From NCBI GenBank assembly GCA_024693715.1, contig JAILKS010000066.1, positions 1 to 64,000 on the forward strand: a stretch of 64,000 nucleotides of DNA, given 5' to 3'. Origin of the DNA: Treponema sp. GTDB lineage: Bacteria > Spirochaetota > Spirochaetia > Treponematales > Treponemataceae. The notes below the pieces were generated by a model. It searched no databases, had not been told where the DNA came from, and worked only from the letters and a program-made list of their open reading frames with translations. The position numbers and the translations under genes were made by a program. Below are positions 1 through 64,000 of this stretch, piece by piece (positions within the stretch are counted from its first letter, which is position 1; the number at the start of each line of letters is the position of its first letter).

Positions 1-2
1 TA

Positions 3-185
3 TTATTTATCATTTTTTTTCTTACAAAACTTGATGATTTTGTATTTTGTGATGAAATTAATTATACAGGTGCGAACCTTTCTGAAATAACCTTGCCGGT
101 TTCTTTAACGACTATAAAAAGTTATGCTATTTATGATACTAAATCCTTAATAATATTTGACAAAATTGTTAAGGTAGTACGATAA
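3..185 (+). CDS. C-terminal end of a leucine-rich-repeat (BspA-type) protein, partial
   Basis: An open frame runs from the window edge to a TAA at 183-185 without a stop (60 codons visible). The stretch reading LSEITLPVSLTTIKSYAIYD has the spacing of LRR_5 (BspA-like) repeats, whose consensus is roughly IxIPxSVTxIGxxAFxxCxxL. Such proteins are usually surface or secreted adhesion proteins. The start and any signal peptide lie outside the window. The promoter of the next gene overlaps its stop codon. The family call rests on one or two repeat units only. Confidence 0.45.
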   Translation, partial: LFIIFFLTKLDDFVFCDEINYTGANLSEITLPVSLTTIKSYAIYDTKSLIIFDKIVKVVR

Positions 186-186
186 T
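157..186 (+). promoter_or_regulatory. Sigma-70-type promoter of the first lipoprotein gene
   Basis: TTGACA at 157-162 and GATAAT at 181-186 are separated by 18 bases, ahead of the lipoprotein at 243. The paralogous lipoprotein at 5548 has the same TTGACA/GATAAT pair with a 16-base spacer. The -10 box overlaps the end of the upstream reading frame. Confidence 0.5.
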
Positions 187-242
187 TATAATTACGTTCT
201 AACTTTTTTGAGAACATAGATTTATTATATTAAGGAGTTTTT

Positions 243-722
243 ATGAAAAAACTTATTATTGCTTTGGTTGCTTTTGCAATGATTTTTGGTTTTACAGGCT
301 GTAAGAAGGATGCAGATGAGGGATGGAAGGAAACTGAACTTTATGTAAAGGATGTTGATGAGCCGGAAGATTGTAAAATCTTTTTTAGTTTGTCTAAACT
401 GAAAAATGCAGGAGAAAATATAAATGATTATTATATTATCAAGGTTGCCGTTTTGAAAAATCCTGGTTTTACAAAAATAGAAAGCTATAAATACATCAAA
501 CTTGAAACTGGTAATGTAATATCCGAAGAAAATGAAATAGTTTTACCGACAACACTTAAAGGCTTTTATGAAGACGAATTTCATGGAATAATTGATAATA
601 CTGCTATAATAGTTATACCGGATGAAGCAACAATGAAGAGATCAGAATATTCGACACATTGTTATGAATTTACTTTTGATGACGGTACAAAGCTTACAAT
701 TTATAAATCAAATTTAATGTAA
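243..722 (+). CDS. Small lipoprotein, paralogue of the one at 5548
   Basis: The 159-residue product has a lipoprotein signal peptide with a lipobox FGFTGC (Cys about residue 20) followed by KKDA, so it should be lipid-anchored in the envelope. AAGGAG lies at the right distance before the ATG. The mature part is acidic, has no domain I recognise, and ends with FDDGTKLTIY. The gene at 5548 has an almost identical signal region and a matching end (FDDGSTLTVY), with a divergent middle. The two are probably duplicates that now flank the MacAB operon. Function unknown. Confidence 0.8.
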   Translation: MKKLIIALVAFAMIFGFTGCKKDADEGWKETELYVKDVDEPEDCKIFFSLSKLKNAGENINDYYIIKVAVLKNPGFTKIESYKYIKLETGNVISEENEIVLPTTLKGFYEDEFHGIIDNTAIIVIPDEATMKRSEYSTHCYEFTFDDGTKLTIYKSNLM

Positions 723-765
723 AATTGTGTAATTGATTCATACATTTCGTTTTATAACGAATGCG

Positions 766-808
766 AAAAGCACTGTCCTTTGTATTAGAAGATAGTGCTT
801 TTTTTTTT
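766..808 (+). terminator. Intrinsic terminator after the lipoprotein gene
   Basis: AAGCACTGTC (768-777) pairs with GATAGTGCTT (791-800), with one G-U pair, and is followed by a run of T. A smaller TTCGTT/AACGAA stem lies just before it. Confidence 0.75.
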
Positions 809-866
809 ATCCGGTCGGATTAGTAACCTTCTGTTTTTTTTATATTTTTATTGATATAAAGATAAT

Positions 867-2342
867 ATGAAGATGAGAAATTTAATTTTATTAATTGCAA
901 TTCTGATTTTTAGTAACAATGCATTTACTCAGACAAAGCCTGAACAGGCTCAGCAAAAATTACCCGATGTTAAAACCTTGCTTATTTCTTATTTAGAAAA
1001 TGATTCTGAACTTAAAAATCTTTCGCTCGCTGCCCAAAAGGCGGAGCTTTCCAACAAATCTGTAATAATTGACAACGGGTTTGACATCACCCTTTCTTCA
1101 GGTTCAATTACTATCCGCGTAGCAGAGGACGGAAGTACAATCACCGCCAAACCTTCAATTAAAGCAAGTCTTCCTTCAGCTTCAAACTTAAGTGTAACCG
1201 CACAGACAAACATCAATTCTGCAAACGCTGATTCAATCATAAAGGATACTTCAATTTCTGTTGGAGTTGATATTATTTCTTCAAATGCGTTAATGAATAA
1301 AATCACGCTTTTAAAATCAAAGCGATCTGTTTTAGAAGCAAAGAGAAAGCTTGAAAAAAGAGCAGTTACTGCTGAAAAGGAATTTTATACTTCGTTAAAA
1401 TCAATCCTTTCTTCTATAAGCACAATCATTTCAAAAAAGGAAACCCTCTATACAGATACACTTGATTTTGAAGCAAAAAAGATTCAGGGCTATTCAAAAT
1501 CATCATCAACTTATCGTCAGGCAGAACTCAAGGTGATTTCGGATGAACATGATGTAGAAAGCGCAATACATTCTTTTATTTATGACTGCACCGTGTTTTA
1601 TAAAAAATGCGGTTATGATATTCAGATTGATGAAAATGCAGAGTTTATGATTTTTGTTCCTTCCGGAATAGATGAGGTTGAACCAAAGGATGTTAAAAAA
1701 ATTGATAAGGAATTATATTCAGAAATAGAAAGCGCAGGCTGGACGAATACAATTAATTCAATGGAACGAAATGCAAAAAAGAATTACAGTTTAAGTGCCA
1801 ATGCGGGCTACACCTTCGATAACTCTTCTACAAAAAGTAATTCTCTTGATGCAGGATTAAGCGGAACAATCGGTGGAGTAACATTAGGTGCCGGTATGAG
1901 TATTCCTGCCGGTAATAATAATTCACAAAGCGCACCATCCTTTACTTTGAGTGCAGCTGTAAATCCGAATGCCTTCAGAAAAAATAATATTACAAAACAG
2001 CAGAATGAACTTACAGAAAAGCAGGAGCTTCTGGCGATCGAAGCAGCCCTTTCTGATTATGAAACAAAAATTGTAGAGCTTGAGCAGAAATTAAAATCAC
2101 TCAATTGGGAAAAGGAATCAATAGAAAAAAATATCACCATGTACGAAGATCTGGAAAAGGATATGTCTAAATTGTACAAGCAGGGTTACGTAAATAAAAA
2201 TGATTATAATGCAGCAAAGAACAGCTTGAACAGCAGCATCATCAAAAAAATAATGAACAGAATTGATTTTATTATTTATAATGATGATGTGGCATTAAAT
2301 TTTGTAAGCGAAAAATTTGAGGTTGGAAATGAAAAAAAATAA
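867..2342 (+). CDS. TolC-like outer membrane efflux protein
   Basis: The 491-residue protein starts with a signal peptide (MRNLILLIAILIF...AFTQ) and then shows long amphipathic helices rich in K/E/L, interrupted by an alternating polar region (about residues 300-365) typical of beta strands. This matches the outer membrane factor family. It is the first gene of an efflux operon with a membrane-fusion protein and MacB-type ABC genes, so it should form the outer-membrane channel. A GATAAT box at 861-866 sits so close that the internal ATG at 873 (Met3) is the likelier, leaderless start. It overlaps the next gene by 14 bases. The family call relies partly on context, since these proteins diverge fast. 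Confidence 0.75.
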   Translation: MKMRNLILLIAILIFSNNAFTQTKPEQAQQKLPDVKTLLISYLENDSELKNLSLAAQKAELSNKSVIIDNGFDITLSSGSITIRVAEDGSTITAKPSIKASLPSASNLSVTAQTNINSANADSIIKDTSISVGVDIISSNALMNKITLLKSKRSVLEAKRKLEKRAVTAEKEFYTSLKSILSSISTIISKKETLYTDTLDFEAKKIQGYSKSSSTYRQAELKVISDEHDVESAIHSFIYDCTVFYKKCGYDIQIDENAEFMIFVPSGIDEVEPKDVKKIDKELYSEIESAGWTNTINSMERNAKKNYSLSANAGYTFDNSSTKSNSLDAGLSGTIGGVTLGAGMSIPAGNNNSQSAPSFTLSAAVNPNAFRKNNITKQQNELTEKQELLAIEAALSDYETKIVELEQKLKSLNWEKESIEKNITMYEDLEKDMSKLYKQGYVNKNDYNAAKNSLNSSIIKKIMNRIDFIIYNDDVALNFVSEKFEVGNEKK

Positions 2343-3393
2343 AAAGCTAAAGATAATTATTATTTGTGTATCAGTTTTAGTTGTCATTGTTCTGGGACTT
2401 GTAATTTTACGAAAGATTTTAGGTTCAAAATCGAATGAAAAGGTTTTTTATACTGCAAATCTTGAGACTTATGAAAATGTAGTTGAAATTTCAGGAACAG
2501 TTGCGGCGGCTCAGGAACAGACTTTGCAGGCTTTGAGTGCGGGAACGGTAACCGGTGTTTATGTAAAAGCAGGCGATAAAGTTAAAAAGGGTGATATCAT
2601 CCTCAAGCTTGATGATTCGGAACAGATTTATAATCTTGAAAAGCATGATTACAACATGGCAACAAAACGTCTTACCGCTTCTGCCCGTGAATTAAAGCTT
2701 ATGCAGACAGAGCGTAATTCAATCTTACAAAAGGTTAACGATCGTAAGGTTATAGCCACATTCGACGGAGTTATTGCGGATTTAAATGTTGCAGTTGGAG
2801 ATTCGCTTGAAGCAAAGGATAAAATCGGAACTCTTGTAAATACAGATTATCTTACAGCTGAAGTTGAAGTTACAGAAACTGATGTTTCAAAGCTTTCGGT
2901 TGGTCAGAAGGTAATATTCAAATTTCCGGCTTATACAAAGAGCACGGTAGAAGGTTATGTTACAGGCTGGCCTGCAATCGGTTCTGTTATTTCACGCGGT
3001 GCAACTGTAGTAAATGTAAATCTTAGAATAGATGATTATCCGAGTGAGATTTTGCCTTATTACTCTTTTACCGGAAAGATTGAAATAAGCCCGACTGAAT
3101 CTTATGTTGTAGTTTCACGCTATGCTATCGGTTATGAAAATAAAGAGCCTTATGTTGTTCTTGCGAAGGGTGAAGAAAAAAGATCCGTAAAGGTTGAGCC
3201 TTATGGAAAGGAATATGTAAAGGTTCTTGAAGGTCTTAGCGGTGGTGAAGTTTTACTGCAGCAAAGTAAACCAAAAACTTCTGGACAGAACAGAAATAGA
3301 AACGGGATGCCTTCTGGTGGTAATCGGGGTGCCGGAACTCCTCCTTCAGGTGGATTTGGCGGTGGAATGCCTGGTGGAGCAGGTCCAAGATAA
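2329..3393 (+). CDS. macA: MacA-like periplasmic adaptor (membrane fusion protein) of an ABC efflux pump
   Basis: The product bridges the MacB-type transporter and the TolC-like channel. It has one N-terminal membrane segment (about residues 7-27), a biotinyl-lipoyl half-motif (VTGVYVKAGDKVKKGDIILK), a short helical hairpin, a second lipoyl half (IATFDGVIADLNVAVGDSL) and beta-barrel domains. I place the start at the ATG at 2329, preceded by GAGG, rather than the TTG four codons upstream. The last 30 or so residues are an unusual Gly/Pro/Asn/Arg-rich tail (SGGFGGGMPGGAG). The exported substrate cannot be told from sequence. Confidence 0.85.
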   Translation: MKKNKKLKIIIICVSVLVVIVLGLVILRKILGSKSNEKVFYTANLETYENVVEISGTVAAAQEQTLQALSAGTVTGVYVKAGDKVKKGDIILKLDDSEQIYNLEKHDYNMATKRLTASARELKLMQTERNSILQKVNDRKVIATFDGVIADLNVAVGDSLEAKDKIGTLVNTDYLTAEVEVTETDVSKLSVGQKVIFKFPAYTKSTVEGYVTGWPAIGSVISRGATVVNVNLRIDDYPSEILPYYSFTGKIEISPTESYVVVSRYAIGYENKEPYVVLAKGEEKRSVKVEPYGKEYVKVLEGLSGGEVLLQQSKPKTSGQNRNRNGMPSGGNRGAGTPPSGGFGGGMPGGAGPR

Positions 3394-3404
3394 GGCAGGC
3401 TTTT

Positions 3405-4100
3405 ATGGAAAATGTAGTTAGTCTGATTAATGTCGTAAAAACCTATGTGATGGGCGATAATGAAGTTCGTGCTTTACGTGGCGTAAGCTTTGACATTAAG
3501 CAGGGTGAATTTGTTTCTATCATGGGACCTTCGGGCTCCGGAAAATCAACCTGTATGAATATGATTGGCTGTCTCGACCGTCCAACTTCCGGTACTGTAA
3601 AAATAAATGGTCGTGAAACTGCAAAAATGAATGAAAAAGAGCTTTCTGTTCTTCGTAATCAGACTATTGGTTTTGTATTCCAGCAGTATCATCTTATTCC
3701 TTCGATGGATGTTCTTGAAAACGTAATGCTTCCATTGAAATATCAGAAGGTTGATAAAAATCTCCGGATTGAAAGAGCAAAAAAAGTGCTTGAAGAAGTA
3801 GGACTTAGTGAGCGTATGCATCATAAGCCGCATGAGCTTTCGGGTGGACAAAAACAAAGAGTTGCAATTGCACGTGCGATGATAACTCATCCAAAAATTT
3901 TACTTGCCGATGAACCGACAGGAGCGCTTGATTCAGAAACAGGAAAACAGGTTATGCAGATGTTCAGAAAAATCAATTCAGAACAGAATACAACCGTAAT
4001 CATCGTAACACACGACCCGGGTATCGGACAGGCAGCTCAACGATGCATAAAGATTTTAGACGGTCAGCTTGTAGATGAGCCAAAGAAAACAAAGAGGTAA
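3405..4100 (+). CDS. macB: MacB/LolD-type ABC transporter ATP-binding protein
   Basis: The 231-residue ATPase has a Walker A GPSGSGKST (residues 41-49), a Q-loop in FVFQQYHLIP, the signature LSGGQKQR, a Walker B ILLADEPTGALD and the switch His in VIIVTHD. This is the LolD/MacB subfamily that works with FtsX-type permeases to drive efflux or lipoprotein release. It lies between the adaptor and the permease, so efflux is more likely. In E. coli the ATPase and permease are one MacB chain; here they are separate genes five bases apart. Confidence 0.93.
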   Translation: MENVVSLINVVKTYVMGDNEVRALRGVSFDIKQGEFVSIMGPSGSGKSTCMNMIGCLDRPTSGTVKINGRETAKMNEKELSVLRNQTIGFVFQQYHLIPSMDVLENVMLPLKYQKVDKNLRIERAKKVLEEVGLSERMHHKPHELSGGQKQRVAIARAMITHPKILLADEPTGALDSETGKQVMQMFRKINSEQNTTVIIVTHDPGIGQAAQRCIKILDGQLVDEPKKTKR

Positions 4101-4105
4101 GGGTT

Positions 4106-5293
4106 ATGCTTGAAGATTTTATCAACGCTTTTAAAAATTTTAAGAGTAATAAAACAAGGACTTTTCTTTCTCTGCTTGGCGTTATTATCGGTGTTGCTTC
4201 TGTAATTGTAATCACAAGTCTTGGAAGCAGTTCGACAAAACAGATTGAAGATACCTTTGGAACCGCCGGCCTTGATGTTGTAAATGTCAGCACAGGATTT
4301 ATGAGCAGAAAGGGAAGTTCTTCTTCTGTTAGCTTTGATGAAAATGCAAGAACTGAATTATTTGATAATATCAAAAACATAAAAAAAATCTGGTATAAAA
4401 ACACTTTGAACGCAACCATGAGCTACGGCGAAACATCATCATCTGTAAATTGCAGTGCCGTAGAAACAGGTTATCTTGAAATGTATAATCTTGAGCTTGA
4501 AAACGGCGTGTTCTTTAATGTAACTGATAATGAAGAAGGACTTCAAAAAATAATACTCAGCCATGATACCGCCGAAAGTTATTTTCCTGCCGGCGATGCA
4601 GTTGGAAAGAATGTACTTTTAGTTGCAAGTAAAGTAACCTTTAATTTTGAAGTAATCGGCGTTTTGAAAGAACAGTCAACCGGAATGGAAAACGGAGCCG
4701 CTTTTATTCCATATGGATTTTATTCAAAAAAAATCAAGCCGAATCCTCCCGCTTCAAACGTGATGGTTCAGGCAACTTCAAGTGATGCGGCGATTAATCT
4801 TGTTACGGATATAAAAAATTATTATACAAATAAAACTGGCTCTGAATATTCGGTAAACGTCATGGGCATGCAGACAATGATAGATCAGATGAATGAAATT
4901 ACTGGTACAATGAGTATTCTTTTGAGCGCAATTGCTACTATCTCTCTTTTAGTCGGCGGAATCGGAATTATGAACATCATGATTGTAACAGTAACTGAAC
5001 GCCGCGGAGAAATCGGAATAAGAAAAGCACTTGGAGCAAGCCCTGCGGCAATAAGACAGCAGTTTTTGATTGAATCTGCAAGCATCACACTTCTTGGCGG
5101 AATCATGGGAATTATAGCTGGAATTGTAGTGAGCCTTGCCGTTGAATATGTTCAGTCAAATGCATTTATTATTAATACGGGTGCATGTATCGTAACTTTT
5201 GTTTTTTCTGTTTTTGTAGGAATTTTTTTCGGTTTAAATCCTGCCAGCCGTGCTGCAAAGTTAGATCCAGTAATTGCATTAAGCGGAGAGTAA
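4106..5293 (+). CDS. MacB-type ABC transporter permease (FtsX domain)
   Basis: The 395-residue protein has one N-terminal membrane helix within the conserved KTRTFLSLLGVIIGVASVI segment, a long extracytoplasmic MacB_PCD domain (about 45-245), and three C-terminal helices of the FtsX domain carrying the family motif RRGEIGIRKALGASPAAI. It forms the membrane part of the mechanotransmission-type ABC pump with the preceding ATPase and adaptor. GAGG precedes its start. It closes the operon; the tRNA-Ala gene follows. Confidence 0.9.
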   Translation: MLEDFINAFKNFKSNKTRTFLSLLGVIIGVASVIVITSLGSSSTKQIEDTFGTAGLDVVNVSTGFMSRKGSSSSVSFDENARTELFDNIKNIKKIWYKNTLNATMSYGETSSSVNCSAVETGYLEMYNLELENGVFFNVTDNEEGLQKIILSHDTAESYFPAGDAVGKNVLLVASKVTFNFEVIGVLKEQSTGMENGAAFIPYGFYSKKIKPNPPASNVMVQATSSDAAINLVTDIKNYYTNKTGSEYSVNVMGMQTMIDQMNEITGTMSILLSAIATISLLVGGIGIMNIMIVTVTERRGEIGIRKALGASPAAIRQQFLIESASITLLGGIMGIIAGIVVSLAVEYVQSNAFIINTGACIVTFVFSVFVGIFFGLNPASRAAKLDPVIALSGE

Positions 5294-5346
5294 AAGATTT
5301 CAGTTTATATTTTGATTACCTTTAATCTGTTTGTTTCTAAGTGCTA

Positions 5347-5375
5347 TTGAAAAAAAAATAAAAAATTGTAATAAT
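5347..5375 (+). promoter_or_regulatory. Promoter of tRNA-Ala
   Basis: TTGAAA (5347-5352) and AATAAT (5370-5375) are separated by 17 bases, with the mature tRNA 5' end about 10 bases downstream. Confidence 0.6.
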
Positions 5376-5385
5376 GTTTACGAAT

Positions 5386-5459
5386 GGGGAATTAGCTCAG
5401 TTGGCTAGAGCATCGGCTTTGCAAGCCGAGGGTCAGGGGTTCAAGCCCCCTATTCTCCA
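5386..5459 (+). tRNA. tRNA-Ala (UGC)
   Basis: A 74-nt cloverleaf: acceptor GGGGAAT pairs with ATTCTCC, the anticodon arm is TCGGC-TTTGCAA-GCCGA with anticodon TGC, and the T arm is AGGGG-TTCAAGC-CCCCT. The discriminator is A and the 3' CCA is not encoded. It stands alone, not in an rRNA operon. Confidence 0.96.
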
Positions 5460-5467
5460 TGTTTTTC

Positions 5468-5495
5468 TTGACAAATATCTAATCTGAGTGATAAT
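5468..5495 (+). promoter_or_regulatory. Promoter of the second lipoprotein gene
   Basis: A perfect TTGACA (5468-5473) and GATAAT (5490-5495), 16 bases apart, leave a leader of roughly 50 nt before the ATG at 5548. Confidence 0.65.
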
Positions 5496-5547
5496 TGAGT
5501 TTGTAGTTTCATATGAAATTATAAACTTTTTTTTTACAGGAGAATTT

Positions 5548-6066
5548 ATGAAAAAATTTATTATTGGTTTATTAACTTTAGTTATGGTGTTTGGTTTCGC
5601 AGGATGTAAAAAGGATGCAGAAGAAGATAAATGGATTGATACAGAGGTTTATTTCATTTATGAAGAATATGAAAATGATAAATGGGCATATATCGGTTTA
5701 TCTTTCACAAAACCTTCAGAAGGTGTTTATTATGACAGATGTCCATGTTTTATAAAAAAGGATTCTGGTATTACAAAATGTACACAAATGGAATATTTTG
5801 AATATGAAAATGGAGCTTTTAAAGATGGAGAGCTGGCTCCTGACAGTTATTTATTTGAATTTGAAGAAACAACAATTGAGTCTCTTACATATAATTTTCC
5901 TGATTTTTTAAAACTTGAAGGTTATTTAATAATTTGCAAAGGTGGTTTACCAGGACCGGATTACTCGTTGACTGTTCCCGAAGAGATTATTGCAAAGGAA
6001 ATCTGGACGTTTGACGATGGTTCAACGTTGACTGTTTATCAGGGATTAGATAGTCTGAATTATTAA
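5548..6066 (+). CDS. Small lipoprotein, paralogue of the one at 243
   Basis: I take the ATG at 5548 as start because AGGAG precedes it and a lipoprotein signal peptide begins there (lipobox FGFAGC, then KKDA). An in-frame start 60 bases upstream has neither. The 172-residue product matches the gene at 243 in its signal peptide and in the terminal FDDGSTLTVY, but the middle has diverged and includes a short PCF/Cys stretch. No known domain is visible. It has its own strong promoter. Confidence 0.8.
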   Translation: MKKFIIGLLTLVMVFGFAGCKKDAEEDKWIDTEVYFIYEEYENDKWAYIGLSFTKPSEGVYYDRCPCFIKKDSGITKCTQMEYFEYENGAFKDGELAPDSYLFEFEETTIESLTYNFPDFLKLEGYLIICKGGLPGPDYSLTVPEEIIAKEIWTFDDGSTLTVYQGLDSLNY

Positions 6067-6202
6067 TTCTAATCGTTTATATTTTTAATGTCTCGTTGTA
6101 AAAATCTGCTTTTTTCGCTATATTGTACTTATAAATAAAAAATGATGCTATATTAGTCGAAACTAACAAAATAAAAAGATTTTTATTCACAGGAGAATAC
6201 AT

Positions 6203-7867
6203 ATGGCAGAAGCAATGCATGCATTGGAAAAGAACCCTAAATGGCAGGGTCGTCGTGGTCCGGTTGTTCTTGTAATTATGGACGGCGTTGGATATGGAAA
6301 ATATGAAGAAGGTGACGCAGTAAAAGCAAGCCGCATGAAGTATCTTGACTGGTTTACTGCAAACTGCCCTCACACAAAGCTTAAGGCTCACGGAACTGCA
6401 GTAGGTCTTCCAAGTGATGATGATATGGGTAACTCAGAAGTTGGTCACAATGCTATGGGTTGCGGTCGTGTTTTTGCTCAGGGTGCAAAGCTTGTTGGAG
6501 AAAGTATTGCTAACGGTTCAATGTTCGCTGCAGATACATGGAAAAAACTCGTAAAAAACGTAAACGATAAAAATTCAACACTTCATTTTATTGGTCTTGT
6601 TTCTGACGGAAACGTTCATTCACACATTGATCACCTTAAAGCAATGATTACTCAGGCTTCTAAGGATGGAGTTAAAAAACTTCGTGTACACGCACTCTTA
6701 GACGGACGTGACGTAGATCCTACATCTGCCTTGAACTATATTACTCCACTCGAAGAATTCCTTGCTGGCTTTGCCGGAGTTGACTATCAGATTGCTTCTG
6801 GTGGTGGACGTATGTATATGACTATGGACCGCTACAATGCAGACTGGAGCATGGTAGAACGCGGATGGAAAGCTCACGTACTTGGTGAAGGCCGCAAGTT
6901 TGAATCTGCAACAAAAGCAATTGAAACTTATCGTGCAGAAGTTCCAGGACTTCTTGACCAGGATATGCATGAGTTCGTAATAGAAAAAGACGGAAAGCCA
7001 GTTGGAACAATCGAAGACGGTGACTCTGTTATCTACTTCAACTTCCGCGGGGATCGTGCTTTGGAAATGACACGCGCATTCGAAACACCAAAGGGTGGAG
7101 ATCTTCCATTTGACCGTGTTCGCGTTCCTTCTGTTGAATATGCCGGAATGATGGAATACGACGGAGACGCACATGTTCCAGCCCAGTACCTTGTAAACCC
7201 ACCAAGCATCGACCGCACAATGGGTGAATATCTTACAAAAACTGGTGTAAAGCTTTTAGCAATTTCTGAAACACAGAAGTACGGACACGTAACATACTTC
7301 TTCAACGGAAACAAGCAGGGTAAGTTTGACGAAAAACTCGAAGATTATATCGAAGTTCCATCAGACGTAGTTCCATTCGAACAGCGCCCATGGATGAAGT
7401 GTGCAGAAATTACAGACAAAGTAATCGAAGCAATCAAGAGCGGTAAATATGACCACATCCGTTTGAACTTCCCTAATGGTGATATGGTAGGACACACTGG
7501 TGTATTCAATGCAGTTGTTTGTTCTATGGAAGGAATGGATTTGCAGCTTGGACGCCTTAAGGCAGCAATCGATGAAGCAGGCGGTATCCTCTGTCTTACA
7601 GCAGACCACGGAAACTCAGACGACATGTACGAACACGCAAAGGATGGCAGCGTAAAGAAAGATGCAGATGGCGAACCAAAGGCAAAAACATCTCACTCGC
7701 TCAACCCAGTTCCTGGAATCATCTACGACCCTGAATACAAAGGCGAATATGACAATACAAAATTAAACGAAGGACTTGGAATCAGCTCATGGCCTTCAAC
7801 ATTGATGACACTCATGGGTTATGTTCCTCCAGCAGATTACGACAAGAGCATTATCAACCTTAAATAA
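6203..7867 (+). CDS. gpmI: 2,3-bisphosphoglycerate-independent phosphoglycerate mutase
   Basis: Interconverts 3- and 2-phosphoglycerate in glycolysis, using a phosphoserine and two Mn2+. Seen: the metal-binding MDGVGYG near the N-terminus, the catalytic Ser in GNSEVGHNAMGCGR, LLDGRDVDP, GRMYMTMDR, FRGDRA, NFPNGDMVGHTG and the metal-binding TADHGNSDD. The length (554) is typical of the spirochete/clostridial type. AGGAG precedes the ATG. It stands alone between a lipoprotein and the DUF3791 cassette. It uses more C-ending codons than its neighbours, as expected for a highly expressed glycolytic gene. Confidence 0.97.
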   Translation: MAEAMHALEKNPKWQGRRGPVVLVIMDGVGYGKYEEGDAVKASRMKYLDWFTANCPHTKLKAHGTAVGLPSDDDMGNSEVGHNAMGCGRVFAQGAKLVGESIANGSMFAADTWKKLVKNVNDKNSTLHFIGLVSDGNVHSHIDHLKAMITQASKDGVKKLRVHALLDGRDVDPTSALNYITPLEEFLAGFAGVDYQIASGGGRMYMTMDRYNADWSMVERGWKAHVLGEGRKFESATKAIETYRAEVPGLLDQDMHEFVIEKDGKPVGTIEDGDSVIYFNFRGDRALEMTRAFETPKGGDLPFDRVRVPSVEYAGMMEYDGDAHVPAQYLVNPPSIDRTMGEYLTKTGVKLLAISETQKYGHVTYFFNGNKQGKFDEKLEDYIEVPSDVVPFEQRPWMKCAEITDKVIEAIKSGKYDHIRLNFPNGDMVGHTGVFNAVVCSMEGMDLQLGRLKAAIDEAGGILCLTADHGNSDDMYEHAKDGSVKKDADGEPKAKTSHSLNPVPGIIYDPEYKGEYDNTKLNEGLGISSWPSTLMTLMGYVPPADYDKSIINLK

Positions 7868-7921
7868 TCAAAACGTGCGGTAATCTGTATCGTATGATAT
7901 AATATCTGTGAGGAATAACCA

Positions 7922-8140
7922 ATGAGCGAAGCTGAACAGATTTTATTTATGCAGATTCGTATTTTACGCATGGTCTCGGAAAAGTGTGGGCTTAGTCTGA
8001 AGCAGGCTGCCCGGCTTTTCGATACATATAATGTTTTGCAATTTATTCGCGAAGGTTTTGGAATTTTTCATGTAGAAGGTGATGAAGCAGTTTTTGAAGA
8101 AGTTAGAGGATATTTAAAAGCCAAAGGAGCAACATTATGA
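7922..8140 (+). CDS. DUF3791-family small protein, first gene of a putative ADP-ribosyltransferase cassette
   Basis: A 72-residue, mostly helical protein. The pattern of a leading helix, then LSLKQAARLFDTYNVLQFIREGF, HVEGDEAVFEEVRGYL fits DUF3791, a small family usually found beside DUF3990 genes. GAGG precedes the start and a TATAAT box lies at 7898-7903. Its end overlaps the start of the next gene by four bases (ATGA-type overlap), implying translational coupling. By analogy with toxin-antitoxin layouts it could be a regulator or antitoxin; this is inference. Confidence 0.75.
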   Translation: MSEAEQILFMQIRILRMVSEKCGLSLKQAARLFDTYNVLQFIREGFGIFHVEGDEAVFEEVRGYLKAKGATL

Positions 8141-8712
8141 AACAACTTGAAAAAGGTATGGTGTTGTATCATGGAAGTTTTTGCATCGTTGAAAATCCTG
8201 ACTTAAAAAAATGTGCTGCGTTTAAAGATTTTGGGCGTGGATTTTATCTTACAACTTCAAAAGAACAGGCAAAATCTTTCGCAAAAATCTCTACAACAAA
8301 GGCCAAATCCAGAGGGGATGTTCCTGCTAGCGAAAAATCCGGGTATATTTCAGCTTTCAAAGTTACAGATATTGATGAATTAAACGTATTTACTTTTCAG
8401 AATGCAGGTGTTGACTGGCTTCATTGTGTTGTTTCGCATAGAAAAGAGGGAACTTTCCCGGATGTTCATAAAAAAATGCAGGATTATGATGTTGTTTCAG
8501 GTAAGATTGCTAATAATGATACCAATACTACGATTGTTGCATATATGGGAAATGTATTTGGTCCTATAGGAAGCGAAAAGGCAGATGAAATGTGTATAAG
8601 TCTTTTGTTACCGGAACGTCTTGAAGATCAGTTTTGTTTCAGAACCCAAAGAGCAATTTCTAAACTTGAGTTTTTAAAAAGTGAAAAGGTTTCGCTGGAT
8701 AAAGAGAGGTAA
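8137..8712 (+). CDS. DUF3990 protein, probable ADP-ribosyltransferase-fold enzyme
   Basis: The 191-residue protein begins with LYHGS (His12) and continues to FGRGFYLTTS (Tyr37), the first two elements of the H-Y-E type ADP-ribosyltransferase core as seen in DUF3990. The C-terminal QFCFRTQRAISKLEFL (about 165-180) is the conserved DUF3990 end, where the third active-site strand would lie; a catalytic Glu is not obvious there, as Gln165 follows Asp164. There is no signal peptide, so the target would be cytosolic. It is flanked by DUF3791 and a 70-residue partner. ADP-ribosylating activity is inferred, not shown. Confidence 0.75.
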   Translation: MKQLEKGMVLYHGSFCIVENPDLKKCAAFKDFGRGFYLTTSKEQAKSFAKISTTKAKSRGDVPASEKSGYISAFKVTDIDELNVFTFQNAGVDWLHCVVSHRKEGTFPDVHKKMQDYDVVSGKIANNDTNTTIVAYMGNVFGPIGSEKADEMCISLLLPERLEDQFCFRTQRAISKLEFLKSEKVSLDKER

Positions 8713-8714
8713 TT

Positions 8715-8927
8715 ATGGCAAATGAAAAAACTTTATTTGCGATGGATTTAACGGTTTTAATGGCTGTTGAACAGCTTTCTAAAGAAACAAAGCAACCTCT
8801 TGAAAAAATACTTTTAGCTTTTATGGAATCTGATGCTGCAAAAATGCTATATGATGATTCAACCAAGTTATGGTGGGATGGACCTTCGGCAACTGCACAA
8901 GAGTTTAAAAATCGTTCAGGGAGTTAG
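8715..8927 (+). CDS. Small protein with KLWWDGPS motif, third gene of the DUF3791/DUF3990 cassette
   Basis: A 70-residue, probably helical protein starting two bases after the DUF3990 stop, with AGG before its ATG. The stretch DAAKMLYDDSTKLWWDGPSA is distinctive; I recall similar small proteins beside DUF3990 genes in gut bacteria, but give it no family name. The order and spacing show one operon. It could be the cognate antitoxin, a substrate or an adaptor. Confidence 0.7.
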   Translation: MANEKTLFAMDLTVLMAVEQLSKETKQPLEKILLAFMESDAAKMLYDDSTKLWWDGPSATAQEFKNRSGS

Positions 8928-8936
8928 GTTTTTAAT

Positions 8937-9806
8937 ATGAAAAAAATCATAATCATTACAATCATTTTTATCTGCATGGTGGGATGTGGGATTGCGCTGT
9001 TTTCTCAGGGAAGGGGGAGCGCGAGTGATGAGATTTCGTTGAAAGCGGAAAAAACAGAGGCAAAAATAAAAATCAATAAAGACGGAAAGGATATTGTTTC
9101 GCGGTTTAGTGTGCCTGATGGATTTATTCGCGTTGAATATGATAAGGATTCGTTTGCAGAATATCTTCGTCATTATCCTTTAAAAAAAATTGGCTCTCCG
9201 GTAAAGCTTTATGATGGACGTAAGAAAAGTAATCAGGTGCATGTTTCTGTTTTTGATATGCCGCTTTTAAAAGAGGATTTGATTCAGTGTGCAGATGCGG
9301 TTATAAAACTTCGTGCCGAATATCTTTATGCACAAAAACGTTATGATGAAATAAGCTTTCATATTACAAACGGGATGGAAGTTCCGTTCAGCCGGTATGC
9401 CAAAGGGGAACGCGTGATTGTAAAAGGAAATAATACATCGTGGAAATCTGGCTACAAAGAAGGTTACGACCGAGATGTGTTTGAATCATATTTAAAATTT
9501 ATTTATATGTATGCGGGAACTTATTCGCTTTCGGTTGAATCACAAAAAGCTGCAATTTTTAAACTTGAACCCGGAAACTTTTTTATTTACGGTGGAAGCC
9601 CGGGGCATGTTGTTTTAGTCCTGGATGTTGCAGAAAACCCTGTTACAAAAAAGAAAATCATGCTTCTTGGTCAGAGCTATATGCCATCCCAGGAATTTCA
9701 TGTTTTAAAAAGTTTTGAAGATATAAGCCCCTGGTATTACGTAAACGACGAACCTCTTTTCACCCCCGAATGGCATTTTGAGCGTGGGAGTTTGAAGAAG
9801 TTTTAA
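8937..9806 (+). CDS. DUF4846-family lipoprotein
   Basis: The 289-residue protein has a lipoprotein signal peptide (MKKIIIITIIFICMVGCG). The mature part fits DUF4846: DGFIRVEYDKDSFAEYLRHY, PLKKIGSPVKLYDG, then YVFESYLKF-like and GGSPGHVVLVLDVAE near residue 225, ending FTPEWHFERGSL. The family is uncharacterised and often extracytoplasmic. It starts nine bases after the small cassette gene, but nothing else links it to that cassette. Confidence 0.75.
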   Translation: MKKIIIITIIFICMVGCGIALFSQGRGSASDEISLKAEKTEAKIKINKDGKDIVSRFSVPDGFIRVEYDKDSFAEYLRHYPLKKIGSPVKLYDGRKKSNQVHVSVFDMPLLKEDLIQCADAVIKLRAEYLYAQKRYDEISFHITNGMEVPFSRYAKGERVIVKGNNTSWKSGYKEGYDRDVFESYLKFIYMYAGTYSLSVESQKAAIFKLEPGNFFIYGGSPGHVVLVLDVAENPVTKKKIMLLGQSYMPSQEFHVLKSFEDISPWYYVNDEPLFTPEWHFERGSLKKF

Positions 9807-9826
9807 GAAAGAGGAGAGAATTATTT

Positions 9827-10282
9827 ATGAAAAAAAATTCTATCATTTTATTATTATTCATCATTTTTTTTATATCCACTGGAATGAAAAGATTCGATGA
9901 TAATCTACAAAAACAGGAAGATTCTTTTTCTGAATTAGAATATATAGTTGAAGATTCTTATCTTCAGGATTTTTATGTTAGTGATGGTAAATGGATAGCC
10001 CGTGAACGGATTTGTATAAAAAATCATTCTACAAAACCTCTGGCTTTTAAATTGTCTGCTGATTTTCCGGATGATTTTAAAAGTGGATATGTAAAAGAAG
10101 AATGTCTTAAAGGTTATCTTGTAGAAGATTCCAATTTTGATGAATTTAAAATTCAAGGAAATAAAACCATATTATTTACAGTCTATTTTATTGGCACTTC
10201 TTCTGGAAAAGAAATGAAGTTTAACAGAAATCCTATCCCAAAATCTAATTTACATATTACTGAAGTTGTACAAATTTTTTAG
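9827..10282 (+). CDS. Hypothetical secreted protein
   Basis: A 151-residue protein with an N-terminal hydrophobic segment (IILLLFIIFFIST) that could be a signal peptide or anchor. No lipobox Cys follows. The rest is polar and contains no domain I recognise. GAGGAG precedes the start. It follows the DUF4846 gene by 20 bases and may be co-transcribed. Confidence 0.6.
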   Translation: MKKNSIILLLFIIFFISTGMKRFDDNLQKQEDSFSELEYIVEDSYLQDFYVSDGKWIARERICIKNHSTKPLAFKLSADFPDDFKSGYVKEECLKGYLVEDSNFDEFKIQGNKTILFTVYFIGTSSGKEMKFNRNPIPKSNLHITEVVQIF

Positions 10283-10302
10283 AGAAAGTTTCAATCTTTC
10301 TG

Positions 10303-10377
10303 CGGCCCCCGCTGTATAATTTTTTTTTGTAACGAAAGAAATCGTATATAAAAAATAAAATCGTATAGCGGGGGCCG
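10303..10377 (+). promoter_or_regulatory. GC-rich inverted repeat covering the ribosome-binding region of the next gene
   Basis: CGGCCCCCGCT (10303-10313) is perfectly complementary to AGCGGGGGCCG (10367-10377), separated by 53 AT-rich bases containing possible -10 boxes. The right arm is the only G-rich stretch before the ATG at 10381, so pairing would hide the ribosome-binding site. Whether the left arm is in the transcript depends on the start site. Confidence 0.45.
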
Positions 10378-10380
10378 TAT

Positions 10381-12189
10381 ATGTTCTATAAAAATTTTAA
10401 AACCGTTACCTATTGTGTTGCAGGTTGGGTGAATCATGTTACAGAGGAACAGCTTCGTAAGGATGCTGATTTTTTGCAGAAGTATGTAAAAATCGATAAG
10501 ATTTATCTTGAAACATACCGCGACGAGTTTGCCAAAAAAGAAAAAATCCAGATGGTAAAAAAGGTGATGGCTGATTACGGTATTGAAGTTTCAGGCGGAA
10601 TCACAACTGTTACCCCGGATTTAAACGAATCGGACAAAAAACGTCAGCGTCTTTTTAACACCTTCTGTTATTGTAACGAACCTATGCGCAACCGCCTTAA
10701 AGAAGTAAGCGAATATACTGCATCCCTTTTTGACGAATTTATAATCGATGACTTTTTCTTTACCCAGTGCATGTGTGAAGACTGTATCCGCGAGAAGGGT
10801 GATAAATCGTGGGAAGAATTCCGTCTTTCTAAAATACTTGAGGTTTCGGAAAAACTCATCATTAAACCGGCAAAAAAAGTAAATCCTAAGGTTCATATCA
10901 TCATAAAATATCCTAACTGGCGCGAAAGCTTTCAGGAAACAGGTTATAACCCTAAAGACCAGCGTAAGATTTTTGATTCAATCTATACCGGAACAGAGAC
11001 TCGCCACGGTTCCCAGACAGACCAGCATCTTCCGCGCTATTTAAGTTATTCCCTCATGAGATATTTTGAAAGTGTTCTCCCCGGTAAAAATGGTGGCGGC
11101 TGGTTCGATCCTTTTGACTGCGACAGAATCGACACCTATCTTGAACAGGCATATCTTACAGCCTTTGCAAAACCAAAAGAAATCATGATGTTCTGCTGGC
11201 CGGCTATTGCGGGAAACAAGCGTGCAACTCCACTTGGATTTATGTATGACAGACTTGATGCAATCCTTGATAGAGTCGGAAATCCTGTGGGAGTTAAAAC
11301 ATATATTCCTTTTAATTCACAGGGAGATGATCATATAGAAGATTATCTTGGAATGGCAGGAATTCCTATAGAACCGGTATGCTATTTTCCTGGAATAAAA
11401 GACACAAAAAATGCTGATGATGTTGTTCTTGTTACAGCCGCAGCTTTAGAAGATTCAGAAATTGTTCAAAAACTTAAGCTGTTTGTTAAAAACGGTGGAC
11501 ATGCAGTTGTTACATCAGGTTTTATGATTGGTGCACTGGAAAAATATCCTGAAATAAAGGATTTAACGAGTGTCCGCTATACAAATCGTGTTCTTTCTGC
11601 AGATGAATTTCAGGTTCCAGGGGGAGTTGTGCCGTTTTTGAAAGAATATGTAAAATCTTCTTTGGTTGATTTTCCTCTTTTAGAACATCGTAATAATGCA
11701 ACCTGGTCTATCATGAATGCAGGAAATGGTGAATATCATGAAAGCATCCTTTGTTACGACACTTTCGGAAAGGGAAAATTCAGCATCCTTTCTTTACCGC
11801 TCATGCCATCAAAGCTTTATAAGCTTCCGTCAAAGGTTCTTACTGTAATGAGAAAAGAGCTTGATGCAGCAGGAATATGGATAGACGGTCCTTCAGGCAT
11901 TTCCCTTTTTGCTTATGATAATGATGTCTTTGGACTTTACTGTTATACCTGGGATGGCTGTTCACCGGTAGAATTTAATATTCATGTAAAGGGTAAGGTT
12001 AAACATCTTGAGATTATTCCTGACGGTGAAGGGCCTGGATTTTTTGGAATGCGGCCGGATAAGCTTGAACCGTTGTATACCGCACCTCTTTGGGAGCAAA
12101 ATGCAGCTAAGGATGAAAAATCATTTGAAACTGTATTTTCCGGACGAATGATTCCCGGTGATTTTATGTTCTTTGAGATTATACGCTAG
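10381..12189 (+). CDS. Glycoside-hydrolase-like TIM-barrel protein of unknown specificity
   Basis: The 602-residue cytosolic protein (no signal peptide) shows alternating strands and helices in its first 320 residues, with FDEFIIDDFFFTQCMCEDC (a CxCxxC motif), IIIKYPNWRESF and GGGWFDPFDCD, which resemble uncharacterised glycosidase families. A following segment (DDVVLVTAAALED...LFVKNGGHAVVTSGFM, about 355-400) resembles the GATase/trimerisation-like domain of beta-galactosidases. A C-terminal beta domain is likely. Substrate and activity cannot be called. The 11-bp inverted repeat before the start suggests regulated translation. Confidence 0.55.
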   Translation: MFYKNFKTVTYCVAGWVNHVTEEQLRKDADFLQKYVKIDKIYLETYRDEFAKKEKIQMVKKVMADYGIEVSGGITTVTPDLNESDKKRQRLFNTFCYCNEPMRNRLKEVSEYTASLFDEFIIDDFFFTQCMCEDCIREKGDKSWEEFRLSKILEVSEKLIIKPAKKVNPKVHIIIKYPNWRESFQETGYNPKDQRKIFDSIYTGTETRHGSQTDQHLPRYLSYSLMRYFESVLPGKNGGGWFDPFDCDRIDTYLEQAYLTAFAKPKEIMMFCWPAIAGNKRATPLGFMYDRLDAILDRVGNPVGVKTYIPFNSQGDDHIEDYLGMAGIPIEPVCYFPGIKDTKNADDVVLVTAAALEDSEIVQKLKLFVKNGGHAVVTSGFMIGALEKYPEIKDLTSVRYTNRVLSADEFQVPGGVVPFLKEYVKSSLVDFPLLEHRNNATWSIMNAGNGEYHESILCYDTFGKGKFSILSLPLMPSKLYKLPSKVLTVMRKELDAAGIWIDGPSGISLFAYDNDVFGLYCYTWDGCSPVEFNIHVKGKVKHLEIIPDGEGPGFFGMRPDKLEPLYTAPLWEQNAAKDEKSFETVFSGRMIPGDFMFFEIIR

Positions 12190-12211
12190 ATGTGTTATAA
12201 TCATGGAACAT

Positions 12212-13165
12212 ATGAAGAAGATTCTTTTAAAGCTTTCTATAAGTCTTGTTTTAAGTATTGTTCTGACAGTTGGAATTGCTGCAGTAATCCTTAATGTTTA
12301 TGAACGGGTTTCGTGTAAGGAATTTTTTTCCATAAAAAAGAATCTTTGTGTAAATCCTGGACTTTTTGATAATTGTGTTCCTCAGGGAATAACTTATAAC
12401 TATGATGAAGATTGTTTTGTCACATCCTGTTATATGAGTAATGATACTGAAAGCCGCATATATAAAGTAAAAAAAGGAAAAAAAATCTGCTATAAGCTTA
12501 AGATTAACGGTCAGCCTTTTAAAGGTCATGTTGGTGGCATTCAATATAAAGGAAATAATTATTATCTTGCAGATGGAGACAATGGTGTTTATAGAATCGA
12601 TTCTTCTGCTCTTAATGATTCAAAAAGGAAGCAGACAATAAATCTTCCGAAACCTGTTAAGCTTTTCTGTAAGGTTTCTTATTGCTTTGCAGATGACAGT
12701 TTTTTATATGTCGGTGAGTTTTCAAGAACACCTTATTATGTATGTAAGCATGATTATTCATACAACGGTATAAATCATTCTGCTTTAGTTGCAAAGTACA
12801 AATTGAACGATTTATCATCTCCTGTTGAATTTTATTCTGTTCCGGACAACATTCAGGGCTTTGCAATTGATGAGCAGGGGAACATCTTCTTATCATCATC
12901 CTGGGGACTTTCTCAATCAAAATATAGTGTTTATCATCCGTCGTCTGTAATCAAAATGGAAGACAGATATGTCGGAAAACCGATTTATTTTCTTGATGAA
13001 CCCGACAGAATTGTTCAGGGACCGTTTTTCTCAGAGGATCTTGATTTTTATAAGGGATATTTAATCAATCTTACGGAAAGTGCTTCAAATAAATATGTGA
13101 TTGGTAAATTTCTTTTTGATTATCACATTTTCGGTCTAGATAAGAATAATCTTTTAATTCAATAA
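12212..13165 (+). CDS. Membrane-anchored protein, possibly a beta-propeller
   Basis: From the ATG at 12212 the protein has an N-terminal membrane anchor (LLKLSISLVLSIVLTVGIAAV) and an extracytoplasmic part of about 290 residues. Recurrent blocks such as VPQGITYNYDEDCFVTSCY, HVGGIQYKGNNYYLADGDNG and NIQGFAIDEQGNIFLSSSWG have the look of propeller blades. I do not recognise the family. A TATAAT box at 12196-12201 precedes it; another ATG at 12203 is only one base beyond that box and so is less likely. Confidence 0.6.
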   Translation: MKKILLKLSISLVLSIVLTVGIAAVILNVYERVSCKEFFSIKKNLCVNPGLFDNCVPQGITYNYDEDCFVTSCYMSNDTESRIYKVKKGKKICYKLKINGQPFKGHVGGIQYKGNNYYLADGDNGVYRIDSSALNDSKRKQTINLPKPVKLFCKVSYCFADDSFLYVGEFSRTPYYVCKHDYSYNGINHSALVAKYKLNDLSSPVEFYSVPDNIQGFAIDEQGNIFLSSSWGLSQSKYSVYHPSSVIKMEDRYVGKPIYFLDEPDRIVQGPFFSEDLDFYKGYLINLTESASNKYVIGKFLFDYHIFGLDKNNLLIQ

Positions 13166-13228
13166 GAAAATATTTAAGAATCGTAGAAAACTCTTTATTT
13201 TTTATCGATTGGTGTTATAATTTTTCAT

Positions 13229-13696
13229 ATGAAAAGGAAATATTTTTTATTTGTTTTATTAATCAGTTGTTTGTCGGGACTTTACGCAAAATCACCGGCT
13301 AAACGCTATGTCAGTGTAAAAGATGCTGTTCTCAAAGAAAAAGCAGGTAATTTGGCTAAAAAAATCGGAACAATCGCTTACGGAACGGAGGTCCTTCTTT
13401 TACAGGAAGATGGAAAATGGTCTTACGTTCAGGATTCATCAAATGAAAACATAAAGGGATGGATTCCTTCCGGCTCCTTGAGAAATAAAAAAATTACGGC
13501 TATGAACGGAAAGGTAACCGCAAATGCCAAGGAAATTGCACTTGCGGGTCGCGGATGGTCAGATGCCATTTCTCAGGTCGATGAAAATGTCGATTCCGGC
13601 ATTTATGTTTTGATTGATAAAATAGAAAAGAATGCTGTTTCTGAAGCAGCTGTTTTCATCTTCATGCAGGAAGGTGAATTGAACGGAGGTCAATAA
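13229..13696 (+). CDS. Secreted bacterial SH3-domain protein
   Basis: The 155-residue protein has a signal peptide ending near LYAKS and one SH3b domain (YVSVKDAVLKEKAG...EVLLLQEDGKWSYVQ...IKGWIPSGSL, about 27-90), which usually binds murein or protein ligands in the envelope. Its TAA overlaps the next ATG by one base (TAATG), so it is translationally coupled to the M48 protease. A TATAAT box (13216-13221) ends seven bases before the ATG and there is no Shine-Dalgarno sequence, so the mRNA is probably leaderless. Confidence 0.8.
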   Translation: MKRKYFLFVLLISCLSGLYAKSPAKRYVSVKDAVLKEKAGNLAKKIGTIAYGTEVLLLQEDGKWSYVQDSSNENIKGWIPSGSLRNKKITAMNGKVTANAKEIALAGRGWSDAISQVDENVDSGIYVLIDKIEKNAVSEAAVFIFMQEGELNGGQ

Positions 13697-14601
13697 TGAA
13701 GAAAATAATTGCGATTTTTGGTACTGCTTTACTGACCTTCATGTGTACTTCCTGTTTGAGTACATTTTTTACGGTTATGAATATTGTTGATGCCGGACAA
13801 GCAATTGTGGATGCATCTCAAAGCATTAAAAAGGCATCTGAAGATATTACACCGGAACGACAGTATTATTTTGGAAGAACTACAGCAGCACAGATTCTTA
13901 CAAACTATAAGATATATGATAATAAAGAGCTTACAGATTATGTAAATAAAATCTGCGGGGCAATTACAATTTGTTCAGATAATCCATACATTTATAATGG
14001 CTATAATGTTTCTATTTTGAACACGGCTGAATTGACCGGTTTTGCTACAATGGGTGGACATATTTTTATTTCACGAGGTCTGATAGTTACCTTAAACAGT
14101 GAAGATGCACTTGCCGGAGTAATCGCTCATGAAATTTCTCATATTCAGCTGGCTCACAGTCTTAAGATGATTCAGAAAACCCGTAAAAATGCAGCGCTTG
14201 CTTCTACTGCAAGAGCAGCTTCAAAGGTAAATTCTGTGGCATCATCTTTCGGTGGCAGTTATTCATCGGGTGATATGGGTGAAATTGTTGATGTAATCTG
14301 TGATATGACACAAATTTCTGCAATGCTCAGTGATACCCTTATGGAAACAGGTTATTCTAAAAAAACAGAATATGAAGCAGATGCTTATGCTCTTGATCTT
14401 ATGTACAATGCCGGTTATGATCCGAGCGCTATGCTTGAGTCATTAGAGGCGTTGAAAAAATATAACACCGGTTATTCGAAAACTCATCCAAAGGCAAAAA
14501 CAAGAATTTCAAAGATTAATAAAAAACTTAAGAAAATGAATTATTCTGTCGGCGGAAGAGAAACACGTGACGCACGTTTCAGGAAGATTGTTAAAAAATA
14601 A
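13696..14601 (+). CDS. M48-family zinc metalloprotease lipoprotein
   Basis: A 301-residue envelope lipoprotein (lipobox Cys in MCTSCLS). The zinc site is HEISHIQLAH (HExxH), with the third ligand Glu in KTEYEADAYALDLMYNAGYDP. TMGGHIFISRGLIVTL is the usual M48C strand before the active site. The family (BepA/LoiP/YcaL) degrades or chaperones misassembled outer-membrane proteins. It sits between an SH3 protein and a CHASE2 cyclase with one-base overlaps on both sides. Confidence 0.9.
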   Translation: MKKIIAIFGTALLTFMCTSCLSTFFTVMNIVDAGQAIVDASQSIKKASEDITPERQYYFGRTTAAQILTNYKIYDNKELTDYVNKICGAITICSDNPYIYNGYNVSILNTAELTGFATMGGHIFISRGLIVTLNSEDALAGVIAHEISHIQLAHSLKMIQKTRKNAALASTARAASKVNSVASSFGGSYSSGDMGEIVDVICDMTQISAMLSDTLMETGYSKKTEYEADAYALDLMYNAGYDPSAMLESLEALKKYNTGYSKTHPKAKTRISKINKKLKKMNYSVGGRETRDARFRKIVKK

Positions 14602-16769
14602 TGAAAAAGCTTTCTAAAAAATTATTTTTACGTACACTTATTGTTACTTTAGTCTGCTTTTTAGTTTCGTCAGGACTTTATTTTTCAAACTTTATGACAG
14701 GTATGGAAAATAAAGTCTACGATACTTTTATGCAGAATGCTCCGGATTTAATCCCTCCAAGTGATGAAATCTCTTTTATTCAGGTAGATGAAGCAAGTAT
14801 TAAATGGGCACAGGAAAATCGTGGCTGGACATGGCCCTGGCCTAGAGAAGCATATGCACAGCTTGTAGATTTTCTTTCTGCAGGAAATGTCAATTCAATC
14901 GGTTTTGATATTCTTTTTACTGATAATTCTGTTTACGGTGAAGAGGATGATGAGCGTTTTGCCAGTTCATGCCGTAACAGTGGGAAAGTAATAAACGTAA
15001 TGTTTGTTTCTGAGGATGAGGATGGTTCTGTAATTCGTCCGCTTGAAAATCTTGGTAAAAGTTCAGCTTTGATAGCAAATGTAAACAGCAATAAAGATGT
15101 CGAGGTTGATGATATTATCAGACGATGCAGGCTGAGTTATACTTATGATTCAAAAAATTATCCTATTCTTGGACTTGCACCGATTGTTTTACAGGGACAG
15201 GAATTTAAAAAACTTCCTGTTACAAAAGATGGCTCTGTTCTTTTGCGGTATCATGCAGATTTTGATAAAGCATATTGTCCTTACAGTGCCTGCCAAATTT
15301 TAGAAAGCTATGATTACTGGAAAAACGGCGAAGAGAATCTGGAAGACAGAAGCGATATATTTTTACCAGAAGATTTTGAAGGGCAGTATGTATTCTGTGC
15401 TTTGTATGCACCGGGCCTTTTCGATATCTGTTCGACACCTGTTGCTCAAGTATATCCTGGCTGCGGTGTTCATATTACAACTCTGGATAATTATTTAAAC
15501 GATGGATTTATAAGGGCGCTGCCTTCTTTTGCGGTTATCATCTGGCTTTTGCTGGCATCGTTTCTTGGTTCTTTTATTATCAGTTTTTCAGAATCATTTG
15601 AATCTCAGAAAAAGGTTATTCCTTCAATCATCATCGGTTTTATAATTTTTGCGGGAGTTGTTCTTTTTCTTCCATTTGTTCTTTTCATCTTTAGAATCTG
15701 GCTTATTATTATTACTCCTTTCGCAGCATTCTTCCTTTCGTTTGTAATTTCTCTTGGGTTGAGTTACTCAATTGAAGGAAAACAAAAGCGATTCATTAAA
15801 AATGCGTTCAGTCAGTGTCAGTCAAAGGAATTTGTAAATATCATTGTAAATAATCCTTCGAAATTTACCTTGGGCGGTGAGCGTTATAACATGACTGCCT
15901 TTTTCACAGACATTCAGAAGTTTTCATCGTTCAGTGAATTATTAACTGCAAGTCAGCTTGGTGCTCTTTTGAATTATTATCTTACCATCATGTCAGATGT
16001 AATTATGGCAGAGGGTGGAACCATAGATAAATATGAAGGAGATGCAATTGTTGCTTTAATCGGAGCACCTGTAGAATTAAAGGATCATGCACAGAGAGCA
16101 TGCCTTGCCGCAATAAAAATGAAGCGGGCAGAAAAGAAACTGAATGAAGAAATCATCAGGATTGCTAAAGGTTCCAGACCTTCAAATATAGATGCCGAGT
16201 TGTTCAATGCGTTTAAAATCATGGTAAAAAATAATAAGACTATCTTTACAAGAATCGGTATAAACAGTGGAGAAATGATTGCAGGTCTTTTTGGTTCGGA
16301 ACGTAAGAAAAACTATACTATGATGGGAAATAACGTTAACCTTGCATCGCGTCTTGAGGGTGTAAATAAACAGTATTGTACCGGTGGTATTTTAATCAGC
16401 GAAGCTACAAGAAAGCTTTTAGATGACAGAATTGTTGTACGTCGTCTTGATAAAGTACGTGTCGTAAATGTTAATACGCCTATTCAGCTTTATGAAGTTC
16501 TTGATGAAAGAAGCGCTGCATCAGATGAACTTTTGAAAAAGGTTGACGAATGGGAAAGAGCAATTGAATTATTCCAGAAGAAGGATTATCAGAATGCGCT
16601 GACTGTTTTTGCACAGATTCTTCTTAAAGATAAAACAGATAACGTTGCTTCTTATTATGTCAAGCTTATTGAAAAATATTTCGTGAAGGGATTGTATCCT
16701 ACAGAAAAGGATGATGAGGGTGTCGTTTATATTCCTGAAGACGGAGTATTTAAGTTAATGCAAAAATAA
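14601..16769 (+). CDS. CHASE2-domain class III adenylate/guanylate cyclase
   Basis: The 722-residue membrane protein has an N-terminal helix, an extracytoplasmic CHASE2 sensor (YDTFMQNAPDL...SIGFDILFTDNS...), three closely spaced helices (about 310-395) and a cytosolic class III cyclase domain. The metal-binding Asp residues are in MTAFFTDIQKFSSFSE and DKYEGDAIVALIG; GINSGEMIAGLFGSERKKNYTM and NLASRLEG complete the fold. A TPR-like tail follows. It makes cAMP or cGMP in response to an envelope signal; the nucleotide cannot be called reliably. It is coupled to the SH3/M48 genes through TAATG. Confidence 0.92.
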   Translation: MKKLSKKLFLRTLIVTLVCFLVSSGLYFSNFMTGMENKVYDTFMQNAPDLIPPSDEISFIQVDEASIKWAQENRGWTWPWPREAYAQLVDFLSAGNVNSIGFDILFTDNSVYGEEDDERFASSCRNSGKVINVMFVSEDEDGSVIRPLENLGKSSALIANVNSNKDVEVDDIIRRCRLSYTYDSKNYPILGLAPIVLQGQEFKKLPVTKDGSVLLRYHADFDKAYCPYSACQILESYDYWKNGEENLEDRSDIFLPEDFEGQYVFCALYAPGLFDICSTPVAQVYPGCGVHITTLDNYLNDGFIRALPSFAVIIWLLLASFLGSFIISFSESFESQKKVIPSIIIGFIIFAGVVLFLPFVLFIFRIWLIIITPFAAFFLSFVISLGLSYSIEGKQKRFIKNAFSQCQSKEFVNIIVNNPSKFTLGGERYNMTAFFTDIQKFSSFSELLTASQLGALLNYYLTIMSDVIMAEGGTIDKYEGDAIVALIGAPVELKDHAQRACLAAIKMKRAEKKLNEEIIRIAKGSRPSNIDAELFNAFKIMVKNNKTIFTRIGINSGEMIAGLFGSERKKNYTMMGNNVNLASRLEGVNKQYCTGGILISEATRKLLDDRIVVRRLDKVRVVNVNTPIQLYEVLDERSAASDELLKKVDEWERAIELFQKKDYQNALTVFAQILLKDKTDNVASYYVKLIEKYFVKGLYPTEKDDEGVVYIPEDGVFKLMQK

Positions 16770-16783
16770 GCTATAGTTGATTT

Positions 16784-17683
16784 ATGGAAAATGAATTAAA
16801 GACCGCAGTTGTAGCGATTATAGGTCGTCCTTCTGCAGGTAAATCTACTTTTTTAAATACAGCATGTCAGGAAGATGTAAGCATTGTGTCTCCGATTCCT
16901 CAAACAACAAGAAATGCAATTAAAGGAATTGTAAATACATCTTTAGGACAACTTATATTTATTGATACTCCGGGCTATCACGATTCTGAAAAAAAACTCA
17001 ATCTTATGTTAAAAAATGTTACAGAGTCGATGCTTGAAGGAATAGACTGTGTGCTTTATGTAATTGATTCGACCAGAATTCCCGGCGATGAAGAAATGCA
17101 TACAGCCGGACTTTTAAAAGGACTTGAAGCAAAAACTGTAATTGCAATAAACAAGACAGATTCTTCGCAAAGTAAGGTTTTACCTGTCAGGAATTTTATA
17201 AAAGAAAAATTACCTGAAATTAGAAATGAACAGATTTTTGAAATTTCTGCACAGAAGGATACCGGTATTAATGAGGTGCTTCGTGCGCTTTATGAAATCG
17301 CTCCAAAGGGAGTCCCGATGTATGATGAAGAGCTTGCTACAGACCAGGATTTGCAGTTCAGGGTATGTGAGATTATTCGTGGAGAAGCAATGAATCGTCT
17401 TAGTGATGAAATCCCGCATGCGCTTTATGTAGAGGTTGCAGATGTAGAGCATAGGAATGACGGTAAAAAACTGTGGATACGTGCATTTTTATGTGTAGAG
17501 CGCGAAAGTCAAAAGGGAATTGTAATAGGCAAGGGCGCTTCCAAAATAAAAGAAATACGCCTTGCTGCCATGAAAAAAATCAGTGAGATTTATATTCAGA
17601 AAATAGACCTTGACCTTCAGGTAAAAGTTAATAAAAACTGGCGCCAGAAGGATGTTGTTTTGAACAGATTAATCAGAAAATAG
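16784..17683 (+). CDS. era: GTPase Era
   Basis: The 299-residue GTPase acts in 30S ribosome assembly by binding the 3' end of 16S rRNA. Motifs: G1 GRPSAGKST (usual form GRPNVGKST), DTPGYH (G3), NKTD (G4), SAQKDTG (G5), the Era linker and a C-terminal KH domain containing GIVIGKGASKIKEI. TATAGT at 16772-16777 lies six bases before the ATG and there is no Shine-Dalgarno sequence, so it can be transcribed without a leader apart from the cyclase operon 15 bases upstream. Confidence 0.95.
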   Translation: MENELKTAVVAIIGRPSAGKSTFLNTACQEDVSIVSPIPQTTRNAIKGIVNTSLGQLIFIDTPGYHDSEKKLNLMLKNVTESMLEGIDCVLYVIDSTRIPGDEEMHTAGLLKGLEAKTVIAINKTDSSQSKVLPVRNFIKEKLPEIRNEQIFEISAQKDTGINEVLRALYEIAPKGVPMYDEELATDQDLQFRVCEIIRGEAMNRLSDEIPHALYVEVADVEHRNDGKKLWIRAFLCVERESQKGIVIGKGASKIKEIRLAAMKKISEIYIQKIDLDLQVKVNKNWRQKDVVLNRLIRK

Positions 17684-17685
17684 AA

Positions 17686-19461
17686 TTAGGCTGTAATCGC
17701 TCCACAACTGCACATCTGAACACAGACACCGCAGCCTACGCATAGAGTTACATCTATTTCTGCTTTTCCGTTTTTAATGCTTATTGCAGGACAGCCGATT
17801 TTCATGCAAAGTTTGCAGCCCTTACATTTGCTTTCATCAATTTTAAGCGGAGGATTGTGTTTTACTTCCTTTAATAAGGCACATGGACGGCGGCTGATGA
17901 TTAAGCTTGGTTCTTCTGCTTCTAACTCTTCTTTTACGGCATTTTCGCAATCCTTGATATTATAAGGATCTACGACATGAACTCGTTTAATTCCCATTGC
18001 TTTTGCAAGTGCTTCAAGATCTATTTTTCCAGCCGGATCTCCGTAAAGATTTTTGCCAGTCGAAGGATTCTGCTGATGTCCTGTCATACCGGTAATTGAG
18101 TTATCAAGAACAATTACTGTTGAGTTTGACTGATTGTAAGCAATCTGAGCAAGTCCTGTCATTCCTGAATGCATGAAGGTTGAATCTCCAATAACTGCAA
18201 CAGATTTTTTTTCGTTTGATTTGTCTGCTTTGTTCCATCCGTGTAACCCGCTGAAGGATGCTCCCATACAAAGTGTAACATCCATTGCAGAAAGAGGAGG
18301 AACGCTCCCTAAAGTATAACAACCGATGTCTCCAAAAACAGTAACCTTGAGCTTGTTTAAGGCATAAAACATTCCCCGGTGAGGGCAGCCTGCACACATA
18401 ATTGGTGGTCGGTTCGAAAGATTTTCAATCGGTTTGTGAGGAATTTCTGCCTTTAATAAATCATCACATTGTTTTAAAATTTTCTTGAGGCATTCTTTAA
18501 TAAGATTCTGTGAAAATTCTCCGCAAATCAGGAATATGTCTTTTCCATGAATTTCATTTTTAAGTCCCAGTGAGCGGACAAATTGTTCGATAATCGGGTC
18601 AAGCTCTTCTATTACGATGATTTTATCAACTGTAGAAGCAAAATCTTTTATAAGTTTTGCAGGAAGAGGATTTACCATTCCAAGTTTTAAAATATTTATT
18701 TTATTGCCAAAAATTTCTTTTGTATAATCATAACAGGTAGATGCCGTGATGATTCCGGTTTTCTTTAATTCATTATTAGAAGCATCTGAAGTTTCAATAC
18801 GGTTAATTCCGCTTTTGCACGACCATTCTTCTATATCTTTCATCCTTTGTTCTACAAAAGGGTGTCTTCGGATTGCATTTGCAGGAGCCATTACATATTT
18901 TGATATATTTTTTTCGTAAGTTTTCTGTTCACAAACCTTTCTTTCATCAGTTTCAACAATGCTTTGACTGTGGGCAATTCTTGTGCAGGTTCTGTATAAA
19001 ACAGGAGTATCGAATTTTTCAGAAAGCTCATAGGCGGTTTTGATAAAATCCTTTGCTTCCTGTGAATCTGCCGGTTCAACCATTGGTATTTTTGATGCGA
19101 TTGCATGATGACGGCTGTCTTGTTCGTTTTGAGAAGAATGCATCCCAGGATCGTCTGCTACACCGACAACGAGTCCTGCGTTTACGCCACAATAGCTTGC
19201 AGTGTAAAGAGGATCTGCCGCTACGTTTAATCCTACGTGCTTCATTGCACAGAAGGCTCTTTTACCTGCGAGACATGCTCCGAAAGCAGTTTCTAAGGCA
19301 ACCTTTTCATTTGGTGCCCATTCACAATATATTTCTTTATATTTTGCCGCTTCTTCTGTTATTTCTGTACTTGGTGTTCCAGGATAACTTGAAATTAATT
19401 CACAGCCGCTTTCATAAAGTCCTCTTGCAGCCGCTGCATTGCCTAAAAATAGTTGTTTCAT
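17686..19461 (-). CDS. iorA: Indolepyruvate:ferredoxin oxidoreductase, alpha subunit
   Basis: The 591-residue protein oxidatively decarboxylates aryl pyruvates (from aromatic amino acids) to acyl-CoA with thiamine diphosphate and reduced ferredoxin. Seen: an N-terminal pyrimidine-binding domain (GLYESGCELISSYPGTPSTE), the ThDP domain (FGDIGCYTLG, GDSTFMHSGMTGL), and two C-terminal 4Fe-4S clusters (CKGCKLCMKIGCP, CVGCGVCVQMC). AGGAT precedes the start. The small beta subunit iorB is not adjacent, and the neighbours are a GGDEF protein and Era, so it may lie elsewhere. Confidence 0.93.
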   Translation of the reverse strand: MKQLFLGNAAAARGLYESGCELISSYPGTPSTEITEEAAKYKEIYCEWAPNEKVALETAFGACLAGKRAFCAMKHVGLNVAADPLYTASYCGVNAGLVVGVADDPGMHSSQNEQDSRHHAIASKIPMVEPADSQEAKDFIKTAYELSEKFDTPVLYRTCTRIAHSQSIVETDERKVCEQKTYEKNISKYVMAPANAIRRHPFVEQRMKDIEEWSCKSGINRIETSDASNNELKKTGIITASTCYDYTKEIFGNKINILKLGMVNPLPAKLIKDFASTVDKIIVIEELDPIIEQFVRSLGLKNEIHGKDIFLICGEFSQNLIKECLKKILKQCDDLLKAEIPHKPIENLSNRPPIMCAGCPHRGMFYALNKLKVTVFGDIGCYTLGSVPPLSAMDVTLCMGASFSGLHGWNKADKSNEKKSVAVIGDSTFMHSGMTGLAQIAYNQSNSTVIVLDNSITGMTGHQQNPSTGKNLYGDPAGKIDLEALAKAMGIKRVHVVDPYNIKDCENAVKEELEAEEPSLIISRRPCALLKEVKHNPPLKIDESKCKGCKLCMKIGCPAISIKNGKAEIDVTLCVGCGVCVQMCSCGAITA

Positions 19462-19477
19462 TTTGTAATCCTAATGT

Positions 19478-20557
19478 TTATATTTTTCGTCTTTCTTTTC
19501 CGATTGTTTTGTAATATGTGCTCTTGTTTTTATACATAAGTGCATCTGCTTTTGAAAGCATTTCTTTGAGGGATTCTGTATCACAACTTTCAAGTGTTAC
19601 AATTCCGTATGCAATTGAAAGTTCATCAATCATTTCTCCACGCCACTCACGGCAGCTTTTTTCAAACTCATTGCACAATTCTTTTTCAGACGGAAACGGC
19701 TTGTTTAAGACTGCGGCAAATTCATCACCGCCGATTCTAAAACATTTTCCGTATTTACCGAATGTTTTTAAGATACAGTCTGCTGCTCCGATTATAAGCT
19801 CGTCTCCTGCTCTGTGCCCCTTTGTATCGTTTGCTGCTTTAAGACCATTTATATCAAATTCAACAATCGTGCATTTTCCACGATAGATTTTAAGCTTTTC
19901 AAGCAGTATGTCGAAGCTTCGTCTGTTGTTTAAACCTGTGAGCTGATCGTTTTCTACAAGGAATTTATAGTTTTTCTCATTTGCAAATGCCCTTATCTTA
20001 ACATTCATCATGTAACTGCTGAATATAATGCTTACAAAACCGTAAATAATTGCATTCGAAAGATTATTTGCTAAAAGTACACCTGTCTGTCTTGTAACGA
20101 CCAGGTAAATGTACGTTATATCTGAAGCTAAAATTACGAATGCAACAAGAATTGGTCTGACGGTAAAAAGCAAAGGTACTGCAAAAAGAAAAACCATAAA
20201 GGTAGTTGTCTGTGCATTTCCGTTTACAAAGATTCCTATTATTGCACCAAGAGTTAAAGGAACAATAATACCGATGTAAGGAGCCGGATAAAAATGCTTT
20301 TTAAGTTTTATAAAAATCAGTGAAATTACAGCAATTGATAAATATGAAATCGCACTGATTTTATAAATTGTTTTCATTACAGACATGATTGGAGAAAAAG
20401 ATACCTGTATGAACAGGATGGCATAGGCAATAAAAGCTAAAATAGCAAAAACAAGAACATTTTTTATGTTGCTTTTGTATATGTCGTTTTCAATTCTTTT
20501 ATATTCTTTTCCGGTAATACCACCATATAAAATGTAATTAAGAATTTTCCCTTTCAC
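19478..20557 (-). CDS. Membrane-bound GGDEF diguanylate cyclase
   Basis: The 359-residue protein has about six N-terminal membrane helices (35-190) and a C-terminal GGDEF domain with intact RIGGDEF and the upstream DQLTGLNNRRSFD motif, so it should make cyclic-di-GMP. I see no RxxD inhibitory site five residues upstream (the segment is GKYGKCF), so product feedback through that site is unlikely. It begins with GTG after a GGAG ribosome-binding site. It lies 16 bases before iorA and may be co-transcribed with it, without an obvious functional link. Confidence 0.92.
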   Translation of the reverse strand: MKGKILNYILYGGITGKEYKRIENDIYKSNIKNVLVFAILAFIAYAILFIQVSFSPIMSVMKTIYKISAISYLSIAVISLIFIKLKKHFYPAPYIGIIVPLTLGAIIGIFVNGNAQTTTFMVFLFAVPLLFTVRPILVAFVILASDITYIYLVVTRQTGVLLANNLSNAIIYGFVSIIFSSYMMNVKIRAFANEKNYKFLVENDQLTGLNNRRSFDILLEKLKIYRGKCTIVEFDINGLKAANDTKGHRAGDELIIGAADCILKTFGKYGKCFRIGGDEFAAVLNKPFPSEKELCNEFEKSCREWRGEMIDELSIAYGIVTLESCDTESLKEMLSKADALMYKNKSTYYKTIGKERRKI

Positions 20558-20595
20558 AGTTATCTCCAGATAATGATTTCTCCGGTATTATTTTA

Positions 20596-21567
20596 TTATC
20601 TGTCTTCTCCGTTCATTTTAATTATTCCGCCATTTTCGTCGAATTTTAATTCGCGGAATTTTACGTTACGCTTCTGGTTTACGCCGTTTGAACGCTCACA
20701 GTCATGGTAGAAAAGCCACCATTTTCCGTTGAATTCAAGAATTGAGTGGTGTGTAGTCCATCCAAGAACAGGAGTTAAGATTGTTCCTCCGTAAGTATAT
20801 GGACCGTAAACATTCTTTGATGTTGACCATGCCAGAAGATGTGTTGTTCCTGTTGAATAAGTAAAGTAGTATGTATCTCCTTTTTTGAATAACCATGGAT
20901 CTTCAAAGTAGCGTCTTTCTTCATCATCACCCTGAAGAGGCTTACCATCCTTGTCTACAATCACGAGGTCGCGTAAATCCTCTGCAAGCTCTTTCATGTT
21001 GTCTTTTAAAAGAGCGATTTTCGGTGTACAGGCATTTTCACCTGCGCGAGGTTCCTTATTATCAGCACTCCATTTGTTGTTTCTGTACTGATCAAGCTGA
21101 CCGCCCCATAATCCGCCCATTGTAAGATAATATTTTTTGTCTGTATCTTTAAAGCAGCACGGGTCAATTGAATAAGTTCCCTGAATATAATCATCTTCGG
21201 GAGTAAAAGGACCTTCCGGTGTAGTTCCAACTGCTACTCCTACACGGAACATTCCGTTTTTATCTCTTGCCGGGAAGTAAAAATAATATTTTCCATCTTT
21301 TTCTTCGCAGTCAGGAGCCCAGAGCTGTTTGCTTGCCCATTTTACATCATCAAGTGTAAAAATACATCCGCAGTCTCTTGGATATGTTTCTGTATCCTTC
21401 ATTTCATAAACATGATAATCCTTCATGTCGTACTGATCGCCATTGTCATTGCTTTCTACATCTATATCTTCATCATGTGAAGGATAAATATAAATTTTTC
21501 CATTAAAAACATGTGCAGAAGGATCTGCTGTGTATAAATCGTTTACAAGAGGTTTTTTTTCAATCAT
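20596..21567 (-). CDS. Glycoside hydrolase family 43 enzyme (beta-xylosidase/arabinofuranosidase type)
   Basis: The 323-residue protein is a single five-bladed propeller: LYTADPSAHVFNGKIYIYPS carries the general base Asp, YSIDPCCFKD the pKa-modulating Asp, and YFEDPWLFKKGDTYY the acid Glu. There is no signal peptide, so it should act on imported xylo- or arabino-oligosaccharides. A GH43 paralogue at 39044 shares the N-terminal TADP and HDED motifs. AGGAG precedes the start. A sugar kinase gene lies directly upstream on the same strand. Confidence 0.9.
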   Translation of the reverse strand: MIEKKPLVNDLYTADPSAHVFNGKIYIYPSHDEDIDVESNDNGDQYDMKDYHVYEMKDTETYPRDCGCIFTLDDVKWASKQLWAPDCEEKDGKYYFYFPARDKNGMFRVGVAVGTTPEGPFTPEDDYIQGTYSIDPCCFKDTDKKYYLTMGGLWGGQLDQYRNNKWSADNKEPRAGENACTPKIALLKDNMKELAEDLRDLVIVDKDGKPLQGDDEERRYFEDPWLFKKGDTYYFTYSTGTTHLLAWSTSKNVYGPYTYGGTILTPVLGWTTHHSILEFNGKWWLFYHDCERSNGVNQKRNVKFRELKFDENGGIIKMNGEDR

Positions 21568-21613
21568 TTTTTGTCTCCTAAAATGTATTATCTATTATAT
21601 AACATATTTTACT

Positions 21614-22516
21614 TTATTGGTAGATGCTTCCAGGAATTTCTGATTCAGCATTTTTTGCCGCACACCACGTTCCTTTTTCCAGTGCCTTGTAAAAATCGCC
21701 GGTTTTAAGATATTCGTATAAAAATCCCGCATTAAAGCTGTCTCCGCATGCAGTTGTATTTACCGGCTCCACTTTTTGTACAGGACATTCATAAAAGCTT
21801 CCGTTATTTGCGGCATAGGTCGATTTTTCACCACGTGTAATTATAATCATATTATGAAGCGAAACACTTTTTTGTGTAACTGCATTTTTAAGCTCTTCTT
21901 CATCCATCGTTTTAGAAGCATTGAAGGTTTTAAAAAACTCTTCATCGTTGATTTTTATAAAATCCGGGACTGTTGTTTCTATCGTATTGATTAAATCTTC
22001 GCAAATGTAATCTGCAAGAAATAATTTTTTGTTATCCCTGGTGATTTTTGCAATGAGGGAATATAAATCTGGGCTGAATCCTTTAGGGCGGCTTCCTGAA
22101 AGAAGAACGGCATCATAAAAAGGAATTAAATCATTTATTATTTTGAGGATTTTTAATTCCGCTTTGTTGTAATCAAATGAGGATGTTTCTGAAACGACAA
22201 GTTCGGTCGTAGTTTTTTGAGATTTATCGAGCAGAGTCCAGCATTGTCTTGTATTTCCGTCTGTTTCAACAAAATCAAGGGTCAGGTCGTCTTTTTTTGC
22301 AAGGTCCAGAAAATATTTTTCATTGGTTTTCCCGACCGGGCAGACAATCTGCGCACAGTTTTTTTCAAGCTGATTTAATACTCTTGCAGAATTAATTGCT
22401 TTTCCACTTGCATGTTCAATATAGCCGGTGCTTCGATTGACTTTTTCCAGAGAAAGCTTCTCAAAAATCACGGTTCTCTGAATTGTTGTACTAAGACAGA
22501 CACATAAAATTTTCAT
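21614..22516 (-). CDS. PfkB-family sugar kinase (1-phosphofructokinase/tagatose-6-phosphate kinase type)
   Basis: The 300-residue kinase has the PfkB fold: an N-terminal LSTTIQRTV with HASGKAINSARVLNQL (Gly-rich substrate loop), LSGSRPKGF, and the C-terminal anion-hole motif TTACGDSFNAGFLYEY containing the catalytic Asp. The length and N-terminus fit the LacC/FruK group that phosphorylates sugar phosphates, but the substrate is uncertain. TATAAT (reverse strand, 22524-22529) ends seven bases before the ATG with no Shine-Dalgarno, so leaderless. It is divergent from the acyltransferase gene. Confidence 0.8.
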   Translation of the reverse strand: MKILCVCLSTTIQRTVIFEKLSLEKVNRSTGYIEHASGKAINSARVLNQLEKNCAQIVCPVGKTNEKYFLDLAKKDDLTLDFVETDGNTRQCWTLLDKSQKTTTELVVSETSSFDYNKAELKILKIINDLIPFYDAVLLSGSRPKGFSPDLYSLIAKITRDNKKLFLADYICEDLINTIETTVPDFIKINDEEFFKTFNASKTMDEEELKNAVTQKSVSLHNMIIITRGEKSTYAANNGSFYECPVQKVEPVNTTACGDSFNAGFLYEYLKTGDFYKALEKGTWCAAKNAESEIPGSIYQ

Positions 22517-22579
22517 AACTTATATTATATGCAAAACTTGTAAAATGCTCTATAATAAATGCTCTATAAGGATAAAATT

Positions 22580-23485
22580 ATGGCAGTAACATTACGTGAA
22601 AAATACGGAAAAGAGTTTGCAGAATCCATCAAATTATCTAAAGCTGCGGCAAAAATCGATGAAACTTCTGTTTACGAAGAAGCAAATCCTGCTACAAGAA
22701 AATATATGGACATTCTTTTAAAAGCGACAATTCCTGAAGATTCAAAATTAGGAAACATTGAAAATTTCAAGGCATTTTATGATGCTGTCGTAAAAGAAGG
22801 CAAGCATGGTCTTATTATGATGGAGCATTATTCTAATCTTGATTTACCGGAAATAATCTATCTTCTTGAGAAGAATGGTGAAGACTGGTCGAAGGATCTT
22901 GCTTCGAGGATTGTTGCCATAGCGGGAATGAAATTGAACGAAGAAAGTGCAGCAGTACGGGCTTTTTGTGAAAGCTTTTCGAGAGTAGTTGTTTATCCTT
23001 CAAGAAGTCTTGATGCTGTTGGAAATAAAGAAATATCTGAGCAGGAAAAAGAAGAAGAAGCGGCACGTGCAAGAAAAATTAATTTTGCTGCAATGCGTGC
23101 GATGGACGGTTGTAAGAAACGGGGTCAGGTAATATTGGTTTTTCCGAGCGGTACACGTTACAGACCTGGAGTTCCTGAAACAAAACGCGGATTAAGGGAA
23201 ATGGACAGTTATCTTCGTCTGTTTGATATAATGATTTGTGTATCGGTAAACGGAAATTGTCTTAAAATTAATCCTGAAAATTCTTCTGACATGCTTGAAG
23301 ATTTGATTGATCCTGAACAGATTATTCTTACTGCAAGTCCTATTATTGAATGTAAGAAATATAGAAACAGTATTTTAGAAAAGTTACCTGAAGATTGTGA
23401 AGATCCGAAGCAGGCTGTTGTAGATTCAGTTATGAAGCTTATGGAAGATCTGCATGATGAAGTTGAAAAATCTAAGAACAATTAA
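22580..23485 (+). CDS. Glycerolipid acyltransferase (PlsC/GPAT-like)
   Basis: I place the start at the ATG at 22580, behind AAGGA; an ATG at 22559 is in frame but lacks a site. The 301-residue protein carries the acyltransferase HxxxxD motif as EHYSNLDLP and a second block VFPSGTRYRPG, where bacterial PlsC has the EGTR loop. This layout is closer to soluble glycerol-3-phosphate acyltransferases than to typical membrane PlsC. It would acylate glycerol phosphate or lysophosphatidate in phospholipid synthesis. Which position it acylates is uncertain. Confidence 0.75.
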   Translation: MAVTLREKYGKEFAESIKLSKAAAKIDETSVYEEANPATRKYMDILLKATIPEDSKLGNIENFKAFYDAVVKEGKHGLIMMEHYSNLDLPEIIYLLEKNGEDWSKDLASRIVAIAGMKLNEESAAVRAFCESFSRVVVYPSRSLDAVGNKEISEQEKEEEAARARKINFAAMRAMDGCKKRGQVILVFPSGTRYRPGVPETKRGLREMDSYLRLFDIMICVSVNGNCLKINPENSSDMLEDLIDPEQIILTASPIIECKKYRNSILEKLPEDCEDPKQAVVDSVMKLMEDLHDEVEKSKNN

Positions 23486-23496
23486 AGGAATTTTTT

Positions 23497-24213
23497 ATGG
23501 GAAAACTTGAATTAAAAGCTGAACTTTCAAGAACAACATATCCTGGAAGGGGAATTATTGTCGGAAAATCTGAAGATGGAAAAAAAGCTGTTGCAGCATA
23601 TTGGACAATGGGAAGAAGTGCAGGAAGCCGTAACAGAGTCTTTGTAGAAGATGGAGAAGGAATCAGAACACAGGCCTTTGATCCTTCATTAATCGCAGGA
23701 GATCCCAGTCTTATAATTTATTCTGCGGTAAAGGTTCTTCCTAATGCAACAATCGTTACAAACGGAGACCAGACAGATACAATTTATGATGGAATAAGAA
23801 ACGGACTTACCTTTGAAGAATCCCTGAGATCCAGAAAATATGAGCATGATGAGCCGAATTATACACCGCGTATTTCTTCATATTTAAGTTTTGAAAAAGG
23901 TCATTATGAATATATGCTTTCAATCTTAAAAAGTGATGAGGGTAATCCTGATAATACACTGAGATTTACTTATTCTTATGATAATCCGGTAAATGGAGAA
24001 GGTCATTATATTCATACATATATTGGAGATGGAAATCCACTTCCGTCTTTTGAAGGAGAACCTGTAAAGCTTGGAATTCAGGGTGATATAGATTCCTTTG
24101 CAAATGATATCTGGTCATCCTTGAATGAAGAGAATAAAGTTTCTCTTTTTGTCCGTTTCATCGATATTGAAACTGGTGAATATGAAACAAGAATCATAAA
24201 TAAAAATAAATAA
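23497..24213 (+). CDS. IMP cyclohydrolase, PurO-like
   Basis: The 238-residue protein fits the IMP cyclohydrolase family first known from archaea (PurO, PF07826): SRTTYPGRGIIVGKSEDG, AAYWTMGRSAGSRNRVF, and DPSLIAGDPSLIIYSAV. It would close the ring of FAICAR to make IMP, the last step of purine synthesis. The lone AICAR transformylase at 24859 supplies the substrate, so the two together replace bifunctional PurH. AAGGA precedes the start. A YesL-like membrane protein lies between the two. Confidence 0.85.
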   Translation: MGKLELKAELSRTTYPGRGIIVGKSEDGKKAVAAYWTMGRSAGSRNRVFVEDGEGIRTQAFDPSLIAGDPSLIIYSAVKVLPNATIVTNGDQTDTIYDGIRNGLTFEESLRSRKYEHDEPNYTPRISSYLSFEKGHYEYMLSILKSDEGNPDNTLRFTYSYDNPVNGEGHYIHTYIGDGNPLPSFEGEPVKLGIQGDIDSFANDIWSSLNEENKVSLFVRFIDIETGEYETRIINKNK

Positions 24214-24231
24214 ATCAAAAAGGGGCGGAAA

Positions 24232-24819
24232 ATGAAAGTTGTAAAAAAAATCCTTAAGCTGTTGCTTTTGAATATGATATGGCTTCTTTTTTGTCTGCCC
24301 GTAATCACACTTGGCGCATCAACAGCGGCTGCTTTTTCCGTAACGCTTAAAATGGCAAAGGATGAAGAAGTTATTCTCTGGAAGCAGTTTATAAAAGGCT
24401 TCAGACAGAGCTTTTTACAGGGAATGTTCATGGGATTCTTTACGTCAGGCTGTTGTGTTGCCACAATTTTCTTATGGAAGCGTATTTTAGAAGATCCGTC
24501 TTTTTTTCCGGTTGTTGGCGGAGGAATGTTTACTTTAACTGTCATTCTTTTGAATTTTTTTGCATTCCCGCTTATTGCACGGTATGAAAACAGCTTCAAA
24601 AATGTAATTAAGAATTCCGTTTCAATTTTCGTTCAATTTTTTCAACCTTCATTAATGGCAGTAATTGTTGTGGCAGTCGAAGTTCTGATTATCTATATTT
24701 CAAAAAAAGTATTTTTTGTAACTCTGCTTTTTATGCCTGTCCTGATTTTTTATACTATAAGCTTAACTGCAAAGGATTGTTTTGATAAACTTGAACAGAC
24801 TCATAAAAACTCTCAATAA
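24232..24819 (+). CDS. YesL-like (DUF624) membrane protein
   Basis: The 195-residue protein has five or so membrane helices. The opening NMIWLLFCLPVITLGASTAA is characteristic of the YesL/DUF624 family, which is often found beside carbohydrate ABC transporters but has no proven role. Here it sits between the two purine genes, 18 bases after the cyclohydrolase, with GGGG/GGA before its start. The linkage to purine metabolism may be chance. Confidence 0.8.
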   Translation: MKVVKKILKLLLLNMIWLLFCLPVITLGASTAAAFSVTLKMAKDEEVILWKQFIKGFRQSFLQGMFMGFFTSGCCVATIFLWKRILEDPSFFPVVGGGMFTLTVILLNFFAFPLIARYENSFKNVIKNSVSIFVQFFQPSLMAVIVVAVEVLIIYISKKVFFVTLLFMPVLIFYTISLTAKDCFDKLEQTHKNSQ

Positions 24820-24858
24820 TTCATTGTACAAAAGCAATATTTATTTTATTATATCCTC

Positions 24859-26034
24859 ATGAAAGAATTAGAGTTGAAATACGGATGTAATCCGAATCAG
24901 AAGCCTGCACGGGTTTTTATGGAAAATGGTGATTTACCTATTGAAGTTTTAAATGGTAGACCAGGATATATTAATTTGCTTGATGCCCTGAACGGATGGC
25001 AGTTAGTAAAGGAATTAAAGGAAGCAACAGGACTTCCTTCTGCAACATCTTTTAAACACGTTTCTCCAGCCGGTGCTGCTGTAGGTCTTCCTTTATCAGA
25101 CACACTCAAAAAGATTTATTTTACAGATGGCGTTGAGCTTACTCCGTTGGCTTGTGCTTACGCTAGAGCAAGAGGTGCAGACCGTATGTCATCCTTTGGA
25201 GATTTTATTTCTTTAAGCGATGAATGTGATGAAGCAACTGCTCTTCTTATTAAAAAAGAAGTTTCTGATGGTGTAATTGCTCCTTCTTATTCAGACAAGG
25301 CTCTGGAAATCTTAAAGGCTAAGAAAAACGGAAACTATTGTGTAATTCAGATTGATGCTTCTTATGTTCCTGCAGAAATCGAAAAGAAACAGGTATTCGG
25401 AGTTACTTTTGAACAGGGGCACAACTTCCTCAAGATTGACGAACAGTCGGCTTTGAGCAATATCGTTACAAAAAATAAAAAGCTTTCAGAAGACGACAAG
25501 AGAAATTTAATTATCTCTTTAATCGTTCTTAAATATACACAGTCTAACTCAGTATGCTTTGTAAAAGACGGACAGGCAATTGGTATTGGGGCTGGACAGC
25601 AGAGCCGCGTTCACTGTACACGTCTTGCCGGACAGAAGGCAGATAACTGGTGGCTCAGACAGTGTCCTAAGGTTTTGAATCTTGAATTTGTAGACGGTAT
25701 TAAACGTGCAGACCGCGATAATGCGATAGATGTTTATATTGGTGAAGAATATATGGATGTTCTTGCAGAAGGTAAATGGCAGAATATATTCAAAGTTAAG
25801 CCTGAGATTTTTACACGCGAAGAAAAAGCAGAGTGGATTTCAAAGAATACAAATGTAGCTCTTGGTTCAGATGCTTTCTTCCCGTTTGGAGATAACATTG
25901 ATCGTGCAAAAAAATCCGGAGTTACGGTAATCGTACAACCGGGCGGTTCTGTAAGAGACGACCTCGTAATCGCTGCTGCCGACGGATACAACATGACAAT
26001 GTGCTTCAACGGAATCCGTTTGTTCCATCACTAA
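24859..26034 (+). CDS. purH: AICAR transformylase (stand-alone, PurH C-terminal-domain type)
   Basis: The 391-residue protein transfers a formyl group from 10-formyl-THF to AICAR. It resembles the short, single-domain AICARFT: KYGCNPNQKPARVF, the catalytic Lys-His in SFKHVSPAGAAVG, GIGAGQQSRVHCTRLAGQKA, and FFPFGDNIDRAKKSGVTVIVQPGGSVRD. The N-terminal cyclohydrolase domain of normal PurH is absent, and the separate gene at 23497 fills that role. TATTAT at 24847-24852 ends six bases before the ATG and there is no Shine-Dalgarno, so a leaderless start is likely. Confidence 0.93.
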   Translation: MKELELKYGCNPNQKPARVFMENGDLPIEVLNGRPGYINLLDALNGWQLVKELKEATGLPSATSFKHVSPAGAAVGLPLSDTLKKIYFTDGVELTPLACAYARARGADRMSSFGDFISLSDECDEATALLIKKEVSDGVIAPSYSDKALEILKAKKNGNYCVIQIDASYVPAEIEKKQVFGVTFEQGHNFLKIDEQSALSNIVTKNKKLSEDDKRNLIISLIVLKYTQSNSVCFVKDGQAIGIGAGQQSRVHCTRLAGQKADNWWLRQCPKVLNLEFVDGIKRADRDNAIDVYIGEEYMDVLAEGKWQNIFKVKPEIFTREEKAEWISKNTNVALGSDAFFPFGDNIDRAKKSGVTVIVQPGGSVRDDLVIAAADGYNMTMCFNGIRLFHH

Positions 26035-26038
26035 AAAT

Positions 26039-26845
26039 ATGGATACAGAATTAAGGTCATATTTAATATATTTAGCAGAGAAGTACGAAACAAAGGATTT
26101 TTGTAAGGATGATCCCTCGCAGTTTTTACATTGGTACGATATAAATCAGAAAACCGATGTAGAATGTGCTGCTTTTTTTTCTGCAATGTTAGCCTTTGGA
26201 CGAAGAGATCAGTTCATTCCTAAAATTGCAGATATTTTAACTCTTGCAGATAAAACTTCCGGTTCTGTTTCTAAATGGATTTGTGATGGATGTCCTGATT
26301 TGCTTCAAAATGATGAAAAATACTATCGTTTTTACTCTTATAAAGATATATATGATTTTTTTAAAAGATTTAAAGAAATAATACATGATTACGGGTCTTT
26401 AGGTGATTGCGTTAAAGAAAAATTAAAGAATAAGAATAGCTTAAATGCTTCCAATCCGCTTTTATTACCACAGACAATTATTTCTTCTTTGTTTAGCGAA
26501 CAGAAAATAGTTCCCGGAGGACAGAGGGGGCAGTCTTCCTTGTCATCCTCCCCACAAAAGCGCATTCATCTTTTTCTTCGATGGATGGTTCGACGTAATT
26601 CACCTGTAGATTCAGGAATCTGGGATTTCATTTCTCCATCAGATTTAATAATCCCTCTTGATACACATGTTTTACAGGAATCAATTAAACTTGGACTGCT
26701 TCCCGTCACGGCAAAAGGAACAATGGGGACAGCCCTCAATTTGACTTATCAGGCAAAACAAATCTGGGAGTCAGATCCTGTTAAATGTGATTTTGCCTTG
26801 TTCGGGCTTGGGGTTGATGAAAAAGGTAGTTTGCTATATAAATAG
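26039..26845 (+). CDS. TIGR02757/DUF2400-family protein
   Basis: The 268-residue protein fits TIGR02757: DDPSQFLHWY, AAFFSAMLAFGRRDQF, HLFLRWMVRRNSPVDSGIW and PLDTHVLQESIKLGLL are the family's blocks. It has a helix-hairpin-helix DNA-glycosylase-like look, but the function is unknown. There is no ribosome-binding site; the ATG follows the previous stop by four bases, suggesting coupling. A short GC-rich insert (GGQRGQSSLSSSP, about 165-178) precedes the FLRWMVR block. Confidence 0.8.
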   Translation: MDTELRSYLIYLAEKYETKDFCKDDPSQFLHWYDINQKTDVECAAFFSAMLAFGRRDQFIPKIADILTLADKTSGSVSKWICDGCPDLLQNDEKYYRFYSYKDIYDFFKRFKEIIHDYGSLGDCVKEKLKNKNSLNASNPLLLPQTIISSLFSEQKIVPGGQRGQSSLSSSPQKRIHLFLRWMVRRNSPVDSGIWDFISPSDLIIPLDTHVLQESIKLGLLPVTAKGTMGTALNLTYQAKQIWESDPVKCDFALFGLGVDEKGSLLYK

Positions 26846-26875
26846 TCTCAAATATATTTTTCTCTGAGGTATGAT

Positions 26876-27484
26876 ATGAATAAAAATCTTTCCAGAAATA
26901 AAAAAATTGCTCTTACTGCGGCATTAAGTGCTCTTGTAATAGTTCTTGGAATTACAAAGCTTGGTCTTATCCCTCTTGGACCGGCAGCTTCCATAACAAT
27001 CCTTCACATCCCTATTATTCTTGCAGCATGCCTTGCAGGACTTCCATCGGCTCTTTTTACAGGAGCAGTTTTTGGAGTAATGTCTCTTATTCAGGCTGCA
27101 ATGAGTCCTAGTGGAGTTCTGGATCCTCTTTTTGTAAATCCTTTATGTTCCGTATTACCACGTATACTTACCGGTTTGATTGCATGGGCTTTATGGAAAA
27201 TGTTTAATAAAATCCCAAAGCTTCCAAAAATTTTCAGTGCCGGTATTACCGCATTTATCTCTACGGTTGCACATACTTTGCTTGTAATAGGCTGTTTATA
27301 TCTTTTTGCGGGAAATGCTACACGTGAAGGTATGGGAGGTGCAGGATATTTTGCTGTAATAGCACTTCTTGCTCCACAGGCAGCACTGGAAGCATTAGCA
27401 GCTACAATAATTTGTGCCGCAGTGTTTGCAGGTCTTTATATTTCTTCAAAACAAAAATCAAAACTATCATCTGACAAATCTTAA
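26876..27484 (+). CDS. ECF transporter S component
   Basis: A 202-residue integral membrane protein with six helices and the S-component look: ALTAALSALVIVLGITKLG, a substrate-loop region GLPSALFTGAVFGVMSLIQA, and SVLPRILTGLIAWALWK. It would bind a vitamin-like substrate and work with a shared EcfAAT module encoded elsewhere. It resembles the pantothenate/folate/riboflavin group, but I cannot name the substrate. No riboswitch fits in the 30-base gap upstream. GAGG precedes the ATG. Confidence 0.8.
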   Translation: MNKNLSRNKKIALTAALSALVIVLGITKLGLIPLGPAASITILHIPIILAACLAGLPSALFTGAVFGVMSLIQAAMSPSGVLDPLFVNPLCSVLPRILTGLIAWALWKMFNKIPKLPKIFSAGITAFISTVAHTLLVIGCLYLFAGNATREGMGGAGYFAVIALLAPQAALEALAATIICAAVFAGLYISSKQKSKLSSDKS

Positions 27485-27526
27485 TATTCGTAGTATAATT
27501 ATTTCTATATAGTGGAGATTTCTGCG

Positions 27527-28969
27527 ATGAAGATAGTAATTGTTGGTGCCGGTTTTACCGGGATTCAGCTTGCAAAACTGCTGATTAATGAAAAAAATCA
27601 GGTTGCACTCATCGATAATGATGAAGATATTGTACGTCATGCTGCAAATATTCTTGACTGTACGATTATCTGTGATGACGGTAACAGTCTTGAAACACTT
27701 GAGCAGGTTGGAATTGCAAAAGCTGATGCACTTGTTTGTGTTACAAAATCAGATGAGGTTAATATGATAACCTGTTCACTTGTTGATGCAGTTTATCCTG
27801 ATATTTTGAAAATAGCGCGTGTAAGAAATTATGCGTACTATGTAAATACTGCAGAAGCCAGAAAAAAGCATTCATCTGATTTCAGTAAAAATCATCGTCC
27901 TCTATATGGAATCGATTATATGATTCATCCGGATGTTGAAGCTGCAGATGCGATTGTTCAGGCTGTTGAAAATGGCGCTGTAGGAAATGTCCTTACTTTT
28001 GATGATTCAGAGCTTGAGATTGCACGCATGCCTGTTTTTAAAGACAGTATTTTTGACGGTATTTCGTTAAAGGAAGTTCGTGTAAAATCTGATGTTCCTT
28101 TTCTTGTAGCTTATGTTGAAAAAGACGGGATTGCATCACTTCCTTCCGGAAATACAATTATTACTTCAGGAACTACAATTGGAGTTCTTGCTTCTAAACA
28201 GAACATTTCTGAAATATCAAAGCTGTGCGGTTCAGAACAAAAGGAATTGAAGAAGGTTGCCTTGGTCGGTGCCGGAAGGATTGGTACAATCATAACGGAA
28301 AAACTTAGATCAGCACAGAATTCGAGCAGCTTCCCGAAATTATTTAATTTTTTTGCACAGAAAAAAACACAGGATTTTGTTATCATTGATTCTGATGAAG
28401 AACGTGCACAGAATGCTTCAGAAAGATTCCCTCAGACAAGAGTTTTGTGTGCAGATGCTTCTGATGAAAATTTGATAAGGGAAGAAGGTATCAATACCTT
28501 TGATTTAGTCATCTGTTGTACACATAATCACGAGTTGAATATGGTTTTAGCCGCTTACATGGAATCTTTGGGAGTAGGGCAGTCAATAGCGCTTGTAGAA
28601 AGTGCTCAGTTTGCAGCAATTGCAGAAAAGCTTGGTGTTGATGTAGCGATTCCTTTAAGAGACTGTGTTGTTGATTCGATAATGAGTCATCTGCGCGGTA
28701 AGGCTGTAAAAGAGATTCACACTGTTACTACAGGAGATCTTGAAATTGTTGAATGTGAAATAACTGCAAATTCAAAGGTTTCCGGAAAGCTTGTAAAAGA
28801 AGTCTCTGATCCTGGTTCTTTCCTTGTTTTGATGTATAAAAAAGCAGGAATAAATGAATATTCTATTGTTGATGGAAATACACAATTTTTTGCCGGTGAT
28901 CATGTTGTTTTAATTGCAAAATCTGATAACAGCAGTAAAGTTTTATCATTTTTTGGCGGAAAAGAATAG
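27527..28969 (+). CDS. trkA: Trk potassium uptake regulatory protein TrkA
   Basis: The 480-residue peripheral protein contains two RCK repeats, each with an NAD-binding Rossmann motif (IVIVGAGFTGIQLAKLL at the start; VALVGAGRIGTIITEKL at about 245) and a TrkA_C domain. It gates the TrkH channel. I use the ATG at 27527, which begins directly with the Rossmann strand and has GGAG nine bases upstream; a GTG at 27512 is in frame. TrkH follows after 11 bases. Confidence 0.93.
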   Translation: MKIVIVGAGFTGIQLAKLLINEKNQVALIDNDEDIVRHAANILDCTIICDDGNSLETLEQVGIAKADALVCVTKSDEVNMITCSLVDAVYPDILKIARVRNYAYYVNTAEARKKHSSDFSKNHRPLYGIDYMIHPDVEAADAIVQAVENGAVGNVLTFDDSELEIARMPVFKDSIFDGISLKEVRVKSDVPFLVAYVEKDGIASLPSGNTIITSGTTIGVLASKQNISEISKLCGSEQKELKKVALVGAGRIGTIITEKLRSAQNSSSFPKLFNFFAQKKTQDFVIIDSDEERAQNASERFPQTRVLCADASDENLIREEGINTFDLVICCTHNHELNMVLAAYMESLGVGQSIALVESAQFAAIAEKLGVDVAIPLRDCVVDSIMSHLRGKAVKEIHTVTTGDLEIVECEITANSKVSGKLVKEVSDPGSFLVLMYKKAGINEYSIVDGNTQFFAGDHVVLIAKSDNSSKVLSFFGGKE

Positions 28970-28980
28970 GATTTTTAAAA

Positions 28981-30426
28981 ATGGCCGTTATTTCGTTCTT
29001 TAAGATTTTATCAATACTTCTTGCAATAGTTGGAGCAACTTTTGTAATTCCTCTGTCAGTTGCTTTTGCATATTCTGAAACATCAATGTATCTGCCGTTC
29101 ATTATTCCTATGGCAGCGAGTCTTATTTTTTGCGCGGTAATAACCTTTGCCACAAGAAAAAAAAGCTTTTCGATGACTACAAAACAGACTTTTCTGATTG
29201 TTGCTCTTTCGTGGATTTGTTCAATGATTATGGGAGCATTTCCTCTTTATTTCAGCGGATGTTTTAATTCTTTTTGTGATGCTCTTTTTGAAAGCTTCAG
29301 TGGTTTTACGACGACCGGTGCAACAATTTTAAGTGAAGTTGAATCTCTTCCTCGTTCTGTAAATATGCTTCGTTGTTTGTCTCACTGGCTTGGAGGAATG
29401 GGAATCGTTACTCTGACAGTTGCAATAATGCCGTTATTGGGTGTCGGTGGATTCCAGCTTATAAAGGCAGAAACTACAGGTCCTCAGAAAGGAAAAGTAA
29501 CTTCAAGAATAACTACGACTGCAAAGGTTTTATGGCTGATGTACTTTTTATTAACGCTTCTTGAATTTATCTGCCTTAAAATTGCAGGAATGGATTTTGT
29601 CGACGCACTTTCACATGCGCTTGCAACTTTAGGAACCGGTGGTTTTTCAACAAAAAATGCATCTATTGGTCAATATAATTCACTTGCGATTGATATTATC
29701 TGTACAGTTTTCATGTTCCTTGCCGGTATAAACTTTTCACTATATTATTATCTTATCGCAAGAAAATTTGTTGAAATCCGTGATAATTCAGAATTAAAGG
29801 CCTATCTTGCTATCATCTTAGTTGCAGTTGCAGGAATTACAATCAGTATTCTTCCGGTTTATAAAACTTTTGGAACATCGCTGCGCTATTCATCATTTCA
29901 GGTTGCTTCGCTTCTTTCAACGACAGGATTTTCAACGGCAGATTATCTTCAGTGGCCGTCTTCCGCTCAGTTCTGGCTTTTTATATTGTTTTTCATAGGC
30001 GGATGTTCAGGTTCTACTTCCGGAGGCTTTAAGGTTATCCGATGGGTAATTCTTGGTAAACTTATAGGAAATGAAACTAAAAAAATGCTTCATCCTCATG
30101 GAGTGTTTACAGTAAGGCTTAATAATAGTCCCGTAAAAAATGATATATCGACCGGAGTTGCCGCTTTTACAACCTTGTATTTCGGTTTAATCGCAATAAC
30201 GACTTTTGCAGGCTGTCTGGGGCATCTTGATTTATATTCCGCATTTACCGGTGCTGTATCAATTGTCGGTAATGTAGGACCTGCTTTTGGTAAGCTGGGA
30301 CCATCTTTTAACTACGGTTTTTTGCCGGATTTTGTTAAATACTGGTATTGTTTTGCAATGATCGCAGGTCGTCTTGAGCTTTATACAATCATAATTTTCT
30401 TTATGCCGGAATATTGGAAAAAATAA
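28981..30426 (+). CDS. trkH: Trk potassium transporter membrane subunit TrkH
   Basis: The 481-residue protein has about ten membrane helices and the four pore-loop repeats of the TrkH/KtrB superfamily, e.g. SGFTTTGATIL, LATLGTGGFSTKN, STTGFSTADYL and VGNVGPAFGKLGP, each with its selectivity-filter Gly. With TrkA it imports K+. AGGAT precedes the ATG. Confidence 0.94.
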   Translation: MAVISFFKILSILLAIVGATFVIPLSVAFAYSETSMYLPFIIPMAASLIFCAVITFATRKKSFSMTTKQTFLIVALSWICSMIMGAFPLYFSGCFNSFCDALFESFSGFTTTGATILSEVESLPRSVNMLRCLSHWLGGMGIVTLTVAIMPLLGVGGFQLIKAETTGPQKGKVTSRITTTAKVLWLMYFLLTLLEFICLKIAGMDFVDALSHALATLGTGGFSTKNASIGQYNSLAIDIICTVFMFLAGINFSLYYYLIARKFVEIRDNSELKAYLAIILVAVAGITISILPVYKTFGTSLRYSSFQVASLLSTTGFSTADYLQWPSSAQFWLFILFFIGGCSGSTSGGFKVIRWVILGKLIGNETKKMLHPHGVFTVRLNNSPVKNDISTGVAAFTTLYFGLIAITTFAGCLGHLDLYSAFTGAVSIVGNVGPAFGKLGPSFNYGFLPDFVKYWYCFAMIAGRLELYTIIIFFMPEYWKK

Positions 30427-30489
30427 TTCTTTAAAAAACTTTAAAATTGCATTAAAATAATACTATAAAGCAATAAAGAAATTGTAGTT

Positions 30490-31977
30490 ATGGAAAAGTT
30501 CGAAAGTGCTCTACAGAAAGTAGATAAAGAGAAAATTAAGAACGCAGTAAAATTGCATGCTCCCATTCAGATTACGACGTATACGCTTCCTCGTAATATG
30601 GAATTGTATATGCATGAGGTTTTAACTGTATTTTTAAAAGAATGCCATTATGATAATTTCAGCGAATATCTTAATTTCTGTCTCGGAGAGCTTTTAACGA
30701 ATTCAAAAAAGGCAAATACAAAAAGAGTTTTCTTTGCCGAAAATAAGCTTGATATTAATGACCCGAAAGATTATGCAAAGGGAATGAGTATTTTCCGAGA
30801 GCAGACTTTTGGTAATATAGATCACTATCTTACGGAACAGAAAAAAGCCGGTCTTTATGTAAAATTAATCCTTCAGACTCTGGATGATAAAATTCTGATT
30901 GAAATTAAAAATAATTCTGTTCTTTGTAAATTTGAAGAAAAAAGAATTCAGGAAAAACTGAACAGCGTTAAGCAATACAATAATGAAAAAGATGTAATCA
31001 ATAAGGTTCTTGACCAGACAGAAGGTGCAGGACTTGGAATCATCATCATGATGCTTATGCTTCAGAAAATAGGTCTTTCTAAGGAAAATTATAAGATTTT
31101 TGTAAAGGATGGTGAAACTGTTACAAGAATTGAAATTCCTCTTAATCAGAAAATTACGCTTGATATTTTTTCTTTATACGACGTATTTATAAAAAATCAG
31201 ACAACAATTCCTGTAATCGGTGAAAATCTTGAGCAGTTGAATAAGCTTCTGGCACAAAAAAATCCTGATGTTGAAAAAATTATTGATTTTATAAGCAGGG
31301 ATGTTACTTTATCTTTCCTTATGTTTAAAAATTCTACAAAGATTGATAATAACATCAGTCGCATTTCGAAGGCATTTGAATTGCTGGGAATTGAAAAGGT
31401 TAAGCAGATTTATAATCCCAAAAATAAGGAAATACGTATTATTTCGAAAAAAAATGACATAAATGATTACTGGAATCACTCTTATGCAGTTGCATTTTAT
31501 TCATATAATCTTGCAAGACAGTTCGGAATGGACAAGGAGTTTTCTCCTGAGGATATTTATTTCTGTGCCTTGCTTCATGACCTTCCATGTATTCTTATTC
31601 AGAATGCTTCAGATGAGCAGAAAAAAGCAATTGAACAATTCTGCCGGGAATTGAATTTTGAGGATAAAGTTCAGGATTGTTTTTATGCAAATGAAATGTA
31701 TAACAAGGGTGGCGTAAAATATTTCGAGCAGTTGAATTTCCCGAAAAAAATATGCAGTGCGGTTGATTATCACAATAATCCTGATTCTGCTCCTACTGAA
31801 TTTGAAAAACTCATAGCAGTGATTTATCTTGCAGATGCTTTTCAATATTATGAAAAGAATATAATCGACTATTGTCAGATAAACGAGACCGTCCTCAAGC
31901 TGTTTAATATTGATTCTGAAGAAAAATTCTTAATGATTTCTAAAATTCTTTGTTCACAGATAAAGAAAAAACAGTAA
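30490..31977 (+). CDS. Histidine-kinase-like ATPase / HDOD fusion signalling protein
   Basis: The 495-residue cytosolic protein has an N-terminal half resembling a GHKL ATPase (N-box FCLGELLTNSKKANTK, G-box GAGLGIIIMMLM near 180) but no phospho-acceptor His domain. The C-terminal half is HDOD-like: IPVIGENLEQLNKLL, FLMFKNSTKIDNNISRISKAFELLG, YWNHSYAVAFYS and CALLHDLP. HDOD proteins are regulatory scaffolds in motility and nucleotide signalling. The combination suggests an anti-sigma-type kinase module or ATP-gated switch. Function unknown. No Shine-Dalgarno is evident. Confidence 0.75.
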   Translation: MEKFESALQKVDKEKIKNAVKLHAPIQITTYTLPRNMELYMHEVLTVFLKECHYDNFSEYLNFCLGELLTNSKKANTKRVFFAENKLDINDPKDYAKGMSIFREQTFGNIDHYLTEQKKAGLYVKLILQTLDDKILIEIKNNSVLCKFEEKRIQEKLNSVKQYNNEKDVINKVLDQTEGAGLGIIIMMLMLQKIGLSKENYKIFVKDGETVTRIEIPLNQKITLDIFSLYDVFIKNQTTIPVIGENLEQLNKLLAQKNPDVEKIIDFISRDVTLSFLMFKNSTKIDNNISRISKAFELLGIEKVKQIYNPKNKEIRIISKKNDINDYWNHSYAVAFYSYNLARQFGMDKEFSPEDIYFCALLHDLPCILIQNASDEQKKAIEQFCRELNFEDKVQDCFYANEMYNKGGVKYFEQLNFPKKICSAVDYHNNPDSAPTEFEKLIAVIYLADAFQYYEKNIIDYCQINETVLKLFNIDSEEKFLMISKILCSQIKKKQ

Positions 31978-31981
31978 TTTA

Positions 31982-32809
31982 TTATTTTTCACTGTTATTT
32001 ATAGATTCAATCCATTTTTGCATTAAGATGCCAAATGCTACTCCGACATTTAAAGATGCTTTTAATCCTTTCATGGGTATTGTAACAGTCCCATAGGTTG
32101 CCGCTTTTAATGCCTGAGGGCTGACCCCCAATTCTTCAGAGCCGATAATGCAGATTCCTTCCTTTGGAAAAACAAAATCATTAATATCAGTTCCGCCTGT
32201 TTCAAGTGCAAAAACCGGAAGAGATTTAGGCAGATTATCAAGAGAGAGTCGTTCATATCCCATCGTTTCTATGCACCCCATCCCGCTTCTTACAGCACGA
32301 GGTTGTTCAGGATCTACGCAAAAAGGTGAAATATATACTTTATCGGCCCCCAATCCTTCTGCTGTTCTGAAAATTGAGCCAAGATTGAACGGAGAGCGTA
32401 TATCCTCTGCATAAACACATACGCCCTTGTAATAATTTCGTTCGAGGACTGTCCCTTTTGTTGCATCCTGATTATGTGGTGCAATAATAAGATCCCATTC
32501 GGCAGGAAATGTACCGATTATTCTTAAAAGATGATTTCTGGCAGTGTTACATAGCCTCAATTCATCAAGTGGTTTTTCATCAAGGAGTGTCTGAATTTCA
32601 TTTTTTGCAGCATCATCAATTTTTGGATCTTTTAAAAGAACTTTGCAGATTTTGATTATATATTCGGGTCTTGGCATTTCTTTAAAGGAATATTCCATGC
32701 CTTTTTCTGCAATTCCTTTTATGTCACGTTCAAGTGCACCGAATGTAAGGGCGAGTTTGCGTCTTTGATGGCCGCTTTCCAGTTGGAAGAGTTTTCCAGG
32801 TTCTATCAT
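31982..32809 (-). CDS. TrmH/SpoU-family RNA 2'-O-methyltransferase
   Basis: The 275-residue protein has an N-terminal helical domain and a C-terminal SPOUT knot: VYAEDIRSPFNLGSIFRTAEGLGADKVY, ICIIGSEELGVSPQAL and TIPMKGLKASLNVGVAFGILM are its three SAM/RNA motifs with the catalytic Arg and Asn. It methylates a ribose 2'-OH in tRNA or rRNA; the site is not known. Its ATG lies three bases after the stop of the preceding gene with no separate ribosome-binding site, suggesting coupling. Confidence 0.88.
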   Translation of the reverse strand: MIEPGKLFQLESGHQRRKLALTFGALERDIKGIAEKGMEYSFKEMPRPEYIIKICKVLLKDPKIDDAAKNEIQTLLDEKPLDELRLCNTARNHLLRIIGTFPAEWDLIIAPHNQDATKGTVLERNYYKGVCVYAEDIRSPFNLGSIFRTAEGLGADKVYISPFCVDPEQPRAVRSGMGCIETMGYERLSLDNLPKSLPVFALETGGTDINDFVFPKEGICIIGSEELGVSPQALKAATYGTVTIPMKGLKASLNVGVAFGILMQKWIESINNSEK

Positions 32810-32812
32810 TTA

Positions 32813-33961
32813 TTAGAAGGCCTGTTTTATAAAGTCAAAAATATCATCGGTAGTCATGCTTCGAGGCAGTTTATTTATAACATCTATGTCTGCAACATCT
32901 TCTACTGCAAGAGAAAGCTTTTCGATTGTAAGCTGTAAATCCTTTAAACGTGCCGGAAGATTTGCCTTTGCAATTTTCTGACGTACAAAATCAATGTATG
33001 CTTTTACCGCATCTTCACCGGTAGTTTCTTCTTCTGCTATACCCATTATATGTGCAAGCTTTTCAATTCGTTTGCTTTTGAATTTAGCAGCATCTTCTAC
33101 CGCATAAGGCATCAAAATTGAAGAAATCAGGGATTTATTTACTCTGTAGCGTGAATTTATAGTTAAAGCAAGAACAGAACTTAATCCCAGGGAGCTTGCC
33201 GCTGTAGCAAGAGATATCATTACACCAGCCTGTGCCAGAAGAATCTCCTGAGGTGTTGTTATTTCGAGGGATGGAGAGCCGTTTACCGCATATGAAAGCA
33301 GCTGCAAGCCTTTTTCAACGAACATATCGCTGAAAAAGTTGGCTTTTTGAGACAGATATGCTTCTGTCGCCATATTCATTATTTCTATTGTTAATGTAGA
33401 TTTCTGATTTTCAGTAAGGGTCAGCATTAAATTCGGATCAATAAGAACAAGCTTTGTAACATTATTCTGTATTTTAATCACTTTAATCTGATTGTTTCTT
33501 GAATCTTTTAAAGGAACGTCATTTGTAAATACAAAAGGAGTTCTGAAAAGGGTTGGAACACATATACAAGGAATTGGATTTGTAGATGGAACTGCGCCGT
33601 CTAAAAATGTATAAAGATCATGAACTTCGTTGTAGAAAGATGCTACAATTCGTCCGATGTTTATCGCTTTTGCACCGCCGACTGCTATAACACCGTGAAT
33701 ATGTCCCTGTTTTGCAAGAGATAAAGCTCTTTGTGCTATTTTTGATGTATTTCCGTCAGAGAGTTCATTGAAAACAAAATTTTCAATTTTTCTGTCATTT
33801 AAAGACTGAACAACTTTTTCCTGTACTTTCATTTCAGTTAAAATCGGATCCATGATTACAATAAATCGTGTTCCCCATTCTAAGGCCTGTTGACCGAGTC
33901 TTGAAAGTGTGTATGAACCTAAAACAATATTTGGTGTAATTCTAAAAATAAAATCTGACAT
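32813..33961 (-). CDS. Iron-containing alcohol dehydrogenase homologue lacking the metal ligands
   Basis: The 382-residue protein aligns over its whole length with Fe-ADHs (NIVLGSYTLSRLG, PCICVPTL, TEAYLSQKANFFSDMF, ALTINSRYRVNKSLISSILMPY). The usual metal residues are replaced: by register with D..xH in DALTHAIEAY, positions are Glu193 and Met197; with HxxxH and PHG they are Ile268 and Asn275. The GGGS nucleotide loop is GGAK (95-98). It is therefore probably not an ordinary alcohol dehydrogenase. GGAG precedes the start. It lies in a run with FlgM, RsmI and a methyltransferase. Confidence 0.8.
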   Translation of the reverse strand: MSDFIFRITPNIVLGSYTLSRLGQQALEWGTRFIVIMDPILTEMKVQEKVVQSLNDRKIENFVFNELSDGNTSKIAQRALSLAKQGHIHGVIAVGGAKAINIGRIVASFYNEVHDLYTFLDGAVPSTNPIPCICVPTLFRTPFVFTNDVPLKDSRNNQIKVIKIQNNVTKLVLIDPNLMLTLTENQKSTLTIEIMNMATEAYLSQKANFFSDMFVEKGLQLLSYAVNGSPSLEITTPQEILLAQAGVMISLATAASSLGLSSVLALTINSRYRVNKSLISSILMPYAVEDAAKFKSKRIEKLAHIMGIAEEETTGEDAVKAYIDFVRQKIAKANLPARLKDLQLTIEKLSLAVEDVADIDVINKLPRSMTTDDIFDFIKQAF

Positions 33962-33981
33962 TTAACAACTCCAAAATCTTT

Positions 33982-34010
33982 AAAAAAAAAGACGGAAAAC
34001 CATTTCCGCC
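33982..34010 (-). terminator. Intrinsic terminator of flgM
   Basis: On the minus strand GGCGGAAA pairs with TTTCCGTC (one G-U) across a four-base loop, followed by nine T. It ends the rsmI-flgM unit and separates it from the ADH-like gene. Confidence 0.85.
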
Positions 34011-34047
34011 TTTTCGAGTAATTTAGCTGTTCTGCAAACTCAAATAA

Positions 34048-34335
34048 TTACAGACCGATACTAGTCATAAATTTTTCAGCGGCAGACTGTATTACAGCAT
34101 TGCTCAAGTAAGAAGGATCTTTAATTTTAGCCTTTACTTCTGCAATTTTGTCTGCACGAACATTTGGAGTTTCAGCAGCTACCTTTTCAAGGTAGTATGC
34201 CTCTGCTTTTTCTACAGCTTCATCTGAAAGGTGAATTGAATCAACTCCAGGGCTTACTTTAGCAGAGTTCTCTGTTTTACGAATGTTTGATACATTGTTA
34301 AGAGGATTAATTCCACCAAGTTTTTCTATCATCAT
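34048..34335 (-). CDS. flgM: Anti-sigma-28 factor FlgM
   Basis: The 95-residue protein fits FlgM: a disordered N-terminal half, then VDSIHLSDEAVEKAEAYYLE, VRADKIAEVKAKIKDPSYL and a C-terminal helix that binds FliA. It holds back late flagellar transcription until it is exported through the completed hook. Two ATGs in tandem follow AGGA; the second (34332) is equally possible. The gene lies directly after rsmI, six bases away, and ends at a strong terminator. Confidence 0.85.
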   Translation of the reverse strand: MMIEKLGGINPLNNVSNIRKTENSAKVSPGVDSIHLSDEAVEKAEAYYLEKVAAETPNVRADKIAEVKAKIKDPSYLSNAVIQSAAEKFMTSIGL

Positions 34336-34341
34336 AACGTC

Positions 34342-35064
34342 CTACCCCTCTACCTTTATATTATCGGTAGATTTTTTAGAAAGTTGAGCTTTTTTTATGC
34401 CGGAAATGAACAATGCAAACTCACCTTTTACCGAAGCTCGACTTGCATAGTCCTTAAGTAGTTCTTCTGCGCTGCCACATGAAACCTCCTCATGAAGCTT
34501 TGTCAGTTCTCTTCCAACTACTATCCGCCTTGTACTATCTATATCGGAAATATCTTTTAAAAGTTTAGTAATTCTGAACGGAGATTCGTAAATAATTATT
34601 GCATCTCCTGTTGACATCAATTCTTTTAATCTTGAACGCCTTTTTCCAGGTTTTGGTGATAAAAAACCTTCAAAAATGAGTGTTTTTCCACCAGAGCCTG
34701 CCACACTTATTAATGTAGCAAAGGCAGATGCCCCCGGAATAGGTACAACCTTGTGTCCTGCCTCTCTTACAACATCAACAAGAACTGCTCCCGGATCACT
34801 TATTCCCGGAGTTCCTGCGTCACTTGCATATGCAACAGAGAAACCTTTGTCCAAAAGCTGGACTATCTTTTCTCCTGCAAACTGTTCGTTCTGAGAACGA
34901 CAGGAAATCAACTGCTTTTTAATCTCAAAATGATTAAGAAGCTGTAAAGTATGGCGGGTATCTTCAGCGGCAATATAATCAACACTTTTTAAGGTTTCAA
35001 TTGCCCGATAAGTTATATCCCCAAGGTTTCCTATAGGTGTTCCTACAATATATAGTACAGACAC
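34342..35064 (-). CDS. rsmI: 16S rRNA (cytidine-1402-2'-O)-methyltransferase RsmI
   Basis: The 240-residue tetrapyrrole-methylase-fold enzyme methylates C1402 of 16S rRNA in the P site. Motifs: LYIVGTPIGNLGDITYRA, AAEDTRHTLQLLNHF, SDAGTPGISDPGAVLV, PIPGASAFATLISVAGSG and EGFLSPKPGKRRSRL. The start is GTG at 35062-35064. A reverse-strand TATAAT (35071-35076) ends six bases before it and no Shine-Dalgarno exists, so the message should be leaderless with GTG. Confidence 0.95.
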   Translation of the reverse strand: MSVLYIVGTPIGNLGDITYRAIETLKSVDYIAAEDTRHTLQLLNHFEIKKQLISCRSQNEQFAGEKIVQLLDKGFSVAYASDAGTPGISDPGAVLVDVVREAGHKVVPIPGASAFATLISVAGSGGKTLIFEGFLSPKPGKRRSRLKELMSTGDAIIIYESPFRITKLLKDISDIDSTRRIVVGRELTKLHEEVSCGSAEELLKDYASRASVKGEFALFISGIKKAQLSKKSTDNIKVEG

Positions 35065-35213
35065 ATCTATATTATAATAAGAAATTCGTTGTGAAACAAG
35101 TAAAAAAAGTGTGAAAACTAATGATTAATCAAGAGATTCAGCCTTATTTTTTGTTCCATTTTTAGCATTTTTCATACAATTCTAATTAATTTTATTATGA
35201 TATAAATATTTTT

Positions 35214-36557
35214 ATGAAAGATACAACCATAAATATGACCGAAGGAAATATAGTAAAACTCATCATGAGATTTTCAATTCCACTTTTAATCGGAAATATT
35301 TTTCAGCAGCTTTATAATTTTGCAGATTCCGTTATTGTCGGTAAATTTATCAGTGCTGATGCTCTTGCTGCAATCGGTTCTACTGCTTCCATATCTTTTC
35401 TTTTTTTCGCTTTATGTAATGGTTTTGCATCGGGCGGCGGAATTCTTGTATCACAGAGTTTTGGCCGTGGTGAAAAGAGTGAAGTAAAAAATACTATCGC
35501 TAATACCGGTTATGTAATGATTATCTTTCCGTTTGTTGTTGGTGTGGCTGCATTATTTCTTTCAAAACCAATTTTACTTCTTTTAAAAACACCGCCTGAA
35601 GTTTTTGACGATGCGCTTGTTTATACAAGACTTTTATGCTGCGGAATACTTTTCGTATCACTGTACAACTATGTTTCTTCGATGATGCGTGCTCTTGGTG
35701 ATTCAAAAACGCCTCTTTATTTTCTGATTTTTTCATGCTTTTTGAATATCATTCTTGATCTTATTTTCGTATGCGTATTAAAAAAAGGAGTTGCAGGGGC
35801 CGGAATTGCGACTTTAATTTCACAGCTGATTTCTGTTATTCTTTGTGTTTTATATGCAGTCAGATTTAATCCCTATTTCCGTTTGAAGCACGTGGATTTA
35901 AAAATAAACAGATATATCCTCATTAAAACAATAAAACTTGGACTTCCTCTTTCGCTTCAGTTTTCCATGATAGCAATTTCATGTATGGCACTTCAAAGGG
36001 TTGTTAATGCTTTTGGACCTGTTGCAGTTGCCGCTTTTACTGCTACAAGTAGAATTGAACAGTTGATTCATCAGCCGTATCAGACTTTATCTGCTGCTCT
36101 TGCAACCTTCTGCGGTCAGAATTTCGGGGCCGGAAAAAATGACAGGGTTATAAAAGGATATCACAAAACCTTGTTTATGATGGTTATTTTTACGCTTCTG
36201 ATGCTTCCTTTAATTCAATTGTTTGGAAGACAGATTACAAATCTTTTTGTTGATGAAATCAGCGTAATTAATATGGGTGAAAAAGCCTTGAAAATCACAA
36301 GTCTGTTTTATATTTTCCTGGGATTAATTTATGTTGTCAGGGGTGTACTGAATGGTCTTGGTGACAGTTTCTTCGCTTTATTGAACGGAATCATTGAAGT
36401 TGTGGGACGTTTTGTCGTACCGGTGATTTTTGTTACAATTCCAGGCATCGGTTTATGGGGCATCTGGTGGTCGGTAGGAGTTGTATGGTTTTTAAGCGGA
36501 TTGACTGCCTGGATGCGTTATAAAATCAAAAAAAATAAAATTTTACAAAATAATTAG
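35214..36557 (+). CDS. MATE-family efflux transporter
   Basis: The 447-residue protein has twelve membrane helices in two similar halves, with the MATE opening NMTEGNIVKLIMRFSIPLLIG, LYNFADSVIVGKFI and TSRIEQLIHQPYQTLSAALA. It exports cationic compounds with Na+ or H+. It is a paralogue of the gene at 58972, which shares the MTEGxI start. No Shine-Dalgarno is present; a TATAAA lies seven bases before the ATG. The substrate is unknown. Confidence 0.92.
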   Translation: MKDTTINMTEGNIVKLIMRFSIPLLIGNIFQQLYNFADSVIVGKFISADALAAIGSTASISFLFFALCNGFASGGGILVSQSFGRGEKSEVKNTIANTGYVMIIFPFVVGVAALFLSKPILLLLKTPPEVFDDALVYTRLLCCGILFVSLYNYVSSMMRALGDSKTPLYFLIFSCFLNIILDLIFVCVLKKGVAGAGIATLISQLISVILCVLYAVRFNPYFRLKHVDLKINRYILIKTIKLGLPLSLQFSMIAISCMALQRVVNAFGPVAVAAFTATSRIEQLIHQPYQTLSAALATFCGQNFGAGKNDRVIKGYHKTLFMMVIFTLLMLPLIQLFGRQITNLFVDEISVINMGEKALKITSLFYIFLGLIYVVRGVLNGLGDSFFALLNGIIEVVGRFVVPVIFVTIPGIGLWGIWWSVGVVWFLSGLTAWMRYKIKKNKILQNN

Positions 36558-36591
36558 TTATTTTCCAAAAAAATATGATATGATTAGAATC

Positions 36592-37401
36592 ATGAAGAAA
36601 ATAATTCTCTTTTTATGTCTAATCTGTTGTTTTACCGGATGCAGCGGTACTTTGAAAAATTACAATGAATCTAAAAAAAATGATTTGAATGAAATCTTTT
36701 GTAAATGTGAATATCAGGATGTAGAACGCTCGTTTATTTTATGCCTTCCGGAAAAGGTAAATTCAAAAACACCGTTAATTTTGATGTTTCATGGAGCCGG
36801 TTCTGATGCATCAGCATTTATTAATATGACACTTTTAAAATATTCTGCAACAGAACTTGGATATGCGATTGCTTATGTGAATGGAATCCGCAATGCAGAG
36901 GATTCAACTTCAACATCAGGCTGGAATTCAGGAATAGGAAGTTCATCGGTTGATGATGTCGGTTTTGTAAAATCAATTGTAAAAACACTTCAAAAGAAAC
37001 ATAAAATCGGAAAAGAAAAGGTTTTTGGTGTCGGTTACAGTAACGGTGGCATTTTTATGCACCGTCTTGCAGTTGAAGCTTCGTCTTTATTTACAGGGCT
37101 TGTTTGTGTTGCAGGTTTTATGCCTGAAGCAGTCTGGAAAAAGCGTCCTTCGAGATTAAATATTAATTTTCTTCAGATTTATGGAGAAAAAGATGATGTA
37201 ATTCCGAATAAAAAAAATGGTTCTTCCAAATATTCTAAAAATCCTGCAATTGAAGATGTCCTGAATTATTACAAAAAAGCAGGGGCATCTAACGTTATAG
37301 AAAGCATTGAAATAGAAAATGGACACCATTCATGGCCGCAGGAAGAGTTTTGCGGCTTTAATATCGTTACTGTTATTATGGATTTCTTTACTAAACTTTG
37401 A
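36592..37401 (+). CDS. Lipoprotein esterase of the CE1/LpqC (feruloyl or polyhydroxybutyrate depolymerase-like) family
   Basis: From the ATG at 36592 the protein has a lipoprotein signal (LFLCLICCFTGCSG). The alpha/beta hydrolase elements are MFHGAGSDAS (oxyanion hole), GVGYSNGGIFMHRLA (nucleophile Ser), YGEKDDVIP (acid) and NGHHSWP (His). Related enzymes remove ferulate or acetyl groups from xylan, fitting the GH10/GH43 genes in this window, but the substrate is inference. TATGAT (36579-36584) ends seven bases before the start with no Shine-Dalgarno, so it is probably leaderless. Confidence 0.8.
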   Translation: MKKIILFLCLICCFTGCSGTLKNYNESKKNDLNEIFCKCEYQDVERSFILCLPEKVNSKTPLILMFHGAGSDASAFINMTLLKYSATELGYAIAYVNGIRNAEDSTSTSGWNSGIGSSSVDDVGFVKSIVKTLQKKHKIGKEKVFGVGYSNGGIFMHRLAVEASSLFTGLVCVAGFMPEAVWKKRPSRLNINFLQIYGEKDDVIPNKKNGSSKYSKNPAIEDVLNYYKKAGASNVIESIEIENGHHSWPQEEFCGFNIVTVIMDFFTKL

Positions 37402-37422
37402 TTATTTAAGGAGGCAGATAAA

Positions 37423-38205
37423 ATGGTAGATTATACGGAAGGTTCTGGAAAACAGTATCATACAGGGGTTGGACCTGATGATATCGGTAAATATATAATT
37501 CTTCCCGGTGATCCGAAACGCTGTTCAAAGATTGCAGAGCATTTTGAAAATGCAAGACTTGTTGCAGATGTCCGGGAATATACAACTTATACAGGATTTT
37601 TGAACGGAGAAAAGGTCAGCGTTACGTCTACCGGAATAGGAGGACCTTCTGCTGCAATTGCAATAGATGAACTTGCAAAATGCGGTGCGCATACTTTTAT
37701 CCGAGTAGGAACTTGCGGCGGAATGCAGGAAAATGTAATCGGCGGTGATGTAGTGATTGCGACAGGTGCTGTCCGAATGGAAGGAACAAGCCGTGAATTT
37801 GCTCCGATAGAATATCCTGCAGTTGCAGATATTGATTGTGTCAATGCGCTGATAAATTCTGCTAAAGAAATGGAAATTCCTTATCATGCCGGTGTTGTTC
37901 AATGTAAGGATTCTTTTTTTGGTCAGCATGAGCCGGAAGTAATGCCGGTAAGCTATGAACTTGAAAATAAATGGCAGGCATGGCTAAGGATGGGTTGTCT
38001 TGCAAGTGAGATGGAAAGTGCCGCACTTTTTATAGCAGGACAGTTTTTGCGTGTCAGGGTAGGAAGTTGTTTTCTTGTTGTTGCAAATCAGGAAAGAGCA
38101 AAAAAAGGACTCGAAAACAAACAGGTGCATGATACAGAGCTTGCTATTACCGTTGCAGTCGAATCCTTAAAAAAACTTATCGAACAGGATAAAAACAGAG
38201 GTTAA
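37423..38205 (+). CDS. udp: Uridine phosphorylase
   Basis: The 260-residue enzyme splits uridine to uracil and ribose-1-phosphate. It is a nucleoside-phosphorylase-I protein: ILPGDPKRC (phosphate site Gly-Asp), [26 protein letters not shown] and the ribose-binding EMESAALF. Close relatives act on uridine; some act on purine nucleosides. A strong GGAGG precedes the start, unlike the many leaderless genes nearby. Confidence 0.88.
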
Positions 38206-38208
38206 TTG

Positions 38209-38528
38209 TTATTTTATTAATCTGTTTACCTGCTTGCTGCACCATTTATATATTAATCCCAGAATTATAGAGCCTGCAATGACTGCAACTTCAAAAATCA
38301 TAAGATTGTAGTTATGCGGTTTATAAATCGGTGTATTGTATTTTGTAATAATCAGGCTTTGTCTTAAGGCTTTTTATAAGGCCGAAACCTGAACAGAATA
38401 AAAAGACATTTTGTAACTTCTAGCGATGTTGAATCTTCATGAAATTTCGAACCGCCAAATCCTGCAAATTTACCTCCCCATAAAATCAGGAACAGAAAGA
38501 GAGCATAGATTATATATGTAAGAATCAT
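38209..38528 (-). pseudogene. Internally deleted acyltransferase-3 membrane protein
   Basis: This 344-base gap holds no intact gene. On the minus strand an ATG at 38528 opens MILTYIIYALFLFLILWGGK and later KFHEDSTSLEVTKC, the usual N-terminus of acyltransferase-3 (OafA-like) proteins, then stops after about 54 codons. A different frame continues with NYNLMIFEVAVIAGSIILG and ends KQVNRLIK just before 38209, like the last helix of the same family. The 250-300 residues between are missing and the frames no longer match. The family call is inference from the two ends. Confidence 0.5.
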
Positions 38529-38549
38529 ATAAACTACGGTAAAATATGA

Positions 38550-38948
38550 TTAAAAGGTTATTACTTTTGGTGCTCCTGCAAAGGAAGAGAATGTTGCAGT
38601 TGCATTTTTAAAATATAATACCTGGGTATTAGAATCATTTTCGTTGTACATTCCACGTAAATTAGGATATTCATAGAGCATATGTTTTTTTGCTTCTACA
38701 GAATCATCATTGATTAATTCACCGCATAATCTAAGCCAGGTTCCTGTTTCTCCGTCAAAGCAGCATAATTCTGCTTTAGGATTAACGGAAAGTTGTTTTG
38801 AAACAGTTTTTGCTTTTCCTGTCTGTATGTAGAGTTTGTTTTCGTAAAGTGCGATTGTACCAAAAGGTCTTACCCTTGGCTGATTTTCTTCAACTGTTGC
38901 AAGATAGTATGTTCCGCATTTTTTGATGAAGTCATAAACTGTTTTCAT
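38550..38948 (-). CDS. Pyridoxamine 5'-phosphate oxidase-like flavin-binding protein
   Basis: The 132-residue protein has the split-barrel PNPOx fold: CGTYYLATVEENQPRVRPFGT, KLYIQTGKAKTVSKQL, NPKAELCCFDGETGTWLRLCGEL and VLYFKNATATF. Small proteins of this type bind FMN or F420 and include nitroimidazole reductase-like NimA. The reaction is unknown. AGGAG precedes the start. It is a single gene facing the remnant acyltransferase and divergent from the GH43. Confidence 0.8.
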   Translation of the reverse strand: MKTVYDFIKKCGTYYLATVEENQPRVRPFGTIALYENKLYIQTGKAKTVSKQLSVNPKAELCCFDGETGTWLRLCGELINDDSVEAKKHMLYEYPNLRGMYNENDSNTQVLYFKNATATFSSFAGAPKVITF

Positions 38949-39043
38949 TTTTTACTCCTGATAAATGTTTTTTATATTATAGCATAATTGGAAAAAATCA
39001 CAAAATAGAATATAATTTAAAAAAATAAAAGAAAGGAAATGCT

Positions 39044-39955
39044 ATGAAAAGTAAAAATCCGATTGCAGATAAAATCTATACTGCTGATCCTGCGCCGATG
39101 GTTTATGGCGACACTCTTTATCTTTATACAACTCATGATGAAGATGAACTTATAAATGATTTTTATACGATGTTTGACTGGAGATGTTATTCAACGAAAG
39201 ATATGGTCCATTGGACAGATCATGGAAAAATTTTCTCGCTTGATGATATTTCCTGGGCAGAAGACCGTGCATGGGCTCCTCAGGCGATTGAGCGAAACGG
39301 TAAATTCTATCTTTATTGTCCTGTTCATAAAAAAGACGGCGGAATGTCCATTGCAGTAGGCGTTTCAGACAGCCCTACAGGTCCTTTTAAAGATATAGGA
39401 CATCCTCTTGTTGATGAACCAGACTGGAATGATATAGATCCTACAGTTTTTATTGATGATGACGGTCAGGCATATTTATATTTTGGTAATCCTGAATTGA
39501 GATATGTGCTTTTAAATGAGGATATGGTTTCTTACAATGAAAAGGTTGGAATCGTAAAAATACCTATGACAGTTGAAGCTTTCGGTAAAGGCGGACACAA
39601 TACGGGAACTTCTTATGGTGAGGGTCCGTGGTTCTATAAGCGCAATAATCTTTATTACATGGTTTATGCAGCCTTTGCAGAAGGAGAAAAACGTAATGAA
39701 CATCTTGCTTATTCGACATCAAAATCTCCGACCGGTCCATGGGTTTACGGTGGTGTATTGATGGAAGAAGGGCCTTGTTTTACAAATCATCCTGGAATAG
39801 CAGATTTTAAGAATCATTCTTATTTATTTTATCATACAGATGAACTTCCTGGGGGAAGCCTGTTCCATCGCTCGGTATGTGTAGCAGAATTTAAATATAA
39901 TGATGACGGTTCTATAAATACAATCGAAAAATGCGATGGGGTAGAAGAAGTATAA
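39044..39955 (+). CDS. Glycoside hydrolase family 43 enzyme
   Basis: The 303-residue cytosolic enzyme is a GH43 propeller with YTADPAPMVYGDTLYLYTTH (base Asp), DWNDIDPTVFIDDDG (second Asp) and TSYGEGPWFYKRNNLYYMVY (acid Glu). It should cleave xylose or arabinose from short imported xylan fragments. It is a paralogue of the gene at 20596, but its gene neighbours differ. AAAGGA precedes the ATG. Confidence 0.9.
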   Translation: MKSKNPIADKIYTADPAPMVYGDTLYLYTTHDEDELINDFYTMFDWRCYSTKDMVHWTDHGKIFSLDDISWAEDRAWAPQAIERNGKFYLYCPVHKKDGGMSIAVGVSDSPTGPFKDIGHPLVDEPDWNDIDPTVFIDDDGQAYLYFGNPELRYVLLNEDMVSYNEKVGIVKIPMTVEAFGKGGHNTGTSYGEGPWFYKRNNLYYMVYAAFAEGEKRNEHLAYSTSKSPTGPWVYGGVLMEEGPCFTNHPGIADFKNHSYLFYHTDELPGGSLFHRSVCVAEFKYNDDGSINTIEKCDGVEEV

Positions 39956-39959
39956 ATTG

Positions 39960-40043
39960 TTCCCTTTCGAGTCCATAGATTTTTTGTTAAAAAAAAAGAC
40001 ATCCAGAAAAACTGGATGTCAAATTTAGCGGGGGATGGGCTCG
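39960..40043. repeat. First copy of an 84-bp direct repeat containing a tRNA-fMet tail and its terminator
   Basis: These 84 bases match 40144-40227 at an offset of 184 bases with two differences (G/A in the AT spacer, G/A in the tRNA part). The copy holds TTCGAGTCCAT, the terminator hairpin and the last 18 bases of the tRNA 3' end (40026-40043), after which similarity ends. It is not a whole tRNA gene. Confidence 0.85.
39989..40020 (-). terminator. Duplicate copy of the tRNA terminator hairpin
   Basis: Minus-strand GACATCCAG-TTTTT-CTGGATGTC then nine T, identical to the hairpin at 40182-40204. It would be a second stop point for transcripts that escape the first. Confidence 0.75.
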
Positions 40044-40143
40044 TCTTTCAGTCGCAGACATCGTGTCTGCTCCTTACAGACCGCTTCCACTCACTTCCGG
40101 CGACGTCGTATCGCCTCATCCTCCCTGTCCGGTCGGCGTTCGT
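40044..40143. other. GC-rich palindromic insert between the two 84-bp repeats
   Basis: About 100 bases markedly richer in G+C than the surroundings. It contains GCAGACA-TCG-TGTCTGC (40054-40070), a seven-pair stem with a three-base loop, and GGCGA...TCGCC (about 40099-40115). No coding signal is convincing. Its composition and structure suggest a repeated element or RNA, not a gene. Confidence 0.6.
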
Positions 40144-40227
40144 TTCCCTTTCGAGTCCATAGATTTTTTATTAAAAAAAAAGACATCCAGAAAAACTGGA
40201 TGTCAAATTTAGCGGGGGATGGACTCG
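40144..40227. repeat. Second copy of the 84-bp direct repeat
   Basis: Holds the working terminator and the 3' end of the intact tRNA-fMet. Within it TTCGAGTCCAT (40150-40160) is the exact inverse of the tRNA T-loop ATGGACTCGAA (40219-40229), so the terminator lies inside an 80-base inverted repeat. Confidence 0.85.
40173..40204 (-). terminator. Intrinsic terminator of tRNA-fMet
   Basis: Minus-strand GACATCCAG-TTTTT-CTGGATGTC (40182-40204) followed by nine T, five bases after the tRNA 3' end. Confidence 0.9.
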
Positions 40228-40282
40228 AACCACCGGCCTTCAGGTTATGAGCCTGACGAGCTGCCAACTGCTCTACCCCGCG
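40210..40282 (-). tRNA. Initiator tRNA-fMet (CAU)
   Basis: A 73-nt cloverleaf with anticodon CAT in TCAGG-CTCATAA-CCTGA and T arm GGTGG-TTCGAGT-CCATC. The first acceptor position cannot pair (C1 opposite U72), and the D arm GCAGTTGGCAGCTCG resembles bacterial initiators, so it is fMet rather than elongator Met. Pair 29-41 is A-U instead of the usual G-C. No CCA is encoded. Confidence 0.92.
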
Positions 40283-40296
40283 TCGTATGGTAGCAT

Positions 40297-40325
40297 ATAT
40301 TAAAGAAAAAAAGGATTACTGTCAA
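40297..40325 (-). promoter_or_regulatory. Promoter of tRNA-fMet
   Basis: On the minus strand TTGACA (40325-40320) and TAATAT (40302-40297) are 17 bases apart, with the tRNA 5' end 14 bases downstream. Confidence 0.65.
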
Positions 40326-40353
40326 TACATGACTGCGTTTTTTTGAAGGATAT

Positions 40354-41019
40354 TTATCCCTGCTGGTCTTGTGTAATTGCTGTATATTTTATGCGGCATT
40401 CTATCATAGCAAGAAGAATTACCGGTATTGCGAACCATTTTAGGCCTGTGTTGAATCCTGCAAAAAAATCATATATTCCGTGTATCAGGACTGCCGTTAT
40501 AAAATAAGATATTTTCGGTTTTTTTTGAGCGCATGTATAAATGAACAGGCCGCTTAAACCTGCACAACAGGTGTGGATTATATCTGAACTTAAAATCCTC
40601 TTGAAAATCTGCCAGTAGAGTAGTGTGCCTCCATGAATTCTGTTTGAATTAAGCTTGTCCAGATAATAAACAACAGATTCGAAGCATCCCAGCGTTAATC
40701 CGAAGAAAAATGCAAGAAGAAGGAAATTGAGTACGGAATAATTCTTTTTTGGGAGAGGACAGATTAGAAGTTCTTTAAATACTTCTTCTACAAATCCGTA
40801 AAGAATTAGAGATTTTATAAGCTGATATAAAACTCTGTGCTTGATTAAGATATTAAAATCCGGGAAGAAGTATTGAATTGCTGCTATTGGAATTACAGAA
40901 ATCAAGGCAAATAAGGCTGCCAGAAGTAAATGAGGTATTCTAATCTGAAATCCAAATTTAAAAATAAAAAATGCAGTTATGCATGGAACAAAACAAATAA
41001 TAATTGGTATAAAAAACAT
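40354..41019 (-). CDS. PrsW-like intramembrane protease (CAAX protease superfamily)
   Basis: The 221-residue protein has seven or eight membrane helices and the PrsW active-site residues: FVEEVFKELL (EExxK), FGLTLGCFESVVY (FxxxE) and HTCCAG / LIHGIYDFF (His residues). In Bacillus PrsW cuts an anti-sigma factor; no anti-sigma gene lies nearby here. A reverse-strand TATGCT ends six bases before the ATG, with no Shine-Dalgarno, so the message is likely leaderless. Confidence 0.82.
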   Translation of the reverse strand: MFFIPIIICFVPCITAFFIFKFGFQIRIPHLLLAALFALISVIPIAAIQYFFPDFNILIKHRVLYQLIKSLILYGFVEEVFKELLICPLPKKNYSVLNFLLLAFFFGLTLGCFESVVYYLDKLNSNRIHGGTLLYWQIFKRILSSDIIHTCCAGLSGLFIYTCAQKKPKISYFITAVLIHGIYDFFAGFNTGLKWFAIPVILLAMIECRIKYTAITQDQQG

Positions 41020-41078
41020 ACTTTTAGCATACAGTAAACATTTAAATTTTACAATGTTTGTTATATAATAATTGTATT

Positions 41079-41660
41079 ATGAAAAAGAAAGAATCAATTA
41101 TATTAGTAGGTTGCAAGGGCAGCGGAAAATCCACACAGGGAAAGAAACTTGCCGAACAGCTCGGTTATGAATTCTATGATACAGATTTAATCATTAAAGA
41201 AATTTCAGGAATGACACCGAGGGATCTTTATAAAATTCAGGGTGTAAAGGCATTTAAAATTGCAGAAACTCAGGCTAGTGAACTAATTAAAAGTATGTCA
41301 TCAGAAAAAAATATGGTTGTAGCTTCTGGTGGTGGAGTTTGTGATAATCCTGATGCGATGGCATTGCTCAAGGATTCAGGAATTCTTGTTCACATAAAAG
41401 TTCCTACTAAATTTGCTGTTTCACGATGTATGAATAAAATTAAAATAAATGAAAAAGGTGAGTTTGAAAATGTTCCTTCGTTCATAAAATTGAAGGGAAA
41501 TGATACAATGTTCTCTATAAGTAAAAGTTTATTTAATTGTTTAAAATTCCGTGCAGAAAAGTACACCTATTATGCAGATGTTACTGTAGATATAAAAAAG
41601 GCTTCCAAGAAACAGGCATATGAGTCTATTCTGAAAGCTGTTAAGAAATTTATAAAATAA
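41079..41660 (+). CDS. aroK: Shikimate kinase
   Basis: The 193-residue kinase phosphorylates shikimate in aromatic amino-acid synthesis. Seen: P-loop GCKGSGKST, the shikimate-binding FYDTD and later VASGGGVCDNP, and a lid region with Arg residues. A TTG 21 bases upstream is in frame, but the ATG at 41079 follows a TATAAT (41064-41069) by nine bases and starts MKKKESIILVG, as is usual. No other aro genes are adjacent. Confidence 0.88.
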   Translation: MKKKESIILVGCKGSGKSTQGKKLAEQLGYEFYDTDLIIKEISGMTPRDLYKIQGVKAFKIAETQASELIKSMSSEKNMVVASGGGVCDNPDAMALLKDSGILVHIKVPTKFAVSRCMNKIKINEKGEFENVPSFIKLKGNDTMFSISKSLFNCLKFRAEKYTYYADVTVDIKKASKKQAYESILKAVKKFIK

Positions 41661-41668
41661 ATAAGTTT

Positions 41669-42229
41669 CTATTCGTTTTTGCAAACTCCGGAGCCACCGC
41701 AGCCTTCACATGCTTCTTCACCGCAATCTCCATTGCAGGCGCCTCCACAATTACCACAGCCTCCGCATCCGCAGTTGTTAATCTGTTCAAGTTCTTCTGT
41801 TGTTGCGTCACGAACTTCAACTACTTCAATATCAAAGTTTAGAGTTTGTCCGGCAAGTTCATGATTGCCGTCAATCTTAATTTTATCATCCTGAACTTCC
41901 ACAACGGAAACAAGCATAGGACCAGCCGGAGTTTCTACGGAGAATTTCTGTCCTACTTCAATCGGTACATCACTGTCAAATCTGTCTCGGGGAATGAATA
42001 CAACAAGTTTTTCGTTACGCTCTCCGTAAGCATCTTCCGGTTTTATTGTTGTATTGAATTTATCACCGGGGATTTTTCCTTCAAGTTCACGTTCGAGACC
42101 GGCTATTAAAAGTCCGTTACCGTGAATATAAGCCAGAGGTTCTGCTCCGATGGATGTGTCGAGCTGTTTTCCATTTACATCTTTTAAAGTGTAATGAATT
42201 GAAACATATTTATCTTTTGTAATGTTCAT
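41669..42229 (-). CDS. slyD: SlyD-type FKBP peptidyl-prolyl isomerase with a cysteine-rich tail
   Basis: The 186-residue protein has the split FKBP domain (VSIHYTLKDVNGKQLDTS, PLAYIHGNGLLIAGLERELEGK, PGDKFNTTIKPEDAYGERN) with an inserted IF chaperone domain. The C-terminal 35 residues contain nine Cys, Gly and acidic residues (NNCGCGGCGNCGGAC...) in place of the His-rich tail of E. coli SlyD, and should bind metal. The ATG overlaps the end of the upstream NifU-like gene's region and lacks a Shine-Dalgarno, so the two may be coupled. Confidence 0.93.
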   Translation of the reverse strand: MNITKDKYVSIHYTLKDVNGKQLDTSIGAEPLAYIHGNGLLIAGLERELEGKIPGDKFNTTIKPEDAYGERNEKLVVFIPRDRFDSDVPIEVGQKFSVETPAGPMLVSVVEVQDDKIKIDGNHELAGQTLNFDIEVVEVRDATTEELEQINNCGCGGCGNCGGACNGDCGEEACEGCGGSGVCKNE

Positions 42230-42231
42230 AA

Positions 42232-42501
42232 TTAAAAATCAATTCCTTCGCCAAAATTCTGTGCATTATCCTGCACAACCTCTGAAATTTCAGGGCATGC
42301 ATCTTTCAAATATCGTTCAATTCCCATTTTAAGGGTCATTAAAGCCATAGGACAGCTTCCACATGCTCCTGTAAGATTTAAATGAACTTTCTTTTCTTCA
42401 TCTATACAGACGAATTCCATATCGCCACCATCTGCCTGTAACTGAGGGCGGAACATCTCAAGTGCTTCCTTTACTGTTTTTTCAAGTTCCTGATCTGTCA
42501 T
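42232..42501 (-). CDS. NifU C-terminal-domain iron-sulfur scaffold/carrier protein
   Basis: The 89-residue protein is the small stand-alone NifU_C domain: LEMFRPQLQADGGDMEF, then the cluster-binding CGSCPMAL (CxxC). Such proteins (Nfu type) carry 4Fe-4S clusters to target enzymes. AGGAG precedes the start. It is followed two bases later by slyD, suggesting a metal-handling pair. Confidence 0.93.
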   Translation of the reverse strand: MTDQELEKTVKEALEMFRPQLQADGGDMEFVCIDEEKKVHLNLTGACGSCPMALMTLKMGIERYLKDACPEISEVVQDNAQNFGEGIDF

Positions 42502-42585
42502 TTTTTTTACTCCTGCAAAAAGTTTAATCCCTATCCTATATATAAAGATAATATATAAATGAAAAAAAGTCAGTTCATAAATGCA

Positions 42586-44316
42586 TTAATTATCAAGTTC
42601 GTCAAGTTTTCTGTTTAATTCAATTATTCTTGTATGAAGATAATGATCAACAGTTGATTTTTCAAGGATTCCAAGTGTATCACCGTCCGCATCAACAATC
42701 GGCATGGCATCTATATCATTTTCTTCAAAAAGCTGATATGCCTCCGGAAGAGTTGTTGATGGTTTTACGGTTACTTTAGGAGGATCCATCACATCCATAG
42801 CGAGCATGGATTCCGCAAAATCGCCGATCTGCATGACTTCCTTCAGATGTTCCAGGCTGATTATTCCGACCAGCTTGCCTTCTTTATTTTTTACGACATA
42901 ATTCAAATATGGATTTTTACTGAAGGAGTTTAAAATCGTAAACAGAACGTCATTTTCTTTAACGATTGAATCTGAATCATAATCACAGATTTTGTTGTGT
43001 CCCCATTTGACATCTGTTACTCGTGAATTCTTTTTAATATCTTCAATTGTAACATTAAGACCGCATTCCCCCGCCTTTGTAACTCCAATTTTTACAAACA
43101 CTGGTCCTATCAGCTGTACAATGAAGGTTGTAGCCGTGATGATTAAAAGAATTTCAGGACCGATGGAATCTGCAAAATCATTACCGGCAGCGATAGAAAG
43201 TCCAATTGCAACACCAGCCTGACTTAAAAGACAATATGGTAGATATTTCTGTACTGTTTTTGGTGCTTTTGTTATCCATGCACCTAAAGTAGAACCGATG
43301 GATTTTCCCAAGGTTCGTCCAAAAACATATATAAGTGCAATTACACCTAAGAATGGAGTTATAATCCAGATGTTCAGTTTAGCGCCGACAAGTACAAAGA
43401 AAAGAACATAAATCGGTGGAGTATAATTATTTACCAGAGAAAAAACAGATTTTGTTTTTGACGGTGCAAAGTTTATCATTACGAAACCAAGACTCATTGA
43501 GGCAAGAATATTATCAAAATTAAAAATAGAACAAACCCCGTTACAGATGAAAAGACATCCAAGTGCAATTGTAAGAATTCTTGCATCCTGATTTAACAGT
43601 TTTTTAGTAAGAAATGTGAGTAATAAACCAAAAGCTCCGCCGATTAAAAGGGAACCGAAAATATCTCGTGCGATATATAACAGTTGAGGTAAGAAGCCTA
43701 TTGAATTTCCACCGATAAGAGGAGTTACTATTGTAGAAGCGATTGTATATAAAATAAGTGCGACACCATCATCCATCGCAACAATACCGTAGACAGTTGT
43801 TGTTAAAGGACCTCTTGTACGGTATTCGACAAGTACATCTGTTGTAGCGGCAGGTGCAGTTGCAGAACAGATTGCTCCAAGAATTAATCCAAGTGAAACA
43901 GCATGTGTTATATCCTTTGTTACAAGCCATACAATTAAAGTTACTATCCCGCCTACGACAATTGCCGGAGTGATTGCTTCAAAAAGAAGAATGCTTATAA
44001 ATTGCTTTCCGTATTTTTTTATTACTTTTAATTTAAGTTCTCCACCGATTAAAAAACCTATAAGCGAAAGGGCTACGGTACTGATGGGATCTAAAGCAGA
44101 TATTACATTTGGTTCCAGAATATGAAAACCAGATGAACCGATTATGATTCCTATTACAATATAACCTACGACTTGTGGAATCTTTAATTTTTGAAAAAGC
44201 CAGCCACCTATGGCTCCTGCAAATAAAATAATGCCCAATAATAAAACTAACTGTGTTGCTTCAATTTTCGTAAAATGAAAAAAAGCAGGCAACAGATTCG
44301 CGAATGGATCCTGCAT
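42586..44316 (-). CDS. CPA2-family cation:proton antiporter with CBS domains
   Basis: The 576-residue protein has about twelve membrane helices of the Na+/H+ exchanger fold (LGIILFAGAIGGWLFQKLKIP, GLILGAICSATAPAATTDV, VAMDDGVALILY, with the ion-binding Asp residues), and a C-terminal part with TrkA-C-like and two CBS motifs (MDVMDPPKVTVKPSTT, IDAMPIVDADGDTLGILEK). CBS domains sense adenosine ligands or ions. It would move K+ or Na+ against H+. AGAGG precedes the start, one base from the end of the transglycosylase. Confidence 0.9.
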   Translation of the reverse strand: MQDPFANLLPAFFHFTKIEATQLVLLLGIILFAGAIGGWLFQKLKIPQVVGYIVIGIIIGSSGFHILEPNVISALDPISTVALSLIGFLIGGELKLKVIKKYGKQFISILLFEAITPAIVVGGIVTLIVWLVTKDITHAVSLGLILGAICSATAPAATTDVLVEYRTRGPLTTTVYGIVAMDDGVALILYTIASTIVTPLIGGNSIGFLPQLLYIARDIFGSLLIGGAFGLLLTFLTKKLLNQDARILTIALGCLFICNGVCSIFNFDNILASMSLGFVMINFAPSKTKSVFSLVNNYTPPIYVLFFVLVGAKLNIWIITPFLGVIALIYVFGRTLGKSIGSTLGAWITKAPKTVQKYLPYCLLSQAGVAIGLSIAAGNDFADSIGPEILLIITATTFIVQLIGPVFVKIGVTKAGECGLNVTIEDIKKNSRVTDVKWGHNKICDYDSDSIVKENDVLFTILNSFSKNPYLNYVVKNKEGKLVGIISLEHLKEVMQIGDFAESMLAMDVMDPPKVTVKPSTTLPEAYQLFEENDIDAMPIVDADGDTLGILEKSTVDHYLHTRIIELNRKLDELDN

Positions 44317-44317
44317 T

Positions 44318-46420
44318 TTATAAACCTCTTAATATTTTAAAGAAGTGCTTGTAATTTTGACTGTCAGAATATAGAAAATCATAATAAACTGTTGCAGAAA
44401 CAAGCTTTCGACCGTATTCTCTTGTTTCACTATATGGAACAGTTTCAAGAAATAAATCATCGCTCATATCTCTTTTGTACCCGTAATTTACCATTGAACT
44501 GTCCAGCCATCTTCGTACTCGTGTAATTCCTGCGTTATATGATAAGAAAGCCTGAAGGGTTGAATCTGAGCATCTTTTGATTAACTCACACAGATAGAAA
44601 GTTCCGAATTCAATATTTGTTTCCGGATCTGTTAAAGAATAATCAACCTTTTTAAGTTTTCTTGCCACATCTTCGCCAGTAATTTCCATCAGCTGTGTAA
44701 GACCAACAGCGCCTGCATGACTGACTATATCTGAATCAAAAAAACTTTCACTTCTGATTAAAGCAAAAAGTATTGATTTACTAATATCGTATTTTTTTGA
44801 ATAATTGTCTATATAGTTTTTGTAAAATTGAGGATAAACAAGCTTCATTTCTTCTTTTGTCAGCGATCTGTCGCTTATGATTGCTGCTCTTGTCGCTATT
44901 CTAAGACTTTGAGGATAAAATTCCTTTTTATTGCATTTAGAAAGGAAAGATGCTGTTTTCATCGAAACGTCTGTAGAAATTCCTTTTTTGTAGAAATTCA
45001 GCCATTCACTGTAAAGTTTTTCCGGAAATCCATATTTTATATAGCCAAGAAGAAGTGTTTCTGCATCTTCATCGATTTCTATCGGATTATTGCTGCCAGT
45101 CTGGCACATAAAGCTTTCAAAATCCTTGTTATTTGCCTGAAGCTGATACAAAGCCAGCATTCTGTAGTAATAGCTGGAGCCGCAGGCAAGGGCTCGTTCA
45201 AAATACCAGAGGATTTTATCATTTTTTGATGAAACAGAAACCTTGTCGGTTTGAATTAATCTTGCCCAGATATACGAAAGTCTTGCAACTATATCATCAG
45301 ACGCTTTACCGTCAATCTGTTCAATAAGGACAGGAAATAAATCCCAGCGTTCACTTATAAAGATTTCCGGAATGAGGCTGTCAAATAAATCATCGAAATA
45401 CTGCGGATCTGCCCATTGAGATGCATATATGCCGATTTCCTGTATTGTTTCTGTAAATGAAATGTCTATTTTTACATTAAGAAGATACCATAAAGCATTG
45501 TCTTTTAATTTCGGATCATCTGTGCATTGTATGGCATTTTCAAGACAGTTAACCGCCTGTGCTTTTGTTGTTTCTGCCTTTATAAAGCATCTGCCGGCAT
45601 AAAACCAGAAATAAAATTCAGCCGGTGTTTTTTTATAAAGATTTGCAAGTTTTTGAAATTGTTTTGCACTGTCTTTATATTCATCTGTTCCGTATAAAAA
45701 AGTTTTTCCTAAATCTGAACTGATAAGAGGAGCAGGCTCAAGTTCTGCCTTTGACATCATTTTTATGATAATGTCACTTTTTTTGATTGCAGCACCATAA
45801 TCACGGTTAAAAACATCTACTCTGAATGAAATTATTTTTTGTACATCATTGTAATCATCAGGGTTTTCCGGCAGCGGATATGATTCTTCAAGAAATTTCA
45901 TGTGCTCTGACGTAAGCTGTCTTTGGATAAACCATTGAAGAATGTCTTTTGAAATATCCTTATCGCCTCTTTTAAGAAAAGACTGGAGCCGTAATTTTAT
46001 TAGTTCATTTTTTGTCTGTGAAAAATCAACATCTTCTGAAATATTAATTACTTTGTTATATTCTTCTGCTGAATAAAATTGTCGGGCGGCAAGTGTTTTA
46101 GTTTCATCATCATTGAATAATTCAAGCATTAACTCACATGCGGTGTTTCTATCCTGAACTGAACCTAAAGTAGCAAGACATTCTGCACTTCGCTTTGCAC
46201 AATATTTGCTTCCGTTTTTCATGCTGTTTGTAAATTTTATTCGGGCTTCTTTTTCTTCGCCATTTTGTAAATATCTTAATCCGATGAAATAATCGGTATC
46301 TGCAGGGTTTTCTTTTTTTGGAGTTTCTGCAGACGTTTGATTTTCATTACAGGCAGTCGTAAAAATCATCGGGATGATTAAAAGAGAAAGAACAGTTAAT
46401 GTTTTTTTTAAACCAGACAC
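44318..46420 (-). CDS. Soluble lytic murein transglycosylase (Slt-like) lipoprotein
   Basis: The 700-residue protein begins with GTG and a lipoprotein signal (FTTACNENQ). The large middle part is helical, TPR-like, and the C-terminal SLT domain has the catalytic Glu in FALIRSESFFDSD, then SHAGAVGLTQLMEITGEDV and SYNAGITRVRRWL. It cuts murein glycan strands to 1,6-anhydro products. It lies between a LysM protein and the CPA2 antiporter, one base from the latter. AAGG precedes the GTG. Confidence 0.92.
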   Translation of the reverse strand: MSGLKKTLTVLSLLIIPMIFTTACNENQTSAETPKKENPADTDYFIGLRYLQNGEEKEARIKFTNSMKNGSKYCAKRSAECLATLGSVQDRNTACELMLELFNDDETKTLAARQFYSAEEYNKVINISEDVDFSQTKNELIKLRLQSFLKRGDKDISKDILQWFIQRQLTSEHMKFLEESYPLPENPDDYNDVQKIISFRVDVFNRDYGAAIKKSDIIIKMMSKAELEPAPLISSDLGKTFLYGTDEYKDSAKQFQKLANLYKKTPAEFYFWFYAGRCFIKAETTKAQAVNCLENAIQCTDDPKLKDNALWYLLNVKIDISFTETIQEIGIYASQWADPQYFDDLFDSLIPEIFISERWDLFPVLIEQIDGKASDDIVARLSYIWARLIQTDKVSVSSKNDKILWYFERALACGSSYYYRMLALYQLQANNKDFESFMCQTGSNNPIEIDEDAETLLLGYIKYGFPEKLYSEWLNFYKKGISTDVSMKTASFLSKCNKKEFYPQSLRIATRAAIISDRSLTKEEMKLVYPQFYKNYIDNYSKKYDISKSILFALIRSESFFDSDIVSHAGAVGLTQLMEITGEDVARKLKKVDYSLTDPETNIEFGTFYLCELIKRCSDSTLQAFLSYNAGITRVRRWLDSSMVNYGYKRDMSDDLFLETVPYSETREYGRKLVSATVYYDFLYSDSQNYKHFFKILRGL

Positions 46421-46430
46421 AGAAGTACCT

Positions 46431-48197
46431 TTATTCAGCCGGGATCGTAATTACTGTTCCGCTGATTATGTAATCAGGATTTGTAATCTTATTGTATTTT
46501 GCAATCCGCGTGAATTTCCATGGATTTTTATAAAAGTTATTCGAAATATCCCAGAGAGTATCACCCCATTTTATTTTGTAGGTGACTTTTTCCGAGTTTT
46601 TTTTTGGAGTCGGAACAGCAGGAGTTACAGAATCTGCATTTTCAATTACTATAACTGAATCTACAGTTTCATTTGTCTGAACAGTTTCTTCTTTTACAAT
46701 CTGTTCAGTTTTTGCCTTCTGCTTTTTGCCCATTGCTTTTGCCGGTGCAGATATTAAAAGAATTAATGTTGCAATTACACATATGATTGCACAAATTATG
46801 CAGATAAGCATAGGAATTGTAGTCTTTTTCTTTGATTCTTCGTGAACGGCAGATTCACCAAGCTCTGTTTCTTTATCATACAGACCTGAAAAGCTTATAG
46901 GACCATTTGCCTTGTTGATTTCTTCTGCCTGTGGCTGTGAAAAATCATCATCGGAACTTGAAGGTTCATCCTTTGGTATAGATATTTCATCAGGAATGTC
47001 TTCATCGCTGATTTCGTCATTGTCAGGTATATCAGAAAAAATGTCGTCAGAAATTTTTTCTTCATCTGCAATTTCAGAAGGAGAGTCCATTTCAAAATTA
47101 TCAGAAAAAGCTTCATCGTTCGGTAAATCAGCAAAAACATCGTCCGATGCATTTTCGGTAATCGTTTCATCAGTTGGTAAATCAGCAAAAACATCGTCCG
47201 ATGCATTTTCTGTAATCGTTTCATCGGTCGGTAAATCAGCAAAAACATCGTCTGATGTATTTTTTGTAATTGTTTCATCGGTCGGTAAATCAGTAAAGAT
47301 ATCGTCCGATGCATTTTTTGTAATCGTTTCATCGGTCGGTAAATCCGCAAAAACATCGTCCGAAGCATTTTTTGTAATCGTTTCATCAGTCGGTAAATCT
47401 GCTAAAACATCGTCTGATGCATTTTCTGTAATTACTTCATCAGTCGGTAAATCAGCAAAGATATCGTCTGATGCATTTTCTGTAATAGCTTTATCGGTCG
47501 GTAAATCAGCAAAGACATCGTCCGAAGCATTTTCGGTAATCGTTTCATCGGTCGGTAAATCTGCAAAAATATCATCAGAGAGTGAATCTTCTGAAATAGT
47601 TTCATCGCCTGACAAAGCGTCAAAAGGTGCGTCGATTGTTTCTGCTCCATTTGTGTCCGGCATTTCGTCCATTGTAAGGGTTGTATCACCGGCAAAAGTC
47701 TCTTCAGGCAATGAATCCAGTGAATCAAAGTTATCTGTTAAAGGAGCATCAAGATCAAATTCTTCCGGGGCATCAGGATTAAATGCATTTTCTACAGTCG
47801 GGAATTTTGCTCTGTCTAAATTTGAAATTGTAAAATTGTCCGGATTTGCAAGCTCATCTGAATCTCTGAATATATGTGAAAGAGATGAAACTGATTCTGC
47901 ATTTGTTCCGGTTTCCTTGTCAACGATGTTTGTTGAAAGCTTTCCTTCTTCGTCCTGTGCAATAGAAAAAGAAATGTTCAATTCGCCATTCGGGTGCGCG
48001 TTAAGATTATCAATCTTCAGAGTATCAATATATTCTGCCCCTTCAAGAGTGCCTGTTTCAGAACTGTACAAATCTACCATAACGCAGGTCTGGTTGTTAT
48101 TTGCAGTAGTGAGTTCAAGAGTTTTTGTCTGTGCAGCGCCTTCTTCCATGATAGGATAGAACGAACCGTCCGCAAGTTTTATACCAATTGTTTTCAT
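46431..48197 (-). CDS. Acidic repeat protein with a membrane anchor and C-terminal LysM domain
   Basis: The 588-residue protein has an N-terminal domain (about 1-140), an acidic Ser/Asp/Glu/Thr region with nine 18-residue repeats (residues 207-368, consensus SDDVFADLPTDETITENA), a single membrane helix (about 460-482) and a C-terminal LysM (YKIKWGDTLWDISNNFYKNP to the end). LysM binds murein, so the C-terminal part should face the periplasm and the acidic repeats the cytosol. It is followed ten bases later by the transglycosylase gene, which fits an envelope role. The repeats are unlike the neighbours. Confidence 0.85.
   Translation of the reverse strand: MKTIGIKLADGSFYPIMEEGAAQTKTLELTTANNNQTCVMVDLYSSETGTLEGAEYIDTLKIDNLNAHPNGELNISFSIAQDEEGKLSTNIVDKETGTNAESVSSLSHIFRDSDELANPDNFTISNLDRAKFPTVENAFNPDAPEEFDLDAPLTDNFDSLDSLPEETFAGDTTLTMDEMPDTNGAETIDAPFDALSGDETISEDSLSDDIFADLPTDETITENASDDVFADLPTDKAITENASDDIFADLPTDEVITENASDDVLADLPTDETITKNASDDVFADLPTDETITKNASDDIFTDLPTDETITKNTSDDVFADLPTDETITENASDDVFADLPTDETITENASDDVFADLPNDEAFSDNFEMDSPSEIADEEKISDDIFSDIPDNDEISDEDIPDEISIPKDEPSSSDDDFSQPQAEEINKANGPISFSGLYDKETELGESAVHEESKKKTTIPMLICIICAIICVIATLILLISAPAKAMGKKQKAKTEQIVKEETVQTNETVDSVIVIENADSVTPAVPTPKKNSEKVTYKIKWGDTLWDISNNFYKNPWKFTRIAKYNKITNPDYIISGTVITIPAE
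47094..47579. repeat. Nine tandem 54-bp repeats in the LysM protein gene
   Basis: Nine in-frame 54-base units encode SDD(V/I)FADLPTDE(T)IT(E/K)NA. Units differ by a few substitutions; units seven and eight encode the same residues. The last unit (SDDVFADLPNDEAFSDNF) is the most diverged. Such arrays expand and shrink by slippage or recombination. Confidence 0.95.
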
Positions 48198-48311
48198 ATA
48201 TAGCCCCCGAATTTAAGCCCTTATTATATCGTAAAACAATTAATCTATTTTATCAACAACTATATTCCTATTTTATTTTTTTCCTTTTATCTGTTATTAT
48301 ATAATATAGTA

Positions 48312-49892
48312 ATGAAAGATAAAGATTTTGACAGATTGATGTATAAAGACTCAAAATTTAAGAACAGATTTAAAACTGTCGTTTATAGTCGCATCATTCT
48401 TGTTTTCTTTCTGATTCTTGTCCAGCTGATTATTTTCTTTCTTTTCTGTTTATCGCTTAATAAATATATTGAAGTTTATCTTTGGATAAGCATTTCTCTT
48501 TCATTTCTGTTCATGATTTATCTTGTAAACAGTAAGGGAAAAAATGAATTTAAACTTACATGGGTTTTGCTTCTTGTTCTTTTTCCACTGCTTGGTATTT
48601 CTGCCTATATTCTTTATCACATAAATGTCGGTGGGCTACGTTTAAGACGAAAGATAAAAGCCGTTAAAGAAATTACGAGAAATATTCATCCTGATGATAA
48701 AAAAACAGACAGGCTTTTGAATAATTTTGAAGAATATAAAAATATCTGTGATTATCTGAGGACACAGGGAAATTTTTATCCGTCCGATAAGAATTATTTA
48801 AAATATTATTCCTGCGGAGAAAAGTTTTATCCGGAATTGCTTGAAGAACTGCAGAAGGCAAAGTCTTTTATTTTCATTGAATTTTTTATTATCGGTCTGG
48901 ATGAAACCTGGGGAAACATTCTTAAAATTCTTGAAAAGAAGGCAAGGGAAGGAGTCGAAATTCGTGTGCTTTATGATTCAATAGGCTCAGTAGAACTTGC
49001 GACTTCCGCTTACAAAAGATATTTAAATAATAAGGGCATTAAGACTCATATTTTTATAAAAATGATTCCGTTTTTTTCTACAAAGCTCAATAATAGAAAT
49101 CACCGGAAGATTGTTGTAATTGACGGAAAGACTGCTTTTACCGGCGGATTGAATCTTTCGAATGAATACATGAACTATGGTAAAAACCGATTCAATTACT
49201 GGAAAGATAATGCAATTAAAATTCAGGGAGCTGCAATTCAGAATTTAACGAGGATGTTTCTGGAAGACTGGAATCTTGAATCTTCGGAAGAAGAAGATTA
49301 TCTTAAATACATTAATATTCCCTACAAGTCATATCCTGATGAAAAAGGTCTTTTAATTCCTTATGGTGATGATGCCTACAACAATGAAGATATTGCCGAG
49401 GATGTATATGCATATCTTTTGAATACCGCTAAAAAATATGTTTATATGACTTCACCTTATGTTGTAATAGATAATCATATGATAGAAACGATTGTATTTG
49501 CAGTTAAACGAGGTGTTGATGTCCGGCTTATTGTTCCATCTGTTCCTGACCATTACATTACGTTCTGCATTGGAAAAATCTATTTAAAAAATCTGATTGA
49601 TGCCGGCGTAAAGGTATATCTTTATCAGAAGGGATTTATTCACGAAAAGACTTTTATTTCAGATGATACGCTTGCAACCGTAGGCTCTGTTAATCTTGAT
49701 TACAGAAGTTTTTATCATCATTTTGAGTGCGGGGCTTTGGTGTGCAGTTCTCCTGTAATTATGGATATTAAAAAAGATATAGATGAAATTCTTAAAGATT
49801 CAGTTTTACTCACACAGGAAGAATATAAAAAAATCCCACTGATTCAGAAAATCGTGGGATATTTATTAAGAATAATCAGTCCTTTGGTATAG
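48312..49892 (+). CDS. cls: Cardiolipin synthase
   Basis: The 526-residue membrane protein joins two phosphatidylglycerols into cardiolipin. It has two or three N-terminal helices and two phospholipase-D motifs: NHRKIVVIDGKTAFTGGLN (HxKxxxxD) and HEKTFISDDTLATVGSVNLD. The length is typical. TATAAT (48300-48305) ends six bases before the ATG and no Shine-Dalgarno is present, so leaderless initiation is predicted. Confidence 0.94.
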   Translation: MKDKDFDRLMYKDSKFKNRFKTVVYSRIILVFFLILVQLIIFFLFCLSLNKYIEVYLWISISLSFLFMIYLVNSKGKNEFKLTWVLLLVLFPLLGISAYILYHINVGGLRLRRKIKAVKEITRNIHPDDKKTDRLLNNFEEYKNICDYLRTQGNFYPSDKNYLKYYSCGEKFYPELLEELQKAKSFIFIEFFIIGLDETWGNILKILEKKAREGVEIRVLYDSIGSVELATSAYKRYLNNKGIKTHIFIKMIPFFSTKLNNRNHRKIVVIDGKTAFTGGLNLSNEYMNYGKNRFNYWKDNAIKIQGAAIQNLTRMFLEDWNLESSEEEDYLKYINIPYKSYPDEKGLLIPYGDDAYNNEDIAEDVYAYLLNTAKKYVYMTSPYVVIDNHMIETIVFAVKRGVDVRLIVPSVPDHYITFCIGKIYLKNLIDAGVKVYLYQKGFIHEKTFISDDTLATVGSVNLDYRSFYHHFECGALVCSSPVIMDIKKDIDEILKDSVLLTQEEYKKIPLIQKIVGYLLRIISPLV

Positions 49893-49893
49893 T

Positions 49894-50724
49894 TTATTCT
49901 TTGTAGATATATTCTGTGATATTTATAAGGTCATTTTGTGTAGATCCGAATTTTTCAGCTACAAGATATTCAGAAACCTTTGCAACATTTCCGTTTGTAT
50001 CATACTTGATTGTAATGCGTCTGGTGATTTTTTTATCAGCATTGTAAGTAGTGATTTCCGATAAAGTGCCGTTCTGTGCATATCTGAATACATCTGAAGT
50101 TATTTCCCTTGTGTATGCATCGAATTTTGTTATGCTTTCAATTTTGGAGGTTTCTGTATAGGTGATAGTTTCTTCTGTATCAAGTGTACCGTCTGCATTG
50201 TATGTAAACTGTTTTTCAGTAAGTCCCTTGTTATTATATTTGTAGATAATCTTGAAGTTAAGGGTACCGTCTCCATTGTAACCTGATTCATCTGTAAGTT
50301 TATCGTCCGTATAGGTATAAATGATTTTTGCCTTTAAGGTTCCTGCTTTATCATATTCAGAAGACTCAACTTTTTTTCCGTTTTTCCAGGTTGTAGAAAC
50401 TTTCCATAAAAGTTTTGATGCGGCATTGTAATATGCATATTCAGTTACATTTCCGCTTGCATCGTATTTATAGACTGCTTTGTTTGTGATTTCATCCTTC
50501 GCAGAAACTTCTCTTGTTTCGATTTCCTGTCCTAAAGCATTTAAAACGTGAACATATTTTGCTTTTGGTGTTCTAAAATAATTACCGAATTTAGTGGTTA
50601 CTTCAAAATCTGTCTGTGTATAGGTTTTTACGTTTCCAACTAAAGGTGCATAAGTAAAAATGTCCAGACCAAAAAGCATGGTGCTCATTGCTGCTGTCAA
50701 AAATACAGATATTAACTTTTTCAT
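49894..50724 (-). CDS. Secreted protein with YD/RHS-like repeats
   Basis: I place the start at the ATG preceded by GGAGG (50724); an upstream ATG seven codons earlier lacks a site. The 276-residue protein has a signal peptide (LISVFLTAAMSTMLFGLD). The mature part repeats short units such as YKYDASGNVTEYAYYN, YTYTDDKLTDESGYNGDGTL and YKYNNKGLTEKQFTYNADGT, each with Y-x-Y-(D/N)xxG, similar to RHS/YD repeats or to MORN-like turns. A role in the envelope is likely; the function is unknown. It converges on cls, sharing no terminator that I can see. Confidence 0.7.
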   Translation of the reverse strand: MKKLISVFLTAAMSTMLFGLDIFTYAPLVGNVKTYTQTDFEVTTKFGNYFRTPKAKYVHVLNALGQEIETREVSAKDEITNKAVYKYDASGNVTEYAYYNAASKLLWKVSTTWKNGKKVESSEYDKAGTLKAKIIYTYTDDKLTDESGYNGDGTLNFKIIYKYNNKGLTEKQFTYNADGTLDTEETITYTETSKIESITKFDAYTREITSDVFRYAQNGTLSEITTYNADKKITRRITIKYDTNGNVAKVSEYLVAEKFGSTQNDLINITEYIYKE

Positions 50725-50835
50725 AGGTCCTCCGTAAAATAACAAAATAGTCTTTTATATTCAAAGAATATATACTATCATATCACAAATTTAAAAAAAT
50801 TGCATATTATATTATCGGAAGAAAGGTAAAAAAAT

Positions 50836-51603
50836 ATGAATGAGCGGCAGTTTACTGTTTTATGCAGTTTTAGGGAAGAGTTTAAATTACAGGTAAAAAA
50901 ATGGTCTGCGGAATGTAAGAATTTAATGGAACTTCAGAAAAAAGCAGCCGGAGAAGCTTCGTATTCCTTTGAAACACCAGTCGTTTATAACACATCTTTA
51001 GATTTAATCACTAAGAATGATGATATCAAGCTTATTTTAATTGCAGATAATCCCGGTAAGGATGAGCAGCTGAAAAAGAATAACCGCTATTTAGTAGGAC
51101 AGGCAGGTAAAATTGCAGAAGGTTTTTTTAAAAAAAATGAAGAGTTAAAAATTGATTTTAGAAAAAACGTGATTATTCTGAATAAGACTCCTGTTCACAG
51201 TGCGAAGACAAATCAGCTTAAAGAAATAATGAAGGATGAAGATGCTGCAAAACTGATTCTTGAAAGTCAGCTTTGGATGGCAGAAAAAACGGCAAAACTT
51301 CTTATAGATTACAATTCTGCTTGTGATGATGAAAATAAAGCGGAGCTATGGCTTGTCGGATATTCAGAGTTAAAGAAAAAAGGGATTTTTGAGCCGTATA
51401 AATTAAAGTTATACGACAGTCTTTCACAAAGCGGAGAATGGGAGAATGTGTATGTTTTTCAACATTTTTCCATGAACCGCTTTATTATCGATTTGAAAAA
51501 CTATATAATGACAGACAATTCATCACAGGTTTTATTAAAGGAAAGCATTCAAAGGCTTGGAAAAAATCATAAAAGGGAGATTTTTATTTTTTCTGAAAAA
51601 TAA
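50836..51603 (+). CDS. Uracil-DNA-glycosylase superfamily-like protein
   Basis: The 255-residue protein has features of the UDG fold: LILIADNPGKDEQ (where UDG families have GxxPGxxE), RYLVGQAGKIAEGFF, NVIILNKTPVHS and VYVFQHFSMNRFIID (where the second catalytic His lies). It is not one of the common UDG families by sequence, so glycosylase activity is inference. AAAGG precedes the ATG. The HAD phosphatase begins two bases after its stop. Confidence 0.6.
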   Translation: MNERQFTVLCSFREEFKLQVKKWSAECKNLMELQKKAAGEASYSFETPVVYNTSLDLITKNDDIKLILIADNPGKDEQLKKNNRYLVGQAGKIAEGFFKKNEELKIDFRKNVIILNKTPVHSAKTNQLKEIMKDEDAAKLILESQLWMAEKTAKLLIDYNSACDDENKAELWLVGYSELKKKGIFEPYKLKLYDSLSQSGEWENVYVFQHFSMNRFIIDLKNYIMTDNSSQVLLKESIQRLGKNHKREIFIFSEK

Positions 51604-51605
51604 TT

Positions 51606-52265
51606 ATGTTTCAGACTGTTATTTTTGATTTAGATGGAACCTTAACGGATCCTGCCAAAGGAATTACAAATTCATTCAAGCATTCTCTTAAATCTTTTGG
51701 AGAACAGATTCCATCGTATAAGGAACTGTGCACCTTTATTGGTCCTCCTTTAAAAAATACTTTCAGACAGCATTTTAATTATGATGATGAAAAAACAAAT
51801 GAAGCAGTAAAACGATATCGTGAATATTTTACCAGAAAAGGATTATTTGAAAATAAGGTCTATAAAGAAATTCCAGAGGTGCTTGAAGTTTTAAATATGC
51901 TTGGCAAAAAATGCTATGTTGCAACCTCAAAGCCGGAAGCGTATTCTGTGAGGATTCTTGATCATTTCGGACTTGCAAAATATTTTAGAAGAATCTGCGG
52001 CAGTAATCTTGATGAATCAAGAAGCAATAAGGATGAGGTTATTGCATATACCTTAGATGCGGCAAAAATTTCTGATGATGAAAAATCTACCGTTTTAATG
52101 GTCGGTGACAGGAAGCATGATATTTTAGGCGCAAAGAGAAACGGCATTCAGTCCTGCGGTGTGCTTTATGGTTATGGTTCAAAAGAAGAGCTTGAAGAAG
52201 CCGGTGCAGATTATATTGCAAAAAATGTTCCCGAAGTACTTAAAATTGCAATCACTACTTTTTAG
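51606..52265 (+). CDS. HAD-family phosphatase (phosphoglycolate phosphatase-like)
   Basis: The 219-residue hydrolase has the HAD motifs: FDLDGTLTDPAKG (nucleophile Asp), VATSKP (motif II), SNLDESRSNK (Lys) and MVGDRKHDILGAKRNG (acid motif), with a helical cap as in the Gph/PphA group. The substrate could be phosphoglycolate or pyrophosphate/nucleotide. It follows the UDG-like gene immediately and its end overlaps the convergent Rsm22 gene by 11 bases. Confidence 0.85.
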   Translation: MFQTVIFDLDGTLTDPAKGITNSFKHSLKSFGEQIPSYKELCTFIGPPLKNTFRQHFNYDDEKTNEAVKRYREYFTRKGLFENKVYKEIPEVLEVLNMLGKKCYVATSKPEAYSVRILDHFGLAKYFRRICGSNLDESRSNKDEVIAYTLDAAKISDDEKSTVLMVGDRKHDILGAKRNGIQSCGVLYGYGSKEELEEAGADYIAKNVPEVLKIAITTF

Positions 52266-53469
52266 TTTTAGATGCTTCCAGTTTAACTACAACTGCTCCG
52301 CTTTTTGAATCCTTCGGTAACCGGTAATTGTCCGGTATTTTTATGCTGATTAAATCTCCTGATTTGAAAATCTGCTCCTTTATTGAAACAAGTGTTAATC
52401 CAAGCTCGCTGCAGCCGTAAAATCCGAAGCTTTTGTCTGGCAGTGAAAAGGAATCTGAAACAATGCGGATTAAAAATTCTTTGTTTTTTGAAGGTTCAGT
52501 TTTTTCTGCTGCAAGAAAGCAGAGAGTTGCCCTGTCCTTCGAAAGATAAGATTTTTCAGAAAGCTTTAATAGCTTTGCAGGAGCATCCTCTGTAGAAAAA
52601 GCAAAGTTACACCATTTGTGCGAGCTGCCTGTATATGCTTTAAATCCGTTCATCGGACATTGAAGGAAATGCGTGCACGGTGAATGAATGGTTGCCTTGT
52701 CTTTTATGAATCTTTCGCGCAGAAGGCTCAAGGTTCGTGAAGCCTTTGGAATGCCTGGTTCTATCAGAAGAAATTTAGCGTCTGCAGAAGAATATTTTTT
52801 GAATTCTTCGTAATATTTTTTTGATTGAAAATCAGGCGGTAAATCAGAAGCCTGGTCAAGTTCATTTAAAAGATTTGCACAGGTTATAAAGCTGCATTTT
52901 TCACGTATGAAGGTTCCGAAAGAGCCTTTTACCCTTATGATTTTCCATGGTTTTATTTCTTCATCTGTTTTGCTTAAAGCGGAAGTCTTTGCTACTAACG
53001 AAAGATAAATGTCTTCTCCTAAAGATAAAGAGTTTGCGCTTACATCAAGACAGTACCAGACAAGATTAAGCTTTCTTAGCTCCGGTCGTGAAAGCCACAG
53101 TGCATTTATTACCGTCAACGGACCGCTTCCAGCATCAAGACAATAGCAGTCTTTTGAAGGAAAGCATTCATTGCCGAGATTAGAAAAAAGCTTTGTTAAA
53201 CGTACAAGGTTCCACCAGGTGTAATAGCGGACATATGAGCTTAAAAGAAGGTTGTCATTCATATAGCCGAGTCTTCTTTCACTTCGCTGGTCCGTAAGCT
53301 GATGAGAAAGTGCCTTGATGTTTTCCGGAAGTTTTAAAAGCTGCTTTGAATTAAGAGGTCTTACTCCCTGAATTATTGCATCAAAATCTGTAAGGATTTT
53401 TTTTGTAATTTCATTTTGCCTGTCTGATTCAAACAGAGAAGACAACTTGTTAAATTCAATGCGGTTCAT
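52255..53469 (-). CDS. Rsm22-like small-subunit rRNA methyltransferase family protein
   Basis: The 404-residue protein has a SAM-binding motif CLDAGSGPLT (about 110-119), FITCANLLNELD (194-205), IEPGIPKASRTL (236-247), and Cys265, Cys271, Cys287 and Cys317 in PC.H....CP ... WCNF. This matches Rsm22/METTL17 proteins, which are mitochondrial small-subunit assembly factors with a possible Fe-S cluster. A role in 30S maturation fits its neighbours Der and MerR, but the target base is unknown. AGGAT precedes the start. Confidence 0.8.
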   Translation of the reverse strand: MNRIEFNKLSSLFESDRQNEITKKILTDFDAIIQGVRPLNSKQLLKLPENIKALSHQLTDQRSERRLGYMNDNLLLSSYVRYYTWWNLVRLTKLFSNLGNECFPSKDCYCLDAGSGPLTVINALWLSRPELRKLNLVWYCLDVSANSLSLGEDIYLSLVAKTSALSKTDEEIKPWKIIRVKGSFGTFIREKCSFITCANLLNELDQASDLPPDFQSKKYYEEFKKYSSADAKFLLIEPGIPKASRTLSLLRERFIKDKATIHSPCTHFLQCPMNGFKAYTGSSHKWCNFAFSTEDAPAKLLKLSEKSYLSKDRATLCFLAAEKTEPSKNKEFLIRIVSDSFSLPDKSFGFYGCSELGLTLVSIKEQIFKSGDLISIKIPDNYRLPKDSKSGAVVVKLEASKTKK

Positions 53470-53470
53470 A

Positions 53471-53791
53471 TTAATCCTGTTTCTTTTTTAAAGTGATGAA
53501 AATTTCTGAAAGAAGCTCACGGCATTCCTGAATCTCTTTTATAACTTCAGCGTTTTGCTGTACCTGTTTTGCTTCTTCTATAATCTGGTTGCCTGCTCCT
53601 TCAGCAGTGAATTTTTTTTCGTTAATAAGATATTTAAGCCGGAAGATTAATTCAACTTCATGCTGGGAATAGATTCTTCTTCCTGTTAAATCCTTGTGAG
53701 GAATAAAACCGGGAACAACCTCTTCCCAGTATCTGAGGATGTGAGCTTTTACACCTGTCAGTTCTTCAACTTCACCGATTGTATAAGTCAT
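53471..53791 (-). CDS. MerR-family transcriptional regulator
   Basis: The 106-residue protein has an N-terminal winged helix (YTIGEVEELTGVKAHILRYWEE, then GRRIYSQHEVELIFRLKYL) and a short helical tail that could form the dimer coiled coil. There is no effector domain, so it may sense little beyond its own level. It lies 10 bases from der and directly upstream of the Rsm22 gene. Confidence 0.88.
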   Translation of the reverse strand: MTYTIGEVEELTGVKAHILRYWEEVVPGFIPHKDLTGRRIYSQHEVELIFRLKYLINEKKFTAEGAGNQIIEEAKQVQQNAEVIKEIQECRELLSEIFITLKKKQD

Positions 53792-53800
53792 TCTATTATC

Positions 53801-55240
53801 CTATCTGTCTTCCCATTTCTGACGGCTTCCTTTTAATTCAAGCTGAACAGGAATCTGATCAAAGCCTAAATCTTCCCGTATTCTGTTCTTAAGATATGTT
53901 ATATATGGCTCCGGAACAACCTCCGGTTTTGTCGCAAAAATGATGAACGATACAGGATTTGTACCGGCCTGTGTCATATAGCGGATTTTAAAATGTGCTG
54001 TTTTACTTGCAGGCGGCGGATAACGGTCAATCCAGTCCTGAAGCGCTCTGTTTAAGGCAGACGTTTCGATTTTCTTAGTTAATTGTTCGTAAAGTGCTAA
54101 TGCAGTATTCAATAAATCTTTTATACCTTTCCCCTCAAGAGCAGAAAGAGGAATAATCGGTGCAAAATCCATCTGTCCGAACATTATGTTCATCCATTCG
54201 CGTGCTGCCTTTACCGCTTTTGTTCCCTGTTCCTCGCGTAAATCCCATTTATTGAGGACAAAAATAATTCCTCTTCCTTTTTCAAAAGCAAGTGAGCAGA
54301 TCTTTTTATCCTGTTCTGTAAGACCTTCAATTGCATCTATAATCAGAAATACAATATCACATTCATCGAGAGTTTTTATTGCCCGGTTTACAGAATAATA
54401 TTCTACATCATCGTGAACCTTTGCCTTTCGTCTTATTCCGGCTGTATCAAGAACCCTGAAATTTTTTCCGGCATAAGTAAATTCTCCTTCAACAACATCT
54501 CTTGTAGTACCGGCATAATCACATACTATTGAATTTTCACTGTGAGTTAATCTGTTTGAAAGTGTAGATTTTCCTGTATTAGGTTTACCGAGTATTGCAA
54601 TTTTTACAGGACGGTCAGCATCAAGCATTTTTACCTTGCTGAAATCACATTTAGAGACGATTAAATCTGTAAGTTCTCCGATTCTGTCACCATGCTCAGC
54701 TGAAATAAAAATTAATTCATCAAAACCAAAGCGTGCATAATTCCATGCTTCTGCTTCATTTTTTCCGCCTTCGGTTTTATTAACAGCGGCAATGAGTTTT
54801 TTCCAGTACGGCCGCATTTTTATGATGAATTCTTCATCTTCTCCGGTAATTTCTCCTGCATCTAAAAGAAGGATTAAAACATCACAACGTTCAATCATAT
54901 CAAGAGAACGCTCAACAACATAATCATCAAGCTCTGCTTCCTTTGTACCAAGGTCTCTGGTAAGCTTATAACCGCCTGTGTCTACAAGATGAACAGGCAT
55001 ATCATTTAAAAATGCAGTCGCTTCTACAGGATCACGAGTAACGCCCGGCTGATCGTTTGTTATTGCAACACGTTTTTTTAAGAATCTGTTAAAAAGAGTT
55101 GATTTTCCGACATTCGGACGGCCTGCGATTACAACAAGCGGCAATCCCTCGTATTCAGCTTCCTTATCCGGCTTTTGAATTTCTGCCTGTTCTTCATCCT
55201 TTGGTTTAGAAAAATCAGGTTTTATTTTTTTCTTACTCAT
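53801..55240 (-). CDS. der: GTPase Der (EngA)
   Basis: The 479-residue protein has two GTPase domains (first: GRPNVGKSTLFN, DTGGYK; second: GKPNTGKSTLSN, DTAGIRRK, NKWD) and a C-terminal KH-like domain. It is needed for 50S assembly. The N-terminus has about 30 extra charged residues. Its ATG overlaps the TGA of ptsI in an ATGA pattern, so it is coupled. Confidence 0.95.
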   Translation of the reverse strand: MSKKKIKPDFSKPKDEEQAEIQKPDKEAEYEGLPLVVIAGRPNVGKSTLFNRFLKKRVAITNDQPGVTRDPVEATAFLNDMPVHLVDTGGYKLTRDLGTKEAELDDYVVERSLDMIERCDVLILLLDAGEITGEDEEFIIKMRPYWKKLIAAVNKTEGGKNEAEAWNYARFGFDELIFISAEHGDRIGELTDLIVSKCDFSKVKMLDADRPVKIAILGKPNTGKSTLSNRLTHSENSIVCDYAGTTRDVVEGEFTYAGKNFRVLDTAGIRRKAKVHDDVEYYSVNRAIKTLDECDIVFLIIDAIEGLTEQDKKICSLAFEKGRGIIFVLNKWDLREEQGTKAVKAAREWMNIMFGQMDFAPIIPLSALEGKGIKDLLNTALALYEQLTKKIETSALNRALQDWIDRYPPPASKTAHFKIRYMTQAGTNPVSFIIFATKPEVVPEPYITYLKNRIREDLGFDQIPVQLELKGSRQKWEDR

Positions 55241-56940
55241 CTGATACCTTCTGCAAGTTTTTCCATTTCTGAAATATCTGTCTTTGATAAAAATTCTTTT
55301 GTTTCAAAAATTAAATTGGGACTTAAACTTAAAGTTCTTATTCCCATGCCGCCTAAAATCATAATGCAGTTTTTCTTTCCTGCCATTTCTCCGCAGACAC
55401 AAAGCTCTATCCCCGCATCCTTCGCAGAAGTTACAGTCATTTTTATAAGTTTTAAAACTGCAGGATCAAGTTCATTGTACAAATTGCTCACAGATTGATT
55501 TTCCCTGTCTACTGCAAGCGTATATTGAGTCAGATCGTTTGTTCCAATGCTGAAGAAATCTGAAAGTCTGCTTAAAGAATCCGAAGTAAGTGCTGCAGAT
55601 GCTGTTTCTATCATAATTCCCACAGGAACATCGTTATATTTTATGTTTTCTTTTTTAAGTTCAGTTTTTACTTCATTTATAATTTTCATGCATTCTTCAA
55701 GCTGATTGTAATGCGTGATTAGCGGGAACATGATTTTAAGATTCCCGAAAATGCTTGCCCTGTATAATGCACGAAGCTGTGTTTTTAAAAGTGACGGATA
55801 TTTTAAGGTGAGTCTTACAGCACGCAGACCCATAAGAGGATTTTTTTCTTCGATGGACGGGATGTTCTGTGATTTGATGATTTTATCACCGCCGGCATCA
55901 AGAGTTCTGATTGTTACAGGTTTGTTTCCCATGATTTGAAGGACCTGTTTATAAATTTCAAACTGTTCGTCTTCATTAATCTTTCGATTCTGATCTGTCG
56001 CCGGTAAGTCTGTCCTTTCCATAAAAAGAAATTCAGTTCTGAATAAACCGATGCCGTCTGCATTATTTTCCTTTGCAAGTTCTGCTTCTTCTATTGTTCC
56101 GATATTTGCAAGCAGAGTGAATTTTGTTCCATTCTTTGTAACTGCAGGTTTGTTGAGGTACTGCTTTAATTCCTCGTGATGCTTTTGTTCTTCCTGCAGC
56201 TTTTGTTTGTATTCTTCTATAATTGTTTTTTCAGGGCTGATTATGATTTTTGAATCATTTGTATCAATAATTACAGTTTCGCCTGTTTTTATTTTTTTTG
56301 AGATATTTTCTATACCTATGATTGCCGGGATTCCGTAGCTTCTTGCAAGAATTATGACATGTGAATTTTCACCGGTTTCATTCAGTATGAGTCCTTTGAT
56401 TTTTCTTTTTGAAAGGATGATTGTGTCAGCAGAAGAAAGGAAATCTGCCGCAATTATTGAATTATCCGGGACAGTGTTTATATCAAAAGGATGAATATCA
56501 AGCATTTCGTCCAGTACCATTGAATAAACATCAAGAATGTCTGCAGCCCTTTGCGAAAGATATTCATCATTAGACTGTTTGAGTTTTTCTGCATATTCTT
56601 TTGTTTTTAAATCTACAGAATGGAAAATATTAAATTCATTTGCTTCATAAAAGGTTTTAATTTCCTTTATAAAGAATTCATCCTGGAGCATAAGGACATA
56701 CGCCTCGAAAACCTGTCGTTGAAGAACATCATTTTGTTCTGTTTTAGAAAGGGAATTTAAAAGATTGCATAATCTGTTTAAAACAGTTTCCTTTGAATCT
56801 GTAAAAAGAGTCCATTCTTTTTCAAGTGCATTTTCAGATCTTGTGTGTCGGGGAATTGTTCGTTTTACCGGTTCAGGAATGACGAATGCAGTTCCTATTC
56901 CTGTTCCTTTTGCTGCAGCTTTTCCAGATAATATTTCCAT
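55237..56940 (-). CDS. ptsI: Phosphoenolpyruvate-protein phosphotransferase (PTS enzyme I)
   Basis: The 567-residue enzyme moves phosphate from PEP to HPr. Seen: the phospho-His in GENSHVIILARSYGIPAI, TEFLFMERTDLP, PLMGLRAVRLTLKYP, GIMIETASAAL, FSIGTNDLTQYTLAVDRE and the active-site Cys in CVCGEMAG. HPr is not adjacent; the operon contains der, merR and Rsm22 instead. A reverse-strand TATAAT (56948-56953) ends seven bases before the ATG with no Shine-Dalgarno. Confidence 0.93.
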   Translation of the reverse strand: MEILSGKAAAKGTGIGTAFVIPEPVKRTIPRHTRSENALEKEWTLFTDSKETVLNRLCNLLNSLSKTEQNDVLQRQVFEAYVLMLQDEFFIKEIKTFYEANEFNIFHSVDLKTKEYAEKLKQSNDEYLSQRAADILDVYSMVLDEMLDIHPFDINTVPDNSIIAADFLSSADTIILSKRKIKGLILNETGENSHVIILARSYGIPAIIGIENISKKIKTGETVIIDTNDSKIIISPEKTIIEEYKQKLQEEQKHHEELKQYLNKPAVTKNGTKFTLLANIGTIEEAELAKENNADGIGLFRTEFLFMERTDLPATDQNRKINEDEQFEIYKQVLQIMGNKPVTIRTLDAGGDKIIKSQNIPSIEEKNPLMGLRAVRLTLKYPSLLKTQLRALYRASIFGNLKIMFPLITHYNQLEECMKIINEVKTELKKENIKYNDVPVGIMIETASAALTSDSLSRLSDFFSIGTNDLTQYTLAVDRENQSVSNLYNELDPAVLKLIKMTVTSAKDAGIELCVCGEMAGKKNCIMILGGMGIRTLSLSPNLIFETKEFLSKTDISEMEKLAEGIR

Positions 56941-57024
56941 GCGGATTATTATAGCAGATAATCTGTTGTTTTTAAATGAGAAATGCTAAATATCTGTGAC
57001 TGCTGACTTCTGACAGTATTATTG

Positions 57025-57053
57025 TTGCGTTTATAAAAAGTATGACATATAAT
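57025..57053 (+). promoter_or_regulatory. Promoter of the NSS transporter
   Basis: TTGCGT (57025-57030) and TATAAT (57048-57053) are 17 bases apart, leaving a leader of about 30 nt with AGAGG. Confidence 0.65.
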
Positions 57054-57090
57054 TAAAGAATATTATTTTATAAAAGAGGTATATGAAAAA

Positions 57091-58620
57091 ATGGGTGAAC
57101 AGAAACAAAGAGAAACCCTTGGAAGCCGGCTTGGCTTTTTGCTTTTATCTGCCGGTTGTGCAATTGGATTAGGAAATGTATGGCGATTTCCTTACATCAC
57201 AGGAAAATATGGTGGAGCAGCATTTGTTCTTATTTATCTTATCTTCCTTGTAATTCTTGGATTACCGGTAATGGTTTGTGAATTTGCTGTTGGCCGTGCT
57301 TCAAAAAAAGGTATGGGTGGAGCTTTCCAGACTCTGGAACCTGCAAAAACTAATTGGCATTGGTACGGTAACCTTGCAATCATTGGTAACTACCTTTTAA
57401 TGATGTTTTATACAGTTGTTTCCGGCTGGTTCCTTAAATATTTTGTCCAGATGATTACCGGAAAATTTGTCGGATTATCTGGAGAGGCAGTTGTAGGAGA
57501 ATTTCTTGAAGGAACAGTTGGCTCCTGGCCTACACTTTTGATAGGAATGGTTGTTGTAATCGTAATCGGTTTTGGAACATGTATTCTTGGACTTCAGAAG
57601 GGTGTTGAACGAATTACAAAAATCATGATGTCTGCATTGCTTATTATTATGATTGGTCTTGCAATTTATGTTGCATTCCTTCCGGGGGCTGGTGCAGGCT
57701 ATAAATTCTATCTTAAGCCGGATTTTAAGGCTCTTGTAAACGGAAACGGAGCCGGCGGACACGGACTTTGGGATACAATTTATGCTGCCATGGGACAGGC
57801 CTTCTTTACACTGTCACTTGGTATTGGTTCTATGGAAATCTTTGGTTCTTACATTGGTAAGGATCACTCTCTTACCGGTGAATCTTTGCGTGTAATCGGA
57901 CTGGATACATTTGTTGCAATCTGTGCAGGATTAATCATTTTCCCTGCATGTGCCGCATTTGGTGTAGAAGCTGATTCTGGTGCTGGACTTGCATTCATGT
58001 CATTGCCAAACGTATTCAACGCTATGGGACCGGTTGCAGGACGTATTGTTGGAGCTTTCTTCTTCCTCTTTATGTCTTTTGCAGCTCTTTCTACTGTAAT
58101 CGCAGTATTCGAAAACATTGTTGCATTCCCAATGGATAAATTTGGCTGGAGCCGTACAAAGGCTGTTCTTGTAAACTTTGTAGCAATGCTCATTCTTGCA
58201 ACACCTGCTGCTCTTGGTATGAACGTATGGTCAGGCGTACACTTTGGCGCTCACATTGGTTCTATCGACGCTCTGGAAGACTTTATCGTAAGTCAGAACC
58301 TTTTGCCAATCGGTTCTATGCTCTTCCTCCTTTTCTGTACAATCAAGAAGGGATGGGGCTGGGATAACTTTATTGCTGAAGCCGATGCCGGTGAAGGAAT
58401 CAAGTTCCCTAAGAACAGGATTGTAAAATTCTACTTAAGATGGATTGCTCCTGTTATCATTCTTGTAGTATTTATTGCAGGATACTGTGATATTTTTGGT
58501 GTTCCTTTAAGGAAGGCAATGAACTTTGCATTACATATTATTGCAGCAATTGCTATAATCATACTGTTTGTTATAGTTACAAAACTTCAGAACAGAATTG
58601 ATAAATTGGAACAAAAATAA
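57091..58620 (+). CDS. Sodium-dependent neurotransmitter:sodium symporter (NSS) family transporter
   Basis: The 509-residue protein has eleven or twelve membrane helices and the NSS signature in helix 1 (GCAIGLGNVWRFPYITGKYG, which forms the Na+ and substrate site), plus MGQAFFTLSLGIGSMEIFGSY in helix 6. It would import an amino acid with Na+, as LeuT and TnaT do; the substrate is not clear. It has its own promoter and a strong terminator. Confidence 0.93.
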   Translation: MGEQKQRETLGSRLGFLLLSAGCAIGLGNVWRFPYITGKYGGAAFVLIYLIFLVILGLPVMVCEFAVGRASKKGMGGAFQTLEPAKTNWHWYGNLAIIGNYLLMMFYTVVSGWFLKYFVQMITGKFVGLSGEAVVGEFLEGTVGSWPTLLIGMVVVIVIGFGTCILGLQKGVERITKIMMSALLIIMIGLAIYVAFLPGAGAGYKFYLKPDFKALVNGNGAGGHGLWDTIYAAMGQAFFTLSLGIGSMEIFGSYIGKDHSLTGESLRVIGLDTFVAICAGLIIFPACAAFGVEADSGAGLAFMSLPNVFNAMGPVAGRIVGAFFFLFMSFAALSTVIAVFENIVAFPMDKFGWSRTKAVLVNFVAMLILATPAALGMNVWSGVHFGAHIGSIDALEDFIVSQNLLPIGSMLFLLFCTIKKGWGWDNFIAEADAGEGIKFPKNRIVKFYLRWIAPVIILVVFIAGYCDIFGVPLRKAMNFALHIIAAIAIIILFVIVTKLQNRIDKLEQK

Positions 58621-58660
58621 TTCAAAAAACGAGTGAATAATAGAGATTAAAATTCTTTGG

Positions 58661-58710
58661 AAAACTGCGGAAATGTGCATAAAGTGATGTACATTCCGCA
58701 GTTTTTTTTT
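58661..58710 (+). terminator. Strong intrinsic terminator after the NSS transporter
   Basis: AACTGCGGAAATGTGCAT (58663-58680) pairs with most of ATGTACATTCCGCAGTT (58687-58702), followed by a run of T. TATAAT directly after the T run (58710-58715) may start the next gene. Confidence 0.9.
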
Positions 58711-58747
58711 ATAATGGAGGGGCTTATTATCAGAGAGCGGTGAACAG

Positions 58748-58972
58748 ATGACGAAGGATGAATTTTTATTTTTGATTGAAACAAGAACTGAACATGAGTT
58801 TGTTTATAAGGGAAAGATTTATAATCTTACTTATGATAAAACTGATGACGGAAAAACACAGATTGTTTTTGGTCCTCTTTTTGAGGGACAGAAATATAAT
58901 TCTACCGGTGAGTTTTTGAATAAAGCAAAAATAGAAAATCATTTTTTTAAAGATATGCTGGATATTTTTTAA
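58748..58972 (+). CDS. Small hypothetical protein
   Basis: The 74-residue protein has a beta-rich look (EFVYKGKIYNLTYDKTDDGKT) and no domain I recognise. The stop overlaps the next ATG by one base (TAATG), so it is translationally coupled to the MATE pump. It has no signal peptide. It could be a small regulator, but nothing shows it. Confidence 0.6.
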   Translation: MTKDEFLFLIETRTEHEFVYKGKIYNLTYDKTDDGKTQIVFGPLFEGQKYNSTGEFLNKAKIENHFFKDMLDIF

Positions 58973-60327
58973 TGAAAAGAGCAAATCAGATTGATATGAC
59001 CGAAGGTCCCATTTTAGGGAAGCTTCTGCAATTTTCAGTTCCTCTTATTTTTTCAAGTGTGTTACAGCTTTTTTTCAATGTTGCGGATGTAGCGGTTGTA
59101 GGACGTTTTGCCGGTGATGAATCTCTTGCTGCAGTAGGTTCGACAGGTTCTCTTATTAATCTTCTGGTAAATCTTTTTATGGGTCTTTCTGTAGGAACAA
59201 ATGTTGTAGCCGCTCATTATTTTGGAGCAAGAAAAAAAACACAGGTTCATGATACAGTTCATACGGCAATCGTTGTTTCTTTTTTGAGCGGTGTGATTTT
59301 AACGATAGTCGGAGTGCTTGGTGCAAAAGTAATTCTTACCTTTATGAATGCACCTGAAAATGTACTTAATCTTGCTGCACTCTATCTTAAAATTTATTTT
59401 GGCGGTATTACCGCTACAATGATTTATAACTTCGGAAGCGCTCTGCTTCGTGCAAAAGGTGATACTTTTCGTCCGCTTTTTATTCTTATTCTTGCCGGTT
59501 GTGTGAACTTTGTTTTGAATTTAATATTTGTCATCTGTTTTAAGCTTGGTGTCGCAGGTGTCGCTTCTGCAACTGTCATTTCCCAGTGTATAAGTGCTGC
59601 CCTTGTCCTTACAATCCTCATTACAGAAAAAGATGATTTTCAACTTAAAATAAAACAGTTAAAAATCAACCCGCATATTTTTGCAAAGATTTTAAAGATT
59701 GGTCTTCCTGCCGGCTTTCAGGGAATTATGTTCTCATTTTCAAATGTAATAATTCAATCTTCTGTTAATAAATTTGGTGCAATCATAATCGCAGGAAATT
59801 CAGCCGCAATTAATCTTGAAAGCATAGTTTATACAGCGATGAACGGTTTTTCTCAAGGTGCGCTTACTTTCTGTTCTCAGAACTATGGTGCCAAAAAGTT
59901 TGACAGAATCAAAAAGGTAGTATGGGTCGCACAGGGAGCAATAATCGTAATAGGTACATTCCTTGGTCTTGGTTTTCTGCTTTTCGGCAGACAGTTGCTT
60001 GGTATTTTTTCAAAAAATCCGGAAGTAATTGATGCGGGAATGCTTCGAATGCGTGTAATTTTATCGACTTATTGTATTTGCGGAATGATGGACTGTATGG
60101 CAAATTCCATCCGTGGTACAGGACATTCACTTATGCCTGTAATTTCTTCTTTACTGGGAGCGTGCCTTTTCAGGATTATATGGCTTTTTACAATTTTCCG
60201 CATTCCTCTTTTTCATACACCGACAGTGATTTTTCTTTCGTATCCTATAAGCTGGATATTAACTTATGTTATTAATATAATCTGCTATAAAATTTTTATT
60301 TCCAGGATAAAAGGAGATTCAGACTGA
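58972..60327 (+). CDS. MATE-family efflux transporter
   Basis: The 451-residue protein has twelve membrane helices. The opening IDMTEGPILGKLLQFSVPLIF, LFFNVADVAVVGRFAG and LRAKGDTFRPL are MATE blocks. It is a paralogue of the pump at 35214. The gene is coupled at both ends by one-base overlaps, TAATG with the small protein and TGATG with the DUF456 gene. Confidence 0.92.
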   Translation: MKRANQIDMTEGPILGKLLQFSVPLIFSSVLQLFFNVADVAVVGRFAGDESLAAVGSTGSLINLLVNLFMGLSVGTNVVAAHYFGARKKTQVHDTVHTAIVVSFLSGVILTIVGVLGAKVILTFMNAPENVLNLAALYLKIYFGGITATMIYNFGSALLRAKGDTFRPLFILILAGCVNFVLNLIFVICFKLGVAGVASATVISQCISAALVLTILITEKDDFQLKIKQLKINPHIFAKILKIGLPAGFQGIMFSFSNVIIQSSVNKFGAIIIAGNSAAINLESIVYTAMNGFSQGALTFCSQNYGAKKFDRIKKVVWVAQGAIIVIGTFLGLGFLLFGRQLLGIFSKNPEVIDAGMLRMRVILSTYCICGMMDCMANSIRGTGHSLMPVISSLLGACLFRIIWLFTIFRIPLFHTPTVIFLSYPISWILTYVINIICYKIFISRIKGDSD

Positions 60328-60815
60328 TGCCGTTTTTATCAATTGTTTTTTCGATTCTTGCAGGAATTCTTTTGTTAATAGGAATTGTAGGTTCATTTGT
60401 TCCCGTTTTGCCAGGTCCGCCTATTGCATGGTGTGGTTTACTGCTTGCTTTCTTTTCACAATTCAATAACATTCCTTTATGGTGTGTGATTGTTACTGCA
60501 GTTATTACTGTCGCTGTTGCAGTTTTTGATATGATTATGCCTGCAAGTATGACAAAGAAACGTGGAGGCAGTAAAGGCGCTTCCTTCGGATGTACAATCG
60601 GAATTATAGTCGGTTTATTCCTTCCGCCGTTTGGTGTTTTATTCTGTCCTTTTATCGGTGCGTTCATTGGGGAATGCCTTCATTCAAGCGGTGACATAAA
60701 GCTTTCGTTAAAATCTGCATGGGGTGCTTTTCTGGGATTTTTATGCGGAACAGGGATTAAGCTTTTTACGGTTATCATTTTTATTATTATTTTTATTGTT
60801 TCATTTTTTAAATAG
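60327..60815 (+). CDS. DUF456-family membrane protein
   Basis: The 162-residue protein has four or so membrane helices and the Gly/Pro-rich family motifs GIVGSFVPVLPGPPIAWCGLLL and KRGGSKGASFGCTIGIIVG, as in DUF456. Function unknown. It overlaps the MATE stop by one base. Confidence 0.85.
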   Translation: MPFLSIVFSILAGILLLIGIVGSFVPVLPGPPIAWCGLLLAFFSQFNNIPLWCVIVTAVITVAVAVFDMIMPASMTKKRGGSKGASFGCTIGIIVGLFLPPFGVLFCPFIGAFIGECLHSSGDIKLSLKSAWGAFLGFLCGTGIKLFTVIIFIIIFIVSFFK

Positions 60816-60826
60816 AGTGCCGGTAT

Positions 60827-61567
60827 ATGAAATTAAGTAATATTGTGATAGTTCTTGATCATCCCGATGAAAGTAGAAATATAGGTTCAGCCTGCAGGGC
60901 AATGGCAAATAATGATATAAAAACCCTCAGGATTGTCGGTAAAAAAGAGGATTATAATTTAGAACAGATTAATACTCTTGCAATTCATGCGGCATATATT
61001 TTTGAGAATGCACAGTTTTATGATTCTATTCTTGATGCGACAAGAGATTGTTCTATAAGCGCGGGAACTACAAGAAGAATGGGTAAAAAGAGAGGAAAAT
61101 TACTTTTGCCCGAAGAGTTTTCTGAAAAAGCAGCAGTAATTACCGGTGATAAAAGCGATGCAAGGGTTGCGGTCGTTTTTGGTAATGAAAGAACAGGACT
61201 TACTGATTCACAGCTGGAGCAATGTACTCTTGGCGTAACTATTCCTTCATCAAAAGAGTTTGGTTCTTTAAATCTTTCGCATGCCGTTCAAATATTGTGC
61301 TATCATTTATTCAGGGAAAGCTTAAAAGAGCATAATAAAAGCATTGTCAGTTATACACCGCTGTCATTAGAAAGAATAGATTCCTGTGTACAAAATATTA
61401 CAGATAATATGCAGAAGCTTGGATTTTTTAAAATGCCTGGTCGGGAAGATATGGAGAATTTCTGGAGGAGTTTTCTTTCGAGGGCTTCATTGACAGAAGG
61501 AGAAGCTAAATATCTGGAAACTACTTTTTCAAAAATATCAGGACTTGCCGGTAAAAATCAAAAATAG
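60827..61567 (+). CDS. TrmJ-like tRNA 2'-O-methyltransferase (SpoU family)
   Basis: The 246-residue protein fits the TrmJ type: IVLDHPDESRNIGSACRAMAN (catalytic Arg region), VAVVFGNERTGLTDSQLEQC and TIPSSKEFGSLNLSHAVQIL, with a C-terminal helical tail for dimerisation. It methylates the ribose of position 32 or a similar site in tRNA; the exact site is inferred from family. It follows the DUF456 gene by 11 bases. Confidence 0.85.
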   Translation: MKLSNIVIVLDHPDESRNIGSACRAMANNDIKTLRIVGKKEDYNLEQINTLAIHAAYIFENAQFYDSILDATRDCSISAGTTRRMGKKRGKLLLPEEFSEKAAVITGDKSDARVAVVFGNERTGLTDSQLEQCTLGVTIPSSKEFGSLNLSHAVQILCYHLFRESLKEHNKSIVSYTPLSLERIDSCVQNITDNMQKLGFFKMPGREDMENFWRSFLSRASLTEGEAKYLETTFSKISGLAGKNQK

Positions 61568-61575
61568 CAGATTTT

Positions 61576-62343
61576 TTATAAGCCGCTTGGTTCTTCAATA
61601 AAAAAAGTTTCTATGTTCAATTCTGATTTGAGCTTTTCCATCACAAGATTAACTCCGACAGTTTCGGTTTCGTAATGACCACCGGAAATAACGTTTATGC
61701 CCATTTCCTTTGCAGTTTGAAAATCTTCATGCATGAATTCACCGGTGATGTAGCAGTCAAGCTTTTGTTCTATTGCAAATTTTATTTCTTCACTGGCACC
61801 GCCTGAGATAATTCCGACTGTTGTATTTTTATCCTTCCCGGCTTTTATAATACAGTTTGCTTTTTTTCCGGGCCTGAGGATTTTTTCTGAAATTTCATCT
61901 GTCGTCAGCGGTTTATTAAGAGTTCCCTTTACACCTATGTCCATTCCGTGCCATTGACCGAAGGCTTGCAGGTTTTTTAGGTTTATGCGTTTTGCAAGTC
62001 CGTAATTGTTTCCGTACGGATTATTTGCATCAAGAGGAATATGATAGGCAATAAGTGCAAGATCATTTTTCAAAAAGGCACTTAATCTTTTGTAAAATTG
62101 TCCTGTAACTGTTTCACATCGTCCCCAGAAAAGTCCATGGTGAACAAAAAGAACATCTGCTTTACTTTCCGCTGCCTTTAAGGCTGTAGCTTCACATGCG
62201 TCTACTGCAAAGGCAACCTTTTTAATTTCTTTTTTATCAGGGGCAGAATTCTGAATTTGAATGCCATTGAGGGAAATATCACCGCTGTAGTTTTCCTTGT
62301 TCAAAAAAGAATTGAAATATTCATCCAGTTCAATCAGGGTCAT
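61576..62343 (-). CDS. Nif3-like dinuclear metal centre protein (DUF34)
   Basis: The 255-residue protein has the family's metal-binding motifs: VLFVHHGLFWGRC (HH), IAYHIPLDANNPYGNN and GHYETETVGV near the C-terminus. Relatives form toroidal hexamers and have been tied to GTP cyclohydrolase or tRNA work, but the reaction is unproven. The ATG overlaps the TGA of the membrane hydrolase gene (ATGA), so the two are coupled. Confidence 0.9.
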   Translation of the reverse strand: MTLIELDEYFNSFLNKENYSGDISLNGIQIQNSAPDKKEIKKVAFAVDACEATALKAAESKADVLFVHHGLFWGRCETVTGQFYKRLSAFLKNDLALIAYHIPLDANNPYGNNYGLAKRINLKNLQAFGQWHGMDIGVKGTLNKPLTTDEISEKILRPGKKANCIIKAGKDKNTTVGIISGGASEEIKFAIEQKLDCYITGEFMHEDFQTAKEMGINVISGGHYETETVGVNLVMEKLKSELNIETFFIEEPSGL

Positions 62344-63380
62344 TTTGTACCGCCTAAAAATGAATTGTATATTTCAGGAAGAGTCTGAGTTACAAGAAGA
62401 TTTGGTGTCGTACAGTTTTTGTCTCTTTTAAGATTGAGGCGTTTTGCGGTAATGAAATCGGTCTGTTCAACCATACCAAAACCTGCTGCCTTATATTCAG
62501 ATATTGCTTCAAGATTAAAGGAACCTGAAATGCTTGAGCTGTTTCTTTCTGCAAATTGTTTTACGGCTCTTCCTGAAAGAGAATCTCCAATGAGGAAGAA
62601 ATTACAATCCTTTCCATACCGTTCACGTGCTGTTTTTACGAGTTGTTCAGTTTCCATGTAGTAATTATAGATGTAATCGTTCTGGTTCTTTTTGAAATTT
62701 TCATTCATGTTGAAATATTCATCCTGAATAAAAAAATTACGGCATATTCTGGTATTTTTTATTCCCGTAAACCAGTTGCAGTCATTTGTGTAAAAATCAG
62801 CGGTGAGGACTGTAAAGCTGTTAGATGCCAGAAGCTTTAAAAACGGCATGTAGGCAGCAGAATCTCCGCGTACATCAGGAATAAAAAGAATAACGTGATT
62901 TGAAAGCTTTTCGCCAAGTGGTGAAATTTCTGTAAGGATTATATTTGCTTTTGAGAAGGCCTTCTGCTTTGAAAAGCCTGTTCTGAAATTTCCTTCGAGA
63001 CGCTCTGTGTTTATTTCAATATTGAATTTTTTATTATTCTGATTTACCGGATGAGTGATAATTGAAAAAAGAAAAAGGGCAATTATAATGACCGTCAAAG
63101 TTATTGAACCGATTTTCATCATAAGGCTATAGATATCAAGAAAGAGTTTTTCTGAATATCTGAGCATTGCCCTTATATTTATGATTATTGTAAAAAGGGC
63201 CAGTGCAATTATTACAAGATTAAAATAGTTTATGCCCCATGCAAGAACTAAAAGAAGTGAAAGCACGAGTCCAAGCGGCGCTAGCATTACGATTGAATCA
63301 CGTTTTACATGATGTAAATACAAAACCCTTGAATTGATAACCAATAAAATCAGTAGTGTCAATGACTGGCCTAAAAACAT
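62340..63380 (-). CDS. Membrane-anchored alpha/beta-hydrolase-like protein
   Basis: The 346-residue protein has about four N-terminal membrane helices (1-115) and an extracytoplasmic domain with alpha/beta-hydrolase signs: VILFIPDVRGDSAAYMPFLK, VLTADFYTNDCNWF, and NFFLIGDSLSGRAVKQFAE (nucleophile Ser in GDSLSG). Substrate unknown. AAGGAAA before the ATG overlaps the end of the GH10 gene upstream, which suggests a joint operon and perhaps a polysaccharide-related substrate. Confidence 0.6.
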   Translation of the reverse strand: MFLGQSLTLLILLVINSRVLYLHHVKRDSIVMLAPLGLVLSLLLVLAWGINYFNLVIIALALFTIIINIRAMLRYSEKLFLDIYSLMMKIGSITLTVIIIALFLFSIITHPVNQNNKKFNIEINTERLEGNFRTGFSKQKAFSKANIILTEISPLGEKLSNHVILFIPDVRGDSAAYMPFLKLLASNSFTVLTADFYTNDCNWFTGIKNTRICRNFFIQDEYFNMNENFKKNQNDYIYNYYMETEQLVKTARERYGKDCNFFLIGDSLSGRAVKQFAERNSSSISGSFNLEAISEYKAAGFGMVEQTDFITAKRLNLKRDKNCTTPNLLVTQTLPEIYNSFLGGTK

Positions 63381-63382
63381 AT

Positions 63383-64000
63383 TTAATTTCCTTTTGCATC
63401 CTGAGCAGCTTCAAGAACTCCATAAAAGGCTGGTTTTACGCTGTAATCTGCATTGAATAAAAGCGGATACTGTCTTGTTCCACTGTATTCACTAAGTGCA
63501 TTCAACCATGTTCTATCATCTGTGGTGCCCCAAATTGTTACTCCTATAATACCATTTTTTCCATCAGTTTTTCTATTTCTAATGAACATTTCGAAGTATT
63601 TTTTATAAACTTCGCGCAGTTTTTGTGAATTATAACGGAGATTTCCATTTGCAATATCAAGTTCTGTAACCTGAACATCAACTCCAAGAGATGTGTATTT
63701 TTGTACTGCGGCTTCAAAACTGTCACTTGCATTGCTGATTGACGGCCAGTCTATTTTTACATGAGCCTGCATGCCTACTACATCGATACGTGCATCTTTA
63801 GTTGCTTTGATTTCCTGTACAAGTGTGCAGATTGCATCTCTTTTTGCAGGAACATATTCATTGTAATCATTGTAAGTAAGAAGAACATCCTTTGGTGCAT
63901 ATTTGTTTGCATATCTGAAGGCATTGATGATAAATTCCTCGCTGTTGTAAATGGAATACCAGTTGCTGTTTTCTCTGACCCATTTTGAAGCGGTTGCATT
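63383..64000 (-). CDS. Endo-1,4-beta-xylanase (GH10), C-terminal part, cut by the window edge
   Basis: The last 205 codons are visible; the start lies beyond the window. The nucleophile Glu is in VDVQVTELDIANG, and NDYNEYVPAKRDA, VVGMQAHVKIDWPSI, GVTIWGTTDDRTWL and FNADYSVKPAFYGVLEAA are GH10 blocks. The catalytic acid Glu (WDVVNE) lies outside. It cuts the xylan main chain and would supply the two GH43 enzymes. It ends directly at a hydrolase gene two bases downstream. Confidence 0.92.
   Translation of the reverse strand, partial: NATASKWVRENSNWYSIYNSEEFIINAFRYANKYAPKDVLLTYNDYNEYVPAKRDAICTLVQEIKATKDARIDVVGMQAHVKIDWPSISNASDSFEAAVQKYTSLGVDVQVTELDIANGNLRYNSQKLREVYKKYFEMFIRNRKTDGKNGIIGVTIWGTTDDRTWLNALSEYSGTRQYPLLFNADYSVKPAFYGVLEAAQDAKGN

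Follow-up and report, generated by a model that had tools for sequence, protein, structure and literature searches.

A spirochaete homologue of the Fe-dependent alcohol dehydrogenases without metal ligands, encoded behind flgM

The window considered here, a stretch of 64,000 nucleotides of Treponema sp. DNA, codes for a homologue of the Fe-dependent alcohol dehydrogenases (Fe-ADHs) that an earlier sequence-only reading described as having lost all four metal ligands, and for which it proposed a pseudoenzyme with a new, perhaps regulatory, role. This raises the questions of whether the ligands are indeed lost, how widely such a loss is shared, and what a protein of this kind might do next to a gene for an anti-sigma factor. 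The gene, for which we use the name pADH as that of the ligandless Fe-ADH homologue, lies at 32813-33961 on the minus strand and is intact as described, with an ATG start and a complete open reading frame of 382 codons. The proposed run with FlgM, RsmI and a methyltransferase is also present, and consists of four genes, all on the minus strand: an rsmI-type methyltransferase of the tetrapyrrole-methylase family upstream (34342-35064, minus strand; recognized by its open reading frame and Pfam), flgM for the anti-sigma-28 factor (34048-34335, minus strand), pADH itself, and a SpoU-family rRNA methyltransferase downstream (31982-32809, minus strand). The FlgM protein was recognized both by Pfam (32 bits, cut-off 25) and by an FlgM profile of relatives.

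The fold and the lost metal and dinucleotide sites

Both halves of the Fe-ADH superfamily are detected in pADH above the Pfam gathering scores (Fe-ADH, 77.1 bits, cut-off 31.3; ADH_Fe_C, 56.7 bits, cut-off 27), together forming the two-domain fold of the superfamily. An AlphaFold2 model based on a 71-row alignment has a mean pLDDT of 92.4 and a pTM of 0.90, and Foldseek matches this model over its whole length to FucO and methanol dehydrogenase (TM 0.88-0.90), while VIA-align superimposes 375 residues on 8zwd (Z 46.8, rmsd 2.6); the Fe-ADH fold and length first suggested by the sequence are thereby confirmed. The best PDB sequence matches are FucO and the Bacillus methanolicus methanol dehydrogenases, group III Fe-ADHs that resemble pADH in their whole fold (VIA-align Z 46-47, 374-376 residues, rmsd 2.4-2.6), but share only 16-18% identity with it and possess the four metal ligands, the catalytic His and the GGGS/GTGSE motifs that it lacks. 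pADH falls far under the cut-offs of the FucO equivalogs (NF007911, 105.4 versus 537; TIGR02638, 101.6 versus 523). Its second-best NCBIfam match is ErcA of Pseudomonas (NF041833, 104.4 bits versus a cut-off of 550), another Fe-ADH homologue that is regulatory by its NCBIfam name and that, according to one report, acts together with a hybrid histidine kinase in alcohol metabolism (PMC12997753). The maleylacetate reductases, i.e. PcpE and its relatives, belong to the same superfamily (3w5s aligns at Z 38.6); a PcpE study indicates that they keep a His-rich LHHKLCHTLGG stretch, where pADH has no His, and its mutagenesis stresses Lys and His over the metal (PMC5741723).

To identify the ligand columns, FucO of E. 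coli K-12 was used as the ruler (382-residue numbering; ligands D195, H199, H262 and H276). In a MAFFT alignment these columns contain E193, M197, S262 and K276 of pADH, and the column of the catalytic His (H266 of FucO) contains L266; a phmmer alignment with the PDB FucO sequence yields the same ligand columns. The Asp-His-His-His metal site of functional Fe-ADHs is therefore absent, and all four ligands are lost as claimed: Glu193 and Met197 had been placed correctly, whereas Ile268 and Asn275 came from wrong columns, the correct residues being Ser262 and Lys276. The replacement of GGGS by GGAK also holds, at G95-G96-A97-K98, and where functional Fe-ADHs show the GGGSxxD and GTGSE-type NAD motifs, pADH has GGAKAIN and, at the second motif, RTPFVFT. 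As controls, the two other Fe-ADHs of this genome with the highest scores (L131 and L132) were read, and both have D-H-H-H and GGGS intact. The only histidines of pADH are at positions 87, 89, 114 and 304; as the segment 185-285 contains no His, it is unlikely that His ligands have merely been displaced. An ordinary metalloenzyme, with ligands elsewhere or with its alignment wrong, might be argued from the full-length Fe-ADH fold, but given the lack of His in this segment, the agreement of both alignments on the columns and the complete ligand sets of the same-genome paralogues, we regard it as extremely improbable. It is nearly certain that pADH is a non-enzyme as far as Fe-ADH chemistry is concerned.

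Phyletic spread, selection and residues kept instead

At a threshold of E 0.001, matches to pADH are present in 113 of the 118 genomes of the genus, a count to which a few genomes contribute through ordinary Fe-ADHs alone, and they extend throughout the family. Among 98 distinct orthologues from the order, the metal columns are lost in all, with three of the four ligands gone in 97 and two in the remaining one. The columns are populated in a regular manner: that of D195 contains E in 55 and D in 29, that of H199 retains His in only 1 of 98, that of H262 has S or T in 92 of 98, and that of H276 has K or R in 89 of 98, while E202 is kept in all 98. Elsewhere in the phylum, 35 of the 38 best-hit loci that were fetched are ligandless (L166-L200), with at most one ligand each, and L203-L205 are ordinary. 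As these ordinary Fe-ADHs (186-188 bits) scored as high as ligandless ones in the phylum search with profile A1, 39 doubtful genomes were re-read with the help of a broader profile, A2. The 30 doubtful loci that were re-read comprise 15 ligandless and 14 ordinary genes and one, L211, that is unreadable at the ligand columns. Four further ligandless genes, each behind flgM, were found in families f6 and f8 (L236-L239).

Of the aligned sequences, 196 have a residue in each of the four columns; 109 of them keep no ligand, 43 keep 1, 1 keeps 2, 4 keep 3 and 39 keep all 4. This distribution is bimodal and separates two kinds of protein. A quick IQ-TREE analysis of 41 ligandless and 36 ordinary rows, the latter being near neighbors of the pADH family, FucO and two paralogues, splits them by a single branch with an SH-aLRT of 99; one ligandless row, L238, forms a long branch. 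Taken together, the bimodal counts and the single supported branch suggest that the loss of the ligands was old and happened once, as far as this sample goes, and the alignment of spirochaete homologues reveals that it has been kept across a phylum-wide lineage.

The gene is under very strong purifying selection and displays no decay. Compared to its 99%-identical orthologue in the nearest relative (L047), pADH shows 134 synonymous and 8 nonsynonymous differences (dN/dS 0.011), and 64 pairs with 80-98% identity give a median dN/dS of 0.052 and a maximum of 0.098. As the ligand loss is common to relatives across the phylum and coincides with strong purifying selection, it is not a product of chance. 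The loss of catalytic residues under sustained purifying selection, with the metal ligands and the GGGS/GTGSE motifs gone phylum-wide and the fold kept, supports the proposed pseudoenzyme as far as sequences can indicate.

Residues of the NAD phosphate loop and the second motif that do not vary in ordinary Fe-ADHs (G97, S98, D101, K161 and the GTGSE stretch) have not been conserved across 59 diverse ligandless rows. Those largely kept are G95 (58/59) and G96 (53/59), D177 (D175 in the window) and an acidic residue, D or E, in the column of FucO D38 (45/59), which lies at the end of strand 2 and which we take to be the adenosine-ribose contact. The old pocket contains no set of residues common to the whole ligandless lineage, its patterns varying by clade, and this absence of a phylum-shared set speaks against one new chemistry. 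Residues typical of the lineage were also found, namely R338 (48/59 ligandless versus 3/43 ordinary rows), R327 (49/59 versus 10/43), L339 (58/59 versus 17/43), E289 (47/59 versus 14/43) and S204 (52/59 versus 18/43). Most of them are situated in the C-terminal helical half of the protein, and they might form a surface for a partner.

Gene neighborhood, transcription signals and flagella

Contextual information places pADH next to flgM over much of the phylum. In nearly all 12-kb loci examined in the order, rsmI, flgM, pADH and the SpoU methyltransferase gene are consecutive, and the order rsmI-flgM-pADH recurs in other families of the phylum. Among the matches listed, 116 genomes have a place for both flgM and pADH, and in 95 of these pADH follows flgM on the same strand at a distance of no more than 400 nt, with the ligands read for the fetched loci only. 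In the other 21, flgM adjacency is absent; one of them (G480) has a listed match starting inside the gene. The genes are apart in clades f1 g15, f22, f27, f37 and f44 and in parts of f42. Examples of loci with pADH moved off flgM are L107 and L141 (G132), L187-L190 (f22), L197 (f27), L193 (f37) and L207-L214 (f42), and in f42 the ligandless gene is found beside a gene with GidB and SpoU domains. Several flagellated genomes have no pADH but keep flgM, with the rsmI-flgM-spoU run closed up (L138, L140, L142, L143 and L241); since pADH is lost cleanly in flagellated genomes that keep flgM, it is dispensable. Pfam PF04316 alone missed FlgM in several genomes (9/14), and an initial assignment of 'no FlgM' by PF04316 was discarded because a spirochaete FlgM profile recovered FlgM in the 1.1-Mb genome G137. 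At this locus (L243), rsmI-flgM is present without the ligandless gene, and the FlgM lies below the reach of Pfam, being visible only with the spirochaete profile.

Upstream of flgM in the window, 25 nt before its ATG and inside the 3' end of rsmI, is a sigma-28-type promoter-like site, TCAA-N15-ACCGATAA (34361-34387, minus strand). It has 2 mismatches to TAAA-N14..16-GCCGATAA, which we take to be the sigma-28 consensus and used for scoring. In the 90 nt preceding flgM, 55 of 73 loci carry a site of this type with at most 2 mismatches, its distance from the ATG being nearly constant and usually 18-31 nt, as against 0.96 in shuffles, 1 on the opposite strand and 1 in the stretch 500 nt further up among 69-73 control regions. 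A count over 250 nt was rejected in favor of the 90-nt count, as it was inflated by a coding motif of RsmI (KLLxDIADI-type). These promoter patterns make it probable that flgM belongs to the sigma-28 genes throughout the phylum. A sigma-70 scan of the region, which returned 13 sites versus 11.0 in shuffles, was disregarded. Sigma-28-type sites before pADH where it stands away from flgM were also considered and set aside: 5 of 24 such genes have one at up to 2 mismatches versus 0.94 in shuffles, but so do 3 of 23 ordinary Fe-ADHs.

Between flgM and pADH in the window lies a terminator- or attenuator-like hairpin (AAGGCGGAAA / TTTCCGTCTT) with a run of 9 T (33982-34015, minus strand), and the 86-nt gap as a whole folds at -20.8 kcal/mol (z -2.29). 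A hairpin and T-run in this gap are seen in 57 of 75 loci, and most of the others have a gap of at most 25 nt. Under a strict rule, 37 hairpin sites fall in the gap, 30 of them with a CGGA/TCCG core that is conserved in relatives (alignment of 43), and 20 sites, only 1 with this core, fall outside the gap in the same 75 loci. A consensus terminator scan of the region did not list the hairpin, and a search of the flgM gap with Rfam gave only a chance-level MicC match (25.2 bits versus a gathering score of 90). pADH would thus be reached either by read-through from flgM or by a promoter of its own, to judge from these signals. The CGGA/TCCG hairpin persists between families in which the identity of the proteins is down to about a quarter, and the 64-kb window has just one other strict terminator-like site.

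The phyletic pattern of pADH was also compared to that of flagella. In a sample of 96 genomes of the order, FliG is present in 81, and pADH, scored at E < 1e-27, is found in 71 of these 81 and in none of the 15 FliG-less genomes; as all 15 belong to family f3, they may represent few loss events. In a phylum sample of 247 genomes scored for FliG, FlgM and A2, FliG is present throughout family f7 (16 genomes), but A2 has no match there and none of these genomes is among the FlgM matches listed. Family f13 (5 genomes) lacks both FliG and FlgM; A2 matches were read in three of its genomes and proved to be ordinary Fe-ADHs. FliG is also missing from six more genomes, whose completeness is 54-88%, and at least one of them (G351, 88%) carries the ligandless gene.

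Possible roles of the ligandless protein

The known FlgM/FliA (sigma-28) system controls late flagellar genes, and over most of the phylum pADH stands behind flgM and a sigma-28-type promoter. The best overall reading, which we hold with about as much doubt as conviction, is that a dead dehydrogenase was recruited to the FlgM/sigma-28 control of late flagellar genes. Some role of pADH in flagellar gene control seems on balance probable, and FlgM or FliA is put forward tentatively as its direct partner, a partnership suggested by gene order, promoter and occurrence. The earlier proposal of a new, perhaps regulatory, role in the flgM run has become much likelier through the flgM adjacency, the sigma-28-type promoter and the co-absence with flagella, though the role itself is one that we infer. 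Under the recruitment reading, the metal and dinucleotide-phosphate motifs of an Fe-ADH fold would have disappeared in an early spirochaete, and the fold would have been retained for another task. pADH would be transcribed from the flgM promoter by read-through past the hairpin, late in flagellar assembly, and because such read-through must pass the hairpin, it would be made in less than equal amount to FlgM. It might then bind its partner, most likely FlgM or FliA, through the C-terminal helical half (R327, R338, L339, E289), and by holding or protecting FlgM or FliA tune the switch to the flagellin genes. Several observations stand against this reading: pADH is off flgM in several clades, where sigma-28-like sites are hardly above controls; some flagellated genomes have flgM but no pADH; and the hairpin between the two genes would lower co-transcription. 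Furthermore, a model of an FlgM-linker-pADH fusion (24 paired rows, with no control run; pTM 0.71) showed no docking, with low confidence for FlgM (N-terminal part below 50, helices about 60 to 82).

According to a review, the FlgM of T. denticola stabilizes FliA, and deletion of flgM lowers flagellin expression (PMC12655853). This unusual behavior leaves room for an extra component, and a partner able to turn FlgM from a blocker into a guardian of FliA would agree with these data. A bolder version of the recruitment reading would make pADH a spirochaete-wide component of the FlgM/sigma-28 checkpoint, which would bind FlgM or FliA, be produced from the flgM transcript through regulated read-through at the conserved hairpin, and explain why the FlgM of spirochaetes can stabilize FliA and support flagellin expression rather than merely block FliA; we consider this rather unlikely. 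In the presumed T. denticola clade, pADH is located away from flgM, which counts against such a partner of FlgM there. The T. denticola flagellin-regulation study identifies TDE0201 as FlgM and, in its accessible part, mentions no dehydrogenase (PMC9481697).

Among the rival explanations, pADH might be a metal-independent enzyme whose new pocket residues make or modify a small molecule, perhaps one linked to flagella as in flagellin modification. The domain-interface fold is predicted at high model confidence, the regularity of the ligand columns in Treponematales (E/D in 84, S/T in 92 and K/R in 89 of 98) could reflect a new site or a salt bridge, and the maleylacetate reductase of the same superfamily is reported to depend on a His and a Lys (PMC5741723). 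However, one chemistry should leave an invariant set of residues, and other clades have LFMK-, SLRI-, AYLF- and YAM-type residues instead; nor does the lineage keep GGGS with the Asp three residues further on, the GTGSE loop or the invariant Lys161 of ordinary Fe-ADHs, making such an enzyme unlikely. A sensor that binds NAD(H) or a related nucleotide without catalysis, and thereby couples the redox or energy state to FlgM/sigma-28, would be consistent with the retained acidic residue at the D38 column (45/59) and the glycines G95 (58/59) and G96 (53/59), and has a precedent in ErcA of Pseudomonas as an Fe-ADH homologue that plays a regulatory part (PMC12997753). Yet an acidic residue and a GG pair are common in any Rossmann-like domain, and neither the remainder of the phosphate loop (GGGS changed to GGxK/R and others) nor the second NAD motif has survived, so that a sensor too has a low probability.

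Alternatively, pADH could be an unrelated housekeeping protein that is kept behind flgM by gene-order inertia, the rsmI-flgM-spoU run being old and mixed. This would agree with its neighbors rsmI and spoU being translation genes, with its position elsewhere in several clades and with its loss in flagellated lineages, but the non-flagellated lineages (15 f3 and 5 f13 genomes) are without the ligandless form, and the f7 genomes without FlgM are also without pADH. Even though both of these absences could stem from few events, we consider a mere bystander quite improbable.

A search of open-licence PMC papers retrieved no report on pADH or on a phylum-wide ligandless branch tied to flgM, and the FlgM/FliA system has no known FlgM partner of the ADH fold. 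Regulatory use of an Fe-ADH homologue has a precedent in name, ErcA. Thousands of genes of the pADH type are likely to be annotated as alcohol or lactaldehyde dehydrogenases, and so to enter metabolic models without a site for the chemistry. If the flagellar link is true, pADH would represent an unstudied phylum-wide factor in the regulation of periplasmic flagella beside FlgM, and may bear on the unusual behavior of FlgM in T. denticola. The flagellated genomes that have closed up the rsmI-flgM-spoU run (L138, L140, L142, L143 and L241) constitute natural deletions of pADH, usable for comparing flagellar traits.

Follow-up and report, generated by a model that had tools for sequence, protein, structure and literature searches.

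What has placed a second copy of the tRNA-fMet tail, preceded by a GC-rich palindromic stretch, behind the initiator tRNA gene of a Treponema genome? The locus lies in the window, i.e. the whole stretch of 64,000 nt that was analysed (assembly GCA_024693715.1, contig JAILKS010000066.1), and a sequence-only reading had proposed either the footprint of a small mobile or repeated element that targets the tRNA tail, or a dispersed structured repeat. The tRNA-Met(CAT) gene is found at positions 40210–40282 on the minus strand (ARAGORN; Rfam tRNA, RF00005, 61.5 bits). A direct repeat of 84 nt, at 39960–40043 and 40144–40227, shows a spacing of 184 and an identity of 82/84, in agreement with the repeated tRNA 3′ end and terminator, differing at two positions, that the sequence-only reading described. 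The GC-rich stretch with two hairpins that it saw between the copies is also confirmed: the GC content is 60%, compared with 31–43% in both flanks, and the hairpins are situated at 40054–40070 (GCAGAC-ATCGT-GTCTGC) and 40099–40115 (GGCGACGTCGTATCGCC). A fold with RNA parameters gives z = −2.97, with 1 of 200 shuffles equally good.

Followed along the tRNA (40282 to 40210) and onward, all on the minus strand, the order is tail1, terminator 1, inv1, E, tail2, terminator 2 and inv2, past which lies the stop of a GH43-like gene at 39955. tail1 (40210–40227, CGAGTCCATCCCCCGCTA) extends from C56 of the T-loop to the 3′ end of the functional tRNA, and the repeated unit begins here. Terminator 1 (40173–40204) consists of the hairpin GACATCCAGTTTTTCTGGATGTC (40182–40204) and a T tract, and inv1 (40150–40160, minus-strand ATGGACTCGAA) repeats the T-loop and the T-stem 3′ half in inverted orientation. 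E (40044–40149) is a GC-rich multi-hairpin element, termed type A, with an R1 match at 40043–40124 (77.1 bits); it comprises an H1 region, the hairpin H2 (GGCGATACGACGTCGCC, 40099–40115; helix 1 of the family), the P4 helix (helix 2 of the family) and the hairpin H3. P4 (40043–40081) pairs GTCT at 40043–40046 with AGAC at 40078–40081 (plus strand) and encloses H3 (40054–40070), which matches the family signature. tail2 (40026–40043, CGAGCCCATCCCCCGCTA) is a copy of the tRNA tail with one change, terminator 2 (39989–40020; hairpin 39998–40020 and T tract) is a copy of terminator 1 with 98% identity, and inv2 (39966–39976) is a second inverted T-loop copy with no E copy after it, like the distal end of many arrays. 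The inverted T-loop sequence (TTCGAGTCCAT, at 40150–40160 and 39966–39976), which had been noticed on the other side of the terminator, is present beyond each of the two terminators and inside each 84-bp copy. Each 84-bp copy is a module of tail, terminator and inverted T-loop, and E is situated between two such modules.

Type-A units occur three times in this genome, at tRNA-fMet in the window, at tRNA-Arg(GCG) and at the tmRNA gene. The same arrangement is found at other tRNA genes of the genome and, in other spirochaetes, at over 100 tRNA/tmRNA genes, which excludes chance. A simple local duplication of the tail around a fortuitous GC-rich spacer agrees with the 98% identity of the two terminator copies in the window, but it is refuted by the three type-A copies and by the covarying, phylum-wide family described below, and we give it practically no credence. 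The insert is neither unique in its genome nor fixed in all relatives, as the sequence-only reading would have expected of such a duplication: it is absent from many of them.

Weak matches to E in further genomes of the genus have in common the hairpin GGAGC-NNAC-ASGAN-GTNN-GCGACTG and lie behind tRNA-Gln, tRNA-Pro and tRNA-Met. The H3 pattern GAGCNNACASGANGTNNGCGA is present in 87 of 200 genus genomes, with no matches to a reversed control, and the signature is absent from the remaining 113. A covariance model, built on the H2-P4-H3 part only and containing no tRNA sequence, detects E in 83 of 393 Spirochaetota genomes, from 39 of 167 genera. A stricter pattern, run over all species of GTDB release 220, matches 90 stretches, all from spirochaetes with the exception of one Tannerella MAG. 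This sole match (L335) belongs to isolate Pcl387_bin3, the sample code Pcl387 of which is shared with a Treponema MAG, and it is probably a binning error or contamination. None of the viral contigs scanned contains the strict pattern. Rfam, at gathering and at lax thresholds, gives no family on E and only tRNA and chance matches, and an earlier description of the repeat family was not found in a literature search. As far as could be found, this tRNA-tail repeat family of the phylum has thus not been described and has no Rfam family. The dispersed structured repeat, one of the two proposals of the sequence-only reading, is borne out by a covarying repeat at tRNA/tmRNA 3′ ends across the Spirochaetota.

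The position of E relative to tRNA genes was determined for 106 loci, 100 genus pattern sites having been fetched. A tRNA gene lies 34–364 nt upstream on the same strand in 81 of these loci (0.35 expected by chance), with isotypes that include Met, Thr, Pro, Gln, Arg, Asn, Gly, Ala, Glu, Leu and Ser, and a tmRNA gene lies upstream at six further loci. Several of the remaining loci are situated at contig edges, or behind a tRNA-fMet 3′ half at the far end of an island. Of 20 loci fetched with the covariance model from other genera, families and classes, all 20 immediately follow a tRNA or tmRNA gene of the same strand. Of the 93 GTDB-scan matches that could be tested, 88 have a tRNA or tmRNA gene within 700 nt, at a median distance of 152 nt; the remaining five bear a tail of fMet or Pro type. 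Overall the family is found at more than 14 isotypes, with nearly every copy about 150 nt behind the gene and on its strand. Copies at other tRNA genes, which the sequence-only reading had suggested looking for, are therefore numerous both here and in other spirochaetes; the cultured commensal Treponema bryantii (L314 and L316), for example, is a multi-copy species. At four loci (L191, L195, L200 and L201), tRNA-fMet 3′ halves starting at the anticodon have an E unit behind them and no adjoining 5′ half; they appear to be the distal ends of islands that entered tRNA-fMet. L201 also contains an intact tRNA-fMet about 3.7 kb from the 3′ half, and the unit of this gene is near-identical.

Compared across loci, the repeating unit consists of a tRNA tail (T-loop to 3′ end), a terminator, an inverted T-arm copy and E. 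Units are single or tandem, directly behind the gene and matched to its isotype; two or three units per array are common. The unit is about 180–220 bp, non-coding and too short for a gene. The inverted copy, 9–24 nt of T-loop and T-stem 3′ half, lies past the terminator and before E, and the direct tail copy after E usually extends from T-loop position 56 to the acceptor end. Its start differs by isotype, being T54 in Gly and Glu and further 5′, on the 5′ side of the T-stem, in Thr and Ala. As end box the unit has the T-loop GTTCRA, in which the fourth base is C, and the ends are complementary. At each locus both the direct and the inverted copies match the local tRNA isotype. Of the 62 informative positions, at which the tails differ, the inverted copy sides with the functional upstream tail in 54 and with the downstream copy in the other 8 (p = 2e-9), and thus tail1, terminator 1 and the inverted copy belong together. 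An inverted T-arm remnant closes 23 of 76 arrays (shuffled control, 3.8%); past it, 12 of these arrays continue into an E-like start. The existence of the family and the anatomy of its unit are close to certain. Retrotransposition of RNA from a mature tRNA was rejected, as the longest inverted copies (21–24 nt) have no complement of CCA where checked by eye.

Other tRNA genes of the same genome, the tails of which were checked through fetched loci, also show duplicated tails, here around different structured inserts. Type B is found at elongator tRNA-Met (L212) and at tRNA-Glu(CTC) (L234), type C at tRNA-Arg(TCG) (L215), and tRNA-Pro(TGG) (L241) carries a type B and two type C units. Type B has the form AAKCCTAAAAC-hairpin-TTTTTTAACGGMTT, either between tail copies or in a tail array, and its stem changes from AATCC/GGATT to AAGCC/GGCTT between copies. 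Type C (...CCCCCTGCTNAN..GGTTGAA...TTCGGATT..AGC..GGTTC; L241 positions 1316–1640, and L215) displays a cassette-like array with a 125-bp period and boundaries at GGTTCAAATC. With types A, B and C, tail-based arrays are thus general in this genome, and E is one of several insert types.

The hairpins of E are supported by covariation. In a set of 41 diverse E sequences and 17 pairs, standard pairs make up 95.8% of cells and two-sided changes are found in 12 of the 17 pairs. Cells with double changes number 183 as compared with 51 in shuffles, the covariation score is 0.672 as compared with 0.168, and the signal is destroyed when the partners are slid. Helix 1 (H2) shows double changes in 5 of 6 pairs with 98.4% of cells paired, and helix 2 (P4) in 4 of 4 pairs with 93.9% paired; because H2 and P4 lie outside the search pattern, their covariation is independent evidence. 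One-sided changes are rare in the E stems (5, as opposed to 181 two-sided), and G-U occurs in only 5 of 639 pairs of the 16 main E pairs (0.8%), compared with 11% in the acceptor and T stems of tRNAs from the same loci (p = 4e-18). Minimum free energy folds likewise give 3.8% G-U in E and 9.5% in terminators. Thus, while E has covarying helices as structured non-coding RNAs do, the usual tolerance of G-U is missing. The near absence of G-U pairs points to selection on DNA palindromes, such as folded single strands or dyad sites, rather than on a transcript, and we infer that the former explains the pairing of E better.

The ortholog of the window locus in a sister species (L150, genome G049), with the same flanking genes, shows how strongly E is conserved. 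E is identical at 109 of 115 positions (95%), whereas third codon positions of the adjacent gene are 67% identical and terminator 1 with its spacer is identical at 30 of 57 (about 53%). Within each genome the two terminators are alike, 51/52 in the window and 45/53 in L150. E is thus old and constrained at this locus, while the flanking repeats are homogenised and replaced together. In 69 of 115 cases, the E of another genome that is most similar to a given copy has the same isotype (0.15 expected); given also the orthology of the window and L150, most copies are vertically inherited and moves are rare.

These observations bear on the main alternative, namely that E is of use to the host, as RNA or as DNA at tRNA 3′ ends, that it arose once and is inherited vertically, and that the copies of tail and terminator are by-products of tandem duplication or gene conversion. 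The conservation of orthologous E, the tendency of nearest neighbours to share an isotype and the spread over many families and classes all fit such an origin, as does the consideration that the direct repeats should delete E fast unless it is kept. It fits poorly with near-identical E cores at different isotypes that carry isotype-matched inverted copies, with the 113 genus genomes that are without the H3 signature, with a 198-nt unit that carries its own unrelated terminator, and with the lack of G-U, which is atypical of structured RNA. We regard this alternative as a tentative one, a serious minority view of the data; examples of roles that E might then have are 3′ processing, transcription termination, an integrase decoy, or one in replication-transcription conflict.

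Evidence for movement comes from comparisons between isotypes. E cores are 92% identical at tRNA-Gln (L093) and tRNA-Asn (L097), with L093 also resembling L095, and 91% identical at tRNA-Gln (L135) and tRNA-Arg (L159). Such cores, 90–92% identical at different isotypes in different species, have flanks that match their own tRNA each time, and thus movement between isotypes appears to happen. Filled and empty sites are also found, as the sequence-only reading had suggested comparing. With a PrsW-like neighbour gene as anchor for the orthologous fMet locus, a unit, truncated unit or remnant is present in about two thirds of the readable loci, and other species are empty, e.g. L484 and L485, where the tRNA and terminator are present and the inverted copy and E are absent. 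A filled locus (L145) and an empty one (L464) share the sequence behind the tail with 290/300 identity, and the extra 198 nt of L145 consist of a tail, a different terminator, an inverted copy and E. The upstream flanks of the two are not alike. The shared downstream sequence looks like an island docking at the fMet tail, which could have entered tail2, and the empty site of L464 could be a precise deletion between tail repeats. At L462, L468 and L470, integrase-like reading frames start about 70–140 nt behind the orthologous tRNA-fMet and the E unit is missing there, as if islands and E units exclude each other. A mobile element that uses the tRNA tail as target is therefore strongly suggested by the jumps of cores between isotypes and by the filled and empty fMet sites; no enzyme that moves it was found.

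The E unit belongs to a Spirochaetota-wide non-coding multi-hairpin family dedicated to tRNA/tmRNA 3′ ends. The reading that we prefer, with about an even chance of being correct, is that the unit is a cassette that inserts in the T-loop, restores the tail and is mobilised in trans. The unit would insert at the T-loop with its own tRNA tail and terminator, leaving the tRNA functional and displacing the old tail to the far side of E, where it forms tail2. A recombinase acting in trans would recognise the E hairpins in folded single-stranded DNA, by analogy with attC or the ends of IS200/IS605, and recombination between tail repeats would add or lose further units and homogenise the repeats. Several points sit uneasily with the cassette. 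E is so strongly conserved that use by the host seems likelier than a passive cassette; the junction, which depends on the isotype (T54, C56 or the 5′ side of the T-stem), is less tidy than a single site-specific enzyme would lead one to expect; no recombinase or transposase gene was found in or beside a unit and copies are mostly vertical; and the difference at L464 may stem from either an insertion or a deletion. A broader claim, which we put forward only tentatively, is that these units constitute a new class of mobile DNA: cassettes without an enzyme that insert at the T-loop of any tRNA/tmRNA gene with a replacement 3′ end, a terminator of their own and the T-arm of the new target in inverted form, and that may be recognised as folded single strands by a spirochaete recombinase.

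A search for the enzyme found no recombinase or transposase gene in or beside the units and no autonomous copy. Two gene-bearing stretches lie between units, in L201 (3.7 kb) and L205 (about 5.3–5.6 kb), and no recombinase is present among the open reading frames read in them. They were rejected as cargo of the unit and look like islands in or beside the array. The L205 stretch (3630–8990) holds a glycosidase-like lipoprotein, a sensor kinase and a response regulator, and splits E into left and right parts behind tRNA-fMet.

Movement of E as a REP-type palindrome by a RAYT/Y1 (IS200/IS605-like) transposase would agree with hairpins nearly free of G-U, with conserved loops, with GGAG before the H3 hairpin and with the RAYT-like genes that are present in some E-positive genomes. 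However, Y1_Tnp does not track E, being found in 33 of 83 E-positive genomes and 164 of 393 genomes overall (p = 0.71), and none of 20 Y1 transposase regions is flanked by E, a single model match being about 2 kb away. This explanation is very improbable.

An integron integrase shows a closer association. IntI exceeds the cut-off in 52 of 393 genomes, and 31 of the 52 carry E (odds ratio 8.2, p = 5e-11). The association persists outside the genus (17/36 versus 28/307, p = 8e-8); within the genus it is not significant (p = 0.29), and thus it may largely reflect phylogeny. E might then be the attC of a chromosomal integron, with IntI inserting cassettes at T-loops because GTTCRA resembles GTTRRRY. 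The co-occurrence, the cassette-like anatomy with R''/R'-like inverted ends and the known chromosomal integrons of Treponema (PMC3607928) speak for this. Against it, no E was found beside intI in the integron genomes sampled (20 regions per side of intI), and the resolved arrays beside intI carry canonical attC, e.g. TAACATTCGCTTAACCTGCA...TGAAGCGGGTGTTA. The T-loop GTTC also does not fit GTTR, and the genome of the window, with three E copies, has no IntI over the cut-off; the only proteins that pass the Pfam cut-off there are XerC/XerD-like ones and a single integrase of phage type, 397 aa long. We therefore consider an integron origin improbable. Arrays with canonical attC downstream of intI, in the same direction, are seen in several Treponema genomes (L434–L437, L439, L441 and L442). 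Under the preferred cassette reading, XerC/XerD, a lost or trans-acting IntI, or an unknown recombinase are possible movers of E.

The E family explains duplicated tRNA tails and terminators in spirochaetes that would otherwise be taken for prophage scars. It raises the questions of what enzyme acts on the hairpins, whether tRNAs are protected against islands by the arrays, and how E stays conserved when the direct repeats on either side should delete it. If the units are indeed a new class of mobile DNA, tRNA 3′ ends would be swapped and homogenised through such arrays.

Among known systems, Rfam RNA families share with E a conserved multi-helix structure and strong covariation; E differs in matching none of them above threshold and in its near lack of G-U. 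Integron attC sites are also folded hairpin DNA with complementary end boxes and tandem units, found in many of the same genomes, and an attC cassette likewise starts inside one end box and finishes with a structured site. E differs in that the canonical AAC/GTT boxes (RYYYAAC / GTTRRRY) and a cassette open reading frame are absent and the site is a tRNA T-loop; attC lies in a cassette array by intI, which E does not in the regions sampled. REP, ERIC and the Rickettsia palindromic elements are short non-coding dispersed palindromic repeats without a gene of their own. E is likewise short, non-coding, palindromic, dispersed and geneless, but differs from REP/BIME and other palindromic repeats in its location almost only behind tRNA/tmRNA genes, its target-matched direct and inverted flanks and its lack of association with Y1. 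The 3′ ends of tRNA genes are classic docking sites of mobile DNA, and islands, phages, satellites and tycheposons that integrate there target the 3′ part of the tRNA, which they restore, and a copy of the tail stays behind at their far end. The E unit is also found at the tRNA 3′ part with a restored tail and a far-end tail copy. However, it is about 180–220 bp and non-coding, has no integrase, and carries its own terminator and an inverted T-arm copy, and in the E family many isotypes and tmRNA share one family of elements.
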